The notes beneath the pieces are model-generated. The model was given only the letters and a program-made list of their open reading frames with translations, ran no database searches and was not told the origin of the DNA. From Acidobacteriota bacterium (lineage in GTDB: Bacteria; Acidobacteriota; UBA6911): a stretch of DNA of 64,000 bases. The stretch spans positions 62,001 to 126,000 of the forward strand of contig JAAYCX010000090.1 of assembly GCA_012729555.1 (NCBI GenBank), read 5' to 3'. Positions 1 through 64,000 of the stretch are shown here, piece after piece (position 1 is the first letter of the stretch; each line of letters starts with the position of its first letter). A program made the translations under genes and the position numbers.

Positions 1-46
1 CCCGGCGCTCTGGGACAAGACCTACAAGCCCCGGGATTTCCGGTAG
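1..46 (+). CDS. C-terminal tip of an upstream gene (partial)
   Basis: An open frame enters from the left edge and ends at TAG 44-46, reading PALWDKTYKPRDFR before the stop. The composition looks like a real protein tail, and the frame is convergent with the glycyl radical enzyme gene whose stop lies 27 bp further on. Only 14 residues are visible, so no family can be assigned. It could also be a chance open frame. Confidence 0.3.
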   Translation, partial: PALWDKTYKPRDFR

Positions 47-73
47 GCCGCGTCTTTCAGGCCCCCGGGCGGC

Positions 74-2518
74 TTACAGGCTGTGTTCGCTCCGGTTGAT
101 GACGTCGTCCTGGATGTCGGGGGACAGCTGGGTGAAATAGGCGCTGAACCCCCCGATCCTGACGATCAGGTCCGGGTATTTTTCGGGATGCGCCTTGGCG
201 TCCCGGAGCGCGTCCGTGTCCACCATGTTGTACTGGATGTGCGATCCCCCCTCCGCCATGAAGGCGTTGGTATAGGCCGCCAGCTTCTCCACGCTCTCCC
301 GGCTGCGCAGCATCGAGGCGGTGAATTTCTGGTTCAGCACCGAGGCGTAGGACTCCTTGAACCCGGCCGTGAGCGCGGAACGGAGCACGGCGGTCGGTCC
401 TTTCCGGTCGGCCCCCCGCATCGGGGAAATGGAGCCGTCGTTGAGCGGCTCCAGCGCCTTGCGGCCGTTGGGGAGGGCGCCCACGCCGCGCCCGCCGAAG
501 TAGTGCCACGCGAGCCCTTCCCGCGCGACCATGTAGGGGCGGAAGGGGGCGTTGTCGTAGGCGCGGATGATGCGGTAGGAGTCCTCGCTGAGGCGCCGTG
601 CCAGCAGGTCCACCTCCTCGATGTCGTTGCCGAACTTGGGGGCGGCCAGGCAGAGGCGCCGGATCTCCCCCCCCCGCTCCCCCTCGAAGTCGCCGTCGAG
701 GGCATCGAGCAGTTCCGCCATGGTGAGGGTCCGGCGGTCGAATACCAGCGTCTTCACCGCCATCAACGAATCGGCCACGTCGATGATGGCGCGGTCGCTG
801 ATCCCGAACATGCTCGTGGCGGGGTCGGGGATCAGCAGGTCCTGGCCCAGGTCCATGCAGCTCTGCACCCCCACCGCCGAGAGAAACGGCATCCGGACGT
901 GCTTCGGCTGCTCCTTCCGGGCGATGGCGGCCAGCCAGAAGATGCGGTGGGTGATGAACTCGTGCTGCCGGAGCAGGGCGCCGTACAGCTCCTCGAAGCT
1001 CGCGAAACCGCGCGGGTCCCCTGTCCGGATCCCGGTGCGGCGGCCGTTGCAGTCCAGGCCGTCGTGCAGGACGAGGTGGAGCATGGCGGCCAGGTTGCAG
1101 GCGGCCACCCCCTCGGCCCCGTAGTGCTCGGCCCTCGAGGGGAGGCAGGGGTAGACGCAGCCCAGGCCGCACCACTGCGCCGCCTCCTCGAGCGGGATCC
1201 CGTCCTCGACGAAGCGCGCCACGACCACCTCGTCGTTTTCGAACAGGGGGATCCCCCCCTTGGTGGCCATATTCGTCCGGATCGCCTTGTCCATGATCCA
1301 GTCGGGGGTGCTGCGGTTCCAGCGCAGCCCCAGGGTCGGGGAGGAGAGCCCGAGCAGCCCGACGACGTGCAGGAAGAGGTAGCTCAGCTCGTTCGAGCAG
1401 TCGCGCCCCCCGGCGTCCACCCCGCCGACCATGGCGTTGTTGATCCCGAAATTGATCTGGTGGGACTCCATGGAGCTCTCGGAGGAGACGAAGGTCTGAG
1501 TCCCCCAGCGCCCGATGAGCTCGGCGAGCAGGTCGGACGCCTTTTCCAGCGAGGTGGCCCCGCTCCTGACGTCGCGGATGAAGAAGGGGTAGAGGTACTG
1601 GTCGGCGCGCCCCCACTGGGGGTTGTTGTGCATCGGGTGCTCGTAGTTCTTGCACACCCCGACGATGGCCATCGACTGCAGGGCCTCGTGGAAAGTCCGC
1701 GCCGGGTGTTCGGGCACGTGTTCGCACGCCTCCGCCATCCGGAGCAGCTCCTCCCGGCGCCCCGGGCGCGTCTCGGTCTCGGCCATCTCCCTGGCCAGGG
1801 CGGCGTACCGGTGCGCATGCCGGATCGCCCCCTCGCAGGCGATCACGGCCGCCTGCCAGAAGTAGAGCCGGTCGATGTCGCTCTCCCGGTTCGCCAGGAA
1901 GGCGTCGATGTGCCCGCGGGCTTCCCGGATGATGCCCCCGAGCCCCTCGCGGAGGATCTTGTCCCACATCAGCACGGACGTGGTCTGCCCGAATATCCCG
2001 GTGTCCAGGGTCGGGTCCTTCAGCTTGGCGGCCTCGGCGTCCCGGATCCACTTCCCGACCACCGCTTCCCACGCCTTGTACGTCATCTCCGGCGCCGTGC
2101 GCCCCCGGAACTCCCTGGCGCTCGCGCGCAGGGTTTCGATGCTCTCCCGGTCCAGGCCGACATTGGCGTCCATGGTGATCCGCAGTTCCTCGCCGTCTTT
2201 CCAGATCCCCGGGATGTAGTCCCCGCAGACGTCGATGGAGGTGGCGCAGCCTATGACGGCGGGCGTCAACCGGCCCGCGAGCAGGTCATAGTCCTGGATG
2301 CGGATCTCGACGTTCTCCACGACCTTCCGGAAAAGGAGGGCGCGGCGCAGCTCGATGTCCATCCCGACGGTCTCCCGCCAGGATTCCACGGTCCATTTCT
2401 CCCGGTCGGCGAAGAGTTTCCAGCCCGCCTCCTTCATGGCCCGCTTCCACGCGCCCACGCTTTCCCCGAGGGAAAGCCGGTCGATCCTGTCCAGCAACTG
2501 CCTGTCGATCTCCACCAT
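74..2518 (-). CDS. Glycyl radical enzyme, pyruvate formate-lyase superfamily, atypical active site
   Basis: An 814-residue cytoplasmic radical enzyme. The PFL-type barrel occupies roughly residues 1-650 and the glycyl radical domain the last 120. The radical loop reads VRIGGFSAYF, with the radical Gly at about residue 790, 25 residues from the C-terminus. The thiyl Cys is Cys454 in GLGCVYPC. In diol dehydratases, CutC and hydroxyphenylacetate decarboxylase the motif is CxE; here the +2 residue is Tyr456, and Cys451 and Cys458 flank it. PKFGND and HIQYNMVD, common in the superfamily, are present. The start has GGAG 8 nt upstream. It is the last gene of a three-gene operon, 23 bp after its activase. 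The substrate cannot be told: the missing Glu argues against a dehydratase or arylacetate decarboxylase; a C-C lyase or succinate-synthase-like chemistry is possible, but no small subunits are encoded nearby. Confidence 0.9.
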   Translation of the reverse strand: MVEIDRQLLDRIDRLSLGESVGAWKRAMKEAGWKLFADREKWTVESWRETVGMDIELRRALLFRKVVENVEIRIQDYDLLAGRLTPAVIGCATSIDVCGDYIPGIWKDGEELRITMDANVGLDRESIETLRASAREFRGRTAPEMTYKAWEAVVGKWIRDAEAAKLKDPTLDTGIFGQTTSVLMWDKILREGLGGIIREARGHIDAFLANRESDIDRLYFWQAAVIACEGAIRHAHRYAALAREMAETETRPGRREELLRMAEACEHVPEHPARTFHEALQSMAIVGVCKNYEHPMHNNPQWGRADQYLYPFFIRDVRSGATSLEKASDLLAELIGRWGTQTFVSSESSMESHQINFGINNAMVGGVDAGGRDCSNELSYLFLHVVGLLGLSSPTLGLRWNRSTPDWIMDKAIRTNMATKGGIPLFENDEVVVARFVEDGIPLEEAAQWCGLGCVYPCLPSRAEHYGAEGVAACNLAAMLHLVLHDGLDCNGRRTGIRTGDPRGFASFEELYGALLRQHEFITHRIFWLAAIARKEQPKHVRMPFLSAVGVQSCMDLGQDLLIPDPATSMFGISDRAIIDVADSLMAVKTLVFDRRTLTMAELLDALDGDFEGERGGEIRRLCLAAPKFGNDIEEVDLLARRLSEDSYRIIRAYDNAPFRPYMVAREGLAWHYFGGRGVGALPNGRKALEPLNDGSISPMRGADRKGPTAVLRSALTAGFKESYASVLNQKFTASMLRSRESVEKLAAYTNAFMAEGGSHIQYNMVDTDALRDAKAHPEKYPDLIVRIGGFSAYFTQLSPDIQDDVINRSEHSL

Positions 2519-2541
2519 GTCTCACGCTCCGTTCCGGAGGG

Positions 2542-3477
2542 TCACCTCGAAACCGTGCAGCGGATGCCGCGCTGGAGGTAGGCGGCCCTCACCTCCTCGG
2601 CCCGTGCGTCCCCGTCGGCGCCGAGTTCCTCCATCTGGTATTGTACCCCAAGCGCGCGGTATTTGCTCTGGCCCATCCGGTGGTAGGGCATCAGTTCGAG
2701 TCGGGGCTCCTTCATCCCCAGGCCCGACAGGAAGGCGGCCGTCGCCTCGATATCCTCCGGGGAATCGTTCAGGCCGGGGATCACCGGCTGGCGGAAGAGG
2801 ACATCGGCCCCGCTCCGCACGAGCAGGCGGGCGTTTTCCAGGACCGGGCCGTTCTCCCGGCCCGTGCACTCCCGGTGACGGACCGGGTCGATCACCTTCA
2901 GGTCGAAGAGGAAATGGTCGGTGACGGGAAGGACTTCTTCGAGTGCCTCCCGGCCCGCGTAGCCGCAGGTCTCGATGCAGGTGTCCACCTCCCCGGCCCG
3001 GCAGAGCTCGAAGAGTTCCCGGACGAATCCCGCCCGGGCCAGGGGCTCCCCGCCCGAGGCGGTGACCCCCCCGCCCGAACTCCGGTAGAACATCCGGTCA
3101 CGCCGCACCTCGTCCCAGACTTCGGCCGCCGTCATCCTCTCGCCGTAGCGGACCAGGGCGCCCCCCGGGCAGACATCCACGCAGGCCCCGCAGCAGGTGC
3201 AGCGGGCGTAATCGATGCGGTGGCCCCCTTCGCCGGTGCGAATGGCGCCCTCCGGACAGGCATCGGCGCATTTGCCGCAGCGCGTGCAGAGGGTTTCGAG
3301 AAACCCGATCTGCGGCTCCGCCGAAAGGCACTCGGGGTTGGCGCACCAGCGGCAGGAGAGGGGGCACCCCTTGAAGAAAACGACCGTGCGGATGCCGGGC
3401 CCGTCGTGCAGGGAAAAACCCTGGATATGGGTGATGACGGCCGTCCGGGCCGGGGTGCTTGAACCGCTCATGTCCAT
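2542..3477 (-). CDS. Glycyl-radical enzyme activating enzyme (radical SAM)
   Basis: A 311-residue radical SAM activase that installs the glycyl radical on the neighbouring enzyme using S-adenosylmethionine. The N-terminus has the family signature IQGFSLHDGPGIRTVVFFKGC followed by the cluster motif CPLSCRWC (CxxxCxxC). Two extra ferredoxin-type sets, CTRCGKCADACP and CTCCGACVDVCP, follow at about residues 60-105, as in activases of non-PFL glycyl radical enzymes. SGGEP (SAM-binding GGE) is present. The start is taken at ATG 3477; a second ATG lies at 3471 and a TTG at 3504. It lies 23 bp upstream of the radical enzyme and 39 bp downstream of the cupin, so the three genes are probably one transcript. 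The shared operon makes the partner assignment confident. Confidence 0.9.
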   Translation of the reverse strand: MDMSGSSTPARTAVITHIQGFSLHDGPGIRTVVFFKGCPLSCRWCANPECLSAEPQIGFLETLCTRCGKCADACPEGAIRTGEGGHRIDYARCTCCGACVDVCPGGALVRYGERMTAAEVWDEVRRDRMFYRSSGGGVTASGGEPLARAGFVRELFELCRAGEVDTCIETCGYAGREALEEVLPVTDHFLFDLKVIDPVRHRECTGRENGPVLENARLLVRSGADVLFRQPVIPGLNDSPEDIEATAAFLSGLGMKEPRLELMPYHRMGQSKYRALGVQYQMEELGADGDARAEEVRAAYLQRGIRCTVSR

Positions 3478-3516
3478 ACGCTCGCCGCGGGCCTCTTCAT
3501 CCAATCATCGGGCCGG

Positions 3517-3978
3517 CTAGGTGGGCGGTTCGCTTTCGAACTTGTCCTGCCGCAGCATGGCGATCTGGAACACCGGCCGGTCGATCTTCCGGAAACAGAG
3601 CCCCCCGTGCTCCACCCCCGCGGGGACGTGCACGAAACAGGTTTTGGTGATCGTCGTCTTCACCCCGTCGACGATGAGATCGATCTCCGCGCCCAGTTCG
3701 GAGGGGTCCGCCATGTCGCTCCCCACGAACCCCAGGATCTCGTCGTGATCGTGACGGTGCACCGGGTGGACCGTGGGCACCGACCCGGTCACCCACACCG
3801 CCTCGACGTAAAACGAGCCGGGGACCACCCGGTCGTCCATGTATATGACCCGGTGGATCGGGTCGGGCGCCTCGGCCGGCTTGCCCGCGGAACCTTCCGC
3901 TTCAAAACCGTGGACGCCCGGCGGCAGCTTCACGTTGGTGGAAAAAACGGCTTTCGGCCTGGCCTCGCCTTCTGACAT
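3517..3978 (-). CDS. Cupin-fold protein, first gene of the glycyl radical operon
   Basis: A 153-residue protein with a likely cupin metal site: HPVHRHDHDE (H-x-H-x-x-E type) at about residues 80-89 and PAGVEHGG near residue 125. The strand-rich pattern between them fits a single beta-barrel. There is no signal peptide, so it is cytoplasmic. The ATG at 3978 has AAGGAG 7 nt upstream, which decides against the longer frame starting at 4035. It is promoter-proximal to the activase and radical enzyme, suggesting a role in the same pathway, for example handling a substrate or product or sensing it. Catalytic cupin versus regulatory small-molecule binder cannot be separated from sequence. The family is inferred from motifs only. 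Confidence 0.65.
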   Translation of the reverse strand: MSEGEARPKAVFSTNVKLPPGVHGFEAEGSAGKPAEAPDPIHRVIYMDDRVVPGSFYVEAVWVTGSVPTVHPVHRHDHDEILGFVGSDMADPSELGAEIDLIVDGVKTTITKTCFVHVPAGVEHGGLCFRKIDRPVFQIAMLRQDKFESEPPT

Positions 3979-4033
3979 GCTCGACTCCTTGTCCATGGGC
4001 GCCCGGCATCCGGCGCCGGTGCGTCTCCAGTTC

Positions 4034-4063
4034 ATTAGATTCCATCCACCGCCCCTTTGTCAA
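4034..4063 (-). promoter_or_regulatory. Sigma-70-like promoter of the glycyl radical operon
   Basis: On the minus strand TTGACA (4063-4058) is followed after 18 bp by TCTAAT (4039-4034), one mismatch from TATAAT. It lies about 55 bp upstream of the cupin start and diverges from the ompA promoter. Confidence 0.55.
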
Positions 4064-4147
4064 TCGGATCCCGGGCCGGAGCGCGGCCGGACCGGGAACC
4101 TGACATTGCGAAAACAGGATCCTATGTCGCGCTCCGGCCCTGGGACT

Positions 4148-4175
4148 TTGACAGCCGGGCCGAAGGGTGTAAAAT
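4148..4175 (+). promoter_or_regulatory. Sigma-70-like promoter of the OmpA gene
   Basis: TTGACA at 4148-4153 and TAAAAT at 4170-4175 with a 16 bp spacer. The start codon is about 90 bp downstream, leaving room for a long leader as is usual for abundant outer-membrane proteins. Confidence 0.6.
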
Positions 4176-4267
4176 TCGGTTTCTGGCACTAAATAGCAAT
4201 TTGCAGGATAACCCCGGTCCGACGGCGGCACCGGATATTGTCAAAGGATCGCACGAAAGGGGAACAC

Positions 4268-5515
4268 ATGAAAAAACAGGTATCTTGGTTCAGCGCGGGG
4301 GTCCTGGGCTTGCTGTTGGGATTTCCCGGTATTGGATCCGCTCAGATTCGCGAAGGCTCGTTTTCTCTGACTCCCCAGGCGGGGGGATTTTTCTTCGAGG
4401 ACGGCGAACCGCTCGATAACGGCATGACGGGCGGTCTCGGGATCGGTTACAACGTCACGAAGGTATTCGCCCTGGAGGGGAGCTTCAACTACATCCGGAC
4501 GACCCCGAAGCATGGGGGGGAGACCCTGGACGGGTACATGCTGCGCGAGGACGCGGTGTTCCACCTCGCGCCCAATCAGAGACTCGTCCCCTACGTCGCC
4601 GGGGGCCTCGGCTGGCTCTGGCTCAACGGGCCGGCGACCGACCGCCACGCCCGCGTGACGCCCAATTTCGGGGGCGGGGTCAAGGGATTCCTCACGGAAA
4701 ACGTCGCCATCAGGGCCGATTTCCGCCGGGTCCTGCCTACCAAGCCCTTCAATGAAAACCTGATGGTCACCATGGGGGTGGAATTCCTCCTCGGGGGCAA
4801 GCAGAAACCCGCGCCCGCCCCGGCGCCGCCGCCCGCGCCCGAGCCGGCGCCCCCGGCGCCCGAGCCCGACAGCGACAACGACGGCGTGGTCGACAGCAGG
4901 GACAAGTGCCCGAACACCCCGGCGGGGGTGAAGGTCAACAGCGACGGCTGTCCCTTCGATACCGACGGCGACGGGGTCTACGACTACCTCGACAAGTGCC
5001 CGAATACCCCGGCGGGGGTGAAGGTCAACAGCGACGGCTGTCCCTTCGACACCGACGGCGACGGGGTCTACGACTACCTCGACAAGTGTCCCGACACGGC
5101 GAGGGACCTCAGGGTCACCCCCGACGGGTGCCCGATCCTGATCCAGAGAAAGGTCACCAAGACGCTCGACATCCAGTTCGACACCGACAAGTCGGACATC
5201 AAGCCGGAGTACCGGGAGCGGCTGAAGGAGGTGGCCGATTTCATGAACAAGTACCCGCAGACGTCGACCGTGATCGAAGGCCATACGGACAGCGTCGGCT
5301 CGGCCAAATACAACGTGGGGCTGTCGCAGAGGCGGGCCGACAGCGTCAGGAACTACCTGGTCGAGAACTTCGGCGTCAGCGCCGACCGGCTGGAGACCAA
5401 GGGCTACGGCGAGGAGAAGCCGGTCGCCTCGAACGACACGGCCGAGGGGCGCGCCCAGAACCGCAGGATCGAGGCCACCTTCAACGCCCAGACGGAATAC
5501 TACGAAAAGAAGTAG
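4268..5515 (+). CDS. OmpA-family outer-membrane protein with TSP3 calcium-binding repeats
   Basis: A 415-residue protein with a Sec signal peptide (MKKQVSWFSAGVLGLLLG ... GSAQ). Residues about 25-175 form an OmpA-like beta-barrel (FNYIRTTP, AGGLGWLWL, GVEFLLGG). A Pro/Ala-rich linker (PAPAPPPAPEPAPPAPEP) follows, then thrombospondin type-3 style repeats with DSDNDGVVD and DTDGDGVYD calcium loops and DKCPNTPAGVKV units. The last ~120 residues are an OmpA peptidoglycan-binding domain (FDTDKSDIKPEY, IEGHTDSVGSAKYN, LSQRRADSVRNYL, GYGEEKPVASNDT, NRRIE). It probably ties the outer membrane to peptidoglycan. The ATG at 4268 has AAAGGGG upstream and begins the signal peptide; a longer frame from 4238 adds 10 residues and is less likely. 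A strong terminator follows, so the gene is monocistronic. Confidence 0.93.
   Translation: MKKQVSWFSAGVLGLLLGFPGIGSAQIREGSFSLTPQAGGFFFEDGEPLDNGMTGGLGIGYNVTKVFALEGSFNYIRTTPKHGGETLDGYMLREDAVFHLAPNQRLVPYVAGGLGWLWLNGPATDRHARVTPNFGGGVKGFLTENVAIRADFRRVLPTKPFNENLMVTMGVEFLLGGKQKPAPAPAPPPAPEPAPPAPEPDSDNDGVVDSRDKCPNTPAGVKVNSDGCPFDTDGDGVYDYLDKCPNTPAGVKVNSDGCPFDTDGDGVYDYLDKCPDTARDLRVTPDGCPILIQRKVTKTLDIQFDTDKSDIKPEYRERLKEVADFMNKYPQTSTVIEGHTDSVGSAKYNVGLSQRRADSVRNYLVENFGVSADRLETKGYGEEKPVASNDTAEGRAQNRRIEATFNAQTEYYEKK
4901..5080 (+). repeat. Two tandem 90-bp repeats within the OmpA gene
   Basis: Units 4901-4990 and 4991-5080 are nearly identical at DNA level and encode the repeated TSP3 unit beginning DKCPNTPAGVKVNSDGCP. 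A degenerate third unit begins at 5081. This is consistent with recent in-frame duplication of a calcium-binding module. Confidence 0.85.
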
Positions 5516-5538
5516 CTGTCCGGGCTGGCTTGAAAGAC

Positions 5539-5571
5539 GGGGGGGCCGCAGCTGCGGCCCCCCTTTTTTTT
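5539..5571 (+). terminator. Rho-independent terminator after the OmpA gene
   Basis: A GC-rich perfect hairpin (GGGGGCCGCA / TGCGGCCCCC around a central GC step) is followed by at least eight T residues. It begins about 23 bp after the stop codon. Confidence 0.9.
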
Positions 5572-5641
5572 CGCCCATCGATTTCCCGGAGCGGCGGCCG
5601 GGACGCCCGTTCTCTTTTTAATTGGAGCCGGGAGGCGTACT

Positions 5642-6226
5642 ATGGTCGACATGAACACCGAAACGATCACCGCCGTAGCCCTTGGGATCGGCCTGGCCTC
5701 GAGCGCCGGCTTCCGGGTTTTCGTGCCGATGCTGGTGGCCAGCATCGGGGCCCATCTCGGGTTCCTCCCCGTCCACGAGGGCTTCGAATGGCTGGCCGGG
5801 TGGCCCGCCATCATCTGCCTCGGCACGGCCACGGCCCTGGAGATCATCGCCTACTACGTGCCGGTGGTCGACAACCTGCTCGATACCATCACCACGCCCA
5901 TGGCCATCGGCGCCGGAACGCTGCTGCTGACCTCGGTCCTGCCGATCGACAACAACCTGCTCAAATGGACGACGGGCCTCATCGTCGGCGGCGGGATGGC
6001 GGCCACGGTCCAGAGCGGCACCGTGCTCACCCGGCTGGCTTCCACTGCGAAGACCGCGGGGATGGGCAACCCCGTCGTGGCCACCGGGGAACACGCGGCC
6101 GCCTTCGGCTCCTCCATCCTGTCGTTTCTCATCCCCGTGGCCGTCGCGCTGTTTTTCCTTGCCGGCGTCATCGCCCTGGCGGTCGTTTTCCGGCGGAAGC
6201 TCTTCCGGAGGAGGGTCACGGCATGA
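5642..6226 (+). CDS. DUF4126-type integral membrane protein
   Basis: A 194-residue protein with five or six hydrophobic helices. It resembles DUF4126 proteins by IGLASSAGFRVFVPMLVASIGAHLGFL near the N-terminus and VVDNLLDTITTPMAIGAGTLL in the centre. The function of this family is not known. The C-terminus is basic (RRKLFRRRVTA) and should face the cytoplasm. GGGAGG precedes the ATG at 5642; an alternative ATG is at 5651. Its stop overlaps the next gene's start by 4 bp, so the two are translationally coupled. Confidence 0.8.
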   Translation: MVDMNTETITAVALGIGLASSAGFRVFVPMLVASIGAHLGFLPVHEGFEWLAGWPAIICLGTATALEIIAYYVPVVDNLLDTITTPMAIGAGTLLLTSVLPIDNNLLKWTTGLIVGGGMAATVQSGTVLTRLASTAKTAGMGNPVVATGEHAAAFGSSILSFLIPVAVALFFLAGVIALAVVFRRKLFRRRVTA

Positions 6227-6708
6227 ACCCCCGTGCGATCCAGGAGGACTACCCCGACGACATGAGCCGCTGCTACGGCTGCGGGCGCCTCAACCCGGAC
6301 GGGCTGCAGTTGAAAAGCCGCCGGGAGGGGGAAGAGATGGTGGCCCGCTTCCGGCCGGAGCCGGCGCACACCTCCATGCCCGGCTTCGTCTACGGCGGGC
6401 TGCTGGCCTCGCTCGTCGACTGCCACGGCATGGCCGTCGCCGCGGACGCCGCGCTCCGGGCCCGGCCCGAGCGGGGGATCGAGCGCTTCGTCACGGCGTC
6501 GCTCGAGGTCACCTACGTGCGCCCGACCCCGATCGGCGTCGAACTGGAAATCCGCGGAAAGATCGAGGAACTGGGGGAGCGGAAGGCGGTGGCCTCCGCC
6601 CGGATCCTGGCCGGCGGGGTGGAGTGCGTGCGGGGCAGGGTCGTAGGAGTTCGCGTCCCGGTCACCATGAGCCGGCCGGCTACCGGAGAAGCCTCGCACC
6701 GGGAGTGA
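6223..6708 (+). CDS. PaaI-like hotdog-fold thioesterase
   Basis: A 161-residue protein with hotdog acyl-CoA thioesterase features: CYGCGRLNPDGLQLK at the N-terminus, PGFVYGGLLASLVDCHGMAVA as the central helix with its preceding turn, and RFVTASLEVTYVRPTPIGVELEIRGKI as the edge strand. Members hydrolyse acyl-CoA thioesters. Start ATG overlaps the upstream stop (ATGA). The last 29 bp overlap the tail of a gene on the opposite strand. Substrate chain length cannot be read from the sequence. Confidence 0.8.
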   Translation: MNPRAIQEDYPDDMSRCYGCGRLNPDGLQLKSRREGEEMVARFRPEPAHTSMPGFVYGGLLASLVDCHGMAVAADAALRARPERGIERFVTASLEVTYVRPTPIGVELEIRGKIEELGERKAVASARILAGGVECVRGRVVGVRVPVTMSRPATGEASHRE

Positions 6709-7420
6709 TGCTGACCTCTCCCGTGGATCGCAGCGTCACGTGGTAGACCCTGCCCGGCTCCATCCGGGTATAGGGGGCGTCCCCGTGGATGGCGCGTACC
6801 CCCGACCCGGCCGCCAGGTCCTCGTCGCCGGCCAGTTCCCAGAACCGCCCCCACAGCTCTTTTTCGAAGCCGGTGACCGCGTTGCGCTCGGCGTAGACCT
6901 CGGGCGGCAGCCCCTCCCGGTCCAGCACGTGCCCCTCTTCCGGCCGCATGCCGCTGGTGAAAATTCTCCGGAACAACATCAGGGCCCGCCCCTTGAGCGG
7001 GTCCCCCTGCTCGACGAAATGGTCCTCGAACCGGATGGTCAGGGTATCGATGTAGACCTCCCGCCCGGCCAGAGTGAACTCCCGGGCCACCGTCACGGGA
7101 TTCCCCGCCCCGTCGATCTCGGTGAACCGGATCGTGGTGACCGGCACTCCGGCGTCGTCCAGCCGCTGCCCCAGGACCTCGATGCGCGCCCGCCGCTCGG
7201 TGAAGCGCAGGAGCCTGAGGTAGGTCTCGAGGCGCTGGTTGCGCTCCTCAAGGCGCGCGATCTCGCGCTGCTGGTCCTCGATCCGCCGCTCGAGCGCCCT
7301 CCGGGGCGCCACCAGCAGCCGGTCGGCGACATAGATCCCGGCCGCGGCCGCGGCGACGAGCAGGACGGCCCACAGCGTCAGCCGCACCGGCCATTTTCTT
7401 TTCGGTCCATCCTGTGCCAT
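6680..7420 (-). CDS. Membrane-anchored coiled-coil protein of unknown function
   Basis: 246 residues. A basic start (MAQDGPKRKWPVR) is followed by one transmembrane helix (LTLWAVLLVAAAAAGIYVA), then a short coiled coil (RRALERRIEDQQREIARLEERNQRLETYLRLL, written here only as a pattern of heptads at about residues 42-75). The C-terminal ~150 residues look like a soluble beta-rich extracytoplasmic domain. The start at 7420 is chosen because GGAGGG lies 6 nt upstream; the frame is open to 7549. I do not recognise the family. The topology resembles small proteins that report on or assemble at the envelope. Confidence 0.65.
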   Translation of the reverse strand: MAQDGPKRKWPVRLTLWAVLLVAAAAAGIYVADRLLVAPRRALERRIEDQQREIARLEERNQRLETYLRLLRFTERRARIEVLGQRLDDAGVPVTTIRFTEIDGAGNPVTVAREFTLAGREVYIDTLTIRFEDHFVEQGDPLKGRALMLFRRIFTSGMRPEEGHVLDREGLPPEVYAERNAVTGFEKELWGRFWELAGDEDLAAGSGVRAIHGDAPYTRMEPGRVYHVTLRSTGEVSITPGARLLR

Positions 7421-7524
7421 CGCTCCCTCCGCGTCTGCCCGGCCCTCGGCGGCCGGCGCCTGTGATTGTCGCATAAAAGGGCGCCCCCCGCCCCTCTTTC
7501 TTCGGCGGGGATCCGTCCGCGCCG

Positions 7525-7533
7525 TGCTAGAAT
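7525..7533 (+). promoter_or_regulatory. Extended -10 promoter of the selenoprotein gene
   Basis: TGC followed by TAGAAT (7528-7533) forms an extended -10 element 37 bp before the start codon. No convincing -35 hexamer is present at 16-18 bp. GGGAGGCGAGG before the ATG is the ribosome binding site. Confidence 0.4.
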
Positions 7534-7570
7534 CGGGCACCTGCACCACACATTTTATCGGGAGGCGAGG

Positions 7571-9313
7571 ATGGCACCGAAAAGCCTGGTTACCTTCATG
7601 CTGCTGGCGGGAACGGTCCTGGCCGGCGTCCCGGCGTTGGCCGAAGACTCCGGGGGGCGGCGCATCACGGTCCTGAACCCGGCCGTAACCGAAAAGCGCG
7701 CGCCGCGGGTGCCGCTGGCGCCGCGCGCGGGCACCCTGGAAGGGAAGACCGTTTACCTGGTGGACATGAACTACGAGGGGCTCGGGCGCACCCCGGTGCT
7801 CGAGGAGATGGAGCGGTGGTTCGGCGCGAACATGCCCGGCGTCAGGACCGTGCGCCGCCTCAAGAGCGGGAGCTACGTCTCCGACGACCCGGCGCTGTGG
7901 AAGGAGATCGCCGCCAGCCGGGCCGGGGGGGTGATCCTCGGAGTGGCGGGTTGATGGGGGTGTCTGGCGGCCGTGAGCCGCTTCGGCATGACCCTGGAAA
8001 AAGAGTACGGCATCCCCACCGTATCGCTTTCAAACGAAAACATCGTCTCCTTCGGCACCGGCCCCCACCAGGAGTACAGCACCGGGATGCCCCTGCGCTT
8101 CGTGGGGGTCCCCTACCCGTTCACCGGCCTCGGTGAAGACAAGCTGGGGGAGTGGCTCCGGGGGAAGGACCGCGTCAGCGGAAAGAGCCTCATGCCCGCC
8201 ATCGTCGACGCGCTGACCGAGCCCCTCACGGCGGAGGAACGGAAATCGGGGACGCCGCCCGAGGCGGCCGCAGAACCCCGGTTCCTCCCCCCCGACACGG
8301 AGGACAACCTGCAGCGCCTCTTCAAGGAGCGCGGGTGGACCGATTTCAACCCCGTCATCCTCCCGACGGAGGAGAGAGTGCGGGCGATGCTCCGGGGAAC
8401 CAGCCACCGGCCCGACGAGCTGGTGAAAAAGGAGGCCGGCACCTTCGGGACCTCGCGTCCCTTCACCGTGGAGAAAGTGGCCGTCATCGCCGTCATGGCG
8501 GGGGCGAAACCCGAATACCTCCCCGTCATCCTGGCCCTGGCGAGCCAGGTGCCCTACATGGATTCCACCACCTCCAACGCCAACATGGTCCTCCTGAGCG
8601 GCCCCATCCGCAGGGAGATCGGGATGAACTCCGGTATCGGGGTCCTCAGCCCGACGGCCGAGGCCAACAGCGTCATCGGCCGCAGTATGAACCTGATCCA
8701 CAGCATCATCCAGGGGTACAAGGAGGGGGAGACCGGGTTCTCCTCGCTCGGGAATCCGCTGCGCTACAACAACATGACCCTGGCCGAAAACGAGGAGGCG
8801 CTCCCCGAGGGGTGGAAGCCGGTCCACGTCGAGAACGGGCACCCGCCCGAGGCCAGCGTGCTGACGATCTTCTCGGGCTGGAACTTCGTCAACTGCTCCG
8901 GTTCGGTCGTGGAGCACTACGCCCCGCAGCTGCTGATGCGCGATTTCACCCGCGTGCTGGCGGCCACCGGCTCGGCCACCCTCATCATGGACCCCTCGGT
9001 CGCCCGGCAGCTCAGGGAAACCCAGGGGTTCGCGAGCAAGGGGGCGCTGGGGGAGTGGCTCTCGAAAAACGCGGAAGTTCCCGCGGCCACCTACTGGGCC
9101 AACTCGATCACCTCCGGCATGACGGCCCCCCTGGGACGGCAGGGGCTCGAGCCCTACGCCACCTGGCTGAAGGTCCCGGGGGAGACGCTGATCAAGCACC
9201 TCCCCAACGCGCGGAACATCCGGACCATCGTAGCCGGGGGCGAAACCGCGAGCGTCTGGTTCCTCACCGATTTCATGGGGGGGAGAGGGGTCTCGATCGA
9301 CCATTGGCGTTAA
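7571..9313 (+). CDS. Exported UGSC-type selenoprotein with in-frame UGA (Sec128)
   Basis: A single frame runs from ATG 7571 to TAA 9313, broken only by TGA at 7952-7954. Reading it as selenocysteine gives a 580-residue protein with motif GVAG-U-W-G-C at residues 124-131. A Sec signal peptide (MAPKSLVTFMLLAGTVLAGVPALA) is followed by VLNPAV...RVPLAPRAGTLEGKTVYLVD and, after the UxxC, LEKEYGIPTV, which match the N-terminal domain of UGSC-family (seleno)proteins as I remember them. The C-terminal ~400 residues (FTVEKVAVIAVMAGAKPEYLPVILALASQ, given as a pattern near residues 295-320) resemble the partner domain of that family. UxxC implies a thiol/selenol redox role. Read as two genes, the downstream one would lack a start with a ribosome site and the signal peptide would carry only a stub. 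A nonsense mutation is the main alternative. Confidence 0.8.
7952..7982 (+). promoter_or_regulatory. UGA codon and candidate bacterial SECIS hairpin
   Basis: UGA 7952-7954 is followed after 12 nt by the hairpin GCGGC (7967-7971), loop CGTGA, GCCGC (7977-7981), closed by a G-U pair (7966, 7982). Spacing fits a bacterial SECIS, which lies directly 3' of the UGA. A competing small hairpin GCCG-CTT-CGGC occupies 7977-7987. SelB binding cannot be judged by eye. Confidence 0.4.
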
Positions 9314-9319
9314 CCAGCA

Positions 9320-11128
9320 TTATTCATGGGGGTACAGGGGAAAGGGGAGGTCGATCACCCGCCCGGGGCGGTCGGCGCACCACGCCGCAAGCGTCCCGCT
9401 CTCCCGCGGGCCGAGGCGCGGATCGAGGAGGACCCAGGGGGCTTCCCGGCAGGCCTCCCTCCAGAGGGGCACCTCCCCGGGACGGGGAACGGCCGCCAGT
9501 TCGGCCTCCGGGGACGCGTCCAGAAGGCTGCGGGCCGCGGCCGCGTCGTCCACCGCCTGAAACAGGCGCACCGAAAACGCCCCCTGCGGGTCTTGGCCGG
9601 GGCGGCGGCCGCGGTTGAGAAAATGCCCCGGGAAGTAAAAGAGGCCGCGCAGCCGCCGCCAGCGCTCCGCCGGCCAGGACTCGCTCCCCGCATGGAGGAG
9701 GCGCCAGCAGGTGTGCGGAGACTCGGCCATCGCCCGGCCGGCCCAGGAGCGGAGGCGCACGTCATCGGCCGCGGCCGCATCGAGGAGCAGGAGGACCGAC
9801 CGGGCCAGCGTCGCCGGCTCGGGGAGGGGCCCGTCGAGGGTGCCGCCGCGCAGGTCGACCAACGACCGCAAGCCCGGGCCGGCGCCCCCCCCGAGGGGGG
9901 GGATCGGGGCGAAATAATCGATCCCCAGGCGGCGCTCCAGGATCTCGAGCGCCGCGGCGAAATCCTCCGGCCGCATCCGATTGGTCCGCAGCGCCCAGTA
10001 AGGGGGACGGTCCATCGCCCGGATCCCCCAGCGGTCCCGCAGCCGGCGCAACCGGGTGCCCGGGAGTAGGGAGAGGATGTAGGCCTCCACCCCCCCGGCC
10101 AGCCCGGCCCCCTCGAGAAAGTCCAGGGTGGAGAGCAGACCTTCCAGGTCGTCCTCCGGCAGCCCCACAATGATGCCGGTGCGGATCCCGATCCCCCGCT
10201 CGAGCAGGCACCCGGCGCCGGCGAGGAACGCCTCCCGGTCCCAGGACCGGCCCACCGCCTCGAGGGCCGCGGGGTTGACCGACTGCAGCCCCGCCTCCAC
10301 CGACCGGACGCCGGCGGCCGCCATCCGGTCGGCCGTGGCGCGGTCGATCCTCTCCAGGCGCACCTCGGTATGGATGGGCACGCGGCGGGGATTGGCGCGC
10401 TCCACCCGCTCCAGGCGCCCCGCGAGCCCCTCCCGGCCGTTGAAGGTGGGATCCATGAAATAGACCTCGGTGCCCGCCCGGGCGGCCGCCAATCGGAAGA
10501 TTCCCTCCACCCGGTCGGGGGGGAAGCGGCGGACGCGGCGCCGCCCCTTGCCATAGTAGCAGTAGGCGCACCGCTCCGGGCAGCCGCGCATCTGCTCGAA
10601 ATGGACGATCTCCCCGTCACGCACCGGGAGCAGCCCGGAAAGGTAGGGGTCGGGCACACGGCCGAGGTCCGCGATCTCACCGGCCCGGAAGATACCGCGG
10701 AGCGAGCGCGCGGCGCCGTCGTCGACGAAGCGGGCGAAGAACTCCTCCCCTTCCCCGGCGCACAGGAGGTCGATACCGGGAAAATCGGCGGCGTCCTGGT
10801 CCGGGGTGACCTCCGGCCCGCCCGCGACCGTGACGACGGACGGCCGGCGCCGCTTGACCGAGCGGGCGATGAAGAGGCTCCGTTCCCGGTTCCAGAGGTA
10901 GAGGGTGAACAGCAGGGCGTCGAACCCCTCCTCGAGGGCCCAGGCCGCGAGGGCGGCGTCGCCGCCGTGATCGGACAGCTCCTCCGGAGCGATCACGGCC
11001 TCCCAGCCGCGGCTGCGGCAGTGGCGGCGCGCGTAGCCGATCATGAAGGCGGCCGCCAGCGGGCGGTTCGCCTTCGCCTGGGAGGCGCCGTGGCCCGGGA
11101 CCGGCAGTTGAAGGAACCCCATGCGCAT
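9320..11128 (-). CDS. B12-binding-type radical SAM protein
   Basis: 602 residues. The N-terminal ~150 residues resemble a cobalamin-binding domain (VTVAGGPEVTPD, LLCAGEGEEFFARFV), but the DxHxxG loop is not evident. The radical SAM core carries CPERCAYCYYGKG (CxxxCxxC) at about residue 180 and later YFMDPTFNG and VEAGLQSVNPAALEAVGR. The C-terminal ~200 residues are not assigned. The reaction is unknown; relatives methylate or rearrange unreactive carbons. The start at 11128 (or ATG at 11122) lies 18 bp after the FAD oxidoreductase stop, suggesting co-transcription. The gene converges with the selenoprotein gene, ending 6 bp from it. Confidence 0.8.
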   Translation of the reverse strand: MRMGFLQLPVPGHGASQAKANRPLAAAFMIGYARRHCRSRGWEAVIAPEELSDHGGDAALAAWALEEGFDALLFTLYLWNRERSLFIARSVKRRRPSVVTVAGGPEVTPDQDAADFPGIDLLCAGEGEEFFARFVDDGAARSLRGIFRAGEIADLGRVPDPYLSGLLPVRDGEIVHFEQMRGCPERCAYCYYGKGRRRVRRFPPDRVEGIFRLAAARAGTEVYFMDPTFNGREGLAGRLERVERANPRRVPIHTEVRLERIDRATADRMAAAGVRSVEAGLQSVNPAALEAVGRSWDREAFLAGAGCLLERGIGIRTGIIVGLPEDDLEGLLSTLDFLEGAGLAGGVEAYILSLLPGTRLRRLRDRWGIRAMDRPPYWALRTNRMRPEDFAAALEILERRLGIDYFAPIPPLGGGAGPGLRSLVDLRGGTLDGPLPEPATLARSVLLLLDAAAADDVRLRSWAGRAMAESPHTCWRLLHAGSESWPAERWRRLRGLFYFPGHFLNRGRRPGQDPQGAFSVRLFQAVDDAAAARSLLDASPEAELAAVPRPGEVPLWREACREAPWVLLDPRLGPRESGTLAAWCADRPGRVIDLPFPLYPHE

Positions 11129-11146
11129 GATGCCGCCGCGGCCCCG

Positions 11147-12571
11147 TCAGCCCCTGTCGGGCCGCCGCAGCTTCCGGATCCGCTCGGGGAGGATGACGCC
11201 CTGGTCGAGCAGCCGCTGCTGCAGCACGGCGATATCGGCCTCGCGCGGCCCGATCCCCCCCTGCACGGCCAGCGCGGCCGCGGTCCCGGCCGCCTGCCCC
11301 ATGGCGATGCAGTGGGGGATGAGGTTGAAATACTCGTTGAAGGGATACTCGGAGGAGAAGGCGCGGCAGGCCACCAGCAGCCCCTCGACCCCCTTCGGGA
11401 CCAGGGCGCGGTAGGGGATGCACACGCTCGGGTGCCGGGCCGAGATCTCCCCGTTGTCGTTGTTCGGGAAGACGGCGACGGTGTCCCCGAAGACCTCGTC
11501 GGAGGTGATGTCCCGTTCGGTGCACACGTACTCCCCCACGACGCGTTGCCCCCCCTGGATGCCGAGCTGCATGGAGCTGAGCGAGATGTAGCTCTTCTCG
11601 AAACCGGGCACGCGCTTCCGGTAAAAGTCGTAGGACAGGAGCATCTTCTTCCGCCCCTCGAGCTCGACCCGGTTGATCTCGTCGATGTCGGCCTGCCGCA
11701 GGGACGGGTGGAAGGGGTAGAACCAGGCGACCCCCTCGTGGTTCGGCACGAGGTCCTTGATGTAGAAGGCCGCGCCGCCGAGCCGGTCGAGTTCCCCCAT
11801 CAGCTCCGAGTAGGTCTCCGGCTCCTCGGCGCGGAATCGCTCCACCCTGTCCATCCGGACGTTGCCGACCCAGAAGGGGAAGGCGAAGGCGGCGATCCGG
11901 AGTCCCGGCACCATGCGGTCGTCGCACTCGGCCCCGGCGGGCCGGAGCAGGTCCCCGTCCCCGGTGCAGTCGATGACGACCTTGGCCGTGATCGCCTGCC
12001 GCCCCGACTTGCTCTCGACAAAAACCCCCGTCACCCGGTTTCCGTCCATGATGGGGCGCACGCCCCAGGAGTGGAGCCGCAGCGTCACGCCCGCCTCCTC
12101 CATCATGGTGTTCAGTTCGCACTTCAGGATCTCGGGATCGACCAGGGCGGTGTAGAGCACCCGGTCCTTTCCCGTGTTGAGGTCCCGGCGGATGTAGAAA
12201 AAGGCGAGATTGGCGTCGACGTAGTGCTTCACCAGATCGGCGTCCGTGGAACCCCAGTCCCCCTTCTTCGGGTAATCGGCCGCCCCCCGCGCGTCCACCC
12301 GGTCGATCACCTCCTGGCAGATGCCGGCGATCTGCTGCTCCCCGTCGATGGTGCCCAGGTTCGGAATGATGGCGACCAGGCCTCCCGTGGCCATCCCCCC
12401 CAGGTAGCCGTAACGCTCCACGAGCACGGTGTCCGCCCCGCTGCGCGCAGCGGCCAGCGCCGCCCCGATCCCCCCCGGCCCCCCGCCCACGACGACGACG
12501 TCCGCCTCCCTGCTGATCTCGATGTCGCGGGCCGGTTCGGTGACACTCTTTCCGGTAAACACAGCGCTCAT
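11147..12571 (-). CDS. FAD-dependent oxidoreductase (FAD_oxidored family)
   Basis: 474 residues. A Rossmann FAD-binding motif, ADVVVVGGGPGGIGAALAAARSG at about residues 23-45, is followed by VERYGYLGGMATGGLV, characteristic of the FAD_oxidored (PF12831) group. KVVIDCTGDGDL and PHCIAMGQAAGTAAALAVQGG close the FAD site. There is no signal peptide. The start at 12571 is chosen because GGAGG lies 6 nt upstream; the frame extends to 12589 without a ribosome site. It is 18 bp upstream of the radical SAM gene. The substrate is not known. Confidence 0.82.
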   Translation of the reverse strand: MSAVFTGKSVTEPARDIEISREADVVVVGGGPGGIGAALAAARSGADTVLVERYGYLGGMATGGLVAIIPNLGTIDGEQQIAGICQEVIDRVDARGAADYPKKGDWGSTDADLVKHYVDANLAFFYIRRDLNTGKDRVLYTALVDPEILKCELNTMMEEAGVTLRLHSWGVRPIMDGNRVTGVFVESKSGRQAITAKVVIDCTGDGDLLRPAGAECDDRMVPGLRIAAFAFPFWVGNVRMDRVERFRAEEPETYSELMGELDRLGGAAFYIKDLVPNHEGVAWFYPFHPSLRQADIDEINRVELEGRKKMLLSYDFYRKRVPGFEKSYISLSSMQLGIQGGQRVVGEYVCTERDITSDEVFGDTVAVFPNNDNGEISARHPSVCIPYRALVPKGVEGLLVACRAFSSEYPFNEYFNLIPHCIAMGQAAGTAAALAVQGGIGPREADIAVLQQRLLDQGVILPERIRKLRRPDRG

Positions 12572-12708
12572 GGAAGCCTCCTCTGTCATGGGGTCAAAAG
12601 GCGGACATGTCCCATATTACGACAACCGGGGCGCCGGGGGTGAACGGAATCCGGCCCCGAGATTTAGAGGGTGACAGAACGCCCCCCGCCCATTATATTT
12701 CGGCAAAC

Positions 12709-12730
12709 GGGGGCACTGGTGACTGTCCCC
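12709..12730. repeat. Extragenic palindrome of the GGGGAC...GTCCCC type
   Basis: An imperfect inverted repeat, GGGGGCACTGG followed directly by TGACTGTCCCC. A close relative lies at 14871-14892. It sits just before the ribosome binding site of the following gene. Confidence 0.5.
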
Positions 12731-12749
12731 ATAAATAAAGGAGGGCGGG

Positions 12750-13631
12750 ATGATGAAACGGAATGCCTTTTGGATCGCGGCAGCCTGTTCGTGCGCGCTG
12801 GTGGCGGTTTTGGCGCTGACGGGCCTTGCCCAGGACAGCAAGCCGAAGCGGGCGGAATTCGTGCCCTCTCCCATTTTTTCACCCCCTTACCCGCAGTTGC
12901 CGCACCATTTCCGGGACGTGCACACCATCCAGATCCTGTGCCAGGCCCCCGCGGGGGCGATCGCGCGCGCCGTCATGCCGCCGCTCGAGCCGGCCGGGAG
13001 CGCCGACACCTTCGTGCTCCTGATGGCCTGGACGCCGGACGTGGAGGAGATGGGATTCAACGTCCACGAGATCGCGCTCAATACCCCCGTCAAGTGGAAG
13101 GATCGGGTGGGCAACACCACCCTGATCGAATACATCGACAGCGACATGGGGCTGATCGCCGGGCGGGAGGTCTACGGATGGCCGAAGAAGATGGCCGACA
13201 TCACCTGGACCCGGACCCCGACCGGGTGGATGGTCGTGGCCAACAAGATGAGGGACCAGGGGAGTCTCCCGCTCATGAAGGTCGAATACCGGGTCTCCGG
13301 CGCGGCCCCCCAGGCCCAATGGCCGGAGATGGGCCCCTCGCTTCTGGTCCGGCGCATCCCCAACGCCTCCCCCACGACCCCGGCCTTCTTCCAGATGGTG
13401 TGCGTCGGCTGCGACCTCCCCGGGGCCCCGGAATCGGGAGCCCCGCTGGTGGCCCCGTCGGGGTCGAAGGACACGCGGGGGACCGCCACGGTCCAGTTCT
13501 TCGACGGCCCCCACGACCCGCTGACGTTTCTCGGCCCGCTCAAGGTGCTCGACGCGAAAATGAGCATCCTCGAGGGCCGCATGCCCTTCGGGCTGGGCCT
13601 GGGCGAGGTCCTCGCCTCCTGGGAAGAGTAA
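12750..13631 (+). CDS. Exported acetoacetate decarboxylase-family protein
   Basis: 293 residues. An N-terminal signal peptide (MMKRNAFWIAAACSCALVAVLALTGLAQ) precedes an acetoacetate decarboxylase-like barrel. The segment REVYGWPKKMADI corresponds to the family motif that contains the Schiff-base lysine; KK at about residues 147-148 is present. MAWTPDVEEMGFNVHEIAL and FFDGPHDPL also match the family pattern. Known decarboxylases are cytoplasmic, so the signal peptide is unusual and suggests a periplasmic role with a different substrate. AGGAGGGCGGG precedes the first ATG. Confidence 0.75.
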   Translation: MMKRNAFWIAAACSCALVAVLALTGLAQDSKPKRAEFVPSPIFSPPYPQLPHHFRDVHTIQILCQAPAGAIARAVMPPLEPAGSADTFVLLMAWTPDVEEMGFNVHEIALNTPVKWKDRVGNTTLIEYIDSDMGLIAGREVYGWPKKMADITWTRTPTGWMVVANKMRDQGSLPLMKVEYRVSGAAPQAQWPEMGPSLLVRRIPNASPTTPAFFQMVCVGCDLPGAPESGAPLVAPSGSKDTRGTATVQFFDGPHDPLTFLGPLKVLDAKMSILEGRMPFGLGLGEVLASWEE

Positions 13632-13649
13632 AAAACGGTGCGACCGACC

Positions 13650-14822
13650 ATGACCGAAACCATCGAGCTGCCGGAAACCGTCACGCATGTGAGGGTGGGC
13701 GACAAGAATATCTACCTCGTCGGCACGGCGCATCTCTCCAGGGAGAGCGTCGAGGATGTCGCCGCGACCATCGAGCGGGTCCATCCGGACGCCGTCTGCG
13801 TCGAACTGTGCCCCGGGCGCTACCAGGCCATGACCCAGGCCGACAACTGGGCCAAGATGGACATTTTCAAGGTTGTGCGGCAGAAGAAGGCCGCCTTCCT
13901 CCTAGCGCAGCTGATCCTGACCAGTTTTTACCGGCGCCTCGGGAAAAAACTCGGGCTCCAGCCTGGGGCGGAGATGCTCAAGGGGATCGAAATGGCCCGG
14001 GAAAAGGGGGCCGAACTGGTCCTGGCCGACCGGGAGATCGAAATCACCCTCAAGCGCGTCTGGGGATACCTCGGCTTCTGGAACAAGCTCAAGCTCTTCT
14101 CCCAGATGACCATGGGCGTGCTGGGGGGGGAGGAGATCGACGGCGAGATGATCGAATCCCTCAAGAAGAAGGACCAGTTCGAATCCGTCATGGCCGAATT
14201 CGCCGTCAGTTTCCCCGAGATCAAGCGGAGGCTGATCGAGGAGCGGGACACCTGGCTCGCCGAAAAGATCCGCACCGCGCCCGGCGCCAGGATCGTCGCC
14301 GTTGTGGGGGCCGGCCACGTGCCGGGGATCGAGCGGCAGGTGCACGAACCGCACGACCTTGCCCCGCTGTCGGAACTCCCCCCGAAATCGATCTGGCCCG
14401 CTGTTTTCAAGTGGGGGGTGCCGATCGCCGTCCTGGCGCTGATCGCCGCCAGTTTCAGCAGGGGGAGCCAGCACGGGGTCGAGAACATCGCGATCTGGTT
14501 TGCCGTCAACGGCGTCCTTTCCGCGCTCGGCGCCGCCCTGGCCCTGGCCCACCCGCTGACCATCCTGACCGCCTTCGTGGCCGCGCCCCTGACCAGCCTC
14601 AACCCGATGCTGGCCGCCGGCTGGGTGGCCGGCATCGTCCAGGTGCTGCTGAAAAAACCGAAGGTGGGCGATCTGGAGGCCCTGCCCGATGCGATCACCA
14701 GCGTACGCGGCTTCTGGCTCAACCCGGTCACCCGCATCCTGCTCGTGGTGGCGCTGGCCAACCTGGGGAGCGTGATCGGAACCTATGTCGCCGTCGCCTG
14801 GATCGCCGCACGTTCGGTGTAG
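13650..14822 (+). CDS. TraB/PrgY-family membrane protein
   Basis: 390 residues. The N-terminal ~220 residues carry the TraB domain with conserved VGTAHLSRESVEDV, VCVELCPGRY and VVGAGHVPGI. The C-terminal ~150 residues contain four or five hydrophobic helices (IAVLALIAASF, GVLSALGAALALAHPL, LLVVALANLGSVIGTYVAVAW). TraB/PrgY proteins inhibit peptide pheromones in enterococci; elsewhere a protease-like role is suspected but not shown. The start at ATG 13650 is preferred over GTG 13638 because the conserved region begins soon after it. The gene is 18 bp after the previous stop and may be co-transcribed. Confidence 0.85.
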   Translation: MTETIELPETVTHVRVGDKNIYLVGTAHLSRESVEDVAATIERVHPDAVCVELCPGRYQAMTQADNWAKMDIFKVVRQKKAAFLLAQLILTSFYRRLGKKLGLQPGAEMLKGIEMAREKGAELVLADREIEITLKRVWGYLGFWNKLKLFSQMTMGVLGGEEIDGEMIESLKKKDQFESVMAEFAVSFPEIKRRLIEERDTWLAEKIRTAPGARIVAVVGAGHVPGIERQVHEPHDLAPLSELPPKSIWPAVFKWGVPIAVLALIAASFSRGSQHGVENIAIWFAVNGVLSALGAALALAHPLTILTAFVAAPLTSLNPMLAAGWVAGIVQVLLKKPKVGDLEALPDAITSVRGFWLNPVTRILLVVALANLGSVIGTYVAVAWIAARSV

Positions 14823-14825
14823 ACG

Positions 14826-14892
14826 GGGGACACAGCACTGTGCCCGTCCGGCGCGCAAGAAGAACGGTCAGGGGACAGTGGTGACCGTCCCC
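14826..14892. repeat. Two extragenic palindromes between convergent genes
   Basis: GGGGACACAGCACTGTGCCC at 14826-14845 and GGGGACAGTGG directly followed by TGACCGTCCCC at 14871-14892. The second supplies the last codons of the minus-strand DUF2752 gene, so the repeat has become part of a coding end. Confidence 0.5.
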
Positions 14893-15302
14893 GTCAGGCG
14901 GGCAACCCAGTAAAGGAGCCAGGCGGCGGTGATCGCCCATAAGAGGCGTTTCCCCCCCCGCCGGCCGATGGGCCGGCGAAAGGCCCGCCCCCCGATCGCC
15001 TCGAAGGAAAGCGCCGCCAGGGCGAGGATCATTCCGATCAGGACCAGCGGCCCCATCAGGTGATATTGGAGCGCGGCGGCCCATTCCCCCCGCGCCAGGG
15101 CCCCGAGCGAGCGCGTCATCCCGCACGTCAGGCACCCATGCCCCGTCCATTCGTAAAAAGCGCAGCGCGGCAGGGGCATGTTTCCCGGCGGCACGACCAC
15201 CAGCGTGCCCAGCGCCAGCAGGAGCCCGCCGGCCAGCAAGGCCCTCGCGATGCGCCCCCCGCGCGTGAGCGCCGAGGCCGGAGCCGCCGTGGTTTCCGGC
15301 AT
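14868..15302 (-). CDS. DUF2752 small membrane protein
   Basis: 144 residues with three hydrophobic helices. The motif CAFYEWTGHGCLTCGMTRSLGAL (residues about 47-69) is the hallmark of DUF2752, whose conserved CxxCGxTR is of unknown function. The first base of its start overlaps the last base of the upstream stop (TGATG), so translation is coupled. The C-terminal residues TGTVTTVP are encoded by the extragenic palindrome, which looks like a replaced or extended tail. Confidence 0.8.
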   Translation of the reverse strand: MPETTAAPASALTRGGRIARALLAGGLLLALGTLVVVPPGNMPLPRCAFYEWTGHGCLTCGMTRSLGALARGEWAAALQYHLMGPLVLIGMILALAALSFEAIGGRAFRRPIGRRGGKRLLWAITAAWLLYWVARLTGTVTTVP

Positions 15303-16255
15303 CAGGCCAGAACTGGCGGCCGCTCGGGCGGCACGTCCCCCAGCACCGGGATGATCTGGAAGTCATTGCCGAACTGCTGCAGAAACTCCACGCTGAAGGC
15401 CCGCAGCGTATAGGACACCGGCAGGAGCACCACGGCGCCGATGTAGGGAATCATCAGGACCACGAACCCGATGCAGCAGGTGACGCACCCCGCCAGGAGC
15501 ACCGCCGCGCCGATCCCCAGGATCAGGAAGAAGAGCAGGAGCGCATACCCGATGAAGTGGAGCAGCTTCGGTCCCAGGATCGTCATGAATTTTTTGACCG
15601 CCGGAAGGGTGCCGGTCCGGTCCCGGTACATGATCGGGAGGACGAAATCCTTCAGCATCAGGGAAACGAACCCGAAGAGGAAGAAGATCACCATCATCCC
15701 CAGCCCGTAGAGGATCCCGGGCACGATCAGCACCGCACCGCTCGAGGTGCTCTCGTAAAGCGCTTTCAGGCTGAGGAAACAGAAGACCAGGTAGGGGAGG
15801 GTGACCAGGGCGCCGACGACGCCCAGGACCAGGTTCCAGAGGAAGAACGAGTTCCCTTCCCTGACGTACTCCCGCCAGGGCCGGGCGATGAGGGCATGGT
15901 CGCGGACCACGTTGTCCAGGAAGACGAACTTCGCCCGGGCGGAGACCCAGGCGAGCGCGATCCCGATCGCGACGACGACGAGGAGCAGGACCGCGATCGC
16001 GATCATCCACCCGGGGTGCTCGACGATCCAGTTCCAGACCTCGTAGGGCATCCGGAAGATCTCCCCCGGGTCCCCCCCCTTGCGCTTCCCCGCCGGGTTT
16101 CCCCAGAACCCCCCGTTCGAGCGCGCGTCCGTCAGCCCCGCCAGAAACGCCGCGAACCCCACGACGAACCACTTGCGCAGGTCGAAGGGGTGGAAAAGCG
16201 CCCGCTTCATGCGGTCGAACGCGCGCCCGAGCGGCGCGAAATATTCAATGTCCAT
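15302..16255 (-). CDS. Polytopic membrane protein, DUF4013/DUF7544-like
   Basis: 317 residues with six or seven hydrophobic helices. The N-terminus FDRMKRALFHPFDLRKWFVVGFAAFLAGL and the segment VSARAKFVFLDNVVRDHALIARPWREY are shared by uncharacterised bacterial and archaeal membrane proteins of this type, from memory. GCVTCCIGFVVLMIPYIGAVVLLPV forms a Cys-containing helix near residue 265. It is upstream of and coupled to the DUF2752 gene. No transport or enzyme motif is visible. Confidence 0.65.
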   Translation of the reverse strand: MDIEYFAPLGRAFDRMKRALFHPFDLRKWFVVGFAAFLAGLTDARSNGGFWGNPAGKRKGGDPGEIFRMPYEVWNWIVEHPGWMIAIAVLLLVVVAIGIALAWVSARAKFVFLDNVVRDHALIARPWREYVREGNSFFLWNLVLGVVGALVTLPYLVFCFLSLKALYESTSSGAVLIVPGILYGLGMMVIFFLFGFVSLMLKDFVLPIMYRDRTGTLPAVKKFMTILGPKLLHFIGYALLLFFLILGIGAAVLLAGCVTCCIGFVVLMIPYIGAVVLLPVSYTLRAFSVEFLQQFGNDFQIIPVLGDVPPERPPVLA

Positions 16256-16330
16256 GACCTCCCCCTTTGCGATGCGGTGTCCCCGATACCCGTCCGGCCG
16301 GGCTCCGCCCGAATGGATCCTACCTCTCCC

Positions 16331-18307
16331 TTACGAACGCCCGGGGCCGAAGGTTCCGCCCGCGTCCGATTTTCTTCCCGCCCGGCGTCCCTGCCCGACG
16401 AGCAGCTTCTCCGCCTCGTCCAGGGCGCGCTCGAAAACGCTCATGGCGGCCTCGATCGCGTCCGGGCGGGTCAGGTCGACCCCGGCCCTTTTCAGCAGTT
16501 CGAGCGGGGGGGCGGACCCGCCGCCCCGCAGCATCTCCAGGTAGGCCTCGGCCGCCGGCTCGCCCCCGGCGCGGATCCGGTCCGCGATGGCGATGCCGGA
16601 GGAGAGGCCCGTGGCATAGGACCAGACGTAATACTTGTAGTAGAAATGGGGCACGCCCGCCCACTCCATCCCGTCATCCCGGCCCAAGGTGAAACCGGGG
16701 CCGTAATATCTGGCAATCAGCCCGCGGTAGGTCTCGTCGAGCAGCGCCGGGGTGAGGGGAGTGCCCGCCTCCCACATCCGGTGGATGTCGCGCTCGAACT
16801 CCGCAAAAAGGGTCTGCCGGAAGATGGTCGTCCGGATGGTCTCCAGCCGCTCCGCCAGCAGGTACGCCCTCCGGGCGGGGGAATCGGCCCCGGCGAGGAG
16901 GTGATCGGCCAGGAGCGATTCGTTGCAGGTCGAGGCGATCTCCGCGATCATGCTGACGTAGCGGAAGTCGGGGTAGGCTCGGCTCTTCATCGCGAAATGG
17001 CTGTGGAGCGCGTGCCCGTACTCGTGGGCCAGCGTGGACAGGTCGTCGAGCGAGTTCATGTAGTTCATCAGCACGAAGGGGTGCGGGCCGTAGACGCTGA
17101 AGGTGAAGGCGCCGCTCTGCTTCCCCCGGTGGGGATAGAGGTCGAGCCAGCCGCTCGCCGGGTCGAGTCCCTCCGCCAGCACCGCGCCGTACTCCGGTCC
17201 GAGCGGTTTGAGGGCCGCCAGGAGGGTCGATCGAGCCCCGGTGAACGGGACGCTTTCCTCGACCTCCGCCGCCAGCGGCACGTAGAGGTCCGAGACCCGC
17301 ACGTCGGGCAGGCCGAGCACCTTCCGGCGCAGTTCCACGTACCGGTGCAGCAGCCCCAGGTTGCGGTTGACCGTGCCGACGAGGTTGTCGTAGACGGCCA
17401 CCGGCACGTTGTCCCGGTCGAGGTAGGCCTCGAGCGAGGAGTCGTACCCGCGGGCCCGCGCGTAGGCCGCGTCCAGCCTGACCTGGCCTCCGAGGGTGGC
17501 TCCCAGCACGTGCTGGTACCGGCGCAGCATGCCGAAATAGGCTTCGTACGCCTCCCGGCGCACCTCGCGCTCCGGCGCCCGGCGCAGGACCGAGAGCCCG
17601 GCCATCGAAAGGCGCACCTCCCTCCCCCGTTGGTCCCGGACAACGGGCCACGTCATGTCGGCCATGAGCCCGTTGAAAGCGTCCTCGAGCGGGGACGGGA
17701 TCTCGTTGAGGTCGATTTCGGCCCAGAGGTTGTCGCCGAGCAGGGCGAGCGCGCGCTCCGCGTCGGGGGACAGGATGCGGTTCGAACGCCGCCGGAGGTT
17801 GGCGAGATAATTCCGGTATTCCGCCAGGCCCGGCTCCGCCGCGAAGGAGTTCTCGAGCGCGCCGGCCGGCAGCGCCGCCGTCTCGCGCCGGATGAAGGCT
17901 GCGCGCCGCATCAGCTCGTCCATCGCCCCGAGCGCCTGCTGCACCCGGCGCGACGCCGCGTCGTCCGCCCGTGCCACGTTCTGGCGGAGGTTCGCGTACA
18001 TCGCCACGTGGCTCGCCTCGCGGTGCAGCCGGAAGTAGAGGCGCAGGCAGTCGCCGAGCTCGGCCGGGTCGGACAGCTTCCCCTCGAACCGCGCGAGCGA
18101 CGGTGCCTCCCGCAGGATCTCGAGCCGCGCCGCCTCCCACGCCTCCGCGGAAGGATAGAGGGGCGCGAGGTCCCACTTGTACCCGTCCGGCACAGCGGCG
18201 CGCTCCGCGTTGGGGTCGGGCTCGTACTCCCGCAGGTCCCCGGCCCCGGCGACGGCCCAGACGCAAGCCAGGCCGATCAGAATCGACAGCCAGATCCTCC
18301 CGCGCAT
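16331..18307 (-). CDS. pepF: M3-family metallopeptidase, oligoendopeptidase F type
   Basis: 658 residues, the length of oligoendopeptidase F. The zinc motif HEYGHALH (HExxH) is near residue 425, followed by IAEIASTCNE with the third ligand Glu. YKWDLAPLYPS near the N-terminus is typical of PepF. Unlike most PepF enzymes it begins with a hydrophobic segment (MRGRIWLSILIGLACVWAVAGAG), so it is likely exported and would act on peptides in the periplasm. The start at 18307 has GGAGGG 8 nt upstream; the frame is open to 18391. The symbol is by family only. Confidence 0.85.
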   Translation of the reverse strand: MRGRIWLSILIGLACVWAVAGAGDLREYEPDPNAERAAVPDGYKWDLAPLYPSAEAWEAARLEILREAPSLARFEGKLSDPAELGDCLRLYFRLHREASHVAMYANLRQNVARADDAASRRVQQALGAMDELMRRAAFIRRETAALPAGALENSFAAEPGLAEYRNYLANLRRRSNRILSPDAERALALLGDNLWAEIDLNEIPSPLEDAFNGLMADMTWPVVRDQRGREVRLSMAGLSVLRRAPEREVRREAYEAYFGMLRRYQHVLGATLGGQVRLDAAYARARGYDSSLEAYLDRDNVPVAVYDNLVGTVNRNLGLLHRYVELRRKVLGLPDVRVSDLYVPLAAEVEESVPFTGARSTLLAALKPLGPEYGAVLAEGLDPASGWLDLYPHRGKQSGAFTFSVYGPHPFVLMNYMNSLDDLSTLAHEYGHALHSHFAMKSRAYPDFRYVSMIAEIASTCNESLLADHLLAGADSPARRAYLLAERLETIRTTIFRQTLFAEFERDIHRMWEAGTPLTPALLDETYRGLIARYYGPGFTLGRDDGMEWAGVPHFYYKYYVWSYATGLSSGIAIADRIRAGGEPAAEAYLEMLRGGGSAPPLELLKRAGVDLTRPDAIEAAMSVFERALDEAEKLLVGQGRRAGRKSDAGGTFGPGRS

Positions 18308-18394
18308 GATTGAGTCCCTCCTTCTTGCCCGACGCCGGCCGGCTGATGTCTCCGGCAGGGTTTCAGGTCCTTCCGCACCGCTCAGCGCCACGCG

Positions 18395-19225
18395 CTACTT
18401 TGCCGCAACGCCCTCCCACCACCGGCGCAACCACTCGAGCGCGGCGCCGAACTCCGCCTTGTGGAGGACCGTGCGGGCGAAGAAGGCGGCCGCGTCCTCG
18501 ACGGTGGCCTCCATCATCCCTGGGAGCGAGACGAACTCGTGGATCAGGTCCGCGTACAGGCGCAAATCGGCGGTGCGCCCCGCCCGGCGGATGGCCTGGT
18601 AGAGGTCCAGGGAGAGCTCCGGCGGGGTCATGGGGTCGCGGTCGCCGCAGAAGAGAATGACGGGGGGGAGGCGGCCGGCGTGGGTCCGGAGGTCGAGCGC
18701 CGCGGCGGCGCCGGGGCCCGTGATGCCGAGCGCGGCCCCCTGCCGCTCCGGGAGGACGGCGGGGGTGAAAAAGGCGGCGACCCCGGCGACCGTTTCGGGC
18801 TGATCGGCGCATGGCTCGCCCTCCCGGGCCGGGCCCGCGCTCCCGCTCGCGGCCAGGAGCGCCAGGTGCGCCCCCGCCGAATAGCCGGCCAGGAAGATGC
18901 GGTCGGCGGCGATCCCAAGCACGCCTGCTTTTGCCCTCGCGGCTCGGATGGCGGTGCGCGCGTCCTCGAGGGGCGCCGGCCAGGCGGCCTCGCCAAGCAG
19001 CCGGTATTCGGGCGCGATGGCCACCCAGCCCCGGCGGGCGAAGGCCTCGCAGGCGGCGGTCATATTCGCCCGGTCGCCCACCCGCCACCCTCCCCCGTGA
19101 TAGACGAGGACGCCCGGCGCGCCGGCGGCCCCCGCGCCGGGCCGGAAGACGTTCCAGCACAGGGGCCGCCCGGCCTCGGCGTAGACCACGTCCCGCTCGG
19201 CCACGATTTCAGCCGCACCCGTCAT
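18395..19225 (-). CDS. Alpha/beta hydrolase, HSL/carboxylesterase-like
   Basis: 276 residues. The oxyanion motif YHGGGW (residue ~43), nucleophile elbow GYSAGAHLAL with Ser at about residue 116, acidic GDRDPMTPPEL and a C-terminal IHEFV His complete the triad. There is no signal peptide, so it is cytoplasmic. It resembles acylaminoacyl or BD-FAE type esterases. The next gene in the same direction, the M3 peptidase, starts 88 bp further on. Substrate unknown. Confidence 0.8.
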   Translation of the reverse strand: MTGAAEIVAERDVVYAEAGRPLCWNVFRPGAGAAGAPGVLVYHGGGWRVGDRANMTAACEAFARRGWVAIAPEYRLLGEAAWPAPLEDARTAIRAARAKAGVLGIAADRIFLAGYSAGAHLALLAASGSAGPAREGEPCADQPETVAGVAAFFTPAVLPERQGAALGITGPGAAAALDLRTHAGRLPPVILFCGDRDPMTPPELSLDLYQAIRRAGRTADLRLYADLIHEFVSLPGMMEATVEDAAAFFARTVLHKAEFGAALEWLRRWWEGVAAK

Positions 19226-19240
19226 ATCGCTTCTCCCGTC

Positions 19241-19438
19241 TCAGGGCTGGACGATCTCCTTGACCCGTCCGACGACGCCGCCGTCGAGCATCACCTTGAT
19301 CCCGTGGGGGTGGGTGGGCGACCGGGTGAGGATTCTCTGCACGATCCCCTCCGTGAGCTTTCCGCTCCGCTGGTTCTGCTTTTCCACCACCCGCACCGTC
19401 ATTCCAACCTGGACCCGGGCCCGTCGTTCGCCGTTCAT
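19241..19438 (-). CDS. YwbE-family small protein (DUF2196)
   Basis: 65 residues: basic, with VGMTVRVVEKQNQRSGKLTEGIVQ and THPHGIKVML, which define the YwbE family. The fold is a small beta-barrel and the function is unknown. An extended -10 (TGC-CATAAT, minus strand 19450-19445) lies only 6 nt before the ATG, so the transcript may be leaderless. The start is taken at the second ATG of the frame. Confidence 0.8.
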   Translation of the reverse strand: MNGERRARVQVGMTVRVVEKQNQRSGKLTEGIVQRILTRSPTHPHGIKVMLDGGVVGRVKEIVQP

Positions 19439-19502
19439 GCCTGCATTATGGCACAAACCGCCCCCGTTCCTGCAGGGCCGAACGGGCGGCAGACCGCCCC
19501 GT

Positions 19503-21134
19503 CTAGCCCTTCTCCGCGGCGGCCCATTTGCCTGCGAGGTAGCCGTGGGTCCAGGCCATGCTGTGGCTGAGGCCGGGGAGGATGACGGGGTAGTCGTTGG
19601 CGAAGCGGCGGCCCACGGTGTTGCCCGCCAGGTAGAGGCCCGCGATCGGCCTCCCCCGCTCGTCGAGCGGCTGCAGGCGCGGGTTGACGACCAGGCCTCC
19701 CATGACGGCCAGGAAATCGGGGGTGTCGCTCCACCCGGCGAAAAACGGCGGCCGGTCGACGCGCGTCAGCCGGTCGGGGCGCTTGCCGAAATCGAGGTCC
19801 CGCCCCTCGCGCGCGAGGGTGTTGTACCGCTCGATGGTCGCCCGGAAGCGCTCCTGGGGCACCTTCATCTTCGCCGCCAGTTCCCCGATCGACGCCGCCT
19901 GGAGGATCTGGCCCGATTTGAGCTGCGACTGGAACCTCTTCCTGGTCCCCTCGTCGGGTCGCCAGACGCGGCGGAAGCCCAGGCCCATCTTCGGCACGTC
20001 CTCCGGCCAGCCGGCGTCGAACACCACCCAATACCCCCCCTGCTGCAGGCACTGGTTGGCCAGGCTCTGGGTGTCCACGTCCTCGTTCTCGTACCGCTCG
20101 CCGTAGCGGTTGACGCGCAGGAAGGCGTCGGTCCCCATGACGTGGAACATGTGGGCCATCGGGGCGTGGGGCCCCAGTTCCATGACGGCCCCCATCCGCA
20201 TCGCCATGCGGTGCCCGTCCCCCGTGTTGTGCGCCACGCCGAGCACGCGCTTGAGGTTGGCCCGGGAGGCCGCGAGCGCGGCCGCCTGCGGGCAATATCT
20301 CTGCATCATTTCCGGGTTGCTCCCGTAATCGCCGGTGGTGAGCACGACGGCCTTGTGCGCCCGGATCTGGACGTAATCGCCCGCTCCCGTTTCGGCCAGG
20401 ACGCCGGTGACCCGCCCCCCGGCGCCCGCCAGCAGCTCGGCCGCGCGGGTCTCGTAGAAGACGCCGGCGCCGCGGCTCCGGGCGTTCTGCTCCAGCACCT
20501 CGAGCAGCAGCCGCTGGTGGGCCCCCTCGTTCCACCGGTGGGCCGTCGGGTATTCCACCGTCGATTCGGCCCGGTAGTCCCACCCGGCCGGAAACCCGGT
20601 CGGGCGCGGCCAGGCGTCGATGCGGGCGGCGGTCGCGTCCAGCTCGGTGGGGATCCAGAGCCCGGCCCGCAGCCCGGCGGCGTCGGTCATGCCGAGGATC
20701 CAGTCCATGACGCGGCCGCAGTTGAGGGCCCAGAGCCGGATCAGGCGCGCGTCCGGCTTGTTCCCTCCCCAGCGCATCAGGGCTCCGACCACCTCGTCGA
20801 TGTCGATCTCGATACCGAGCTCTTTCTGCAGCCGGCTGCCGATGGCGGTGTTGTCCCCGCCGAGCGCGGTGAAGGTCGCCGCCTTGTCGATGAGGGCCAC
20901 CCGGGCCCCGGCCTCCGCCGCCGAGACTGCGGCGGCCAGTCCCGCCGTCCCCGCCCCGACCACGAGCACGTCGGTCTCGAGCGCCCGCCCGGGGGAGAGG
21001 ACGGCGTCCCCGGGCGCGGCGGCCCGGGCCGGCCGCCCTCGCAGCAGCCCGCCGAAGGCGACCGCGCCCGCGGCGGTGCCGGTAAGAAATTCCCTTCGAC
21101 TCGAGGTTCCGGTGGTGCTCCGTTTCGGTTTCAC
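19503..21134 (-). CDS. Tat-exported FAD-binding dehydrogenase (fumarate reductase flavoprotein-like)
   Basis: 543 residues from a GTG at 21134 with GGGAGG 9 nt upstream. The N-terminus has a twin-arginine signal, SSRREFLTGTAAGAVAFGG, so a folded flavoprotein is exported. The FAD site begins VLVVGAGTAGLAAAVSAAEAGARVALIDK. GDYGSNPEMM, GRPIAGLYLAGNTVG and NDYPVILPGLSHSMAWTHGYLAG match FAD_binding_2 family enzymes such as fumarate reductases and ketosteroid dehydrogenases. No heme-binding CxxCH or FMN domain is fused, so the electron donor must be a separate protein. The frame remains open to 21365 but lacks an upstream start with a ribosome site. Confidence 0.82.
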   Translation of the reverse strand: MKPKRSTTGTSSRREFLTGTAAGAVAFGGLLRGRPARAAAPGDAVLSPGRALETDVLVVGAGTAGLAAAVSAAEAGARVALIDKAATFTALGGDNTAIGSRLQKELGIEIDIDEVVGALMRWGGNKPDARLIRLWALNCGRVMDWILGMTDAAGLRAGLWIPTELDATAARIDAWPRPTGFPAGWDYRAESTVEYPTAHRWNEGAHQRLLLEVLEQNARSRGAGVFYETRAAELLAGAGGRVTGVLAETGAGDYVQIRAHKAVVLTTGDYGSNPEMMQRYCPQAAALAASRANLKRVLGVAHNTGDGHRMAMRMGAVMELGPHAPMAHMFHVMGTDAFLRVNRYGERYENEDVDTQSLANQCLQQGGYWVVFDAGWPEDVPKMGLGFRRVWRPDEGTRKRFQSQLKSGQILQAASIGELAAKMKVPQERFRATIERYNTLAREGRDLDFGKRPDRLTRVDRPPFFAGWSDTPDFLAVMGGLVVNPRLQPLDERGRPIAGLYLAGNTVGRRFANDYPVILPGLSHSMAWTHGYLAGKWAAAEKG

Positions 21135-21352
21135 GATGACGACCCTCCCGTTCAAGGAAAACTTATAGGGCCTAATCCGCCGCGGCACAAGCGGGAAACA
21201 CCGAGGGCATGGAGGAGATTGCTTTTTGCATCCGCTTGGGCAAGAATGCTGCCGTAACCAATACGGGTTGATCGCCGTCGCGCGTTCTCCTGGAGGCGCA
21301 CTCTTGCCTTCAAATGATCTTGATGTTGCGAACTGAATCCAAAGGAGGTTCC

Positions 21353-22201
21353 ATGATCCGTACAATGATCAGTCTGGCGATCCTGCTCGCCGGCTCCGGC
21401 GCGGTTTACGCGCAGGAATGCACCCGGCCGATGCTCCAGGCGGCGGTCGAGAGCTATCTCGCCGCCCAGACCTCGGGCGACATCTCCAGGATGTCGCTGG
21501 ACGCCAAGGCGAAGTTCCAAGAAAACATGATCCCCACCACCAGGGAGAAGGGGCTGTGGAACACCGCGCTGCCGATCGCGCACACCATCAGCATCTACGA
21601 CGTTCCGCGCTGCAAGACCTTCACCGAGGTGATCGTCACCGAAGGGGGTCACCCCTACGTGCTGGGCACCCGCCTAGCGGTCAAAAGCGGCAAGATCACC
21701 GAAATCGACAGCCTCGTCAGCGACCAGGACGACTGGCTCTTCAACGCCGCGGATTACCTGAAGTATTCGAAGGCCGAAGACTGGCCGGTGCTCGAGCCTG
21801 ACGATCGGGTCAGCCGTCAGGAACTGATCGACGCCGGGAACCAGTATTTTGATTTCGTCTTCCTCGACAAGGGGATCCGCCCCCCCTGGGGGACCCCGTG
21901 CGCCCGGCTCGAGGGGGGGGCCTACACCAATCCCAAGAACGAACCGAGGGACACCTGCCAGATCCCGGCGCCGCTCGGGGAGATGTTCGTCGTCAACCGC
22001 ACCTACGTGGTCGATGAGGAGATGGGGACGGTCAACGTTTTCTGCCGTTTCGGCGACAGCAAGGAGGGGATGCCCGATTCCCACCTGTTCCGTCTGGTGA
22101 ACGGGAAATATCGCTGGATCCACACGATCAGCGTCAACCTGACCGGCAAGCCGATCGTGATCGATCCGCCCCCCAACGCGATTCCGGAAACCGCGCGGTA
22201 G
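21353..22201 (+). CDS. Secreted protein with NTF2/SnoaL-like features
   Basis: 282 residues with a signal peptide (MIRTMISLAILLAGSGAVYAQ). The mature part starts CTRPMLQAAVESYLAAQTSGDISRM, given here as the typical helix opening of an NTF2-like fold, and contains repeated segments about small-residue turns (RVSRQELIDAGNQYFDFVF, then VVDEEMGTVNVFCRF). It resembles proteins annotated DUF8021, from memory and weakly. AAAGGAGG lies before the ATG at 21353. The role is unknown. Confidence 0.65.
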   Translation: MIRTMISLAILLAGSGAVYAQECTRPMLQAAVESYLAAQTSGDISRMSLDAKAKFQENMIPTTREKGLWNTALPIAHTISIYDVPRCKTFTEVIVTEGGHPYVLGTRLAVKSGKITEIDSLVSDQDDWLFNAADYLKYSKAEDWPVLEPDDRVSRQELIDAGNQYFDFVFLDKGIRPPWGTPCARLEGGAYTNPKNEPRDTCQIPAPLGEMFVVNRTYVVDEEMGTVNVFCRFGDSKEGMPDSHLFRLVNGKYRWIHTISVNLTGKPIVIDPPPNAIPETAR

Positions 22202-22307
22202 CGGTTGCCTGCGGCTGACCGGAGGCAGCGCGGCAGAACCGCGGAATCACGAACCGACCGGGAGGGGGAAACCGGTTTCCCCCTCCCCTTCCCAGGGAGC
22301 GAGCGCC

Positions 22308-22688
22308 ATGCTGTTGAGCGAATATTTCGAAAAAGCCCAGGGCCGGGGGGTCATGGCCACGGCTGATTCGGCCGGGCGGCCGACCGCGGCCGTCTATGCC
22401 CGTCCCCACTTCTTCGGGGAGGACTCGGTCGCCTTCATCATGGCCGATCGGCTGATGCACTACAACCTGCAGTCCAACCCGCACGCGGTCTATCTCTTCA
22501 TGGAATCGGGCGAGGCCTACGCGGGGCGGCGCCTCTATCTCACCAAGACCCGGGAGGAGGTAAACTCCCCCCTGATCGAAGAGCTCCGGCGCCGCTGCCC
22601 CGCCGAGGGGGGAAAGCCGGAATCGACCCGGTACCTCGTCCATTTCTCGGTCGACCGGGTCCTCCCCCTGGTCGGCGATGGTGAGTAG
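22308..22688 (+). CDS. Pyridoxamine 5'-phosphate oxidase-like FMN-binding protein
   Basis: 126 residues with the PNPOx split-barrel pattern: GVMATADSAGRPTAAVYARPHF, VAFIMADRLMHYNLQSNPHAVYLFM and GRRLYLTKTREE. This family binds FMN, F420 or heme and typically handles small redox substrates. GGGAGCGAGC precedes the ATG. It is 106 bp after the secreted protein gene on the same strand and may share its transcript. Confidence 0.75.
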   Translation: MLLSEYFEKAQGRGVMATADSAGRPTAAVYARPHFFGEDSVAFIMADRLMHYNLQSNPHAVYLFMESGEAYAGRRLYLTKTREEVNSPLIEELRRRCPAEGGKPESTRYLVHFSVDRVLPLVGDGE

Positions 22689-22751
22689 GGGTCTGACCCT
22701 GCTCCCAGGCTTCTTTAGGTCCAAAAAATATCCTCCCCATCCAATTCAATC

Positions 22752-22780
22752 TTGAATGTTTATCACAATAATGATAATAA
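22752..22780 (+). promoter_or_regulatory. Promoter of the following secreted-protein gene
   Basis: TTGAAT at 22752-22757, a 17 bp spacer, and TAATAA at 22775-22780 in an AT-rich island that contrasts with the GC-rich surroundings. The coding start is 34 bp downstream with AAGGAGG between. Confidence 0.45.
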
Positions 22781-22813
22781 AATTCATAATTGATTAAGGG
22801 AAAGGAGGATCGT

Positions 22814-23272
22814 ATGAATGACCTTCACAAACTGGTGATCTCGGTTGCGCTCCTGCTCCTGCTGGGAGCCGCCGCCCCGGCCGCTTTCGCCCAGGGAGCC
22901 GGCGAAGCCAACTGGCCCATGACGGTGACGATGCAGGAGTCGTTCCGCATCGGAGATCTCGTTTTCCCGGCGGGGAGCTATTACATCCGGCTGACCCCGG
23001 GAACTGTTTCCCGTAATGTCGTGATGGTTTACAGCCTGGACCGCGAACGCTGGGAAGGGATGGTCCAGGGAATTTACGCCAGCCGCGAGGATAAGGACGT
23101 TTCCTCGGGCCTGATTTTCTCCAAACGGATGATGGGAGAGCCGCTCGCCCTGGAGACCTGGTTCTATCCCAACTGGAAACGCGGACTCAGCTTTGCCAAC
23201 CACCAGGGGATCTATCTGGCCGGTAACAGATCCGGGGATAGCACCCAGGCCGTGGCCATGGCCGGCAGGTAG
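22814..23272 (+). CDS. Small secreted protein of a type common in Acidobacteria
   Basis: 152 residues. A signal peptide (MNDLHKLVISVALLLLLGAA ... AFAQ) precedes a beta-rich domain with FRIGDLVFPAGSYYIRLTPG and VVMVYSLDRERWEGMVQGI. Small secreted proteins with a PAGxYxF segment are frequent in acidobacterial genomes, from memory, but have no known role. AAGGAGGATC lies before the ATG at 22814, which sets the start over the frame opening at 22790. Confidence 0.7.
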   Translation: MNDLHKLVISVALLLLLGAAAPAAFAQGAGEANWPMTVTMQESFRIGDLVFPAGSYYIRLTPGTVSRNVVMVYSLDRERWEGMVQGIYASREDKDVSSGLIFSKRMMGEPLALETWFYPNWKRGLSFANHQGIYLAGNRSGDSTQAVAMAGR

Positions 23273-23337
23273 GTGTTGACAGTCTCAGGGGCGGGTCCGG
23301 GGCCGGGAGGCCCTGAACCCGCCCCGCGGCCGGCCGG

Positions 23338-24876
23338 TTACTTCGCCTCCCTGAGCCCTGAGAAGTAGGCGTCGAACGCCTTCAGTTTGTCCAGATTCGG
23401 GACCGGGCGGGCGCCGGGCGCCGCGTCGAACACCATCGCCTTCTGGTCCTTTTCCATAAATGCGGGCCAGGCGGGCAGTCCGGGCCCGTTCGGGTCCCCC
23501 TTCCGGGCAAAGTTGACCCAGTAGGAACTCATCAGGTCGGAGAGTTTCAGATCCTCCGGCTTGGGCTCTCCCTGCCGCCCGGGTCCCAGGGTCCTGAAGG
23601 CGTAGGGGAGGTCGCTCCCGTGCCCCGATCCCTCGGCCGTAGGCTCGTGGTAATCGAAATAGTAGGTGTACGCCTTCCCCTTCCCCTTCGCGGACTGGAG
23701 CCGCGCCCAGGTCCAGGTGCTCCAGCCGAATTGGCTGTCGCGCGACACCTCCTTGGTCGAGCGGGCCGCCTCGGCGTCGGTGGCGTGCGGGTAGGCGGCC
23801 AGGATCGTCTCGGCCGCGGCGCCGTACTGCGACCGGATCTGTTTTTCGAACTGCTCGGGGGTGACCGGGCCGCGGGCGCCGAACCCTCCCAGCTCGTCGG
23901 AGGTGATGCCGAGCAAAATCGGGGTGTCGTTGAAGCGGCGCGCCTGGTAGATCGAATAGAGGTCGCTCGGGATGACGTACCCGTCGGCCACCGGCCGGAA
24001 CCTTCCCGCGGCGTTCTTCTGGATCTCCTCGGCGCCGAGCGCGCGCGCCGCCCGGATGTCGGCGACTCGCAGCTTCTCGAGCAGGGCCCTTCCCGACGAT
24101 TCCGCGAGTTCGAGCGCCGGGATGCCCAGTCCCGGCGCCCCCTGCGCCGAGGTCTGGAGCGGGGCGAACGACCCCCCGCTCATGCAGAGGACACGGTGGA
24201 ACAGCCCCTTGGCGACCGGGGAAGCCGCGAGCTGGTTGACCGCCATCCCGCCGGCAGAGTGGCCGAAGAGGGTGACGTTCGAGACATTCCCCCCGAATCG
24301 CGCGATGTTTTCCTTCACCCATCGGAGCCCCGCGATCATGTCCTCGAGGCCGTAGTTGCCCGACCCCCGGCCGCTCTCCCGGCTGAGTTCCGGGTGCGCG
24401 AGGAACCCGAACGGGCCGACGCGGTAGGCGACGCTGACCACAACCACGCCCTTTTTGGCCAGGCCCGCCCCGTCGTACATGGGGATGCTGGTCGAGCCGC
24501 CGCTGAACCCCCCGCCGTGGATCCAGACGATCACCGGGAGCTTATCGCCCGCCTTTTCGGCCGGCGTCCACACGTTCAGGTAGAGACAGTCCTCGCTGAC
24601 CGGGGCGGTGTTCCCCTGCGAGTTGGGGGGTTGCATGCAGGCGTGGGCGAACGCGTCCGCCTTCTTGACGCCGGTCCAGGGCGCCACCGGCGCGGGCGCC
24701 TTCCAGCGCAGCTCCCCCACCGGGGGCGCGGCGAAGGGGATCCCCTTGAAGACCGAAAGGCCGTCGGCGACGATGCCCTCGACCTCCCCGCCCGTTACCT
24801 TGACCGTTTGAATCTGTGAAACCGCCAGCTGCGCCCAGGCGCCGACCAGAAAAAGGGTGATCCATATTTTCTTCAT
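23338..24876 (-). CDS. Secreted type-B carboxylesterase
   Basis: 512 residues with a signal peptide (MKKIWITLFLVGAWAQLAVSQ). The carboxylesterase pattern is complete: FKGIPFAAPPVGELRWKAP, EDCLYLNVWTP, WIHGGGFSGGS as oxyanion hole, and NVTLFGHSAGGMAVN with the nucleophile Ser. GHGSDLPYAF supplies the catalytic His. The acid residue would be in SDELGGFG. It hydrolyses carboxylic esters, likely in the periplasm. The start is set by GGAGGCGGGA before the ATG at 24876. Confidence 0.88.
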   Translation of the reverse strand: MKKIWITLFLVGAWAQLAVSQIQTVKVTGGEVEGIVADGLSVFKGIPFAAPPVGELRWKAPAPVAPWTGVKKADAFAHACMQPPNSQGNTAPVSEDCLYLNVWTPAEKAGDKLPVIVWIHGGGFSGGSTSIPMYDGAGLAKKGVVVVSVAYRVGPFGFLAHPELSRESGRGSGNYGLEDMIAGLRWVKENIARFGGNVSNVTLFGHSAGGMAVNQLAASPVAKGLFHRVLCMSGGSFAPLQTSAQGAPGLGIPALELAESSGRALLEKLRVADIRAARALGAEEIQKNAAGRFRPVADGYVIPSDLYSIYQARRFNDTPILLGITSDELGGFGARGPVTPEQFEKQIRSQYGAAAETILAAYPHATDAEAARSTKEVSRDSQFGWSTWTWARLQSAKGKGKAYTYYFDYHEPTAEGSGHGSDLPYAFRTLGPGRQGEPKPEDLKLSDLMSSYWVNFARKGDPNGPGLPAWPAFMEKDQKAMVFDAAPGARPVPNLDKLKAFDAYFSGLREAK

Positions 24877-24953
24877 TCCCGCCTCCATGTGAACCTCGAA
24901 CGTAACCCTCGCGTCCCCTGAAACCTTCCCGCCGCCCGTACCGTCCCGCCGGG

Positions 24954-25595
24954 TCAGGAAACCAGTCCGGCCCCCAGTTCGAACGCCCGGCGGCAGTCTT
25001 CGGGAAAAACCTCCGCGCGGCGCCGGGCCTTCTTCCCGGGATCGAAACGCGGGGCGTAGACCTTGCCGTAGTCCTCGAACTGGTAGGTGTCGTAGCTCCA
25101 GAGCTCTCGCGCGCCCCCGAACACAAGCTCGAGCAGAAACCGGTGGGCGGGGGAGTTCGCCTCCATGCTCCGCTGCCGGGCCGCTTCCTCGCCGGCACCC
25201 ATGGTGTAGATAAATCCGGTGCGGATCTTTTTGGGAAAGAGCGTCGCCGGGGGATCGGTGTAGGTCAGGTAGGGGAAGATCAGCCGCTCCAGGAAGGACT
25301 GCATCTCCCCCGTGACCGACCCGAGGTAGACGGGCGACCCCAGGAGCAGCGCATCCGCCCGCGGGACCTCCTCGAGCAGCGGCCGGAGCCCGTCTTCGAT
25401 CGGGCAGCGCCCGTAGCTCGCGCCCCCCGGGGTCTTGCACGCAAAGCAGCTCACGCACCCCTTGAAATCGAGATCGTAGAGATGAACCAGTCCGGTTTCC
25501 GCCCCCCGCGCGGCCGCCCCCTCCAGCGCCTTTTCGAGCAGGGTCGCCGTGTTCCACCTCTTTCTCGGACTCCCGTTGACCGCCAGAAGTTTCAT
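24954..25595 (-). CDS. NADPH-dependent FMN reductase / multimeric flavodoxin-like protein
   Basis: 213 residues. LLAVNGSPRKRWNTATLLEKAL is the FMN phosphate-binding loop, DLDFKGCVSCFACK carries a CxxC that occurs in iron-sulfur flavoproteins, and GSPVYLGSVTGEMQSFLERL is the second flavin loop. It probably binds FMN and transfers electrons in the cytoplasm. It lies 77 bp upstream of the carboxylesterase on the same strand. The start is ATG 25595; the frame extends upstream without a better start. Confidence 0.8.
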   Translation of the reverse strand: MKLLAVNGSPRKRWNTATLLEKALEGAAARGAETGLVHLYDLDFKGCVSCFACKTPGGASYGRCPIEDGLRPLLEEVPRADALLLGSPVYLGSVTGEMQSFLERLIFPYLTYTDPPATLFPKKIRTGFIYTMGAGEEAARQRSMEANSPAHRFLLELVFGGARELWSYDTYQFEDYGKVYAPRFDPGKKARRRAEVFPEDCRRAFELGAGLVS

Positions 25596-25801
25596 GTCCG
25601 TCCCCCCCGATGGCCGACAGGATAGCACAGCCCCCCCTCGACACGCCGCCGCAAAAACGGAAAAGGGGGCGACGGCGCACCCGTCTCCCATTTTCCAGGC
25701 GGGCGCAACAGGGTAGGCATCACGGGGCGTTTCTGGAATACTGAGAGGGGTGGGCGGGCCACTGCGAAGATTTCGTCAACTATCGGCATGAGGTATCCAG
25801 A

Positions 25802-26386
25802 ATGGACAGGAAGACTTTTTTGAAATTGGGGCTGAGCGGAGCGTTCCTCTCGGTCGCTCCCAAAGCGTGGGCCCTCGAGTATTACCCGAATCCCTCGGAT
25901 AAAAAATGGGCCGTATTGTATGCCACCTGGTGCGGAACCTCGCGAGACGCCGCGGTGTGGATTTCGGAAGGGATGGGCGGGATCGCCGACGCTTTCGACG
26001 TCCGGGAGAATCCCGATCTGAAGGGGTTCGATCACATCATCGTGGGCAGTTCCATACGAAGTTTCACCATTCACCCCCTGATGGAAAAATATTTGAGGGA
26101 CAACAGGAGCGTCCTTCAAGGCAAGGTGCGCGGGTTTTTCGCGGCCTGCAACAACCGGGGACTTCCCCCGGGGCCGCAGGAGCACACCAATTACATCGAC
26201 AATATCCTGGCAAAGCTCTGCCCGGCCGGCGACGTGCCCGGAAAGGTGTTTCCGGGGAGGGTGACCAAGGAACTGGTCGAGCCGGACAGCCGCGCCATGA
26301 TCAGTTCGCATCCCGACAACGACAACCTGAAGCGCGCGGACTGCATGGAGTTCGGCAGGGTGGTCCTGAAAAGCGTTCGACCCTGA
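25802..26386 (+). CDS. Exported flavodoxin-domain protein (HemG-like fold)
   Basis: 194 residues. MDRKTFLKLGLSGAFLSVAPKAWA is a Tat-like/Sec signal. The mature domain has WAVLYATWCGTSRDAAVWISEGM, the flavodoxin phosphate-binding loop with a TWCGTS variant, HIIVGSSIRSFTIHPLMEKYL, and a C-terminal helix region. This pattern is shared with HemG-type protoporphyrinogen oxidases and flavodoxin_5 proteins. Export would place an FMN protein outside the cytoplasm, which is unusual. No downstream partner gene is on the same strand. Confidence 0.65.
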   Translation: MDRKTFLKLGLSGAFLSVAPKAWALEYYPNPSDKKWAVLYATWCGTSRDAAVWISEGMGGIADAFDVRENPDLKGFDHIIVGSSIRSFTIHPLMEKYLRDNRSVLQGKVRGFFAACNNRGLPPGPQEHTNYIDNILAKLCPAGDVPGKVFPGRVTKELVEPDSRAMISSHPDNDNLKRADCMEFGRVVLKSVRP

Positions 26387-26428
26387 CTGGGGAGAGGCTG
26401 CAGACCGCTCCCGACGGTCCGGTTCGCG

Positions 26429-29400
26429 CTATTCGACCTCGCGCCAGGCGCCCAGGAGGGGGAAGTAGAGGGCCGTGCGCACCGGCCGCTCCTCCAGCAT
26501 CCCGAACAGCTTGCGGTATCTCTCGAGTTGACCGCGGTAGCGGGCGCACTCGTTGTCGAGGAACGCGTCGACGCCCGCCCCTTCGTGCAGGCTGGATTTG
26601 TAGTCGACGACCCACCGCGTGCCCCGCTCGTCGACGAAGGTCCGGTCGATCCGCGCGCCGACCACCCGCCCCTCGACGACGCCGCTGAGGGCGTATTCGC
26701 ACGCCGCCAGCCCGTGCGGCCCGAGCAGCCACCTCCCGCGCTCGTCCCCGAGCGCCCCCGCCAGCGCGGCGGCCACCCGGTCCGCCGCCGCCGCGCATTC
26801 CTCCCGGGGCACCCCCAGGGAGGCGAGGGCGGAGCGAAACGACGGCACGCGCCCCCTGACCGTGTCCTCCGTCCACGCTCCCCCCTCGGCGATCTGTCTG
26901 AGCGCCTGGTGCACGACGGTGCCGACGTGCCGCAGCGTGTCCCCGACCCAGTGGAAGCTCACCCGGCCCTCCCCGGCCTCCCCCGGCTCCGCGGCCGTTC
27001 CCTCGACCGCGGCCGGAAGGACCGGCAGGGCCCAGCCGGGCGCCAGGCGGCGGATCGGCCGGGGTACCCGCCCCGCCGGGGGCGGCGCCCCGCCGTCGAC
27101 CTCGGCCGGGGCGTACCGCGCCGCCGCCTCCTCGAACGCCCCCCGCGCGGCCGGCCACAGGCAACCGAGGAGCGATCCCGAGGCCGGCTCCTTCAGTTCG
27201 ATCCCGTCGTCCCCCTCCTTGAACCCGGCATGCCCGAGCAGGTGGAGTTCCGACCGGGCCCGGGTGGCGGCGACATAGAGCAGGCGCCCCGTCTCGTGGG
27301 CCGACTTCAATCCTTCGATCCGCCTGAGGTAATCGTAGGTCCTGTCGCGTTCGGCGCCGGCGGCGCCGGGCGAAGCCAACAGCAGGTCGGCCTCGGCATC
27401 GGCGAGGCGGGGGCGCTCGAGCCACAGCATCAGGCGCGCTTCGTCATGGTTCGGCGGCCGGCCGAGGCCCGGCACGACGACCACGTCGAACTCGAGGCCC
27501 TTGGCCTTGTGGATGGTCAGGATCTCGAGGAGGTCGTCCGCCCCGGGATCGGGCCGGGCGTAGAGCTCCCCGATACGCTGCTCGAACCGCTCCATGTCGA
27601 GCGTGCCGCCGTCGTCCATCTCCTCGAGGAGGTCGAAAAACACCCCGGCGTTCTCGATATCTTCCGGCTTCGAGGCGCATGCCGGCCCCCCGAGCGCGAG
27701 CCACGTCCCCTCGACCCGGGCGCGCAGCGACGCCGACCGCATCCCCCGCGCCCTCTCGAGCGCCGCGGTGACGCGCGCGAGCCGCGAGCGTCCTTCGGCG
27801 CCGAGCGCCGCCGTCACGCCTTCGTCGCGCGAGAGGTCCCGGACCGCCGCCTGGAGATCGTTCCCCGCGACGGCGCAGAGTTCCCCAAGCGTCATCCCGC
27901 ACCACGGGGCGCGCAGCACGGCGAGCCACGCGATGCGGTCGGCCGGGTGGATCAGCGCCCGCGTCAGCGCGGCGAGGTCCCCGATGACGCTCATGAGCGC
28001 CAGCGGCTCGATCTCCACGGCCCGGAACCCTACCCCGGCGGCCTCGAGTGCCGGGAGGATCGACGCCAGGTGGGAGCGGGAGCGGACCAGGATCGCGGCC
28101 TTGTCCCCCCGGTCCCGGGCCGACCGGACGATTTCCACCACCCGGGCGGCCTCCCCTTCGTCGTCTCGCCCGATGAAGGGATGCAGGGTGACGGCGGGCC
28201 CCTCCCCCGCCCCGCGCACCGCCGCCGAGGGGCTGAACGGTATCGCGCCGGTGGGGATCTCCTCCTCCTCCGGCATGACGCCGGGGAAGGTGTCGTTCAC
28301 CCACCCGACCACGCCCGCGGCCGACCGGAAATTGGCCTCGAGCGTGATCGGCTCCATCGGGACGGAGCCGATCCCGTCCCGGCGGGTCTTGAGAAAAAGC
28401 CCCACTTCCGCCTCGCGGAAGCGGTAGATCGACTGCATCGGGTCCCCCACGGCGAAGACCGTCCGCCCGTCGCCCGGCCGCCACCCGGCCGTCAGCGCCG
28501 CCAGGAGCGCGTGCTGGCTGACGGAGGTGTCCTGGAACTCGTCGACCAGGATATGCTCGACGCGCTGATCGGGGCCGGCGCCGGACGAGCCTTCCAGCGA
28601 CCTGCGGGCGGCGATCGCGACCTCGACGAAATCGGCCGCCCCCCGCGCGCGGAAGATGCCGTCGAGGTGGCCGACCGCGACCGGCAGCAGCTTCACGACC
28701 GATGACAGGATCCGCCACTGCTCCTCCGAAAAACGCCGGTCGGGGAGGTGACGGAGCTCGTCCAGGGCCCGGCGCGCCGCCTCGCTCGCCGAAAGGGTCT
28801 CGATCAATCCGCCGCAGCGCTCTTTCAGCGGCTTGTCCGTCGAGGGGAACCCGTTCGCGACGGTCAGGCTCTTTCTCCAGGCCCCCCCCTTCGTGAGCAG
28901 GATGTCGGCCATCCCGAGCCAGGCGTCGAGACGGTCCGCGCCGGGGGGTCCGGCCAGGCCGACGCACGCCAGGGCGGCTCCCTCCCTCCCCGCCTCCTCG
29001 AGGTGGAGTCCCGCCTCGGCCGCGATCGCGGCCATCTCCACGGCCCACCGGTCCGGGACCGCCCCGCGGACGGCGGCGACGGCGTCGAGCGCCACGTTTT
29101 CCAGCGAACGCTCCAGCGCCGCCCGGCTCTTTTCCGGTTCGGCCGCGTCGATGTGGCGCAGCCACTGGTCCCGCCGCGCGAGCATGCCGACGAGCAGGCG
29201 CTCGAGGGCCTGGCGATCGTTGTCCACGTGACGGAGCAGGATGGCGACCTCTTCCCCGCACCGGCCCCCTTCGAGAAGATCGAGCGTCGCCCGCGCCGCT
29301 TCCCGGTACAGCTCGCGGGCATCCTCGACCACGGAGGGCGCGCCCCCCATGCGGGAGAGCCACGGCAGCCGCCTCACGACCGAGGCGCAGAGGGCGTCGA

Positions 29401-29764
29401 TCGTCTGGATCCCGAGCCGCCCGGGATTGTGCTCGAGCCGCCATCCCCGCGCCTCGCTGTTGGCGCGCACCCGCCGGGCCAGCTCCCAGGTGAGGGCCCG
29501 GTGCCCCTGGTCGGGGCGTTCCCCGGCGGCCGCGGCGAGGGCATCCATGACGCGCCGGCCCATTTCGCCCGCGGCCTTGCGGGTGAAGGTGATCGCGCTC
29601 ACGGCCTCGGGCCGCTCCACCAGGCCCAGCAGCGTCAGGTACCGCTGGATCAGGAGTTCCGTCTTTCCCGACCCCGCGGGAGATTGCACGATGAACGAGC
29701 GGGACGGGTCGAGCGCGCGCCTTCTCTGAGCGCTGTCGGGGCTTTCGGTTTCGGGATTGGCCAT
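26429..29764 (-). CDS. addA: UvrD-family helicase-nuclease, AddA/RecB-like
   Basis: 1111 residues. Walker A SPAGSGKTELLIQRYL is near the N-terminus (residue ~28), with AITFTRKAAGEM (motif Ia), LVDEFQDTSVSQHALL (Walker B) and GDPMQSIYRFREAEV (motif III) following. LTIHKAKGLEFDVVVVPGL and YVAATRARSELHLL are motifs V and VI. The C-terminal PD-(D/E)XK nuclease has IDRTFVDERGTRWVVDYKSS and RGQLERYRKLF. With its partner it resects double-strand breaks for RecA loading. Its start overlaps the partner's stop by 1 bp. The symbol reflects function by family and is not an orthology claim. Confidence 0.88.
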   Translation of the reverse strand: MANPETESPDSAQRRRALDPSRSFIVQSPAGSGKTELLIQRYLTLLGLVERPEAVSAITFTRKAAGEMGRRVMDALAAAAGERPDQGHRALTWELARRVRANSEARGWRLEHNPGRLGIQTIDALCASVVRRLPWLSRMGGAPSVVEDARELYREAARATLDLLEGGRCGEEVAILLRHVDNDRQALERLLVGMLARRDQWLRHIDAAEPEKSRAALERSLENVALDAVAAVRGAVPDRWAVEMAAIAAEAGLHLEEAGREGAALACVGLAGPPGADRLDAWLGMADILLTKGGAWRKSLTVANGFPSTDKPLKERCGGLIETLSASEAARRALDELRHLPDRRFSEEQWRILSSVVKLLPVAVGHLDGIFRARGAADFVEVAIAARRSLEGSSGAGPDQRVEHILVDEFQDTSVSQHALLAALTAGWRPGDGRTVFAVGDPMQSIYRFREAEVGLFLKTRRDGIGSVPMEPITLEANFRSAAGVVGWVNDTFPGVMPEEEEIPTGAIPFSPSAAVRGAGEGPAVTLHPFIGRDDEGEAARVVEIVRSARDRGDKAAILVRSRSHLASILPALEAAGVGFRAVEIEPLALMSVIGDLAALTRALIHPADRIAWLAVLRAPWCGMTLGELCAVAGNDLQAAVRDLSRDEGVTAALGAEGRSRLARVTAALERARGMRSASLRARVEGTWLALGGPACASKPEDIENAGVFFDLLEEMDDGGTLDMERFEQRIGELYARPDPGADDLLEILTIHKAKGLEFDVVVVPGLGRPPNHDEARLMLWLERPRLADAEADLLLASPGAAGAERDRTYDYLRRIEGLKSAHETGRLLYVAATRARSELHLLGHAGFKEGDDGIELKEPASGSLLGCLWPAARGAFEEAAARYAPAEVDGGAPPPAGRVPRPIRRLAPGWALPVLPAAVEGTAAEPGEAGEGRVSFHWVGDTLRHVGTVVHQALRQIAEGGAWTEDTVRGRVPSFRSALASLGVPREECAAAADRVAAALAGALGDERGRWLLGPHGLAACEYALSGVVEGRVVGARIDRTFVDERGTRWVVDYKSSLHEGAGVDAFLDNECARYRGQLERYRKLFGMLEERPVRTALYFPLLGAWREVE

Positions 29765-32406
29765 CAGTCCTCCTCCCCCTCATCCCCCGCGCCGGCGACC
29801 GGGCATTCGGAAACGCGGCAAAGGGTACCCAGGGGGCAGTAACGGCAGGTCCGGTCGCCGTCCCTGGGGTCCACCTCCGCCCTCCCCTCCCGGAATTCCC
29901 CGCCGATCCTGGCGAGGACCGCGCGCCACCGCTCGACCTTCGCGCCGAGATCGACCCGCTCGCAGCCCGGGAGGGTCACGTCGTCGTCGACCAGCCCGAT
30001 AAAGCGCAGGTCCCCCGCCCTGACCCGGGCATAGAGCACCCCGGCCAGCGGCTTCCCGTGGATGGTGCCGTAAAGCGGCAGCTGAGGTTCCTCCGGCCGG
30101 TCCGACTCCCAGGACCGGGGGGTGGTGATCCCGGTCTTGTAATCGACGATCATCTCGCGTCCGTCGGCCAGCCGGTCCACCCGGTCGATCTTGACCCGGA
30201 AGCGGACGCCCCCCGTCTCGGCGTACTTCTCCTCTTCCGGCTCGATGACTTCGAAACTCTCCCGCTCCCGGTCGACCTCGAGCCAGTCCGCGGCCAGGCG
30301 CCGCAGCCGCTGCCGCTCCAGGGCGGCGAACCTCGCGGGAAGCGGGTGCCCCCGTTCGTGCTCGAACCGCCCGATCGCGCCGTCGGCCGAGCGGGCGACG
30401 ACCTCGTCGATATCCGGGCGGGAACAGAGCGCCGCGTGGGTTTTCAGCTCCCTCCAGGTTTCCTCGAGCACGGCGTGCACCAGGGTGCCCCGCGCCGCGG
30501 GGTCCAGCCCGGGGAGCGGGGACTCGAGCTTCTCCGCCCCCAGCCGGAGTTCGGCAAAGGCGCGGAACGGGCACGCGGACTGGAGCTGAAACACCCGCGT
30601 CCCCCCCCGCTGCCGGGCCTGTTCCCCGAGCGGGGGCGCCGTTTCGTCGACGAGGGTTTCGATGACGCGCGAAGCGCGGATGACCTCTTCGGCCGACGGG
30701 CCCGCCCACCGCTCGATTTCTTCCGGGGCGGCGCGCCGCACCCCCGCGACGAGCGGGCTGGGCCCGAGTTCGCGGTCCCCTTCCCGCAGGGGATGGGAGA
30801 AGACCGGGTCGGCCGCGCTCCCGAGGAGGCGCCGGGTGATCCGCACCGCGAATTCCAGCTCCCGCTCGGGAGAGCAGCGCGGCATCCCCTTTTCCTTCTG
30901 CAGCCCGATCGGGAGGAACGGGTTCGGGTTGGCCGGCCCCGGCCAGGACCCGTCATGCAGCCCGGCGACCCAGAGGTGTTCGAAGGAAAGGCCGGAAGCC
31001 TCGAGCAGGCCGAGGACCTGCACCGGCGCCCCTTCCGTTTCGGGCTGGAACATGAGGCTTCCGGCCATGCGCCCGAGCATGGCGACGGCCTCCCCCCGCG
31101 CCATCGCCTCCCCGGTCAGGCCGGTGGAAGCGAAATCGGACAGGAGCCCGCTCCAGGCATCGAGCGCCTGGAACTCGAGGCTGTCCAGGGGCCGCTCCCC
31201 CGGCCACCCGAAGGCCTCGAGCAGCGAGGAGAACGCCCGACTCCATTCGTCGGCGGTCCGCGGCGACGCCGAGGCGCCGCACGCCTCGAGCCATTTCCGC
31301 AGCAGGCGCTCCAGCACCGCGCACCCCGCACCCTCCCGGCGGCAGAGGGCCGGCAGGCTCGAACCGGCGATCAGGAAGTCCCCCCGGCGGCGGAGGCGCC
31401 GGTCGAGCGCCGCCCGCGCGCCCTGTTCCCGGTCGGCCCCCTCGAGGTATGGGTTGCGGAGCAGCCCGCTGATGTCGCTCCACGCGTTGTCGCCCGGGGT
31501 CAGGCCCAGGAGGGCGAGCGCGCTCCGGACGAGGGGCCAGGATGAAAGCGGGCGGCCGGCCGAAAGGTTGAACGACGACGGCCGGGCGTCCCCCTCGATG
31601 AGGGCCGCGGGCTCCAGGACGCCGCGAAAGACGCGCTCCACCCGGTCCCGGCGTCCGGCGAGGCCGTGGACGACCACTCCGATCCTCCCCGCCGCCCCCC
31701 TTTCCAGCAGCGCCCGCGCCCAGCGCGCGGCCGCCTCGAGCTCCCGGTCGGGGTCGGGAAAGGGGACGAGCACGGCTCCGGCGCCCGGCCCGGCCGGCTC
31801 CACGGCGGTCCGGGTGACGGTGCAGCCGGAGGCGGCCAGCGCGCTCAGAAAGTCGAGCTGCTGCGGCGGGTAGTCGTCGAAACCGGCGAGCAGGACCGCG
31901 GCGGGAAGGCGCAGCCGCCCGATCCCCTTCTTCACCTCGTCGGCCAGCCGCGCCCGGTCGAGCCACCCCTCCTCCCTGCAGAGAGCGGCGAAGCGGCCGG
32001 CCCAGCCGGCGAAGGCGCGCGCGTCCTCGTTCCCCGCGCGCCGGATCGCGGCCATATCGAGGCGCCATTCGTGTGCCAGGCGCCACGCCTCCCGCGCGGT
32101 TTCGGCCGTGCCGTGGGGCTCGAGCAGCCCGTCGGCCCCGGCGGAGGCGCGCACGACCCGTTCCCAGAGCGCCTGCTCCTGCCAGCCCCCCAGGACCACC
32201 GGCGCGTCGCTTCCGGCCAGGAGCCGCTGCCCCCACAGCTCCTCCACCCATTCGGGCCAGGTCACGATCCGCGGCGACTCCCACGCCCCCCGCCCCGCCG
32301 CCTGCTGCGCCGAGGCGTACTCCCGCCCGAGCGTGCGCGCCAGCCGCCGCGTCGCCGTGATCACCGTCTCCCCCCGCTCGAGCGCGCCCAGCAGTTGTTT
32401 CAGCAT
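29764..32406 (-). CDS. AddB-like PD-(D/E)XK nuclease with [4Fe-4S] cysteines
   Basis: 880 residues, partner of the helicase-nuclease downstream. There is no Walker A in the N-terminus (LLGALERGETVITATRRLARTL), so the helicase part is likely inactive as an ATPase. The C-terminal nuclease carries GREMIVDYKTGI and QLPLYG. Four cysteines, one in QSACPFRAF and three in CRYCPLGTLC near the C-terminus, match the iron-sulfur staple of AddB nucleases. It resembles the 'probable DNA repair protein' group that pairs with a UvrD-type protein. Start: ATG 32406 (GAGGGG upstream) is preferred to ATG 32430. Confidence 0.8.
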   Translation of the reverse strand: MLKQLLGALERGETVITATRRLARTLGREYASAQQAAGRGAWESPRIVTWPEWVEELWGQRLLAGSDAPVVLGGWQEQALWERVVRASAGADGLLEPHGTAETAREAWRLAHEWRLDMAAIRRAGNEDARAFAGWAGRFAALCREEGWLDRARLADEVKKGIGRLRLPAAVLLAGFDDYPPQQLDFLSALAASGCTVTRTAVEPAGPGAGAVLVPFPDPDRELEAAARWARALLERGAAGRIGVVVHGLAGRRDRVERVFRGVLEPAALIEGDARPSSFNLSAGRPLSSWPLVRSALALLGLTPGDNAWSDISGLLRNPYLEGADREQGARAALDRRLRRRGDFLIAGSSLPALCRREGAGCAVLERLLRKWLEACGASASPRTADEWSRAFSSLLEAFGWPGERPLDSLEFQALDAWSGLLSDFASTGLTGEAMARGEAVAMLGRMAGSLMFQPETEGAPVQVLGLLEASGLSFEHLWVAGLHDGSWPGPANPNPFLPIGLQKEKGMPRCSPERELEFAVRITRRLLGSAADPVFSHPLREGDRELGPSPLVAGVRRAAPEEIERWAGPSAEEVIRASRVIETLVDETAPPLGEQARQRGGTRVFQLQSACPFRAFAELRLGAEKLESPLPGLDPAARGTLVHAVLEETWRELKTHAALCSRPDIDEVVARSADGAIGRFEHERGHPLPARFAALERQRLRRLAADWLEVDRERESFEVIEPEEEKYAETGGVRFRVKIDRVDRLADGREMIVDYKTGITTPRSWESDRPEEPQLPLYGTIHGKPLAGVLYARVRAGDLRFIGLVDDDVTLPGCERVDLGAKVERWRAVLARIGGEFREGRAEVDPRDGDRTCRYCPLGTLCRVSECPVAGAGDEGEED

Positions 32407-32570
32407 CCAGAGCCCCTCGAACCCTCCCATTTCGCTTCCCGCCCGATCCTATCGGCCGGCAGTGACATCCGGGGTCCCTCGCCGTTCCATTGTATGTTCC
32501 CGCGCGAGGGTGCCCAACTGCTTTTTCAGGGGATGGAGCCTTCTTTAATGCGCTATCGGGCGAAAAATGC

Positions 32571-32595
32571 TAAACTAAGTCCGATAAACTAAGTT
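32571..32595 (+). promoter_or_regulatory. Operator/promoter of the toxin-antitoxin operon
   Basis: A direct repeat TAAACTAAGT at 32571-32580 and 32585-32594. The second copy extends to a near-palindrome AAACT-A-AGTTT. The first may also serve as the -10. Phd-type antitoxins commonly autorepress through such sites. Confidence 0.45.
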
Positions 32596-32608
32596 TATTG
32601 GGGGCTCT

Positions 32609-32854
32609 ATGCTGACAATCAACATCCATGAGGCAAAAACCAACCTTTCGCGCCTGATTGAGAGGGCCGTCAAAGGGGAGCCCTTCATCATTGCCAAGGC
32701 AGGCAAACCCCTCGTGAAGGTCACGCGGATCGAGGCTGCTGCCGAGAAACCTAAAAAACGGTTAGGCTTCATGATCGGCCAGATTTCGGTGCCGGACGAT
32801 TTTGACCGGATGGGCGACAATGAAATCGATCGGCTTTTTGAGGGCGAAGCATGA
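32609..32854 (+). CDS. Phd/YefM-family antitoxin
   Basis: 81 residues. MLTINIHEAKTNLSRLIERAVKGEPFIIAKAGKPLVKV, given as the first half of the protein, is the Phd/YefM DNA-binding fold (HEAKTxLSxLI). The C-terminal part (FDRMGDNEIDRLFEGEA) would wrap the toxin. The overlap with the downstream toxin gene (ATGA, 4 bp) is classic for these modules. It probably represses its own promoter through the repeat upstream. Confidence 0.88.
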   Translation: MLTINIHEAKTNLSRLIERAVKGEPFIIAKAGKPLVKVTRIEAAAEKPKKRLGFMIGQISVPDDFDRMGDNEIDRLFEGEA

Positions 32855-33237
32855 AACTGCTGATCGACACCCCTTTGCTGCTGTGGGCCGCCGGTGCTCC
32901 CGATCGGCTGTCGGCGGTGGCGCGTTCCTTGATCGAAGAATCGGAAAATGATCTCTTTTTCAGCGCCGCCGGCCTCTGGGAGATCGCGATCAAGCGAAAC
33001 CTCGGAAGGAACGATTTTCATGTCGATGCCAGGGTATTGCGCCGGAGTCTGTTGGACAACGGATACCGGGAACTGCCGATTACGAGCGAGCACGCGGTGG
33101 CTGTGGACACTCTGCCACCGATCCACAAGGATCCCTTCGACCGGATCCTTGTGGCTCAGGCAACGGTTGAAGGCATAACCTTGCTGACATCGGATTCTGT
33201 CGTCGCGCAATACCCGGGGCCGGTGCGCCTCGTTTGA
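32851..33237 (+). CDS. PIN-domain toxin, VapC-type
   Basis: 128 residues. A PIN ribonuclease with the conserved acids in LLIDTPLLLWAAG (Asp6), SAAGLWEIAIK (Glu), HKDPFDRILVAQA (Asp) and LLTSDSVV (Asp). It would cleave RNA when freed from the antitoxin. It belongs to the group that pairs with Phd/YefM-like antitoxins rather than VapB. No mutation of the catalytic residues is seen, so the module looks intact. Confidence 0.88.
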   Translation: MKLLIDTPLLLWAAGAPDRLSAVARSLIEESENDLFFSAAGLWEIAIKRNLGRNDFHVDARVLRRSLLDNGYRELPITSEHAVAVDTLPPIHKDPFDRILVAQATVEGITLLTSDSVVAQYPGPVRLV

Positions 33238-33294
33238 ACCACGGCAATCCTGGCGATAATACCTGTGAGCGGGCAACGAATTCGGTGGCAGGCT

Positions 33295-33321
33295 GGTTCG
33301 CCAACGAAACTTTCGCGAACC
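33295..33321 (+). promoter_or_regulatory. Inverted repeat upstream of the CusF-like gene
   Basis: GGTTCGC (33295-33301) and GCGAACC (33315-33321) form perfect 7-bp arms around 13 nt. A regulator site or a stem-loop in the leader is possible. Confidence 0.3.
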
Positions 33322-33345
33322 ATGAAGCGAGCAAGGAGGGGGACG

Positions 33346-33771
33346 ATGCGGGCTTTGGGAATCATTGTGATGCTCGGCGCGGTCATGGCCGCAAGCTGCT
33401 CGCGCGGGCAGACGGACGAGCCGCCCGCCGCTGCGGTGAGCGACGCCCGGACCTACGTCGTCCGCGGCGAGGTGATCTCCCTGCCGCAGGCGGGCAAGCC
33501 CGGGACGCAGTTCCTCGTCAAGCACGAGCCGATCGACGACTTCCGCGGCGCCGACGGCCGGATCGTGGGCATGAACACGATGGGCATGCCGTTCACCCCC
33601 GGCAAGGGCGTATCGTTGGAAGCGATAGAGCCGGGAGACAAGATTGAGCTCACGTGGGTCATGCAGTGGCGACCGGAAGCAAGGGAATACGTGGAGTCGG
33701 TGCGGAAACTGCCGGCGAATACGCCGCTCAGGTTTGGCAAGGCGCACCCGCCGGCGGCATCCTCCAGGTAA
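33346..33771 (+). CDS. CusF/CopK-like copper-binding lipoprotein
   Basis: 141 residues with a lipoprotein signal (MRALGIIVMLGAVMAASC). The mature domain reads YVVRGEVISLPQ ... KHEPIDDF ... MNTMGMPFTPGKGVSLEAIEPGDKIELTW, which matches the CusF_Ec copper-binding fold with Met residues in the MNTMGMPF segment. It likely binds Cu(I)/Ag(I) in the periplasm. AAGGAGGGG precedes the ATG at 33346. No efflux pump gene is adjacent, so it stands alone. An inverted repeat at 33295-33321 precedes it. Confidence 0.75.
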   Translation: MRALGIIVMLGAVMAASCSRGQTDEPPAAAVSDARTYVVRGEVISLPQAGKPGTQFLVKHEPIDDFRGADGRIVGMNTMGMPFTPGKGVSLEAIEPGDKIELTWVMQWRPEAREYVESVRKLPANTPLRFGKAHPPAASSR

Positions 33772-33910
33772 AAGGGGATGTCCCACACCCTTCCCTGTAT
33801 TCGGCCATGACCATCGACTCAGAGCGGAGGCCTGGCGGGGAGAAAACTGTCGCCGGTCCATGATCGGACGGCCTTCCCCGGCGCAGGCCTCAACGCCGCC
33901 CCCTTTGCCT

Positions 33911-35899
33911 TCACCTTTTTTCGACCGCTCTCGCCACCGCGCTTCTGGCCACCCGCAGCCCGGCAAAGTCATATTGAAGATGCCGTGCAAAATACTGCCG
34001 TGCGGCGGTGCGGCAGTATCTGGCAGGAAAAGACCCCGCGCCTCCCCGGAGCACGATCAGTTCGGCGGCATCGGCATGCGTTTCCCTGCCATCCACGCCC
34101 GAATACGGATAGGGCCGGTACATGGAACTGGTGAACTCCCAGGCGTTGCCCGCCATTTCATGGATCCCGAAGGGATTGGGGGGGAAGCTCCCGACTGGGT
34201 ATAGGGCCTGCTGCGAGCCGCCGTTTTTATCACGGAAGGCCGCACTGCCTCTGTCCAGGCTCCCACCTGATGTCGGATAGGGATGCTGTTTGCCCCCGGA
34301 GGCGGCATATTCCCACTCCGCCTCGGTGGGCATCCGAAGCCCTGCCCAGATGCAGTACTTCACGCCGTCCCTCCAAGTCAACCCGACGACAGGGTAGTCC
34401 GGCCGAGAATAGGCCGGATCGCTCCAGAAAAGCGGCTCGCGCTGTCCGGGGTTGGCCTTCAGGAATTCCGAATATTGAGCGTTGGTGATCTCATATTTCC
34501 CCAACCAGAAACCCTCAACCGCCTGGCGATGGCGCGGACGTTCGTCCTCGTTTCCCTCGTCCGAACCCATCAGGAAATCTCCTCCCGGAATCCAGACCAG
34601 CACCGACCCGTCGATGGGATTGGTGTACGCATCTCCGGGAGCGGGCCCGACCTTCGGGGTTCCGGACGCCCCCCCCGGTCCGGGGCCATCCCCGGCGTCG
34701 GCCCCGCCCGCTCCGTCGGCCGGATCTTCCTCCGGACGCTCAGGCATGAGCCCCCGATCCCTGGCCGCACTCCAATTCCGGGCGACCGCCCAGCCGTCGT
34801 TGTTGACCACCCCTCCCCCCTGGTCCTTTTCCAGCAATCCGCAGAATCTCAGATTCTGCCCGTCCACCCTTGCCTGGAACAGAACACTGGCCCCCCAGGA
34901 ATAAAAGGATTCGAGAGGCTCCGGTTCGTCCGAAGACCCGGCGCCCATGAAACCCGCCCTGAGATCACCCCCCCGGCGTTCGATGACAAGCGTGCCCCCC
35001 GAACCCCGGAACCCCGCTACATCGATACGCCATCTCCCGGCGAGATCCACGTGGTCCCGGACGGCGCGCCATTCGTATTCTTCCCATTTCTCCCCTCTTC
35101 TCACCCTTTGCGACCCGAGGATGTGGTCTCCCTCTACGATGCCCCTGCACTCTATGACGGCGATGGCATCATGGTCCGGAAGCGCTGCGCGGAAAACGAT
35201 CTCCTTGCCCATCAACCGGCCTTCGTCTATCCGGGCCGTGGATCCTGTCGAAACCGTCAGGGCGCCGGCGAGCATCTGAAATTCCTGCCTCAGGAGAAGC
35301 CTGGCGGCTTCCGGCCCGTCGATGCCTCCGAGTTCGGTCTTCCAGGTTCCACCAGCCTGCGCAGGAATCCGCCATAGGAATATCCTCTGATTTCTCGCCT
35401 TGGGATGTTCGACAACCTTGTCCGCTTCCCACTCATCCATATGAAAGGCGTGAGACACCACACGCGCTCCCGGGGCCAACTCGCAAAACAGCTTCGGCCT
35501 CAATCGAAGATTGATCGGATCGAGAAGGTACAGGGTGACCACCGTGGCATCGTGAAGATCCGTTTGGAATATGTCGCCCTGTTCTATCTGTACGCGGTCG
35601 CCCAGGTCATCGAATTCGGCGTTTTCCCTGGCTTCCCGGACCCGCCTTGGATCCATATCCACACCACGGCCCCGCGCGCCGTACAATCTGGCCGCCGCCG
35701 TCACGATGCGTCCGTCGCCGCAGCCCAAGTCAACGACCCTGTCGCCCTCCCCTACCTCGGCCAGTTTCAGCATGACCGCGACCACTTCGGGGTGAGTGGG
35801 CTCGAAGGGCACATCGAGATCCGGCGCGAGCGATCTTTCGACCGCGGGACAGAGCGATAGCAGCAGCACGAGCGCTGCCAGGACGCAGACGCTCCTCAT
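33911..35899 (-). CDS. Secreted fusion: class I methyltransferase plus formylglycine-generating-type domain
   Basis: 662 residues. A signal peptide (MRSVCVLAALVLLLSLCPAV) precedes a SAM methyltransferase domain with DRVVDLGCGDGRIVTAAARL (motif I, residues ~52-71) and DPINLRLRPKLFCELAPGARVVS. A middle domain (~190-420) is beta-rich and unassigned. A linker rich in Pro/Gly/Ala leads to a C-terminal SUMF1/FGE-sulfatase domain with GGDFLMGSDEGNEDERPRH, VEGFWLGKYEITNAQYSEFL, YPVVGLTWRDGVKYCIWAGLRMPTEAEWEYAA and NPFGIHEMAGNAWEF. The copper-ligand cysteines of true FGE are not evident, so this is probably a FGE-like binding or modifying domain. It lies 28 bp downstream of the next gene. Confidence 0.8.
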   Translation of the reverse strand: MRSVCVLAALVLLLSLCPAVERSLAPDLDVPFEPTHPEVVAVMLKLAEVGEGDRVVDLGCGDGRIVTAAARLYGARGRGVDMDPRRVREARENAEFDDLGDRVQIEQGDIFQTDLHDATVVTLYLLDPINLRLRPKLFCELAPGARVVSHAFHMDEWEADKVVEHPKARNQRIFLWRIPAQAGGTWKTELGGIDGPEAARLLLRQEFQMLAGALTVSTGSTARIDEGRLMGKEIVFRAALPDHDAIAVIECRGIVEGDHILGSQRVRRGEKWEEYEWRAVRDHVDLAGRWRIDVAGFRGSGGTLVIERRGGDLRAGFMGAGSSDEPEPLESFYSWGASVLFQARVDGQNLRFCGLLEKDQGGGVVNNDGWAVARNWSAARDRGLMPERPEEDPADGAGGADAGDGPGPGGASGTPKVGPAPGDAYTNPIDGSVLVWIPGGDFLMGSDEGNEDERPRHRQAVEGFWLGKYEITNAQYSEFLKANPGQREPLFWSDPAYSRPDYPVVGLTWRDGVKYCIWAGLRMPTEAEWEYAASGGKQHPYPTSGGSLDRGSAAFRDKNGGSQQALYPVGSFPPNPFGIHEMAGNAWEFTSSMYRPYPYSGVDGRETHADAAELIVLRGGAGSFPARYCRTAARQYFARHLQYDFAGLRVARSAVARAVEKR

Positions 35900-35927
35900 G
35901 GGCCTCCTCCCTCCCCGAAGGAAACCC

Positions 35928-36506
35928 CTAGGGCTTCCATCCCGAGCTGGCAAACCCCTTTTCCCGGTCACAAACCTGTCCGATCGCAACCCACGCACCA
36001 CCTACATCCTGTTCCATGTACCCAAACAGCACATCGATGTAGACGGTCGTAGCCTCCGTAGCGCGAACGGAGGTCTGCTTTTTCAAAAACCCGGGCCCGT
36101 TCGTGGTGCTCAGACTGATATCGCGGTCGCTGTCAGCTGACGAGACAAACGAGGAAAGACCTTCGCATGGAGCGACCTCGTTATTTTCCCCATGATAGTA
36201 ATGGAGGGTCACATCCGCACAGGCCAGGGTGAGCCTCGTCCCCGCCGGCTTGGAGATCCTGAGGGTGGCGATGCCGAGCCGATACTTGTCCTTCTTGTCG
36301 GCGTTGATCCGCATCCATCGAGTCCCGTCCCTGACCTCGTCGACGAACACCAGACCCGTCAACTCGGCTTTGATGCCTTGCTGGAAATCGAGTACCAGCG
36401 GCGCCTCCCGCCCCGATTGCCCCAAACACACCGTTGAAAGAACAACCATGGATAGAGCCGTGAAAAAAACATGTTTCAGCGGCGCTGGAATGCCTTTTCC
36501 CTTCAT
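35928..36506 (-). CDS. Secreted protein of unknown function
   Basis: 192 residues. A signal peptide (MKGKGIPAPLKHVFFTALSMVVLSTVCLGQ) precedes a beta-rich mature part with VLDFQQGIKAELTGLVF and TLACADVTLHYYHGENNEV. I do not recognise the family. It is 28 bp upstream of the secreted methyltransferase-FGE fusion on the same strand, so both are probably co-transcribed and may be related in function. Confidence 0.6.
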   Translation of the reverse strand: MKGKGIPAPLKHVFFTALSMVVLSTVCLGQSGREAPLVLDFQQGIKAELTGLVFVDEVRDGTRWMRINADKKDKYRLGIATLRISKPAGTRLTLACADVTLHYYHGENNEVAPCEGLSSFVSSADSDRDISLSTTNGPGFLKKQTSVRATEATTVYIDVLFGYMEQDVGGAWVAIGQVCDREKGFASSGWKP

Positions 36507-37063
36507 CTCGGACCCTCCTCATGGATGCAGTTGTTGGACTTCGCCGCTTGCGCGGATTGCCGCCTCCCGCCCGATGGTCCCAGCTCAGGGCTCGGCCGGG
36601 CGCCCCGGATCATTCGGTCGTGGATTCAGCGCATGCACCGCCCGGATGAAACGAATAGGTTTCATCCTTTTAAACGTCCCGGAATCGACAAGGAATCGCG
36701 TGATTGTTTTCTGATATTTCTATAGATCTATTAACCACTTTTCCCCATTCTTATGCAATATCATTTTTAAAAGGCGAACTCCCCTGCCTTTTGCGGGTTC
36801 CAGAGGATGGGGATCTGGACGGCGTTTCGCCAAACCGTTCACCCTGATCGATTGAATCGGCGGGTCCGGACCGGCGTATCCGGCCCAATGCGGTGCACGT
36901 TCGGAAGGTAACGTCTCGCTGATTTGCCCGTATCGCCGAAAACCGGCCATGGGGCAGGAATCATCGCAAGTCCCCAACGTTTCGATATTACGGGCCAGGC
37001 CGAACCGTATGGATACGGGGCATTAGGGGCTGAAGGAACTCGCAGCGGAGCAAAGCCCTCGTT
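36507..37063. other. Intergenic region with no clear gene
   Basis: 557 bp. The promoter of the secreted-protein gene at 35928-36506 should lie in the left part. One strong hairpin is seen at 36644-36671. An 85-codon minus-strand frame at 36720-36977 shows no family features and no ribosome site, so it is not called. Confidence 0.5.
36644..36671 (+). terminator. Hairpin with T-run, terminator-like
   Basis: GGATGAAAC (36644-36652), loop GAATAG, GTTTCATCC (36659-36667), then TTTT. A 9-bp perfect stem. No plus-strand gene ends nearby, so it may be a leader hairpin or a relic. Confidence 0.35.
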
Positions 37064-39049
37064 TCATTCAGGCGTATAGAGCCATTTCCCCGTTTTGGAT
37101 TCGCGGGCGAAATGCTTCATGAAGTTCCAGGCGATCTCGCCGTAGTTGGGATACAGCGCGTGCGTCAGGTTCTCGGTGCACGACAGGCCCAGGATCGGGA
37201 TCCCCTCGTCATTCTTGAAGGACCACAGAAAGGTGCGCCACTCCCCGGCCAGCGTGGTCACCTCCATCCGGTCTGCCGGATACCCGACCAGGGGATGGGC
37301 CGAAAAATCGCGGACATCCGCCAGCTGGACCCGGTTCACCCGGGCAAAGTCGCGCAGCAGCTTGAGGGTATTGTCCGTCAGCCGGCCTTCCTCCTGCTGG
37401 AAGCCCAGATCGAAGGTCGATGTCAGAATCATGACAGGCATTCCAATCTCCCGCAGCCGCGCATCCTCTTCCGGGGTACTGAAATAAAACATGTCGTCGT
37501 GCATGCCCGCCATGGGAACGGCAGCCGCGATCTTTTCCATGCCGCCGTATATGGCCCGGTAGGTGGCGCCGCCGCCGAGGGAATATCCGGTGGCGTATAC
37601 CCGGGAAGCATCCAGCGCCGGATATTTTTCCAGCACGTGCGCGATCAGCCGCGGCAACGCCTGGACCAGGACCCCCTCGGAGACCGGCACTCCCATGGCG
37701 ACCCGTGCCCCCTCATGAACGACGACCAGTTCTTCCTCGAAAGGAGCGATCACGGCCGCCTTTTCCCGTCCGGCGACCTCCAGAAGCCCGATTTCATCGA
37801 CGAACATCAGGGGATCGTCCCCCGTTCCGTGCAGCGCCAGGATCACGGGAACGCTCCCCCTGGGCGCCGTCCCATCCAGGACGTCCTGCGGGATGCATTC
37901 ATACCAGCTCTGCAGATACTGATCGTACTGGGTCTTCAGGTCGCCGAAAATCTCCTCCTGGCGCAGGGAGACATGAAGCCGGCCCCTGGCCGTGACGCCA
38001 TCGACGATGGCGTTCCGAGGGCAGAGCGCATAGCGGCTGATTGCGGGCGCCGCGACGTAGTCGAGGTAGGGCGGGGTGTTCACAGCCTCCTGCGCCAGCG
38101 AGCGGATCACGGACACCCGCTGGGCCTCGAGGAAAAGGTCGTGGAAGGCATCCGCAACGTGGGTGGAAAGCTCCGGCCGCGGATCCCTGGCCGCCATCAC
38201 CCGCCGCAGCGGCACCAGCCGGTTGTAGAACACCTCAACGCCCTCTTCCACGCGGTAGGCGTCCGTCCCGTTGACCCTGCGGTACCGCTCCACGGCCGTC
38301 GGCGGGCCGTTGAGAAGGTAGGCGGGCACATAGGTGCCGACCTTCACCGACGCGTCCATTTCGCCCCCGATCAGCATCAGGCCGGAACAGAGGCCGACGA
38401 GGTCTTTCCGCGGCGCGATCCGATTGTTGATGAAAGTCGCGCCGCCATCGATGCCGATGAAATACACCTTGCCGTAGGCGCCGCAGTACTCCGCGTCGGA
38501 GTAGTAAAGGATTCCTTCATTCGTGCGCTGAGAGGCGTTCTGCGTGAAGAGGACGCCGTGCAGGGTGTCATAGTTCTCGAGATCCGTCCTGGTAAAGCCC
38601 GCGCCGGGCTCGGCCGGCGTGACGAGAATGACGCTTCCCGTCACCGAATCGATTTGCCGGATCAATCCCAATTCCGTCAAGAAGCCGAGCGCCTCGTCCT
38701 TCCCCTGGAAGCGGCGTTCGCAAAAAACCACCACGGCCGTATTGTTCCGGGCGGCCGTCCGTCCCCCGTAGAGATTGGCCGAACGGTACACATACACGCT
38801 TCCCGCAGGGAAGGTTTCCAGGGCGGGATGCGGCGCGAATCGCTTTTCCCCGTTTCCGTACAGGGACGCCACCGCTCGCGGCCCGCTCTGACGCGCCTCT
38901 TCGAGAAGCTCGAACGTCGCCCCGTTGTTTTGACGGTTGCGGTAGTTCATGTAGGAGTATGGGGCCTCGGCCCCCGTCAGGCTGAACGTACCCGCCGCCA
39001 GGAGAATTGCGGCAAACAGTGCGCTCTGTCCGGCGACCGATCTACTCAT
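37064..39049 (-). CDS. Secreted PHB-depolymerase/esterase-like alpha/beta hydrolase, copy 2
   Basis: 661 residues. A signal peptide (MSRSVAGQSALFAAILLAAGTFSLTGAEA) leads a ~350-residue N-terminal region unlike known domains. The C-terminal hydrolase has VPVILALHGTGDDPLMF, the nucleophile elbow ATGYSLGGGATYRA (Ser near residue 500) and a late His in ENLTHALYPNYG. It is a paralogue of the gene at 39134-41041: shared features include FELLEEAR/FETLEEAR, AL-ETFPAG/ETYPAG, GATFINN and the C-terminal ALYPNYGEIAWNFMKHF / GLYQEYAGIFWNFAKHY. It likely cleaves esters outside the cell or in the periplasm. Its start is 84 bp after its paralogue's stop. Confidence 0.75.
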   Translation of the reverse strand: MSRSVAGQSALFAAILLAAGTFSLTGAEAPYSYMNYRNRQNNGATFELLEEARQSGPRAVASLYGNGEKRFAPHPALETFPAGSVYVYRSANLYGGRTAARNNTAVVVFCERRFQGKDEALGFLTELGLIRQIDSVTGSVILVTPAEPGAGFTRTDLENYDTLHGVLFTQNASQRTNEGILYYSDAEYCGAYGKVYFIGIDGGATFINNRIAPRKDLVGLCSGLMLIGGEMDASVKVGTYVPAYLLNGPPTAVERYRRVNGTDAYRVEEGVEVFYNRLVPLRRVMAARDPRPELSTHVADAFHDLFLEAQRVSVIRSLAQEAVNTPPYLDYVAAPAISRYALCPRNAIVDGVTARGRLHVSLRQEEIFGDLKTQYDQYLQSWYECIPQDVLDGTAPRGSVPVILALHGTGDDPLMFVDEIGLLEVAGREKAAVIAPFEEELVVVHEGARVAMGVPVSEGVLVQALPRLIAHVLEKYPALDASRVYATGYSLGGGATYRAIYGGMEKIAAAVPMAGMHDDMFYFSTPEEDARLREIGMPVMILTSTFDLGFQQEEGRLTDNTLKLLRDFARVNRVQLADVRDFSAHPLVGYPADRMEVTTLAGEWRTFLWSFKNDEGIPILGLSCTENLTHALYPNYGEIAWNFMKHFARESKTGKWLYTPE

Positions 39050-39133
39050 GCCAACTCTCTCTTTCTGCAGCGGCGCCGCCGCCGTCAAACAGGTACCGGT
39101 CGGAAAAAGCGGTTCCCGAACCGCTCCCGTGCC

Positions 39134-41041
39134 TTAATCCACAAAAGCGTTGTATACGATTCCGCCGGTTTCCGGGTTTCGCGAGTAGTGCTTCGCGAAG
39201 TTCCAGAAGATGCCGGCGTACTCCTGGTAGAGGCCGTGGGGCAGAAATTCGGTGACGTTGAGCCCCACCATGGGGACGCCGTCGCCGTTGTGGATCGTCC
39301 AGGTATGGGTGGCGTACTCGTTGTTCAGCATCACCCTCTCGTACGCGTCCCCCTTGAACCCGCTCATGGGATAGGCGGCGAAGTCGAACCGGACCGGGTC
39401 CATCCCGTTGTAGCCGAGGTACTGGTTGATCAACGTCGTATAGTCGAAAGTGATGGACTTCATGCCGAAATAGTAGTTCAGGCGCAGCGCGAGGGTGGCC
39501 TCGTCCATGTGGAAATCGTAGGTGGAGGTCGTGAAGAGAATCGGGATATCCGTGTCCGCATACTGTTTCGCCTGCTCCTCCGTCGCCAGGTAGGTCACCG
39601 CGCCCTGTGCAACGGCGGCGGCAAAGATCCTGGCGTTCCCGCCCAGCGCCGCCAGGGTGGCCCGGCCACCCATGGAGTAGCCGGTACAATACACCCGCGA
39701 CGGGTCGAGCGCGGGGTAGGTATCCAGCATATACTGCACCAGTTTTGGCAAGACAGCGCTCAGGAGGTTTGTCACATTCGAATGGAAGGGGGCGACGACG
39801 GCGATCCGTTTTTCGCCTGCCAGGTGAACCAGGCCGATTTCATCGAGATACTGCAGGGGATCGTCCCCGCCGCCGTGATTGGCCAGGACGAGCGGAATCG
39901 AATGCCCTGGCGCCGTGTTGTTCTTTACCTCCTCGGGGAGCAGTTCGTACCAGGTATCCAGGTATTCGCCGGACGCCGACACCACATCCTTGAAACGGTC
40001 CTCCTGATGCTCGATGACATGGACCTTGTCCGCCGTCACCCCATCCGTGATGGCATTGCGCTTGCCCAGGGAGTAGGGCGCCGCGTTGAAGTTATAGTCC
40101 GCGTAGGGAGTGGACGCCGTATGGAGATTCGATTTGACCACGGGAACGCGCAGCGCCCTGGTGAAGAGCCGATCGTAGGCGTCCCGGACGATGGACGGGA
40201 GGTCCGGATCGTTCGCGGAAGCCACGATCACCCTCTGGAGCGGCTGCGCCTGATTGAAGCAGTACTCGAGCTCCCCCTGCCTGCCCCAGGCGTCCGCGCG
40301 GTTGCCCGCCCGGTATTTTCCGATGACGGCTTCGGGCGCGTTGACAAGATACACGGGGACAAAAGAAGCCACCTCGCGGATGCGTTCCATATTCCCGCCT
40401 ACCAGAAGCAGGCCGGCGACGCGGGTGATATAGTCGAAGGTGCTGGAAATGTAGTTGTTGATGAACGTGGCCCCGCCGTCCAGGCCGATCAGGTAGCGAT
40501 ACGTCACGCCGCCGTACCAGGCGCTGTCGGCGTAATAGCTCAGCTTCCGTTCCACACGCCTGGAGTAACCGACATTGCACATGGCGGACTGCAGCTGGTA
40601 ATAGGCGGTCTGGTCCGCAATGCCGAACCCCTTTTCCTTGTCGATGGGCGTCACCAGCACCACGCTGCCGAAGGCCTTCCCGATGATGCCGGTCAGGCCG
40701 AGCTCCTTCAGGAAGGCGAGCGCCGCATCCTTGCTTTCGAAGGACCGGTCCGTATAGACCAGGATGTTCGTGTTCATCCGTGCGGCCGCACTCAGGTCGG
40801 TGAACATCCTGGCCGAGCGGTACACGAAGGTGGTGCCGGCCGGATAGGTCTCGAGGGCGGGATCGGGCACATAGGTGCGGCCGGTCCATTTCGCAAGCAG
40901 GGCAGGGCCGTTGAGGCGGGCTTCCTCGAGGGTTTCAAAACTCGCATCGTTGCCGAAATGCTGTTGATAGTTCCTTGCCGTCGCGCTGCCGCAATAAAAC
41001 AGAAAAAGAATGGAAAACAGGCACGCGATTCCAGGTTTCAT
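39134..41041 (-). CDS. Secreted PHB-depolymerase/esterase-like alpha/beta hydrolase, copy 1
   Basis: 635 residues. Signal peptide MKPGIACLFSILFLFYCGSATA. The N-terminal ~340 residues carry LGLTGIIGKAFGSVVLVTP and YLIGLDGGATFINNYISS and recur in the paralogue. The hydrolase has IPLVLANHGGGDDPLQYLD (oxyanion region), YCTGYSMGGRATLAALGG with the nucleophile Ser, and HGLYQEY with a possible His. Start ATG 41041 begins the signal peptide; the frame is open to 41155. Two tandem diverged copies point to an old duplication. Substrate may be a polyester or a plant cell-wall ester; the sequence does not tell. Confidence 0.75.
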   Translation of the reverse strand: MKPGIACLFSILFLFYCGSATARNYQQHFGNDASFETLEEARLNGPALLAKWTGRTYVPDPALETYPAGTTFVYRSARMFTDLSAAARMNTNILVYTDRSFESKDAALAFLKELGLTGIIGKAFGSVVLVTPIDKEKGFGIADQTAYYQLQSAMCNVGYSRRVERKLSYYADSAWYGGVTYRYLIGLDGGATFINNYISSTFDYITRVAGLLLVGGNMERIREVASFVPVYLVNAPEAVIGKYRAGNRADAWGRQGELEYCFNQAQPLQRVIVASANDPDLPSIVRDAYDRLFTRALRVPVVKSNLHTASTPYADYNFNAAPYSLGKRNAITDGVTADKVHVIEHQEDRFKDVVSASGEYLDTWYELLPEEVKNNTAPGHSIPLVLANHGGGDDPLQYLDEIGLVHLAGEKRIAVVAPFHSNVTNLLSAVLPKLVQYMLDTYPALDPSRVYCTGYSMGGRATLAALGGNARIFAAAVAQGAVTYLATEEQAKQYADTDIPILFTTSTYDFHMDEATLALRLNYYFGMKSITFDYTTLINQYLGYNGMDPVRFDFAAYPMSGFKGDAYERVMLNNEYATHTWTIHNGDGVPMVGLNVTEFLPHGLYQEYAGIFWNFAKHYSRNPETGGIVYNAFVD

Positions 41042-41295
41042 TGTGCATTTCCTTTCAATCCGACCCGCCGACCCGAGGTCATCCGCGACATCCCCGACCG
41101 CCGATGAAGAAAGGGGACCGCGCCCCTTTGGGTGCGTATAACTGCTTGCGTCCAATAAAGTTGCATACCATCAAGGCGGCCTTTTGAAAACCCAATCTAT
41201 CACGCAGCCGCCACCTTTCCGAACACATTTTCGCCGCCCCGTTACCGTGGTCCGGGAAGGACGTATTGGCGCTGGAACCATGCGGTCGCAAGGGT

Positions 41296-41556
41296 TCACG
41301 GGCGAAAAACGGCCGGAGGAACCCGCCCATATGTCGCATCCAACCGGCACGGGAACCGGGCCACTCTCGAAACGCTGGAAGAAACCCCCGTGAGCAGACC
41401 TGCAGCGGCCCCCTTGTACTTGATCTTCAGCCCGGCCAGCATGCCGCCTTCCATCGCAACCGCAAAGGGAACGTCGTTCCCGTCGATTTTCCCTTCGGTT
41501 ATCCTGCCTTCGCCCCCCTGACGGCCCGGGGTCGTGCCAGTGAAGCGGTGTGCACC
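41296..41556 (-). pseudogene. Remnant of a secreted beta-sandwich-type protein
   Basis: An open frame without a start, opening after a TGA at 41557-41559 and ending at TGA 41298-41296. The stretch GRITEGKIDGNDVPFAV followed by GLKIKYKG resembles a beta-sandwich module often seen in acidobacterial secreted proteins (ITEGKIDGN...KYKG, from memory). The lack of start, of signal peptide and of flanking domain suggests a fossil. Confidence 0.3.
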
Positions 41557-41803
41557 TCACTCATGGAGTTGGTCATTGCGCCCGGACATTCATCTCACAG
41601 AATGCTTCGGTACGATATAATCCTGACATGTCCAGTGTTACCGACGCTATTCCATAATGGCGCTCGATCAATACAAAAGGGGACGGCGATATCCTGACCC
41701 CCTGGGAGCCGGCCATCGAAGAGTTTCCCGGTCTGATGAACAAACGATTCTCAAGGATAGAATAAGAAGAGGCAGCCAAACAGATACGTCGTTATAGTCA
41801 CAG

Positions 41804-41826
41804 TATGTCGATTGTTTGTCGACATA
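41804..41826. promoter_or_regulatory. 23-bp inverted repeat, likely AbiEi operator
   Basis: TATGTCGA (41804-41811), 7 nt, TCGACATA (41819-41826): perfect 8-bp arms over 23 bp. It lies 41 bp before the AbiEi start and close to a possible promoter (TTGTCG 41816-41821, TATTCT 41838-41843). AbiEi antitoxins are known to autorepress by binding inverted repeats of about this length. Confidence 0.6.
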
Positions 41827-41867
41827 CCATGTAGTTATATTCTATATTTGTCCGGGAGCGCGGCATC

Positions 41868-42524
41868 GTGATCGATGATCTGAGAAGACGAATCGCTGGA
41901 GAAGAGTTTGACTACCAGAATCTTCTGGATAGCCTGAAGGAGTACGAACGTCCCCGGGATAAAATCACCAGTCTCCTCCGGAAAAACTCGATTATCCGCG
42001 TGAAGAAGGGCATCTATATCTTCGGTCCGATGTATGCCCGACGTCCCTTTTCCCGGGAAATTCTGGCAAACATGATTTATGGCCCGTCTTGCATCTCGCT
42101 CGATTATGCCCTCCATTATCACGGCCTGATCCCGGAACGAGTTGAATCCATCACGTCAGTGACCACCGGCAGAAGCCGCCGTTTCGTCACCCCGGTCGGA
42201 TTGTTTATTTATCACCGGATTGCGCCGCCTGCATTTCCTGTCGGTGTTGACCAGGTTCAGCTCGAAGGCGGCCGGGCGTTCCTGATGGCAGTCCCGGAGA
42301 AAGCCCTTGCAGATAAGATCCAGGACGATCGCGGAACCGGCATCCGCAACCAGGATGATATGCGCAAGTACCTGACGCAAAACCTGCGGATCGATGCCGA
42401 AAGCCTCGTAAAGCTGAGGGCCGATACCCTGGCAATCCTCGCCGAACGGTATGGATCACGCAAGTTGCGTTTGCTCCAAAAGGTTGTAGCGCGTCTCCAA
42501 AAAAGTGGAGTTTCCCATGAATGA
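41868..42524 (+). CDS. abiEi: AbiEi-family antitoxin (type IV toxin-antitoxin)
   Basis: 218 residues from a GTG. The N-terminal winged helix (DYQNLLDSLKEYERPRDKITSLLRKNSIIRVKKGIYIFG, residues ~15-53) would bind DNA. SCISLDYALHYHGLIPERVESITSVTTGRSRRF and VPEKALADKI are the core signature of AbiEi/DUF6088-like antitoxins. It neutralises the nucleotidyltransferase toxin without direct binding and represses the operon. It overlaps the toxin gene by 8 bp. Lower GC than the neighbourhood suggests acquisition. Confidence 0.85.
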   Translation: MIDDLRRRIAGEEFDYQNLLDSLKEYERPRDKITSLLRKNSIIRVKKGIYIFGPMYARRPFSREILANMIYGPSCISLDYALHYHGLIPERVESITSVTTGRSRRFVTPVGLFIYHRIAPPAFPVGVDQVQLEGGRAFLMAVPEKALADKIQDDRGTGIRNQDDMRKYLTQNLRIDAESLVKLRADTLAILAERYGSRKLRLLQKVVARLQKSGVSHE

Positions 42525-43383
42525 AGCCGTAGCGCGTATGTTGGCACGATACGAACGCAGGAGAGCAGAAGACGATGTTAAAGTCCTGCGCGAGATCTTG
42601 CAGGAGATTGCGCTTCTTGGCCTGTGGCGAAGCCGCTTTTTCGAAAAAGCCGCATTTTATGGAGGCACGGCGCTGCGCATCCTCCATGGAATGGATCGTT
42701 ATTCCGAAGACCTGGATTTTTCTTTGTTGAAGCCTGCGGCGGAATTCGATCTCTCCCGCTACTGCAATGCTCTCGAAAAGGAGATCCGCTCGTTCGGATT
42801 TGATGCAACCGTGACCGGCAAATCAAAGAGTGGTCAAAGTGCAATCCGGTCGGCATTTCTCAAGGCGGATACTTTGAAGCATCTCCTTGTCATCAATACC
42901 ACTGAGGGTCTAACTGCGAGTATTCCACCCGGACAGGTTCTGAAATTAAAAATAGAAGTGGATACGGATCCTCCGCCCGGATTTGACACCGAGACGCGTT
43001 TCCTTTTGCAGCCTATTCCGTTTTCGGTCAGGGCATTCGCCCTTCCCGATATGTTTGCCGGCAAAATGCACGCAGCACTTTGCCGGAATTGGAAAAACCG
43101 CGTGAAGGGACGGGACTGGTATGACTTGGTCTGGTATGCAGCCAATCACCCGCAATTACATCTCAAACATCTTGAGCAACGGATGATTCAAAGCGGTCAT
43201 CTGAAAAAAACGGAAAAGCTGACACCGGAAAAGTTATCCGTCATTGGGAAAGCCGTTGTTCAAAGATTGGATGTAAATCAGGCAAGAAAGGAAGTGGAAC
43301 CCTTCGTAAAAGATCCCGAGACACTGACTGCCTGGTCCCGCGAATTCTTCCACGATGTCATGCGCCGAATTGTATTTACCTAG
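42517..43383 (+). CDS. abiEii: AbiEii-family nucleotidyltransferase toxin
   Basis: 288 residues. The nucleotidyltransferase signature FYGGTALRILHGMDRYSEDLDFSLL (residues ~46-70) contains the GG(S/T) motif and the DLDF acidic pair. KLKIEVDTDPPPGF supplies the third acid and KNRVKGRDWYDLVWYA the C-terminal signature. AbiEii toxins transfer nucleotides to tRNA or other targets; some give phage abortive infection. Start at ATG 42517 overlaps the antitoxin stop. The gene appears intact. It ends 138 bp before tRNA-Ala on the other strand. Confidence 0.85.
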   Translation: MNEAVARMLARYERRRAEDDVKVLREILQEIALLGLWRSRFFEKAAFYGGTALRILHGMDRYSEDLDFSLLKPAAEFDLSRYCNALEKEIRSFGFDATVTGKSKSGQSAIRSAFLKADTLKHLLVINTTEGLTASIPPGQVLKLKIEVDTDPPPGFDTETRFLLQPIPFSVRAFALPDMFAGKMHAALCRNWKNRVKGRDWYDLVWYAANHPQLHLKHLEQRMIQSGHLKKTEKLTPEKLSVIGKAVVQRLDVNQARKEVEPFVKDPETLTAWSREFFHDVMRRIVFT

Positions 43384-43521
43384 ATGACATTTGTACTTTT
43401 CCTGGCTGTTCACACCGTGGCTGACCATAACCTCGTCGACGCATCATGACCGTTTGCCTCCCCCATGCTACCCCAGGATGATTTATTGATTGGATGAATA
43501 TCGGTAAGTTATTGATTTTAT

Positions 43522-43597
43522 TGGTGGAGCTGACGAGGATCGAACTCGTGACCTCCTGACTGCCAGTCAGGCACTCTCCCAGCTGAGCTACAGCCCC
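43522..43597 (-). tRNA. tRNA-Ala(GGC)
   Basis: A 76-nt cloverleaf including encoded CCA. Acceptor stem GGGGCTG pairs with CAGCTCC and contains the G3-U70 pair that identifies tRNA-Ala. The anticodon loop CTGGCAG gives anticodon GGC, reading GCC. The T-arm shows GTTCGATC. Confidence 0.97.
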
Positions 43598-43678
43598 ACT
43601 CTTTTCCTGCGGTGTCCGGCGTGGGCGGCGGGCGGCTCCGGACACGGGGTCCGGGGTGCTCGTAGTCCACGGTAGAAA

Positions 43679-43707
43679 AAGATAGGGGATTATGGGGAGG
43701 TTTGCAA
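43679..43707 (-). promoter_or_regulatory. Promoter of tRNA-Ala
   Basis: Minus-strand TTGCAA (43707-43702), 17 bp spacer, TATCTT (43684-43679). The mature tRNA starts about 75 bp after the expected start point, leaving a 5' leader for RNase P. Confidence 0.45.
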
Positions 43708-43759
43708 GGGGAAACGCATGCCCGGGGAGGAGCGGGGTGTCGGGGGAGCGGGGGGGAAG

Positions 43760-44662
43760 TCAGCTTAGGCGGAGCAGGGGGGGCGGGGCGCAGGTGATTT
43801 CCACCCGGCGGGCGTCGGCGGGGTGGGGGAAGGCCAGGGTGAGGTGGTGGAGGTGGTAGCCGAGGTCGCCGGGGAGGGCGCGGCAGCCTTCGGGGGGGAC
43901 GCCGCCGGGGGCGTAGAGGGGGTCGCCCACGAGCGGGTGGCCGGCCGCGGCCAGGTGGATGCGGATCTGGTGCGGGCGGCCGGTCGTGATCTCGACCTCT
44001 ACCAGCGCGGCGCCCGCGCGGCGCTCGAGGACCCGGACCCGGCTGTGGGCCCGCTTCCCTGCCGGGTGCGCGGCATGGACCGAGCCGAGGAGCGCATGGG
44101 GGACGGGGCCGATCGGGACGTCGATATCGAATAGGTCCTCGGCGGGCTGGCCGGAGACCAGGGTGCGGTAAAGCTTCCGCGTGCGTCCTCCTCCCCATAG
44201 GGCGGAGACGCGGGCGAAGGCCTCCGTCGTCAGGGCGAAGAGCACCACCCCCGAGGTCCCCCGCCCCAGCCGGTGGAGCGGGTTCGCCCGGGGGAACTGC
44301 CGGCGCACCAGCGCCAGCAGGGTATGCTCCATGAAGAGGCCGCCCCCGGGCATCGTCGGGAGCCCCGCGGGCTTGGCCACCGCGAGAAGGTGCGGGTCCA
44401 GGTGGAGGATGGCGTAGTCGAGAGGCACCTCGGGCTCCTCCCACGGCGGGCGGGACCAGGTCAGCTCCCGCCCCGGCGCGAGGAGGGTGTCGATGGAGGC
44501 CGGGACGCCGTCGAGGAGCACCCTCCCCGCACCGATGCGGTCGAGCCACTTATCTTGAGCGGTTCCGGGATAGTGGCGCCCGAGATATTCGAGGAGGGGG
44601 ACGCCGGCGGCTTCCGGGCCCAGGCTCCTGCGGAATGCGTACCCGCGGTTTTTGCCCCTCAT
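43760..44662 (-). CDS. RluA-family pseudouridine synthase homologue lacking the catalytic Asp
   Basis: 300 residues. An N-terminal S4-like stretch (VPLLEYLGRHYPGTAQDKWLDRIGAGRVLLDG) precedes the RluA catalytic fold: YAILHLDPHLLAVAKPAGLPTMPGG, NPLHRLGRGTSGVVLFALT, and TTGRPHQIRIHLAAAGHPLVGDPLY. The catalytic HRLD motif reads HRLG here: Gly133 takes the place of the essential Asp. GRPHQIR and LVGDPLYA are intact. It may be inactive, RNA binding only, or use another acid. Its start overlaps the upstream L7Ae-like gene by 4 bp. A few bacterial and plant homologues share HRLGRGTSG, from memory. Confidence 0.85.
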   Translation of the reverse strand: MRGKNRGYAFRRSLGPEAAGVPLLEYLGRHYPGTAQDKWLDRIGAGRVLLDGVPASIDTLLAPGRELTWSRPPWEEPEVPLDYAILHLDPHLLAVAKPAGLPTMPGGGLFMEHTLLALVRRQFPRANPLHRLGRGTSGVVLFALTTEAFARVSALWGGGRTRKLYRTLVSGQPAEDLFDIDVPIGPVPHALLGSVHAAHPAGKRAHSRVRVLERRAGAALVEVEITTGRPHQIRIHLAAAGHPLVGDPLYAPGGVPPEGCRALPGDLGYHLHHLTLAFPHPADARRVEITCAPPPLLRLS

Positions 44663-44985
44663 GCCGGGGAGTGGATCCGGTGCTCCTTGAGCGCCAGGTA
44701 GATCGACTGCGCCAGGGTCGATTTCCGGAAACCCACGACCTTGGTGTTGCGCACCCCCAGGAGCTTCTCCAGTTCCGCGGAGGTGTAGCAGGCGACGACG
44801 GGGTAATGGCGGAAGTCCTCCAGGATTTCGTCGCGGCTGTTGGCGGAGAGGTCCTCGGTGACCAGCACGAAGTGGAGGCGCCCCCTGGCGCGCGCGATAT
44901 TGTCCCGGCCGACCAGGAGAATGCGTGCGCGCACCGCGAAACCGAACAGGGTCTCCGGCGATGCCACGGCCTGATCTTTTGTCAT
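44659..44985 (-). CDS. L7Ae/L30e-like RNA-binding protein
   Basis: 108 residues. ARILLVGRDNIARARGRLHFVLVTEDLSANSRDEIL and YPVVACYTSAELEKLLGVRNTKVVGF follow the L7Ae/YlxQ fold, whose members bind kink-turn RNA. A short extended -10 element lies 6 nt upstream of the ATG. Its stop overlaps the start of the RluA homologue (ATGA), so the two are probably one functional unit acting on RNA. The exact target is unknown. Confidence 0.65.
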   Translation of the reverse strand: MTKDQAVASPETLFGFAVRARILLVGRDNIARARGRLHFVLVTEDLSANSRDEILEDFRHYPVVACYTSAELEKLLGVRNTKVVGFRKSTLAQSIYLALKEHRIHSPA

Positions 44986-44991
44986 GGCCCG

Positions 44992-45000
44992 ATTGTACCA
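44992..45000 (-). promoter_or_regulatory. Extended -10 promoter 6 nt before the L7Ae-like start
   Basis: TGG-TACAAT on the minus strand (45000-44992); the ATG begins 6 nt after TACAAT. Such spacing predicts a leaderless or nearly leaderless transcript. Confidence 0.5.
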
Positions 45001-45078
45001 TTGCGCGCCCGGAACCGCCGCACTCCTCGAGGCCGCCGGTCGGGGCCGCCGGTTGGGCTCGAAGTGCCCCGCGGAATC

Positions 45079-45087
45079 TGGCACAAT
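45079..45087 (+). promoter_or_regulatory. Extended -10 promoter 6 nt before the HExxH protein start
   Basis: TGG-CACAAT (45079-45087) precedes ATG 45094 by 6 nt. It mirrors the divergent promoter at 44992-45000. Confidence 0.45.
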
Positions 45088-45093
45088 CGGGAG

Positions 45094-45609
45094 ATGAGGA
45101 TCGAACTGCCCGAATACGCCCGAGTCGTCCGCGGCCTCCCCTGCGGCCTCCACCCATACAGTACGCTGCTGCCGCGGCTCGCGGAGAGCCCCGTGGCGCG
45201 CCGGATCGGGACCGCCGCCACCCCGCTCGGCCCGCTGCTCGAGCGGGCGCGCGTCGATATCCGGCAGGAGGAGGGGTTCTGCTTCGTCGATATCGAGCTG
45301 CCGGCCATCGCCCTGTTCGAGTCGTACTACCGCGACGGGAGCGGGCTCGACCTCTACCTCGACCTGGCGCACGAGCTGGCCCACCTGCGCCAGTTCTACG
45401 AGGGGAAGGACCTGTGGGACCGCGGCCTGCACTACGTCGACCGCCCCACGGAGATCGAGGGGTACGCCGTCGCCGTGGAAGAGGGGGTGCGGCTGGGGAT
45501 GACGGAGGAGGAAGTGATGCGCCACCTGTCCAACCCATGGCTCAGCCCGGCCGAGGTCGCCCGGCTCCGCGCCAACGTGGAACGGTTTCTGTCCAACGGC
45601 CACCCCTGA
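45094..45609 (+). CDS. HExxH metallopeptidase-like protein
   Basis: 171 residues, no signal peptide. DLAHELAHLRQFYEG contains H93-E94-L-A-H97, the zinc-metallopeptidase HExxH, and downstream EIEGYAVAVEEG could give the third Glu ligand, as in ImmA/IrrE-type (M78) peptidases. No helix-turn-helix is fused. The role is unknown; proteolysis of a regulator is one option. It is divergent from the L7Ae-like gene with a 108 bp gap. Confidence 0.65.
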   Translation: MRIELPEYARVVRGLPCGLHPYSTLLPRLAESPVARRIGTAATPLGPLLERARVDIRQEEGFCFVDIELPAIALFESYYRDGSGLDLYLDLAHELAHLRQFYEGKDLWDRGLHYVDRPTEIEGYAVAVEEGVRLGMTEEEVMRHLSNPWLSPAEVARLRANVERFLSNGHP

Positions 45610-45619
45610 CGACGGTGCG

Positions 45620-46993
45620 TCAGCCCGCGTAGGTCCGCAGAATGTCCCAGAAGGCGCCGCGGCAACCCTTCCCGATCGCTTCGACGAGGCGCTCGTTGGA
45701 ATCGTAGTTGTAGTTCCGCTTCGGCCTGGAGGGATCGAAAAACAGGAATTTCGGGTCGGCGCCGATGAGGGCGTCCAGCCGCTCGAAGACGGAACCGGCG
45801 ATTTCGGGCTCCAGGAAGAATGCCGGCTCCACGCCGGCGTTCCACCCCAGCTGCGCCGCCAGCGGCGTCCCCGGGAAGACCCGCACGCCCAGGGAGACCC
45901 CCGCCAGGTCCGCCCCGGCCCGGCGGACCATCTCCACCGTCCGCTCGATCCCGCGAAGGGTTTCCCCCGGGGCGCCCAGGAGCAGGTCCACCATCACCGC
46001 CATCCCTTCCTCCCGGGCATTGCCGACCGCGTCGACGACGTCCGCGGGAACGTGGCCGCGCCCCAGCCTTTTCAGCATGGACCCGTCCCCGTGGTCGGCG
46101 CCGAAATCGATGCCGGCGCAGCCGGCCGCGCGCATCGCCCGGGCCAGCCCGCGCGAAAAGGGGACGGGGGAACAGTAGGCGTACCAGCGCAATCTCTCCC
46201 CCAGCCCGCGGCGCGCGATCTCCCGGCAGACGTCGAGGGCGTGGGTTTCGGAAAGGTTGAACTCCCCGTCGCAGGTGTGCAGGACGTCGATCCCCTGGCC
46301 GAGCAGGTGTTCGATTTCGTCGGCCACCGCTTCGGGGGGCCGGCGGCGCACCCGCCTCCCCTTGGCGACCGGGTCGGCGCAGTAGATGCAGCGGCCGGAA
46401 CACCCCCGTTGGGTCTCGAATCCCGCCTGCCCCCCCTCCCGGAAATAGCGGCCGTTGTCGAGCCAGCGCCGCCGCATCCGGGGGAGCCGGTCGAGGCGGC
46501 CGAAGCGGGGGGGATTGCGCTTCCAGACCCCGTTCTCCGGCCAGACCAGGCCGGGGAGGCCCTCCACCGGCAGCTGCCGCTCGAGCCGGCGGGCCAGTTC
46601 CGGCAGGACGAATTCCCCTTCCCCCCAGATACCGTAATCGGCCCCGGTCAGTTCGAGGATCTTTCCGGGCATCACCGAAAACCCGACGCCCCCCAGCACG
46701 ATCGGGGCGTCGCTCGCGCGCCGCACCGCCGCCACCATCCGCGCGAATCCGGGAAGGTGACTCCCGCGGTTCGGATAGGCGCAGTCGTCGGTGTTGCGCA
46801 GGGTCATTCCCACCAGGCCGCACTCTTCTTCAGCCAGGAATCGCCCGATGGCGGCCTCCGGATCCTCCTCCCAGCAAAGGTCGAGGAGGGATACCGCCTG
46901 CCCGGCCGCGTCGAGCGCCTCGGCGAGATAGTCCAGGGCGATCGGCGCCACCGGGGGTCGAAGGCGGTTGGTGTTGATGAGGCCTATGCGCAT
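45620..46993 (-). CDS. B12-binding radical SAM protein
   Basis: 457 residues. N-terminal cobalamin-binding-type domain (MRIGLINTNRLRPPVAPIALDYLAEAL, then IVLGGVGFSVMPGKIL). Radical SAM core with CSGRCIYCADPVAKG (CxxxCxxC, residue ~195), GIDVLHTCDGEFNLSE and GIDFGADHGDGSMLKRL. The C-terminus is FDPSRPKRNYNYDSNERLVEAI. Start ATG 46993 with AAAGGAG upstream is preferred to earlier in-frame codons. Its promoter (47037-47065) is separate. The chemistry cannot be inferred; B12-dependent methyltransferase is the commonest role. Confidence 0.82.
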   Translation of the reverse strand: MRIGLINTNRLRPPVAPIALDYLAEALDAAGQAVSLLDLCWEEDPEAAIGRFLAEEECGLVGMTLRNTDDCAYPNRGSHLPGFARMVAAVRRASDAPIVLGGVGFSVMPGKILELTGADYGIWGEGEFVLPELARRLERQLPVEGLPGLVWPENGVWKRNPPRFGRLDRLPRMRRRWLDNGRYFREGGQAGFETQRGCSGRCIYCADPVAKGRRVRRRPPEAVADEIEHLLGQGIDVLHTCDGEFNLSETHALDVCREIARRGLGERLRWYAYCSPVPFSRGLARAMRAAGCAGIDFGADHGDGSMLKRLGRGHVPADVVDAVGNAREEGMAVMVDLLLGAPGETLRGIERTVEMVRRAGADLAGVSLGVRVFPGTPLAAQLGWNAGVEPAFFLEPEIAGSVFERLDALIGADPKFLFFDPSRPKRNYNYDSNERLVEAIGKGCRGAFWDILRTYAG

Positions 46994-47036
46994 CTGCCGA
47001 CTCTCCTTTGCGGCGCGGGAAGGGTTCCGCCGGAGG

Positions 47037-47065
47037 ATCTTAAATGAATTTTGTTTCTCTGTAAA
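47037..47065 (-). promoter_or_regulatory. Promoter of the B12 radical SAM gene
   Basis: Minus-strand TTTACA (47065-47060), 17 bp spacer, TAAGAT (47042-47037). The start codon is 44 bp downstream. Confidence 0.5.
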
Positions 47066-47144
47066 ACCGGATCTGTTATCGTTGCCGCATCCGCCTCGAC
47101 CGCCCCATGACGGGAGCGGCGGCGGATCGAGCGGCAGGCCCACC

Positions 47145-47546
47145 ATGACTTTTCCGGACGGGAATCATCGCAGGCAGGGAAAGAACCCGCATGGGCGGCC
47201 GCACGGGCGGCCACCCGGCGCGGGCCCCCGCCACGCGCCCCACCACCCCCGGCGCCCTCATCAGCCCCACCCCGCGCCGCATCCCAACCAACTGCCCTAC
47301 GGCCTGCCGGTCGATCCCGGGGAGAGCGAGGATTGGATCCACCCCGGCGGCACGGGGGAGGAGGCGGCCTATCTCAAGGGGTTGGTCGATTCGCACACCA
47401 AAGTCACCGTGGTCCTCACGGACGGGGAAAGATTCCGTGGCCACATCCGCTACTACGACCGGGACTGCTTCAGCATCGGGCTGTCGGCCCAGGGGCCCCG
47501 CCTCCTCGTGCGCAAGGAGCACGTCGCCTGCATCGTGGAAGACTAG
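47145..47546 (+). CDS. Hfq-like Sm-fold protein with a His/Pro/Arg-rich N-terminal tail
   Basis: 133 residues. The last ~65 residues read as an Sm fold: AAYLKGLVDSHTKVTVVLTDGERFRGHIRYYDRDCFSIGL as Sm1, then RLLVRKEHVACIVE as Sm2, both with the Hfq-type pattern of (L/V)xGxxxxGxI(x)xxD. The first ~60 residues are a low-complexity His/Pro/Arg/Gly tract (PHGRPHGRPPGAGP, then HPAPHPN). Hfq proteins mediate sRNA-mRNA pairing. Canonical Hfq has the YKHAI (Sm2) motif, replaced here by VRKEHVACI. It could bind metal or RNA through the His-rich tail. Confidence 0.65.
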   Translation: MTFPDGNHRRQGKNPHGRPHGRPPGAGPRHAPHHPRRPHQPHPAPHPNQLPYGLPVDPGESEDWIHPGGTGEEAAYLKGLVDSHTKVTVVLTDGERFRGHIRYYDRDCFSIGLSAQGPRLLVRKEHVACIVED

Positions 47547-47650
47547 ATCAATCCAGCAAACCCAATTTTATCAATAATATGCCAAGACATTAGTCCGTGC
47601 GCGAAACGGTTTCGGGCCGCGGGATTTCCGTCCCGACCGGGCCATTTTGC

Positions 47651-47656
47651 CATAAT
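47651..47656 (+). promoter_or_regulatory. Extended -10 element before the Gfo/Idh/MocA gene
   Basis: TGC followed by CATAAT at 47651-47656. The expected start point near 47664 is just upstream of ATG 47670, giving a very short leader. Confidence 0.4.
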
Positions 47657-47669
47657 GCCGGACGCCAGG

Positions 47670-48827
47670 ATGCCGATATCAATGGGGAACCGCGCACGCA
47701 GACGACGGCAGTGGAAAAGCGAGGGCACCTTGCGGGCAGATGTTTTTAAGAAATGGGCTAAATCCTTTAAATTCGTGCTTGTAGGATGCGGTCGGATGGG
47801 CCACTGCTACGCCACGGTGATCCACAACCACCCGCACATGAGTCTCGAGGCCGTCATCGACCCCAATCCCGAGGCGGCGAAGGCGTTCCGGCATTCCTTC
47901 CGGTGCAAGTCCTACGGTTCGGTGGAGGACTGCCTGGCCGCCGGCCACCAGGCCGAGGGGGCGGTGATCTGCACCCCGCCGGCCAGCCACGCGGAGATCG
48001 CCACGCAACTGCTCGAGAACCGGACCCACACCCTGTGCGAACCGCCCCTGGCCCTCGACCCGGAGTCGGCCGAAAAGATGAAGGAGACGGCGCGCCGCTG
48101 CGCGGCCACCCTCATGATGGGTTCCAAATTCCGCTTCGTGGCCGACGTCATCCAGGCCAGGGGGCTGATCCAGGCCGGCATCCTCGGCCACGTGCTCGAA
48201 TTCGAGGGGGATTTCCGCGAAACGGTCGACATGACCTCGCGATGGAACGTCCAACCCGAACTCAGCGGCGGGGGAGTGCTCATGGACAGCGGCCCCCTGG
48301 CCGTGGACGTCGTGCGCTACCTTTTCGGACCGATCCAGGCGATCCGGGCGGAGGAGGGGCGCCGCGTCCAGTCCAGGGAGGTGGAAGACACGGTCCGGCT
48401 GGAACTGAGCACCGAGCCGGGCATCCTCGGGACCCTGCACCTGAGCTGGGCGCTCAAGAACAACGGCGAGGACTATTTCCGCATCTACGGCACCCAGGGG
48501 AACATGTGCATCGGCTGGCGCAAATCGTTTTACCGCCCCACCGGGGCGGCCGACTGGATCCACTTCGGCGAGGGGTACAGCACCCAGAAAGCCCTCGGCC
48601 TGCAGCTGAGCCATTTCATGGATGTCGTCTCGGGCGAGGAGGTCCCGGAAATCACCGCCGAGGAGGAGCTCGCCTCCGTGCGCGTCATCGAGACCGCCTA
48701 CAGGTCGCTGGCGACAGGCAGGCACATGCACATCGGCGCTGCGGACCCGGACGCGGCCCGCGCGCGCAAGCTCTCGTTGATCTCCTCGTCTGCGAAACCT
48801 TTCCCCACCTGGATTTTCAACCGCTGA
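47670..48827 (+). CDS. Gfo/Idh/MocA-family oxidoreductase with altered EKP motif
   Basis: 385 residues. The NAD-binding Rossmann fold starts KFVLVGCGRMGHCYATVIHNHPHMSLEAVIDPN (residues ~34-66). AVICTPPASHAEIATQLLENRTHTLCEPPLALD carries the position of the conserved EKP; here the Lys is Pro125 (EPP). ELSGGGVLMDSGPLAVDVVRYLFGP is the C-terminal catalytic signature. Loss of the EKP Lys suggests changed or absent redox catalysis. The start is uncertain: ATG 47670 follows a promoter; ATG 47682 and TTG 47730 (GAGGG upstream) are alternatives. Confidence 0.78.
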   Translation: MPISMGNRARRRRQWKSEGTLRADVFKKWAKSFKFVLVGCGRMGHCYATVIHNHPHMSLEAVIDPNPEAAKAFRHSFRCKSYGSVEDCLAAGHQAEGAVICTPPASHAEIATQLLENRTHTLCEPPLALDPESAEKMKETARRCAATLMMGSKFRFVADVIQARGLIQAGILGHVLEFEGDFRETVDMTSRWNVQPELSGGGVLMDSGPLAVDVVRYLFGPIQAIRAEEGRRVQSREVEDTVRLELSTEPGILGTLHLSWALKNNGEDYFRIYGTQGNMCIGWRKSFYRPTGAADWIHFGEGYSTQKALGLQLSHFMDVVSGEEVPEITAEEELASVRVIETAYRSLATGRHMHIGAADPDAARARKLSLISSSAKPFPTWIFNR

Positions 48828-48962
48828 ACCCCGGCGGGGCGGGCGGCCCCAATGGCCCGCCGGGCGGGGTCCCTTTATGTAAAAGCTCTGTAAAAGGAGC
48901 CCCCGGGGCGTTGCGCATCCCTTTTCAGGACCCTAAAATCACCGGGTATAACCTTGAACAGG

Positions 48963-50942
48963 ATGCAGCAGATGACCCGAAGTCTTTTCAGATCGGCCCG
49001 GCCCACGGGCAGGACCCTCCGCGTCGTCCTCATCAAGCCGTCGAAGTACGACGACGAGGGCTACGTCATCCGTCATTTCCGGGGGGTGCTGCCGAGCAAC
49101 ACCCTGGCCTGCCTGGCCAGCCTCACCCGCGACGTCGCCGAGCGGCGGTTGCTCGGGGACATGAACGTGGAGGTGGAGCTGCTGGACGACACCGTCGAGA
49201 AGATCCCCGTGCGCCGCATCATCCGGTCGCACCGCCCGCCCCGCACCCGGACCGTGATCGCCCTCGCCGGCGTGCAGTCCAACCAGTTTCCGCGGGCGGC
49301 CGACCTGGCCCGGAAATTCCGCGCCGGGGGGCTCGATGTCCTCATCGGCGGCTTCCATGTCAGCGGCATGCTGGCGATGCTCGAGGGGATCTCCCCCGAA
49401 ATCCAGGAGTTGCTGGACCTCGGCGTGACCGTGGTGAAGGGGGAGGTGGAGGAGACGTGGGGGGACCTGCTCCGGGACGCGGCCGAGGACCGGCTGCGGC
49501 CGCTGTACGACTTCATGGACCGCAAGCCCGATCTTCACGACCGCCCCATCCCGATGATCCACGGGGACTACCTCAGGAAGTTCATCGTCTCCAATTTCGG
49601 GACCATCGACTGCAGCCGGGGCTGCCCCTTCAACTGCAGCTTCTGCTCCATCATCAGCGTCCAGGGGCGAAAGATGCGCGAGCGCTCCCCGGAGGCGCTG
49701 ATCCGGACCCTGCGCGAAAACTACGCCCGGAGCCGGGTCAATTTTTATTTTTTCACCGACGACAATTTCGCCCGCAACGGCTACTGGCGCGAAATCTTCC
49801 TTGAGCTCATCCGGCTGCGGGAGGAGGAGCGGATCCCGATCGAGTTCATGATCCAGGTCGATACGCAGTCCTACCGCATCCCCGATTTCATCCCTCTGGC
49901 GGCCCGCGCCGGGTGCACCCAGGTATTCATCGGGATGGAGAGCATCAACCCCCGGAACCTCGAGGCCGTCGGAAAAACCCAGAACCACGTAGAGGACTAC
50001 GCGCGGTTGATCGCCGCCTGGCACGAGGCCAGGGTGGCGACCCACGTCGCCTACATCTTCGGCTTCCCCTTCGACACCCCGGAATCGCTCCGCGCGGACG
50101 TGGCCCGGCTGCAGGACGAACTGCAGGTGGAGCAGGCGTCGTTCTTCATGCTGACCCCGATCCCGGGCTCCCAGGACCACGCGCGCATGGTGCAGAGCGG
50201 CGAGCCGATGCACCCCGACCTGAACGATTACGATTCGTTCCACGAAACGATCCGGCACCCGAACTTCCGCCCCGGGGAACTGGCGGCCTCCTACCGGGAA
50301 GCATGGAAGAATTTCTATTCCTTCGATTACATGCGCTCCGTGCTCCGCCGCGCCAACCCGGAGAATTACCGGAACATCTTCTTCGATTTCATCTGGTACC
50401 GGAACTCGGCCCTGATCGAGGGGGGGCACCCGATGCTGCACGGGTTTTTCCGGCTCAAGGACCGCCTCGACCGCCGTCCCGGGTGCGTCGTGGAGTCCCG
50501 GCGGCGCCATCTCCTCCGGCGCAGCCGCGAAATCCGCGCCACGCTCCGGAGCTGGCTGGCCCTGACGCTCGAAATGGAGGAACTCTGGCTGCAGACGCGC
50601 CAGCGCAGCGAGGCCGAACTGCGGCTGCTGGCCGAGATCGAGAACCTGCGCGGCCAGCTCAACCGCAACCTCCGCGCCGCCGAACTGCAGATCGCGCACA
50701 TGCGCGCCCGGATGCAGTTTCCGGAGCTGCGGGTGCCCTCGCGCCTGGCGCTGGCGCTGCGCAACCTGAACTTCGGGATGGCCAAGCGCCTCACCTGTTC
50801 CCGTTCCGATCTCCGGCAATTCTGGCAGCGGGCCACCGCCAGGCCGCTCCGGCTGCTGGCCCGCCCGCACAGGGTGGTCCTCAATTTTCTGAAGGACGCG
50901 CAGCTCTTCTTCCTGTTCCTGAGGGAGCTCGCCCGGACCTGA
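48963..50942 (+). CDS. B12-binding radical SAM Fe-S oxidoreductase
   Basis: 659 residues. A cobalamin-type N-terminal domain (VVLIKPSKYDDEGYVIRHFRGVLPSNTLACLASL) is followed by VLIGGFHVSGM. The radical SAM core has IDCSRGCPFNCSFCSIISVQGRKMR (CxxxCxxC) and VFIGMESINPRNLEAVGKTQN. The C-terminal ~200 residues are basic and helical (RRRHLLRRSREIRATLRSW), perhaps a substrate- or membrane-contacting extension. ATG 48963 or 48972 are both possible; TTG 48954 is open too. Role unknown. It follows the Gfo/Idh/MocA gene on the same strand by 135 bp. Confidence 0.8.
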   Translation: MQQMTRSLFRSARPTGRTLRVVLIKPSKYDDEGYVIRHFRGVLPSNTLACLASLTRDVAERRLLGDMNVEVELLDDTVEKIPVRRIIRSHRPPRTRTVIALAGVQSNQFPRAADLARKFRAGGLDVLIGGFHVSGMLAMLEGISPEIQELLDLGVTVVKGEVEETWGDLLRDAAEDRLRPLYDFMDRKPDLHDRPIPMIHGDYLRKFIVSNFGTIDCSRGCPFNCSFCSIISVQGRKMRERSPEALIRTLRENYARSRVNFYFFTDDNFARNGYWREIFLELIRLREEERIPIEFMIQVDTQSYRIPDFIPLAARAGCTQVFIGMESINPRNLEAVGKTQNHVEDYARLIAAWHEARVATHVAYIFGFPFDTPESLRADVARLQDELQVEQASFFMLTPIPGSQDHARMVQSGEPMHPDLNDYDSFHETIRHPNFRPGELAASYREAWKNFYSFDYMRSVLRRANPENYRNIFFDFIWYRNSALIEGGHPMLHGFFRLKDRLDRRPGCVVESRRRHLLRRSREIRATLRSWLALTLEMEELWLQTRQRSEAELRLLAEIENLRGQLNRNLRAAELQIAHMRARMQFPELRVPSRLALALRNLNFGMAKRLTCSRSDLRQFWQRATARPLRLLARPHRVVLNFLKDAQLFFLFLRELART

Positions 50943-50964
50943 AGCCCGGCCGGGCGCGCCCACC

Positions 50965-50996
50965 ACAAAAAAGGGCGGCCGGTGACGGCCGCCCTT
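50965..50996. terminator. Bidirectional intrinsic terminator
   Basis: AAGGGCGGCC (50971-50980), loop GGTGAC, GGCCGCCCTT (50987-50996). A run of A before it reads as T on the minus strand, where it ends the coiled-coil gene; on the plus strand it ends the radical SAM gene. Confidence 0.85.
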
Positions 50997-51034
50997 CTCC
51001 ATTTCGTTTTTCCCCGCGCTGATGAAGCCCGGTC

Positions 51035-51937
51035 CTACCTGGGCCGCTCCGCGGAGATGACCTTGTCCTTGGGGATGCTCAAATACCCCCCCACCTTGTT
51101 CTTCTGCACCCAGTTGATCACCACTTCGTAGCGGATCCGGTTCTTGCCCACCAAAAACTGGATTGGCTCGTTGATGAGTCGGTCCTTCTTCTCCAGCTGA
51201 TTGTCGTCCACGTAGATCTTCAGGTTGAACTTCCCCTTCTTGTGGTCGGTACGGGTCAGCTGAATCCGGATGTCCTCCACCTTGACCGGGTTCTTCTTGT
51301 CGGGGAGAGTGAACTCGAAGAAATCGCGCTCCCCTTTCAAGCGGAGCTGGGCCAGTTCGCTCGAATTCTTCGCCACGGCGGCGCTCAGGCTGTCCTTCAC
51401 ATCCACCAGCTGCCGCCGGGTCCCCTCCAGGTCCCTGCGGGTGCTCTCCAGGTCGGTGCGGACGCTCACGACCTCGGTCTTGACCCCGCCGACCTCGGTG
51501 CTGACCTGGCCTATTCTGCTCTCGGCCTCGCTCTTGACCGCCTGCACCTGGGCCTCCACGTGCGAGGCATCGGCCTTGGTGGAAAGCGCCTGGGCCAGTT
51601 CCTGTTTCGTCTTCTTCCCCTCGGCCTGGATCTGGGCCGTCGTTTTCTTGAAGGTTTCCTCGGCGCTCCCCACGGCCTCTTCCAGGTTGGACTTCAAATC
51701 GGACACCTGGCTGGCCAGGGCCGCTTCCGTCACCTTGTTGCGGGTCTCCAGTTCGGCTATTCGGGCTCCGAGCTGATCCAACTCGGCCTGCTGCGCCCTC
51801 CGGTAGCGGGAGTGGGAGTAGAAAAGGTAAATCACCAGCTAAAGCAGAATCAGGATAAGCGCAAGCTTCACGGCTTCCGGAACCAGCCCCTTTTCCTGGG
51901 GCGCCGGTTTTTGCAGATCTGGGTTCAGGGAACTCAT
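51035..51937 (-). CDS. Membrane-anchored coiled-coil protein interrupted by an in-frame amber codon
   Basis: Full frame from ATG 51937 (AGGAGGTGTG directly before it) to 51035, broken by TAG at 51841-51839 (codon 33). Before it: MSSLNPDLQKPAPQEKGLVP and the hydrophobic EAVKLALILILL; after it LVIYLFYSHSRYRRAQQ, so the stop falls inside one transmembrane helix. The remainder (266 residues from GTG 51835) is a long coiled coil (VSDLKSNLEEAVGSAEETF, IGQVSTEVGGVKTEVVSVR) and a C-terminal beta domain. The downstream part alone lacks a good ribosome site. Options: a nonsense mutation in the strain, a read error, or amber decoding. Family not recognised. Confidence 0.65.
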
Positions 51938-52039
51938 CACACCTCCTGGTGCATGAAAAGGCGGCACACGCGGCCGCCCATAACCGCCCCAATAATACGG
52001 CCGGCCGATCGAAAGTGCAATAAGGCGCAGGGGCGGAGG

Positions 52040-53377
52040 CTACGGCGCGGCCTCATCCGGCACCTCGGGCTCCCCCCCGAGGGGCCGCCGGGCACGGGTC
52101 ACGAAGTAGCCGATGAGGGCGGCCAGGATGCTCGAACCGACCCAGAGGTTCAGCGTCGGGGAGCTCTTGAAGCCGAAATAGAGCATCACCCCGGAAAAGG
52201 CGAGATAGATGAGGGCGGCCGCCAGGGCGGCGGTCTGCGGCCGGGAAAATTCCCTGCGGCGGAACCGGACCCAGAAGAGGGAGAAGATCGTCAGCGCCGA
52301 AAACAGGGTGAGGATGGCTCCCACGTTGCTGAGCACCTCACCGAGCTGGTAGGCCAGGACCAGGAAAAGGGCTATGCCCCCCTGCAGCATCACCGCCCCC
52401 ACCGGGGGGCGCCCCTCCTTCCCCTTGAGGACCGCGGGGAGAAACCCGTCCCGGGCCATGGCGGCATAAACGCGGGGTCCGAGAAACGTCATCGCGCTGA
52501 CGGCCGAGATGAAGGCGATGATCGCCAGCACCGACATGCAGGCGGCGCCGAAGTCGCCCACCACGTCGCGCATGATCAGGTGGCCGAGGGTGATCCGGGC
52601 GGTTTCGTAGTCGTTCACCACCCGGAACTGCTCGGGGGTGAGGTTGGCCACGAACACCCAGTTCACGAACAGGTAGAGGACGCCGACGATGGAGCACCCC
52701 AGGATCAGGGCCCGGGGGACGTCGCGCCGGGGGTTGCGGAATTCGGAAGCGGCGTAGACCGCCGCGTTCCAGCCGCTGAAGGCGAAGGCGATGAAGAAGA
52801 GGTTCTGCATGAAAGCCCCCAGCGGGAAGCCTTCCGAGGGGCTCGTGGGCTGCCAGGTGGGCCAGGCGTTGTTCCCGCCCGCGAGGCCGACGGAGATAAA
52901 GCCGACCACGAGGACGATCTTGAGCGCCACCAGGGCGTTCTGCGCCGTAACCGAGAAGCGCAGGCCGACGGCGTGCACCGCCGTCATCAGCACGATCAGC
53001 CCGACGGCGAACAACGTGGGGTTCACCCAGTCGCCGAGCGTATGCGCGAAGGCGCCCGCGGCGATGGCGTCGATGGCGATCGGCGCGGAAAATCCCAGCA
53101 GGAGGGAGGCCCACCCGGCCAGGTACCCGAGCGCCGGGTGCACGAGGGTGGACAGGAACCGGTACTCCCCACCCGACCGGGGAACGATCCGGGCGATCCC
53201 GGCGTAGGCCCGCGCCCCGCACAGGGCCAGCAGCGCGCCGATCACCCAGGCCAGCAGGATCTGCCCCGGGGTGAGGTCCTGGGCCATATAGCCCGTGCTC
53301 AAGAAAACCCCCGCGCCGATCATGTTGGCGATGACCATCCCGATTCCCGAATACAGCCCCAAGCGATGATCCTTCAT
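52040..53377 (-). CDS. APC-superfamily amino acid permease
   Basis: 445 residues with about 12 transmembrane helices. The N-terminus LGLYSGIGMVIANMIGAGVFLSTGYMAQDL is the APC signature around helix 1, and GGEYRFLSTLVHPALGYLAGWASLLLGF is helix 3. FIAFAFSGWNAAVYAASEFRNPRRDVPRAL gives the helix 6 region with the conserved E. It imports or exchanges amino acids or polyamines at the inner membrane. It is on its own. The hydrophilic C-terminal tail (GGEPEVPDEAAP) is short. Specificity cannot be assigned. Confidence 0.88.
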   Translation of the reverse strand: MKDHRLGLYSGIGMVIANMIGAGVFLSTGYMAQDLTPGQILLAWVIGALLALCGARAYAGIARIVPRSGGEYRFLSTLVHPALGYLAGWASLLLGFSAPIAIDAIAAGAFAHTLGDWVNPTLFAVGLIVLMTAVHAVGLRFSVTAQNALVALKIVLVVGFISVGLAGGNNAWPTWQPTSPSEGFPLGAFMQNLFFIAFAFSGWNAAVYAASEFRNPRRDVPRALILGCSIVGVLYLFVNWVFVANLTPEQFRVVNDYETARITLGHLIMRDVVGDFGAACMSVLAIIAFISAVSAMTFLGPRVYAAMARDGFLPAVLKGKEGRPPVGAVMLQGGIALFLVLAYQLGEVLSNVGAILTLFSALTIFSLFWVRFRRREFSRPQTAALAAALIYLAFSGVMLYFGFKSSPTLNLWVGSSILAALIGYFVTRARRPLGGEPEVPDEAAP

Positions 53378-53594
53378 TCACCCCCACCCTTCGTCGCCGT
53401 CTCAGTTCTTCGCTGTCAGTCTTCGTCGTTCTTCGTCAACGTTGTGCAATACGCCCCCGCCGGAGTCCTGTTTCAACTCCCGCCGGACGGGGACCCATCA
53501 TGCCCCGCGGAGCGGCCCGGTACAAGCGCTTTTCCCCGCCCGCCGGCCCGGAGTTTTTCTTGATGCCGGGCCGCGCACACGTTACCTTGAGGAT

Positions 53595-54335
53595 ATGATG
53601 AAACTCATGGCCATAACGGCTCACCCGGATGACGAAGCCGGCGCTTTCGGGGGGGCGCTTCTCCATTACCACGCGCGCGGGGTGGAAACCTCCGTGATCT
53701 GTCTCACTCCGGGGCAGGCGGCCACCCACCGGGGGGCGGCCCGTTCCGACGCCGAGCTCGCCCGGCTCCGGCGCGCCGAGTTCGCCGCCTCCTGCCGCAT
53801 CCTCCAGGTCACCCACGGGGAGGTTCTCGATTACGCGGACGCGGGGCTGGTTCGCGCGGACCTCCACGCCGTGGTCGGAGACCTGACCGAACGGATCCGC
53901 AGGATCCGGCCCCACGTCCTCCTGACCATGGGGCCGGAAGGGGCGGTGACGGGACATCTCGACCACTCCATGGCCTCGCTGTTCGCGACCCTGGCCTTTC
54001 ACTGGGCGGGCCGGAACGACCGCTATCCGGAGCAGCTGGCGGCGGGGCTCGAGCCCCACCGGACACGGAAGCTCTATTACTCGACGGCCGCGTTCACCCT
54101 CCCCGACCGGCCCCCCGTCTCCCCTCCCCCCTGCTCGGCCACGCTGGCGATCGGCCCCTGGGTCGAGGAAAAGATCGCGGCCTTCCGGGCCCACACCACC
54201 CAGGCCCCGCTCGGGGAGCCGTTCGCCCGGGCCATGCGCCGGTTCGGGGACAAGGAACTGTACCACCTGGCCGCGGTCTCCGAACCATCGGTCGCGGAAG
54301 CCGAATCGGACCTCTTCGAAGGGATCGAGGAATAG
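53595..54335 (+). CDS. PIG-L/LmbE-family deacetylase
   Basis: 246 residues. The zinc motifs AHPDDEAGAFGGALL (H-P-D-D-E) and EGAVTGHLDHSMAS (GHxDH) are intact, as is LTPGQAATHRGAARSDAELARLRRAEF. Members deacetylate N-acetylglucosaminyl compounds, including mycothiol/bacillithiol precursors. No biosynthetic partner lies beside it. Two consecutive ATGs at 53595 and 53598 with a GAGG upstream. Cytoplasmic. Confidence 0.88.
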   Translation: MMKLMAITAHPDDEAGAFGGALLHYHARGVETSVICLTPGQAATHRGAARSDAELARLRRAEFAASCRILQVTHGEVLDYADAGLVRADLHAVVGDLTERIRRIRPHVLLTMGPEGAVTGHLDHSMASLFATLAFHWAGRNDRYPEQLAAGLEPHRTRKLYYSTAAFTLPDRPPVSPPPCSATLAIGPWVEEKIAAFRAHTTQAPLGEPFARAMRRFGDKELYHLAAVSEPSVAEAESDLFEGIEE

Positions 54336-54372
54336 GACGCGCGGCCGGGAGGCCTCAACCGCAAGGTTCCGA

Positions 54373-54402
54373 TTGACATATCCGGATTGAACTCAGTAGT
54401 AT
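54373..54402 (+). promoter_or_regulatory. Promoter of the cold-shock gene
   Basis: TTGACA 54373-54378, 18 bp spacer, TAGTAT 54397-54402. The start codon is about 105 bp downstream, giving a long leader as is typical of cspA-type genes. Confidence 0.55.
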
Positions 54403-54421
54403 AGGGGGCATCCGGATCGGG

Positions 54422-54452
54422 TGGCGGCCGCCAGACGGTGTGGCGGCTTTTT
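54422..54452 (+). promoter_or_regulatory. Attenuator-like hairpins in the cold-shock leader
   Basis: GCCGCCA (54427-54433), loop GACGGTG, TGGCGGC (54441-54447), then TTTTT: a terminator-like structure. It overlaps a second perfect palindrome TGGCGGCCGCCA (54422-54433), so the two folds are mutually exclusive. Confidence 0.5.
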
Positions 54453-54507
54453 CATTTGCGGCCATGACCGGTCAGGGAAACATGCCTAACGACAGGAGCG
54501 GGTTCCC

Positions 54508-54720
54508 ATGGAAAAAGAGACTGGGAAAGTGAAGTGGTTCAATAACGCCAAAGGCTACGGCTTCATCGAGAGAAACAGCGGCGGGGACGTCTTCGTGCAC
54601 CACACCGCCATCCAGATGGACGGGTTCCGGACCCTCTCGGAGGGGGAGGCCGTGAGTTTCTCGGTGACGGAGGGCCCGAAGGGGCTGCAGGCGGAAAACG
54701 TCACCAAACCCGAAGAATAG
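54508..54720 (+). CDS. Cold-shock domain protein (Csp)
   Basis: 70 residues. [18 protein letters not shown] (RNP1 KGYGFI) and [10 protein letters not shown] (RNP2) are diagnostic of CspA-type single-strand nucleic acid chaperones. ACAGGAGCGGG precedes the ATG by 6 nt. It has its own promoter and a long structured leader. Length is normal for the family. Confidence 0.95.
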
Positions 54721-54778
54721 CCGCCCGCCCGCCGGCGCATGGTTTTTCCCGGCCCTGCCGGCGCCGCCGGGAACGGGG

Positions 54779-55783
54779 CTACAGGTTCGCGCGGATATAA
54801 CGGCACATCACCAGGCCGAGCACTATGTTGAAGGGAAAGACGCCCGAGGTGTAGTGCCCACAGCGCAACCCGAAGGTGGAATGTTCGAGCCCCAGCCGGC
54901 GGTATTCCCCGAGGACGATCTCGGACAGCTCGGGAAGGAACGTGCAGTCGTACAGCGCGTGCACGAGCAGGGAGCGCTTCCCGGACCCCCGGAGTTTCGG
55001 GAAATAGGCCATGGGGCTGATGGGCATCCAGATCTCTCTCAGCTCTTCCAGGCTGACGTGTCCCCGGAGCCCCGCCAGGACGTGGCGGGTGGAGATCCCT
55101 TTCCATACGACATCGGCGAACCAGGGGGAGACGTGGTTCTGGACCGCCACCCCGATCCTCGGGTCGTGCGCGGCCGTGATCAGGGCGGTGCAGGACCCCA
55201 GGCTCGTCCCCAGGATCGCGAACCGGCTGTACCCCTGCCGCTCGAGCCAGTCGATGGCGGCGCGGCAGTCCATGACCGCCTGCCTCGTGGCCTCGAGCGT
55301 CCGCCCCAGGTTCGGCGAAAGGGCGTAATCCGCCCGCTCCAGCTCCTCGGGCATCCTCAGGTCGTGGTAAGGCTGGCTCAGGCGCAGCGCCGACAGCCCG
55401 AAGGCGTTGAGCAGCCGGCAGAGCGACAGGTGCCCGCCGGCGTCGGCGTTCCACTGCGGGAGCACCAGCACCACCCGCCCGCGCGAGTCGGCCGGGAAAA
55501 ACCGCCCGTGCACGGTGTTGTTCCGCTCGTAGCGGGTTGCGAGCGGGCTCGTGAACGCCAGGCTGCGCCCGTCCAGGACGTAATCGCGCACCGGGGCGTA
55601 GGCGTGGTAGCGGTCGCTCTCCTCGACCGCCCGCCGCGCGTACTCCAGCAGGAACTCCCTGGGGTCGCCGGCCTCGGGCGCGCCCGGTAGGAATTCCAGC
55701 CCCCACTCGAACTCCCGCACCTTCCGGTTGGTGTCGCGCCGGGAGAGCTTCAGTTCCCACGCGTGAAAGATCCTGGACAGCAC
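54779..55783 (-). CDS. Alpha/beta hydrolase of unknown specificity
   Basis: 334 residues from GTG 55783 with GGAGGGGAAGG upstream. The nucleophile elbow is AILGTSLGSCTALI, and VLVLPQWNADAGGHLSL is the oxyanion region. The acid and His are in ALYDCTFLP and GLRCGHYTSG. No signal peptide. It resembles dienelactone-hydrolase/PHB-like proteins of unknown substrate. The frame is open further to 55969, but without a start with a ribosome site. Confidence 0.68.
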   Translation of the reverse strand: MLSRIFHAWELKLSRRDTNRKVREFEWGLEFLPGAPEAGDPREFLLEYARRAVEESDRYHAYAPVRDYVLDGRSLAFTSPLATRYERNNTVHGRFFPADSRGRVVLVLPQWNADAGGHLSLCRLLNAFGLSALRLSQPYHDLRMPEELERADYALSPNLGRTLEATRQAVMDCRAAIDWLERQGYSRFAILGTSLGSCTALITAAHDPRIGVAVQNHVSPWFADVVWKGISTRHVLAGLRGHVSLEELREIWMPISPMAYFPKLRGSGKRSLLVHALYDCTFLPELSEIVLGEYRRLGLEHSTFGLRCGHYTSGVFPFNIVLGLVMCRYIRANL

Positions 55784-55860
55784 TGCCTTCCCCTCCGATC
55801 GAGGCCCAAAAGGATGTACTTTAGCAAACCGGCGGATCGTCGGACAACGGGGGAATGGCC

Positions 55861-56886
55861 TTACTCGGGTTCCCGGAAGGCGCCGGAGGAGAGGCGGGGG
55901 TTCTGCGGCATGCGGGGAAGATGGTAGTAGCCTTTCCGGTAGACCACCCGGGCCGCGGGCCTGAGGCACTCGACGGCGATCCGGTGGTAGGAGTCGGGCT
56001 CCAGCGCCTGGTTGGAAACGTAGGTCAGGAAGTAGCGGCTCTTCATCTCACGGGCCACATCGGCGTAGATGCCCAGGATCTGGTCGTAGTCGGTCGGAAA
56101 GAAGCTGCGCCCCCCGGTCTCCCCGGCCAGCCGGGTCATCGCCTCCTCCCGTTTCCGGAAAAACTCCTCGATATAGTCCTCGTCATCCCCGAACAGCCTC
56201 CGGTAGATGTCGTTGAGGATCACCACCCGCCGTTCGCGCCGGGCGTCGCTGGCGACGATGGCCGTCTTCGAGACCACGTACAGGGACGCCTGGGATTTGG
56301 CGATCGCGCGCTCCGCCTCCTCCAGCCCCACCCGGCTCTGGTTGTCCAGGCAGTCGGTGAAGAGGACGATGGCCTTGCGCCCGTCGATGTTCTTGAGCTG
56401 TTCGGCCGCGGCCAGGTACATGGCGTCGTAGAGCGCCGTGCGCACCCCCGCGCGCAGCTTCCCCAGCGCCTTGTCCAGTTTTTTCCGGCTGTCGGTCCAG
56501 TCCAGGATCCGGGTCACCTCGTCGTCGAACGAGATCACCGAAAACCGGTCCCCCGCGTCGAGCCCCCGGACGAACTCGGTCGCCGCCGCCCGGATCCTTT
56601 TCAGTTCGTTCCGGCTGCTCGGGCTGGTGTCGAGCAGAAGCACCACCGATACCGGGTAGGTATCCAGGCCGAAGCTCCGGATCTCCTGCGGCGCCCGGTC
56701 CTCCCACAGGCGGAAGTCCTCCGCCCCGAGGCCCTCCATCATCCTGCCTTCGACATCGAAGACGCTGATCGGGACCTTCACCAGGTTGACGGAGGCCGAA
56801 AAGGTCGGGGGCGGGTCCTGGGCCGGCCCCGTCCTCGGGGCGAGCAGGGGTACAAACATGAGAAGGACAAGCGCTCGGAGTACCAT
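55861..56886 (-). CDS. VWFA-related acidobacterial-type secreted protein
   Basis: 341 residues with a signal peptide (MVLRALVLLMFVPLLAPRTGPAQ). The opening SVNLVKVPISVFDVEGRMMEGLGAEDFRLWEDR and the VWA core VSVVLLLDTSPSSRNELKRI (MIDAS DxSxS; here DTSPS) match TIGR03436 (VWFA-related acidobacterial domain), as remembered. DDEVTRILDWTDSRKKLDKALGK and KAIVLFTDCLDNQSR follow. It may bind protein or metal at the cell surface; its function is unknown. An extended -10 (TGC-TACAAT) lies 7 nt upstream. This family is a lineage marker. Confidence 0.8.
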   Translation of the reverse strand: MVLRALVLLMFVPLLAPRTGPAQDPPPTFSASVNLVKVPISVFDVEGRMMEGLGAEDFRLWEDRAPQEIRSFGLDTYPVSVVLLLDTSPSSRNELKRIRAAATEFVRGLDAGDRFSVISFDDEVTRILDWTDSRKKLDKALGKLRAGVRTALYDAMYLAAAEQLKNIDGRKAIVLFTDCLDNQSRVGLEEAERAIAKSQASLYVVSKTAIVASDARRERRVVILNDIYRRLFGDDEDYIEEFFRKREEAMTRLAGETGGRSFFPTDYDQILGIYADVAREMKSRYFLTYVSNQALEPDSYHRIAVECLRPAARVVYRKGYYHLPRMPQNPRLSSGAFREPE

Positions 56887-56893
56887 CACCTGA

Positions 56894-56902
56894 ATTGTAG
56901 CA
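56894..56902 (-). promoter_or_regulatory. Extended -10 promoter 7 nt before the VWFA gene
   Basis: Minus-strand TGC-TACAAT (56902-56894), with ATG beginning 7 nt later. It is one of five such placements in the window. Confidence 0.5.
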
Positions 56903-56952
56903 GGGTTCGGGACCGAAGGCACCGGGGAGGGTCCCGGATTCCCCGCCCGCCG

Positions 56953-58503
56953 TCAGATCGGCTTGGTCAGCGGCAGCTCGAAAGCGTCCCAGGCGCGACG
57001 CTCCTCCTCGCGCGCGGCGGCCGTCATCCGGCACTCGCGGTCGAGTACCATCGTCGCGCGGGAGGGGGCGTAAGGCGCCCATCCGCCCAGCGAATCGCAG
57101 GAGGGGTCCCCGGTGCGGGCGAACGAGGTCCAGGCGTCCTGGATCTTCCGGGAGAGCGCTTCGACATCGGGGCCGGAGCCGCAGAAGGAGGGGTCGCAGT
57201 TGCCGAACACGAACCCGATCTCCAGGGCGTGGCAGCTGCCGAGCGCCCCCTTGACGGCCGGGGACTCCCAGCTGAAGAGGTAGTTGTAGGCCGGCCGCCC
57301 GTGGAGCCCCTGCGCCTCCAGCAGCCTCAAAACGGGGATGCGGAACATGAAGTCGGACTGGATCGCCGTGAGGATGTCGGCGGGGCCGGCGGCTTCCCCC
57401 CGCCCCTGCCGCCCCCCCCGGTAAGCCTCGACCACGCCGTCGATGTGGGCCTCGGGGATCAGGTCCCGGAGCCTTGAGAGCATGAGGCCCTCGTCCATGC
57501 GGCGAAAGGCCGGGTCCATGAAGTTGAAGAGCTTGAATTCGTCCCGGTTGGTGCCGGCCAGGGTCCGGATCCCCGCCGCGGATCCCCTTTTGATCGCCTC
57601 GAGCGGGATGTCGGGCATCGCTTCCCCGTCCACCACGGGCTGGAAGGGGGTCAGCCGGTTGTCCCGCCGGCGCATGATGAGGGCCAGCTGCTGCTGGGCG
57701 TCGAGGATCCGTTCGGCCGGCAGCGCCAGCAGGGCGTCCGGGCCGGGCTTCGCCAGGCCCAGGATCCCCAAAAACTCCGTCGCCGCGGCGACCCCGTCCT
57801 CGAGGGTCCCGACGGTGTTGGCGCCGCCGCTTTCCAGGATGGCCTTCCCGAACCGCCCGCGGGCCGCCGGCATTCCCATCAGGTCGCCGATGCTCATCGC
57901 GCCGGCCGACTCGCCGAACACCGTGACGTTGGCGGGGTCACCGCCGAAGGCGGCGATGTTGTCCCGCACCCAGTCCAGGGCGGCGACCTGGTCGAGCAGC
58001 CCCTCGCAGCCGGTGGCCGGGATCCGTCCCCCCGTGATCTCCCGGAGGTTCATGAAGCCGAAGGCGCCCAGGCGGTAGTTGAGCGTCACCAGCACCACGT
58101 CGCCGCGCGGGACCAGGGTGTTGTCCCGGTACATCTTCTCGGAGCCCGAGCCGATGATGAAGGCCCCGCCATGGATCCAGACCATGACCGGGCGCGCCGC
58201 GTCGTCCAGGCCCGGCGTCCAGACGTTGAGATAGAGGCAGTCCTCGTCCTGCGGCTCCGCGGCCGCGAGGGCGGCCATCACGTCCGACCCGGGAAGCGGG
58301 TTCTGCGGGGAGACCGGGCCGAACGCCTTCGCGCTCCGGACCCCTGTCCACGGCTCCGCCGGAACGGGCGCCCGCCACCGCAGACGGCCGGTCGGGGGGG
58401 CCGCGTAGGGGATCCCGCGGAAGACGAACTGTCCCTTCTCGAAACTCCCCTCCAGGCGTCCCTGCCGGGTTTGGGCGACGACGGGCTTCCCGCTCTGACT
58501 CAT
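56953..58503 (-). CDS. Type-B carboxylesterase, cytoplasmic
   Basis: 516 residues. No signal peptide (MSQSGKPVVAQTRQGRLEGSFEKG). FRGIPYAAPPTGRLRWRAP, EDCLYLNVWTPG, WIHGGAFIIGSG (oxyanion), NVTVFGESAGAMSIGDLMGM with nucleophile Ser, and SCHALEIGFVFGN with the His. The fold is that of the secreted esterase at 23338-24876 but the sequence is diverged. It follows the fumarase gene by 31 bp on the same strand, so it probably shares its transcript. Substrate unknown. Confidence 0.85.
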   Translation of the reverse strand: MSQSGKPVVAQTRQGRLEGSFEKGQFVFRGIPYAAPPTGRLRWRAPVPAEPWTGVRSAKAFGPVSPQNPLPGSDVMAALAAAEPQDEDCLYLNVWTPGLDDAARPVMVWIHGGAFIIGSGSEKMYRDNTLVPRGDVVLVTLNYRLGAFGFMNLREITGGRIPATGCEGLLDQVAALDWVRDNIAAFGGDPANVTVFGESAGAMSIGDLMGMPAARGRFGKAILESGGANTVGTLEDGVAAATEFLGILGLAKPGPDALLALPAERILDAQQQLALIMRRRDNRLTPFQPVVDGEAMPDIPLEAIKRGSAAGIRTLAGTNRDEFKLFNFMDPAFRRMDEGLMLSRLRDLIPEAHIDGVVEAYRGGRQGRGEAAGPADILTAIQSDFMFRIPVLRLLEAQGLHGRPAYNYLFSWESPAVKGALGSCHALEIGFVFGNCDPSFCGSGPDVEALSRKIQDAWTSFARTGDPSCDSLGGWAPYAPSRATMVLDRECRMTAAAREEERRAWDAFELPLTKPI

Positions 58504-58534
58504 GGCGCTCCTTTGCGGTCCGGCTGCGGGCCGG

Positions 58535-60148
58535 TTACATCAGGGACTTGAAAAAGTCGTTCCCCTTGTCGTCCACCAGGATGAAGGCGGGGAAATCCAC
58601 CACCTCGATCCTCCAGACCGCCTCCATCCCCAGCTCGGGGTAGTCGAGGCATTCGACCTTCCGGATGTTCTCCTCGGCCAGCAGGGCCGCCGGCCCGCCG
58701 ATGGAGCCGAGATAGAAGCCGCCGTATTTTTTGCAGGCGTCGGTCACCTGCTGCGACCGGTTCCCCTTGGCGATCATGACGAGCGACCCGCCGTTCTGTT
58801 GCAGCAGCTCCACGTAGGAGTCCATCCGTCCCGCGGTGGTGGGGCCGAAGGAGCCGGAGGGCTTTCCCGGGGGGGTCTTGGCCGGGCCGGCGTAGTAGAT
58901 CGGGTGGTTCTTCAGGTACTCCGGCAGCGGCTTGCCGGCGTCGAGCAGCTCCTTGAACTTGGCGTGGGCGATGTCGCGCCCGACGATGATGGTCCCGTCG
59001 AGCGAAAGTTGGGTGGCCACCGGGTGCTTCGACAGCTCCGCGCGGATTTTCTCCATCGGCTGGTCGAGGTCGATCCTGACGACGCCGTGGGTGTGGCGGC
59101 CGCGGTAGCGGTCGGGGATCAGCCGGCCCGGGTTGCGGTCGAGCTCCTCCAACCAGACCCCGTCGCGGTCGATCCTGGCCCTGATGTTGCGGTCGGCCGA
59201 GCAGGAGACCCCCATGCCGACGGGGCAGGAGGCGCCGTGGCGCGGCAGGCGGATGACCCTCACGTCGTGGGCGAAGTATTTCCCCCCGAACTGGGCCCCG
59301 ATCCCGCACCGTTCGGCCGCGCGCTGGAGCTTCGCTTCCATCTCCAGGTCGCGGAAGGCCCTCCCCCCCTCGCTGCCCGTGGCGGGGAGCGTGTCCAGGT
59401 AGCCGGCCGAGGCCAGTTTGACCGTCTTGAGGGTGCTCTCGGCGCTGGTGCCGCCGACGACGAAGGCCAGGTGGTAGGGGGGACACGCGGCGGTGCCGAG
59501 GGTCTTCATCTTCGCGGTCAGGAACTTCTCGAGGCTGTCCGGGTTGAGCAGCGCCTTGGTCTCCTGGAACAGGTAGGTCTTGTTGGCGCTCCCCCCCCCC
59601 TTGGTAATGACGAGGAAGCGGTACTCCTCCCCTTCGTCGGCGTAGAGATCGATCTGTGCCGGCAGGTTGTTGCCGCTGTTGACCTCCCGGTACATGTCCA
59701 GGGGGATCGTCTGGCTGTAGCGGAGGTTTTCCTCCGTGTAGGTCTTGTAGACCCCCCGGGAAAGGTATTCGGCGTCGTTGCAGCCGGTCCACACCCTCTG
59801 CCCCTTCTTCCCGATGATGATGGCCGTCCCCGTGTCCTGGCAGAAGGGGAGCTCGAAATGGGCCGACACCTCGGCGTTTCGGAGCATGGCGACGGCAACG
59901 CCGCGGTCGTTGGGGGAAGCTTCGGGATCGGCGAGGATTCTGGCCACCTGCTCGTTGTGCGCCGCCCGGAGCAGGAAGGAGACGTCGCGCACCGCCTCGG
60001 CCGCCAGCAGGGTGAGAGCCTCCGGTTCCACCTTGAGGACCTCCTCGCCCTCGAAACGCGCGACGCTGACGTGGTCCTTCGTGAGCAACCGGTAGCGCGT
60101 ATCGTCCGGCCCGAGTGGAAAGGGTTCCTGGTATGTAAACTCCGTCAT
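58535..60148 (-). CDS. fumA: Class I fumarate hydratase (FumA/FumB type)
   Basis: 537 residues, a usual single-chain class I length. It converts fumarate and malate in the TCA cycle and uses a labile [4Fe-4S] cluster. The cluster-binding region is seen in [19 protein letters not shown], and [36 protein letters not shown] is the second conserved block. [21 protein letters not shown] and [21 protein letters not shown] mark the C-terminal (fumerase_C) domain. Start: ATG 60148 is preferred to 60163 because GGAAGCAG lies before it. A strong promoter precedes it. Confidence 0.93.
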
Positions 60149-60210
60149 CTCTGCTTCCCCCATGAAAAAAGGCTTACGCTCCCGCCCACCCGGCGGGGCC
60201 GCCGGCAGCC

Positions 60211-60239
60211 ATTATAGAGAACCGCGCGCGTTCTGCCAA
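60211..60239 (-). promoter_or_regulatory. Strong promoter of the fumarase gene
   Basis: Minus-strand TTGGCA (60239-60234), 17 bp spacer, TATAAT (60216-60211). Both hexamers are near consensus. The start codon is about 63 bp downstream. Confidence 0.7.
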
Positions 60240-60270
60240 CGGCGGGAAGGGCGGCAGCGGGCGGCGTGGG

Positions 60271-60909
60271 CTATTTTCGCGCCAGGAGGCAGTAGAATCC
60301 GTCCTCGTCGATGAATTCGTCCAGCCGGAGCCCGGCGGCCTCCACCATCCCCTTCATCGCCTCCGGTCCGGGGAGATGGTCGTGACTCACGGCGGGGCAC
60401 GACTCGTGGCGGCGGTTGATCTCCTCGGCGGAATTGAAGTGGGAGATCACCAGACTCCCGCCGGGGCGGAGGACCCGCGCCAGGGCGCCGACCACCTCCG
60501 GCTTGCGATCGAAATGGGGGAAGCAGGAGAAGCAGAAGACCGTGTCGAACGACTCCGGCTCCAGCGGGGCGCGGGCGACGTCCGCGACCAGGAACCGGAT
60601 GTTGGGCTCCGGGTGCATCCGCCGGTTCTCCTCGATCATCCGCTCGGCGAAATCGAGCTCCCACAGGAGCCCTTCCGGCCCGATCCGCTCGAGGATCATG
60701 GGGACGAGCACCCCGGAGCCGCAACCGGCGTCGAGCACCCGCTCCCCCGGCCGGAGCGGGACCAGGCTGAAGAGGCGGTCGAAGGCCGCCGCGTGCAGGT
60801 CGAACCGGCCCGATTGCGGGTCCCGGTAGCAGAGCTCGAGCCACTCCCCCGCCCTGTCGTTGAAAAATTGCTGCCGGTCCCGGTAGATCTCTTCCGCCGA
60901 TCTTTTCAT
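60271..60909 (-). CDS. Class I SAM-dependent methyltransferase
   Basis: 212 residues. VPLRPGERVLDAGCGSGVLVPMI is SAM motif I, LDFAERMIEENRR motif II-like, DTVFCFSCFPHFDRKPEVV motif III region, and LARVLRPGGSLVISHF motif IV. The substrate is unknown. It is 10 bp after the permease of the metal-type importer and is probably the last gene of that operon, so a link to the imported compound is plausible. Confidence 0.85.
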   Translation of the reverse strand: MKRSAEEIYRDRQQFFNDRAGEWLELCYRDPQSGRFDLHAAAFDRLFSLVPLRPGERVLDAGCGSGVLVPMILERIGPEGLLWELDFAERMIEENRRMHPEPNIRFLVADVARAPLEPESFDTVFCFSCFPHFDRKPEVVGALARVLRPGGSLVISHFNSAEEINRRHESCPAVSHDHLPGPEAMKGMVEAAGLRLDEFIDEDGFYCLLARK

Positions 60910-60919
60910 GACACCCGTT

Positions 60920-61750
60920 CTATCCAGTCTTCGCCGCCCGGCGCTTCGGCGAAAAAATGTAGGAGAGCGCGAAAATCAGGGTGGCCACCATGACCACCGA
61001 CGCGCCGGAAGGAAGGTCCAGTATATACGACAGGGCCAGCCCGAGCACGCAGGCGCTCACCCCCGCCAGCGCCGAGATCAGGAAGAAGAGCTTCAGGTCG
61101 TACGTCAGCTGCAGCGCCGTGGCGCCCGGCTGGATGAGGAGGGCGAAGATCAGCAGCCCCCCGACGGTCGACAGGTTGGCGGAGACCACCGCGCCGACGA
61201 GGAAGAGGAGGGCGTAATAGATGAACCGCTCGGGGACGCCGCTCGAGGCCGCCAGGGTCCGGCTGAAAAGGACCGCCCGGATCTCCTTGAAGAAGAGGAG
61301 GAGGAAGAGGAGGAGCGCGAGCGTCGTCCACCCGAGCAGCGCCACGTCGCGCGCCGAAAGGGAGAGGAGGTTGCCCCACATCAGGTCGAGCACCCCCGCC
61401 CGCGTTTTCGACAGCATCCCGATCCCCAGAAACGCCAGCCCCATCATGAAGGAGAAAAAGATGCTGAGGGTGTTCTCCGGCGGCAGCCGGGTGCGGTCCG
61501 ACACCGGTCCGAGCACCCCGGCGACGACGAGGCAGAGGACGAACCCGCTGGCCGTCGGGTTGAGGCCGAGGAGCATCCCGATGACGGCGCCGGCGAAGGC
61601 GGAATGGGACATGGCCACGCCGACGAGCGGCATGCGCATCAGCACGACGAATACCGAGAGGAGCGAGCAGCCCAGGCCGCACAGGAGACAGGCCAGGAGC
61701 GCACGCTGCATCGGGAGATGGGCCAGGGAATCGAGCAGCTGTTCAACCAA
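60920..61750 (-). CDS. Metal-type ABC transporter permease (ZnuB/TroC family)
   Basis: 276 residues with eight or nine transmembrane helices (LLACLLCGLGCSLLSVFVVLMRMPLVGVAMSHSAFAGAVIGMLLG). The ABC-3 family motif (G-x-x-M-S-H-S-A-F-A-G) around residues 42-55 contacts the ATPase. It overlaps the ATPase gene by 8 bp. It would move Zn, Mn or Fe-type ions across the inner membrane. Confidence 0.88.
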   Translation of the reverse strand: MVEQLLDSLAHLPMQRALLACLLCGLGCSLLSVFVVLMRMPLVGVAMSHSAFAGAVIGMLLGLNPTASGFVLCLVVAGVLGPVSDRTRLPPENTLSIFFSFMMGLAFLGIGMLSKTRAGVLDLMWGNLLSLSARDVALLGWTTLALLLFLLLFFKEIRAVLFSRTLAASSGVPERFIYYALLFLVGAVVSANLSTVGGLLIFALLIQPGATALQLTYDLKLFFLISALAGVSACVLGLALSYILDLPSGASVVMVATLIFALSYIFSPKRRAAKTG

Positions 61751-62513
61751 GGGAAATGAACCTCCTGCCGCCGCGCTGGAAGGTCTCCAGGGGGTAGCGG
61801 AAGAGCCGGCTCAGGTTCTCCCCGGTCAGGGCTTCGGAAACGGCGCCGTCGTAGACAATCCGGCCGCCATCCAGGAAGACGGCGCGCCGCATCGCGCCTG
61901 GGAGCATATTGAAGTCGTGGGTGACGAAAAGCACCGCCGGCGCCTCCCTTTCGTGGATCTCCTCGACGAGGTCGAGGACCTCCTTCTGGACGGCGATGTC
62001 GAGATTGGCCGTCGGTTCGTCGAGCAGGAGGATCTCCGGGCGCTGGATGATGGCGCGCGCGATCGACACCTTCTGCCGCTCCCCCCCCGACAGGTGCCCG
62101 AGCGGGCGCCGCGCGAGATGGGCCACCCGCATGATTTCGAGCAGTTCCATCGCCCGCTCCCCATCTTTCTTCGAGGGGGAGCGGCAGAGGCCCAACCGGC
62201 CCGAGAGGCCGATCATCACCGCCTCGACCGCCAGGATCGGGAAGGCGGGGTCGATCTCGACCGACTGCGGCACGTACCCGACGCGCACCCTCGTCCCCCG
62301 GTCGCCCCGCTGCGGCCGGCCGAAAAGCCGGACCTCCCCGGCGCATCTCTCGAACCCGGCGATCACCCGCAGGAGCGAAGTCTTGCCGGCCCCGTTCGGG
62401 CCGATGATGCCCACGAATTCCCGCCGGGACACGCTAAGATCGACACGGTCGAGCAGGAGATGCCGCCCCTTGCGGAGCGAGGCGGCGCGCATTTCGATGA
62501 CGGGCGCGCTCAT
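61743..62513 (-). CDS. Metal-type ABC transporter ATP-binding protein
   Basis: 256 residues. Walker A GPNGAGKTSLLRVI, signature LSGGERQKVSIARAI, Walker B LLLDEPTANLD and switch His THDFN are all intact. It sits between the permease and the substrate-binding protein with 8-bp and 4-bp overlaps. GGERQ rather than GGQQQ is a small difference. It powers the importer. Confidence 0.9.
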   Translation of the reverse strand: MSAPVIEMRAASLRKGRHLLLDRVDLSVSRREFVGIIGPNGAGKTSLLRVIAGFERCAGEVRLFGRPQRGDRGTRVRVGYVPQSVEIDPAFPILAVEAVMIGLSGRLGLCRSPSKKDGERAMELLEIMRVAHLARRPLGHLSGGERQKVSIARAIIQRPEILLLDEPTANLDIAVQKEVLDLVEEIHEREAPAVLFVTHDFNMLPGAMRRAVFLDGGRIVYDGAVSEALTGENLSRLFRYPLETFQRGGRRFISLG

Positions 62514-63331
62514 CGCCCGGCGCCCAGGGCCGCCACGACCGCGCTCACGTTCGCGCGCAGGGTGGCGAGATACCCCTCCCCGGAGGGGAAATTGGAGAGG
62601 ACGACATGCGGCACCCCCGCCCCTTCGGCGATGAGCCTGCCGGCGTCGGGGCCGGACTGGAGGTTGTCGACCACCATGCGGATCCGCCGCTCGGCGGCGA
62701 TGCGGGAGAGCCGGACGATGTCGCGGGCCGAGATCGCTTCGGGACGGCCGTATTCGGCCACCACCTCGAACCCCATCCAGCGCAGGGTCTGGGCCTGCAT
62801 GGAGGAGGCGATCACGGGGACCCCGGCCGTCCCGGCCCGGTCCAGTTCCTCCCTGAGAACGCTCGACTGGGCCACCACCTCACCCTCGTACGCCAGCCTG
62901 CGCCGCTCGATCCGGGCGCGCTCACGGGGGAAGCGGTGCGCGAGCTCCCCGCCGAGGAGCCCGAGCCCCCGGATATGCTCCTCCGGCACCATCCAGCTGC
63001 GCCCCCCGTCGTCCATGACCAGGAGCTTGCCCCGCTCCGCCTCCACCTTCTCCATGAAGGGGAGCCCGCGCATGGAGATGACGAGGGCGGCCGCGCGGAC
63101 CCGCCCGATGTCCGACAGCTTGACGTCGTAGTGCCCGGGACACTGGGCCGGGGGGAGAATGGAGCTGACGTGCGCCTCCTCCGGGGAAAGCAGCGCGGCG
63201 GTCATGCCCGCCAGGAGCGTGTCGGAGGTCAGGATGTCGATCCGGGAGGGGTTCGGGGCTTCCCTCCGGCAACCGGAGGCCGCAGCCAGGACGCAGAGCG
63301 CGGTCAGCAGCGCCAACGCTCTTCCGGACAT
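62510..63331 (-). CDS. ZnuA/TroA-like substrate-binding lipoprotein with lost metal ligands
   Basis: 273 residues from ATG 63331 with GGAGGG 7 nt upstream (another ATG at 63352 overlaps the receptor stop by 1 bp). The lipobox ends LAAASGC. SSILPPAQCPGHYDVKLSDIGRVRAAALVIS is the first lobe; the metal site should have four ligands (His, His, Glu/His, Asp). Only His in GHYD is clear; later positions read RSWMVPEEH, VVDNLQSG and VLSNFPSG, i.e. Trp/Asn rather than His/Glu/Asp. No His-rich loop. It may bind a complexed metal or another ligand. Confidence 0.75.
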   Translation of the reverse strand: MSGRALALLTALCVLAAASGCRREAPNPSRIDILTSDTLLAGMTAALLSPEEAHVSSILPPAQCPGHYDVKLSDIGRVRAAALVISMRGLPFMEKVEAERGKLLVMDDGGRSWMVPEEHIRGLGLLGGELAHRFPRERARIERRRLAYEGEVVAQSSVLREELDRAGTAGVPVIASSMQAQTLRWMGFEVVAEYGRPEAISARDIVRLSRIAAERRIRMVVDNLQSGPDAGRLIAEGAGVPHVVLSNFPSGEGYLATLRANVSAVVAALGAGR

Positions 63332-63351
63332 CCGATCCCTCCGCCTCGTCA

Positions 63352-64000
63352 TCAGAATCTTACCTTGAACCCGCCGCTGGCATGGACTCCCGGCATGGGA
63401 TAACCCGCCAGTTCCTGGTACTCCCGGTCCAGGGCGTTGTCGACCGCGGCGAAGAAGCTCCAGTGCTCCCCGGCGGGGACGACGCATTTGAGCCCGGCCA
63501 CGCTGTAGCCGCCGAGGCGCGCCGTCCTGGCCGTATTGGCCCACGTCCGCCCCACGGTGCTGCCGCTGAGCGTGATGAAAGCATATTTCGCATCGATATC
63601 CAAAGCATAGTTCCATTTGTGCTCCGGCACGTAGGGGGCCAGGTTCGTGGAACGGAGCCAGGCATAGCCCGAGGAGAGCTGCACCCGCCGCACGAGGCGG
63701 TAACGGCCCTGGATTTCCAGGCCGCGGTTGAGGGTGCGCCCGCTGTTTTCGAGCCTCAGGTTGGGATAGCGGCCGGTGGTGACGATCATGTTGTCGGCGT
63801 CGGTATAGTACCCGGTGACCCGGGCGGTCAACCGCTCCACCGGCTGCAGCTGCAGCGTCGCCTGGTAGTTCCAGAGATGTTCGGGCCGAAGGGTCGGGGT
63901 GGGGGCCGGGAAGAGGTAGAGTTCCCGGATGGTGGGGTTGCGGAACCCCCTCCCGGCGGCGAAGGAAACCGCGTACCGGTCCGTCAGGCGGTAACTCGCG
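63352..64000 (-). CDS. TonB-dependent outer-membrane receptor, C-terminal part
   Basis: The 5' end lies beyond the window; at least 215 residues are visible. RGFRNPTIRELYLFPAPTPTLRPEHLWNYQ matches TonB receptors, as do NRGLEIQGRYRLVRRVQLSSGYAWL and the C-terminal strand VHASGGFKVRF ending in Phe. The barrel would bring a metal, siderophore or cobalamin-like compound across the outer membrane. It is directly upstream of the substrate-binding protein, whose earlier ATG overlaps its stop (TGATG), so receptor and importer are one operon. Confidence 0.88.
   Translation of the reverse strand, partial: ASYRLTDRYAVSFAAGRGFRNPTIRELYLFPAPTPTLRPEHLWNYQATLQLQPVERLTARVTGYYTDADNMIVTTGRYPNLRLENSGRTLNRGLEIQGRYRLVRRVQLSSGYAWLRSTNLAPYVPEHKWNYALDIDAKYAFITLSGSTVGRTWANTARTARLGGYSVAGLKCVVPAGEHWSFFAAVDNALDREYQELAGYPMPGVHASGGFKVRF

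Follow-up and report, generated by a model that had tools for sequence, protein, structure and literature searches.

The gene described here lies on the forward strand of the window, by which we mean the whole stretch of 64,000 nucleotides that was analysed. It starts with an ATG at 7571, ends with a TAA at 9311-9313 and contains one in-frame TGA, followed by the codons TGG GGG TGT (W-G-C), so that reading the TGA as selenocysteine (Sec) gives U128-W-G-C131. A preliminary description had carried the frame through this TGA to a product of 580 residues, pointing to conserved sequence on both sides (GVAG before, LEKEYGIPTV after); the frame is exact in the sequence, and both segments are present. 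The listing of open reading frames splits the gene in two, at 7466-7954 and 7973-9313. The gene stands alone, since its neighbours are a divergent gene upstream and a convergent B12-radical SAM gene downstream, and the window locus therefore names neither an electron donor nor a substrate. The features of the gene are collected in Table 1.

Table 1. Features of the selenoprotein gene, in window coordinates.
Feature	Position	Strand	Basis
Shine-Dalgarno-like gggagg, 5 nt upstream of the ATG	7560..7565	+	sequence
Two-domain UGSC-type selenoprotein gene, 580 residues with Sec128	7571..9313	+	PF24696; orthologues with the same TGA
Predicted cleavable signal peptide, residues 1-24, cleavage between ALA and E	7571..7642	+	composition heuristic, protein and orthologues
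UGSC domain, residues 34-194, predicted Rossmann-like b-a-b-a-b-U-a-b	7670..8152	+	Pfam 34-194; structure models
Sec codon TGA, residue 128	7952..7954	+	105 TGA and 12 TGC in 120 homologues
Resolving Cys131 of the U-x-x-C pair	7961..7963	+	kept in 117/117 Sec/Cys forms
Bacterial SECIS apical stem-loop	stem 7966-7971 with 7977-7982, loop CGTGA 7972-7976	+	covariation; missing in Cys forms
C-terminal partner domain, residues 240-580	8288..9310	+	separate adjacent gene elsewhere (hmmsearch)

The source genome (3.83 Mb, 98.9% complete) was searched for the selenocysteine machinery. The components that the preliminary description had named for such a search were all found: selA (563.7 bits), selB (380.4) and selD (368.7), each above its cut-off, and a tRNA-Sec (72.4 bits, above cut-off), which ARAGORN also reports as tRNA-SeC with the anticodon tca. 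The selD gene (C9:39575-40507) itself carries one in-frame TGA, and the selenophosphate synthetase is thus probably a selenoprotein too. Scanning 84,980 species genomes yielded 80 related loci, mostly from metagenome-assembled genomes, and these were aligned with the genome's own paralogues to give a set of 120 genes. At the codon aligned with the UGA of the window, only three of the 120 genes have anything other than TGA or TGC (Table 1), in agreement with the earlier expectation of Sec or Cys at this position. The TGA is kept at the aligned codon far beyond chance. Orthologues from other assemblies, 95, 93 and 76% identical, have it at the identical position, which argues against a misread codon, and in the tree of homologues the Cys forms are nested among the Sec forms. 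A few long UGSC paralogues (L079, L081, L119) have Leu or another residue in place of Sec (GQLDTCAP, GDMGTSPAT) and are possibly non-redox derivatives.

Single-sequence folding downstream of the UGA gave weak z-scores (mean -0.4 over the homologue set), and for this reason we relied on covariation to assess the SECIS hairpin. In a first group of 23 relatives, 89.9% of the stem cells were paired; double changes numbered 26, where shuffles averaged 11.3, and slid controls reached at most 40%. In a second group of 18 relatives, which have a 4-base loop, 93.5% were paired, with 24 double changes against 8.4 in shuffles and slid controls at about 70% or less. The Cys homologues lack the hairpin: their best six-pair stem scored 3.36, compared to 5.33 in the Sec forms, and their folding energy was -5.0 compared to -9.7 kcal/mol, despite a higher G+C content. 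The hairpin of the window has a G-U at what we take to be the place where bacterial SECIS elements have one. The Rfam model SECIS_1 (RF00031) matched nothing in the genome, but it matched nothing in any control either. Given the codon conservation, the SECIS element and the Sec machinery, we consider it settled, to the extent that anything short of protein data can settle it, that the UGA encodes selenocysteine.

The preliminary description had called the protein UGSC-type. This holds at the level of the Pfam family UGSC (PF24696), which matches residues 34-194, spanning the TGA, with 47.2 bits against a cut-off of 25; the part upstream of the TGA alone scores 18.8 bits, and all 77 of 77 homologues match the family. 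It does not hold for the short NCBIfam equivalog UGSC_fam (NF041046), for which the protein scores 23.6 bits against a curated cut-off of 125. The U-x-x-C pair was borne out by the alignment, the motif Cys being present in every Sec or Cys form. It had also been noted that the family motif would be U-G-S-C, and the literal motif is indeed different here. However, U-W-G-C is normal for this clade, because the long two-domain form varies freely at both middle residues of the motif; a literal UGSC occurs in 5 of the 117 Sec/Cys forms. By sequence, the window protein is thus a long two-domain UxxC variant outside the short equivalog. UGSC selenoproteins, and a UGSC fusion, have been described before (Zhang and Gladyshev 2008, PMC2398784). 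The window protein shares with the known UGSC selenoproteins (PF24696; NF041046; PMC2398784) the N-terminal domain, the Sec or Cys in UxxC and the SECIS element, and differs from them in being long, two-domain, predicted exported and massively duplicated, with variable middle residues in the motif. The fusion reported in 2008, found in ocean metagenomes, carries a domain termed 'Unknown_1' (PMC2398784), which may or may not equal the C-terminal domain described here.

A structure model built from an alignment of 77 sequences had a mean pLDDT of 92.3 over the full protein and 93.7 for the N-domain alone. The modelled domain has the order b-a-b-a-b-a-b-a-b, and its third strand leads into a helix that has the Sec at its start. 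A Foldseek search of the PDB with the full model returned no solved structure resembling the whole protein, a profile search of the PDB returned nothing relevant, and no solved PrdB or GrdB relative for fold comparison was found by sequence search. The full model and the N-domain gave only generic Rossmann-type or implausible Foldseek matches (E about 1e-3, low TM-scores), and we therefore dropped the attempt to name a fold from them. None of the 50 structural matches listed was a thioredoxin-fold or peroxiredoxin protein. The 2008 UGSC paper guessed at a thioredoxin-like fold (PMC2398784). By contrast, the Sec domain is here predicted to be Rossmann-like, and the high-confidence model, with no thioredoxin-fold protein among the listed matches, does not support a thioredoxin-like fold.

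The C-terminal domain, which the preliminary description had taken to be of no known function, matches no Pfam family and has no structural match in the PDB, but it turned out to be a recurrent partner subunit encoded elsewhere by a gene of its own. In ten plasmid records, hmmsearch located it as a separate gene adjoining a short UGSC gene. The split arrangement was seen in all seven haloarchaea checked (Haloterrigena, Halorientalis, Halostagnicola, Halosolutus, two Natrinema and Halalkalicoccus), in four of which two partner genes flank the UGSC gene, and among bacteria in plasmid records of Paracoccus, Arthrobacter, Roseovarius and one Variovorax; in another Variovorax the two are fused. At the split loci our family profiles match with E-values of 7e-18 to 4e-33 for the N-domain and 2e-59 to 4e-85 for the C-domain. 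On plasmid pFER4 of Paracoccus ferrooxidans (L173:5393-5962), the short UGSC gene has an in-frame UGA in a literal UGSC motif, with the partner gene adjoining and selB nearby. That gene is annotated as two hypothetical fragments with the break at the UGA, and UGSC selenoprotein genes are evidently easy to mis-annotate in this way. As judged from these sequences, the window protein is a fusion of two subunits that are made elsewhere from neighbouring genes. The stand-alone pairs (Haloterrigena, Arthrobacter, Roseovarius, Variovorax) have both domains and a UGSC or CGSC motif, and unlike the window gene they consist of two or three genes, show no signal peptide, mostly have Cys and occur in few copies per record. 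Conserved residues of the partner domain include D258, N366, R371 and E406.

In several unrelated lineages, UGSC genes have a thioredoxin reductase gene nearby. A flavoprotein of the thioredoxin reductase (TrxR) type adjoins the UGSC gene in Haloterrigena, Roseovarius, Ramlibacter, Xanthobacteraceae and Hyphomicrobiales and lies in the same gene cluster in two Variovorax; the redox CxxC is kept in every copy examined. In Arthrobacter the gene order is trxB-trxA-partner-UGSC. A directly adjoining trxB was seen only with Cys forms lacking signal peptides. SDR dehydrogenases, aldehyde ferredoxin oxidoreductases (AFOR), a molybdenum hydroxylase, CoA-transferases and TRAP/TTT solute receptors also recur in the neighbourhood of UGSC genes, and they favour a catabolic role acting on small organic compounds. 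Genes annotated as phosphosulfolactate synthase occur near UGSC genes in Natrinema zhouii and Arthrobacter (L176, L178), a possible hint of sulfonate-like substrates.

Some members of the UGSC family match the models of GrdF (sarcosine reductase), PrdB and GrdB weakly (E 0.0005-0.004), while for the window protein itself the GrdB and PrdB family models gave no match at E 0.01. Related genomes encode PrdB-like proteins that match the PrdB model with E-values down to 3e-57. When the UGSC domain was aligned to these with hhalign, Sec fell on Sec, with probabilities of 65, 83 and 83% and E-values of 6e-5 to 8e-6 (GVAGUWGCLAAVSRFGMTLEKEYGIPTVSLS aligned with TPVUPMCNQSVGLIQSVIEKHGIPTTSIS). The UGSC domain is therefore probably a distant homologue of PrdB/GrdB, as far as profile comparison goes, with a strand-UxxC-helix-GIPT-strand core that would be common to both (TIGR04483, TIGR01918 and PF07355 for PrdB and GrdB/F/H). 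Formation of the pyruvoyl group of PrdA/GrdE requires a conserved Cys, and the partner domain has none, its best column reaching 45%. Because the cut-offs are not reached and this Cys is absent, the relationship does not amount to family membership; the window protein scores far below the cut-offs, is predicted to be exported and has no PrdA/GrdE-like pyruvoyl partner. No GrdB-type protein in the source genome passed E 0.001. GrdA, which belongs to glycine reductase only, had no match in the genome, and a control search was likewise without a match. A further likeness lies in the thioredoxin reductase and thioredoxin partners that PrdB/GrdB share with the UGSC relatives: betaine and glycine reductases receive electrons from NAD(P)H via TrxB/TrxA (PMC6716910, PMC8547467). 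Among the PrdB-like proteins of the related genomes (L142-L153), some have UPMC and others have neither Sec nor Cys (GGCALSHQS, PGDALSHHT), so this paralogous family seems in part to work without a selenol.

The cleavable signal peptide proposed in the preliminary description fits the N-terminus, which by a composition heuristic, and in the orthologues, is of the Sec type (MAPKSLVTFMLLAGTVLAGVPALA, followed by EDS). Residues 1-30 have a pLDDT below 60 in the model. By a hydrophobicity heuristic, about 13-15 of the 19 paralogues, including the window protein, have signal-peptide-like N-termini, which are absent from all 12 Cys forms. In the window's clade, some orthologues begin with MDRRKMLALL, which looks like a Tat signal. 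The window protein is thus probably exported, which would place the selenol outside the cytoplasmic membrane. Taken together, the interpretation of the gene in the preliminary description was supported.

The family is greatly expanded in the source genome: of its 19 UGSC-domain genes, 18 contain a single in-frame TGA. This 18-fold paralogy is situated beyond the window. Among 60 genomes searched for UGSC-domain matches, the ten of the genus (source included) had 10-23 each and the others 0-2. High copy numbers also occur in unrelated uncultured lineages, namely two deltaproteobacterial MAGs (15 and 23), a gammaproteobacterial MAG (16), acidobacterial MAGs (11 and 12) and a Dehalococcoidia MAG (26), and in these lineages with 11-26 copies most have the in-frame TGA. 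Two genomes with Cys homologues have 1-2 copies. The 19 paralogues lie dispersed across the tree (15 changes compared to a shuffled mean of 17.1), indicating an old, diversified set with orthologues elsewhere, as far as the sequences tell, and no recent tandem copying. With 18 genes of one family in 3.8 Mb, some uncultured bacteria would spend much selenium on a single enzyme family, probably outside the cytoplasmic membrane. For comparison, the largest whole bacterial selenoproteome named in the literature covered comprises 46 genes (PMC12013277).

These observations suggest a model for the window protein. Selenocysteine is inserted at the UGA, aided by the SECIS hairpin that follows it. The UGSC domain, predicted to be Rossmann-like, bears the U-x-x-C, and the partner domain would probably form the substrate site. 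Sec128 may then attack a small organic substrate, by analogy with the PrdB/GrdB selenol in D-proline and glycine reductase, an analogy limited by the remote profile match (65-83% probability) and by a partner domain without the conserved Cys. The selenium bond would be resolved by Cys131 to give a selenenyl-sulfide (U128-C131), which a thiol relay would re-reduce. In the cytosolic Cys-type relatives, this relay would be the thioredoxin reductase and thioredoxin encoded alongside. Since cytosolic thioredoxin cannot reach an exported enzyme, the window protein would depend on a periplasmic relay, for example the DsbD-type protein, of which the source genome has one, or on another donor. The 18 paralogues would be substrate-specific versions. 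We somewhat favour this reading, an exported two-subunit fusion acting as a selenol reductase on a small organic substrate through a Se-S cycle. In it, the Sec coding, the paralogy, the two-gene architecture and the trxB neighbourhood of relatives are shown by the sequences, and the export, the redox cycle, the Grd/Prd-like chemistry and the substrate diversity are inferred.

The likeliest alternative is an antioxidant role, in which the protein would be a periplasmic, Sec-dependent peroxidase or disulfide or sulfoxide reductase, served by thiol relays and having no catabolic substrate. UxxC together with TrxR/Trx neighbours would fit a thioredoxin-dependent peroxidase too, and uncharacterised UxxC selenoproteins are mostly presumed to be thiol oxidoreductases (PMC2398784). 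However, the predicted fold is Rossmann-like, with no thioredoxin or peroxiredoxin among the 50 structural matches listed, and 18 divergent paralogues with catabolic neighbours (SDR, CoA-transferases, TRAP/TTT receptors, AFOR) better suit a diversity of substrates, so we give the antioxidant role a real but minor chance. The remote homology centred on the Sec motif could also mean a close analogue of D-proline or glycine reductase, cleaving a C-N bond, in which the C-terminal domain replaces PrdA/GrdE. Two orthologues (L020:7637-9802, L021:6457-8766) have a gene for phosphate acetyltransferase that comes after the UGSC gene or overlaps its end, an arrangement recalling the acetyl phosphate produced by glycine reductase. 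This link is confined to those two related loci, with no such gene adjoining that of the window, and with the missing pyruvoyl Cys and no GrdB-type protein at E 0.001 in the genome, C-N cleavage appears unlikely. A third possibility is that the protein is non-catalytic, the exposed selenol binding a soft metal or metalloid, or carrying a substrate, outside the membrane. Selenol enzymes are not usually exported, and other recent selenoprotein families have been tied to organometal handling (PMC13188914); yet D258, N366, R371 and E406 of the partner domain resemble an active site, none of the neighbours seen is a metal-resistance gene, and the TrxR partners point to redox turnover, which makes metal handling quite unlikely. 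Finally, a true stop or an assembly error at the TGA, with a separate downstream gene from the GTG at 7973, might be read from the two called frames and from the split UGSC and partner genes of other organisms, but natural splits fall between the domains and not inside the UGSC domain, and given the conserved TGA (including the 95 and 93% orthologues of other assemblies), the covarying SECIS and the exchange for TGC in homologues we reject stop codon, frameshift and assembly error alike as having a negligible chance.

Returning to the selenol reductase reading, it is tempting to speculate that UGSC, partner and thioredoxin-type reductase form an unrecognised class of selenol-dependent reductases, distant kin of glycine and D-proline reductase, and that several uncultured lineages carry 11-26 fused, largely exported selenoenzymes of this class per genome, reducing many external organic compounds. 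We put this wider proposal forward tentatively, as one that may well prove wrong. If true, it would be among the largest single-family uses of selenocysteine known. Within the literature covered, the separate partner gene with its TrxR/Trx operon, the scale of the expansion, the export and the link to PrdB/GrdB appear to be new. Since 2008, UGSC proteins have ranked among the commonest selenoproteins of the environment, with no function assigned to them. Culturable Arthrobacter, Roseovarius, Variovorax and haloarchaea have the form made of two genes and accompanied by a thioredoxin reductase of its own, so that the function can be tested by ordinary biochemistry.

Two other loci of the window, both on the reverse strand, were noted. 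The first (74-4035) encodes a glycyl radical enzyme of the PFL2-3 type, scoring below the cut-offs of the named equivalogs, with its activase and a small cupin-like protein, relatives of which recur near UGSC genes (L049, L072, L156, L161). The second (19503-21365) encodes a Tat-type flavoprotein resembling flavocytochrome c and fumarate reductase, nearest to the FAD-binding and vinyl phenol reductase families at scores below their cut-offs.
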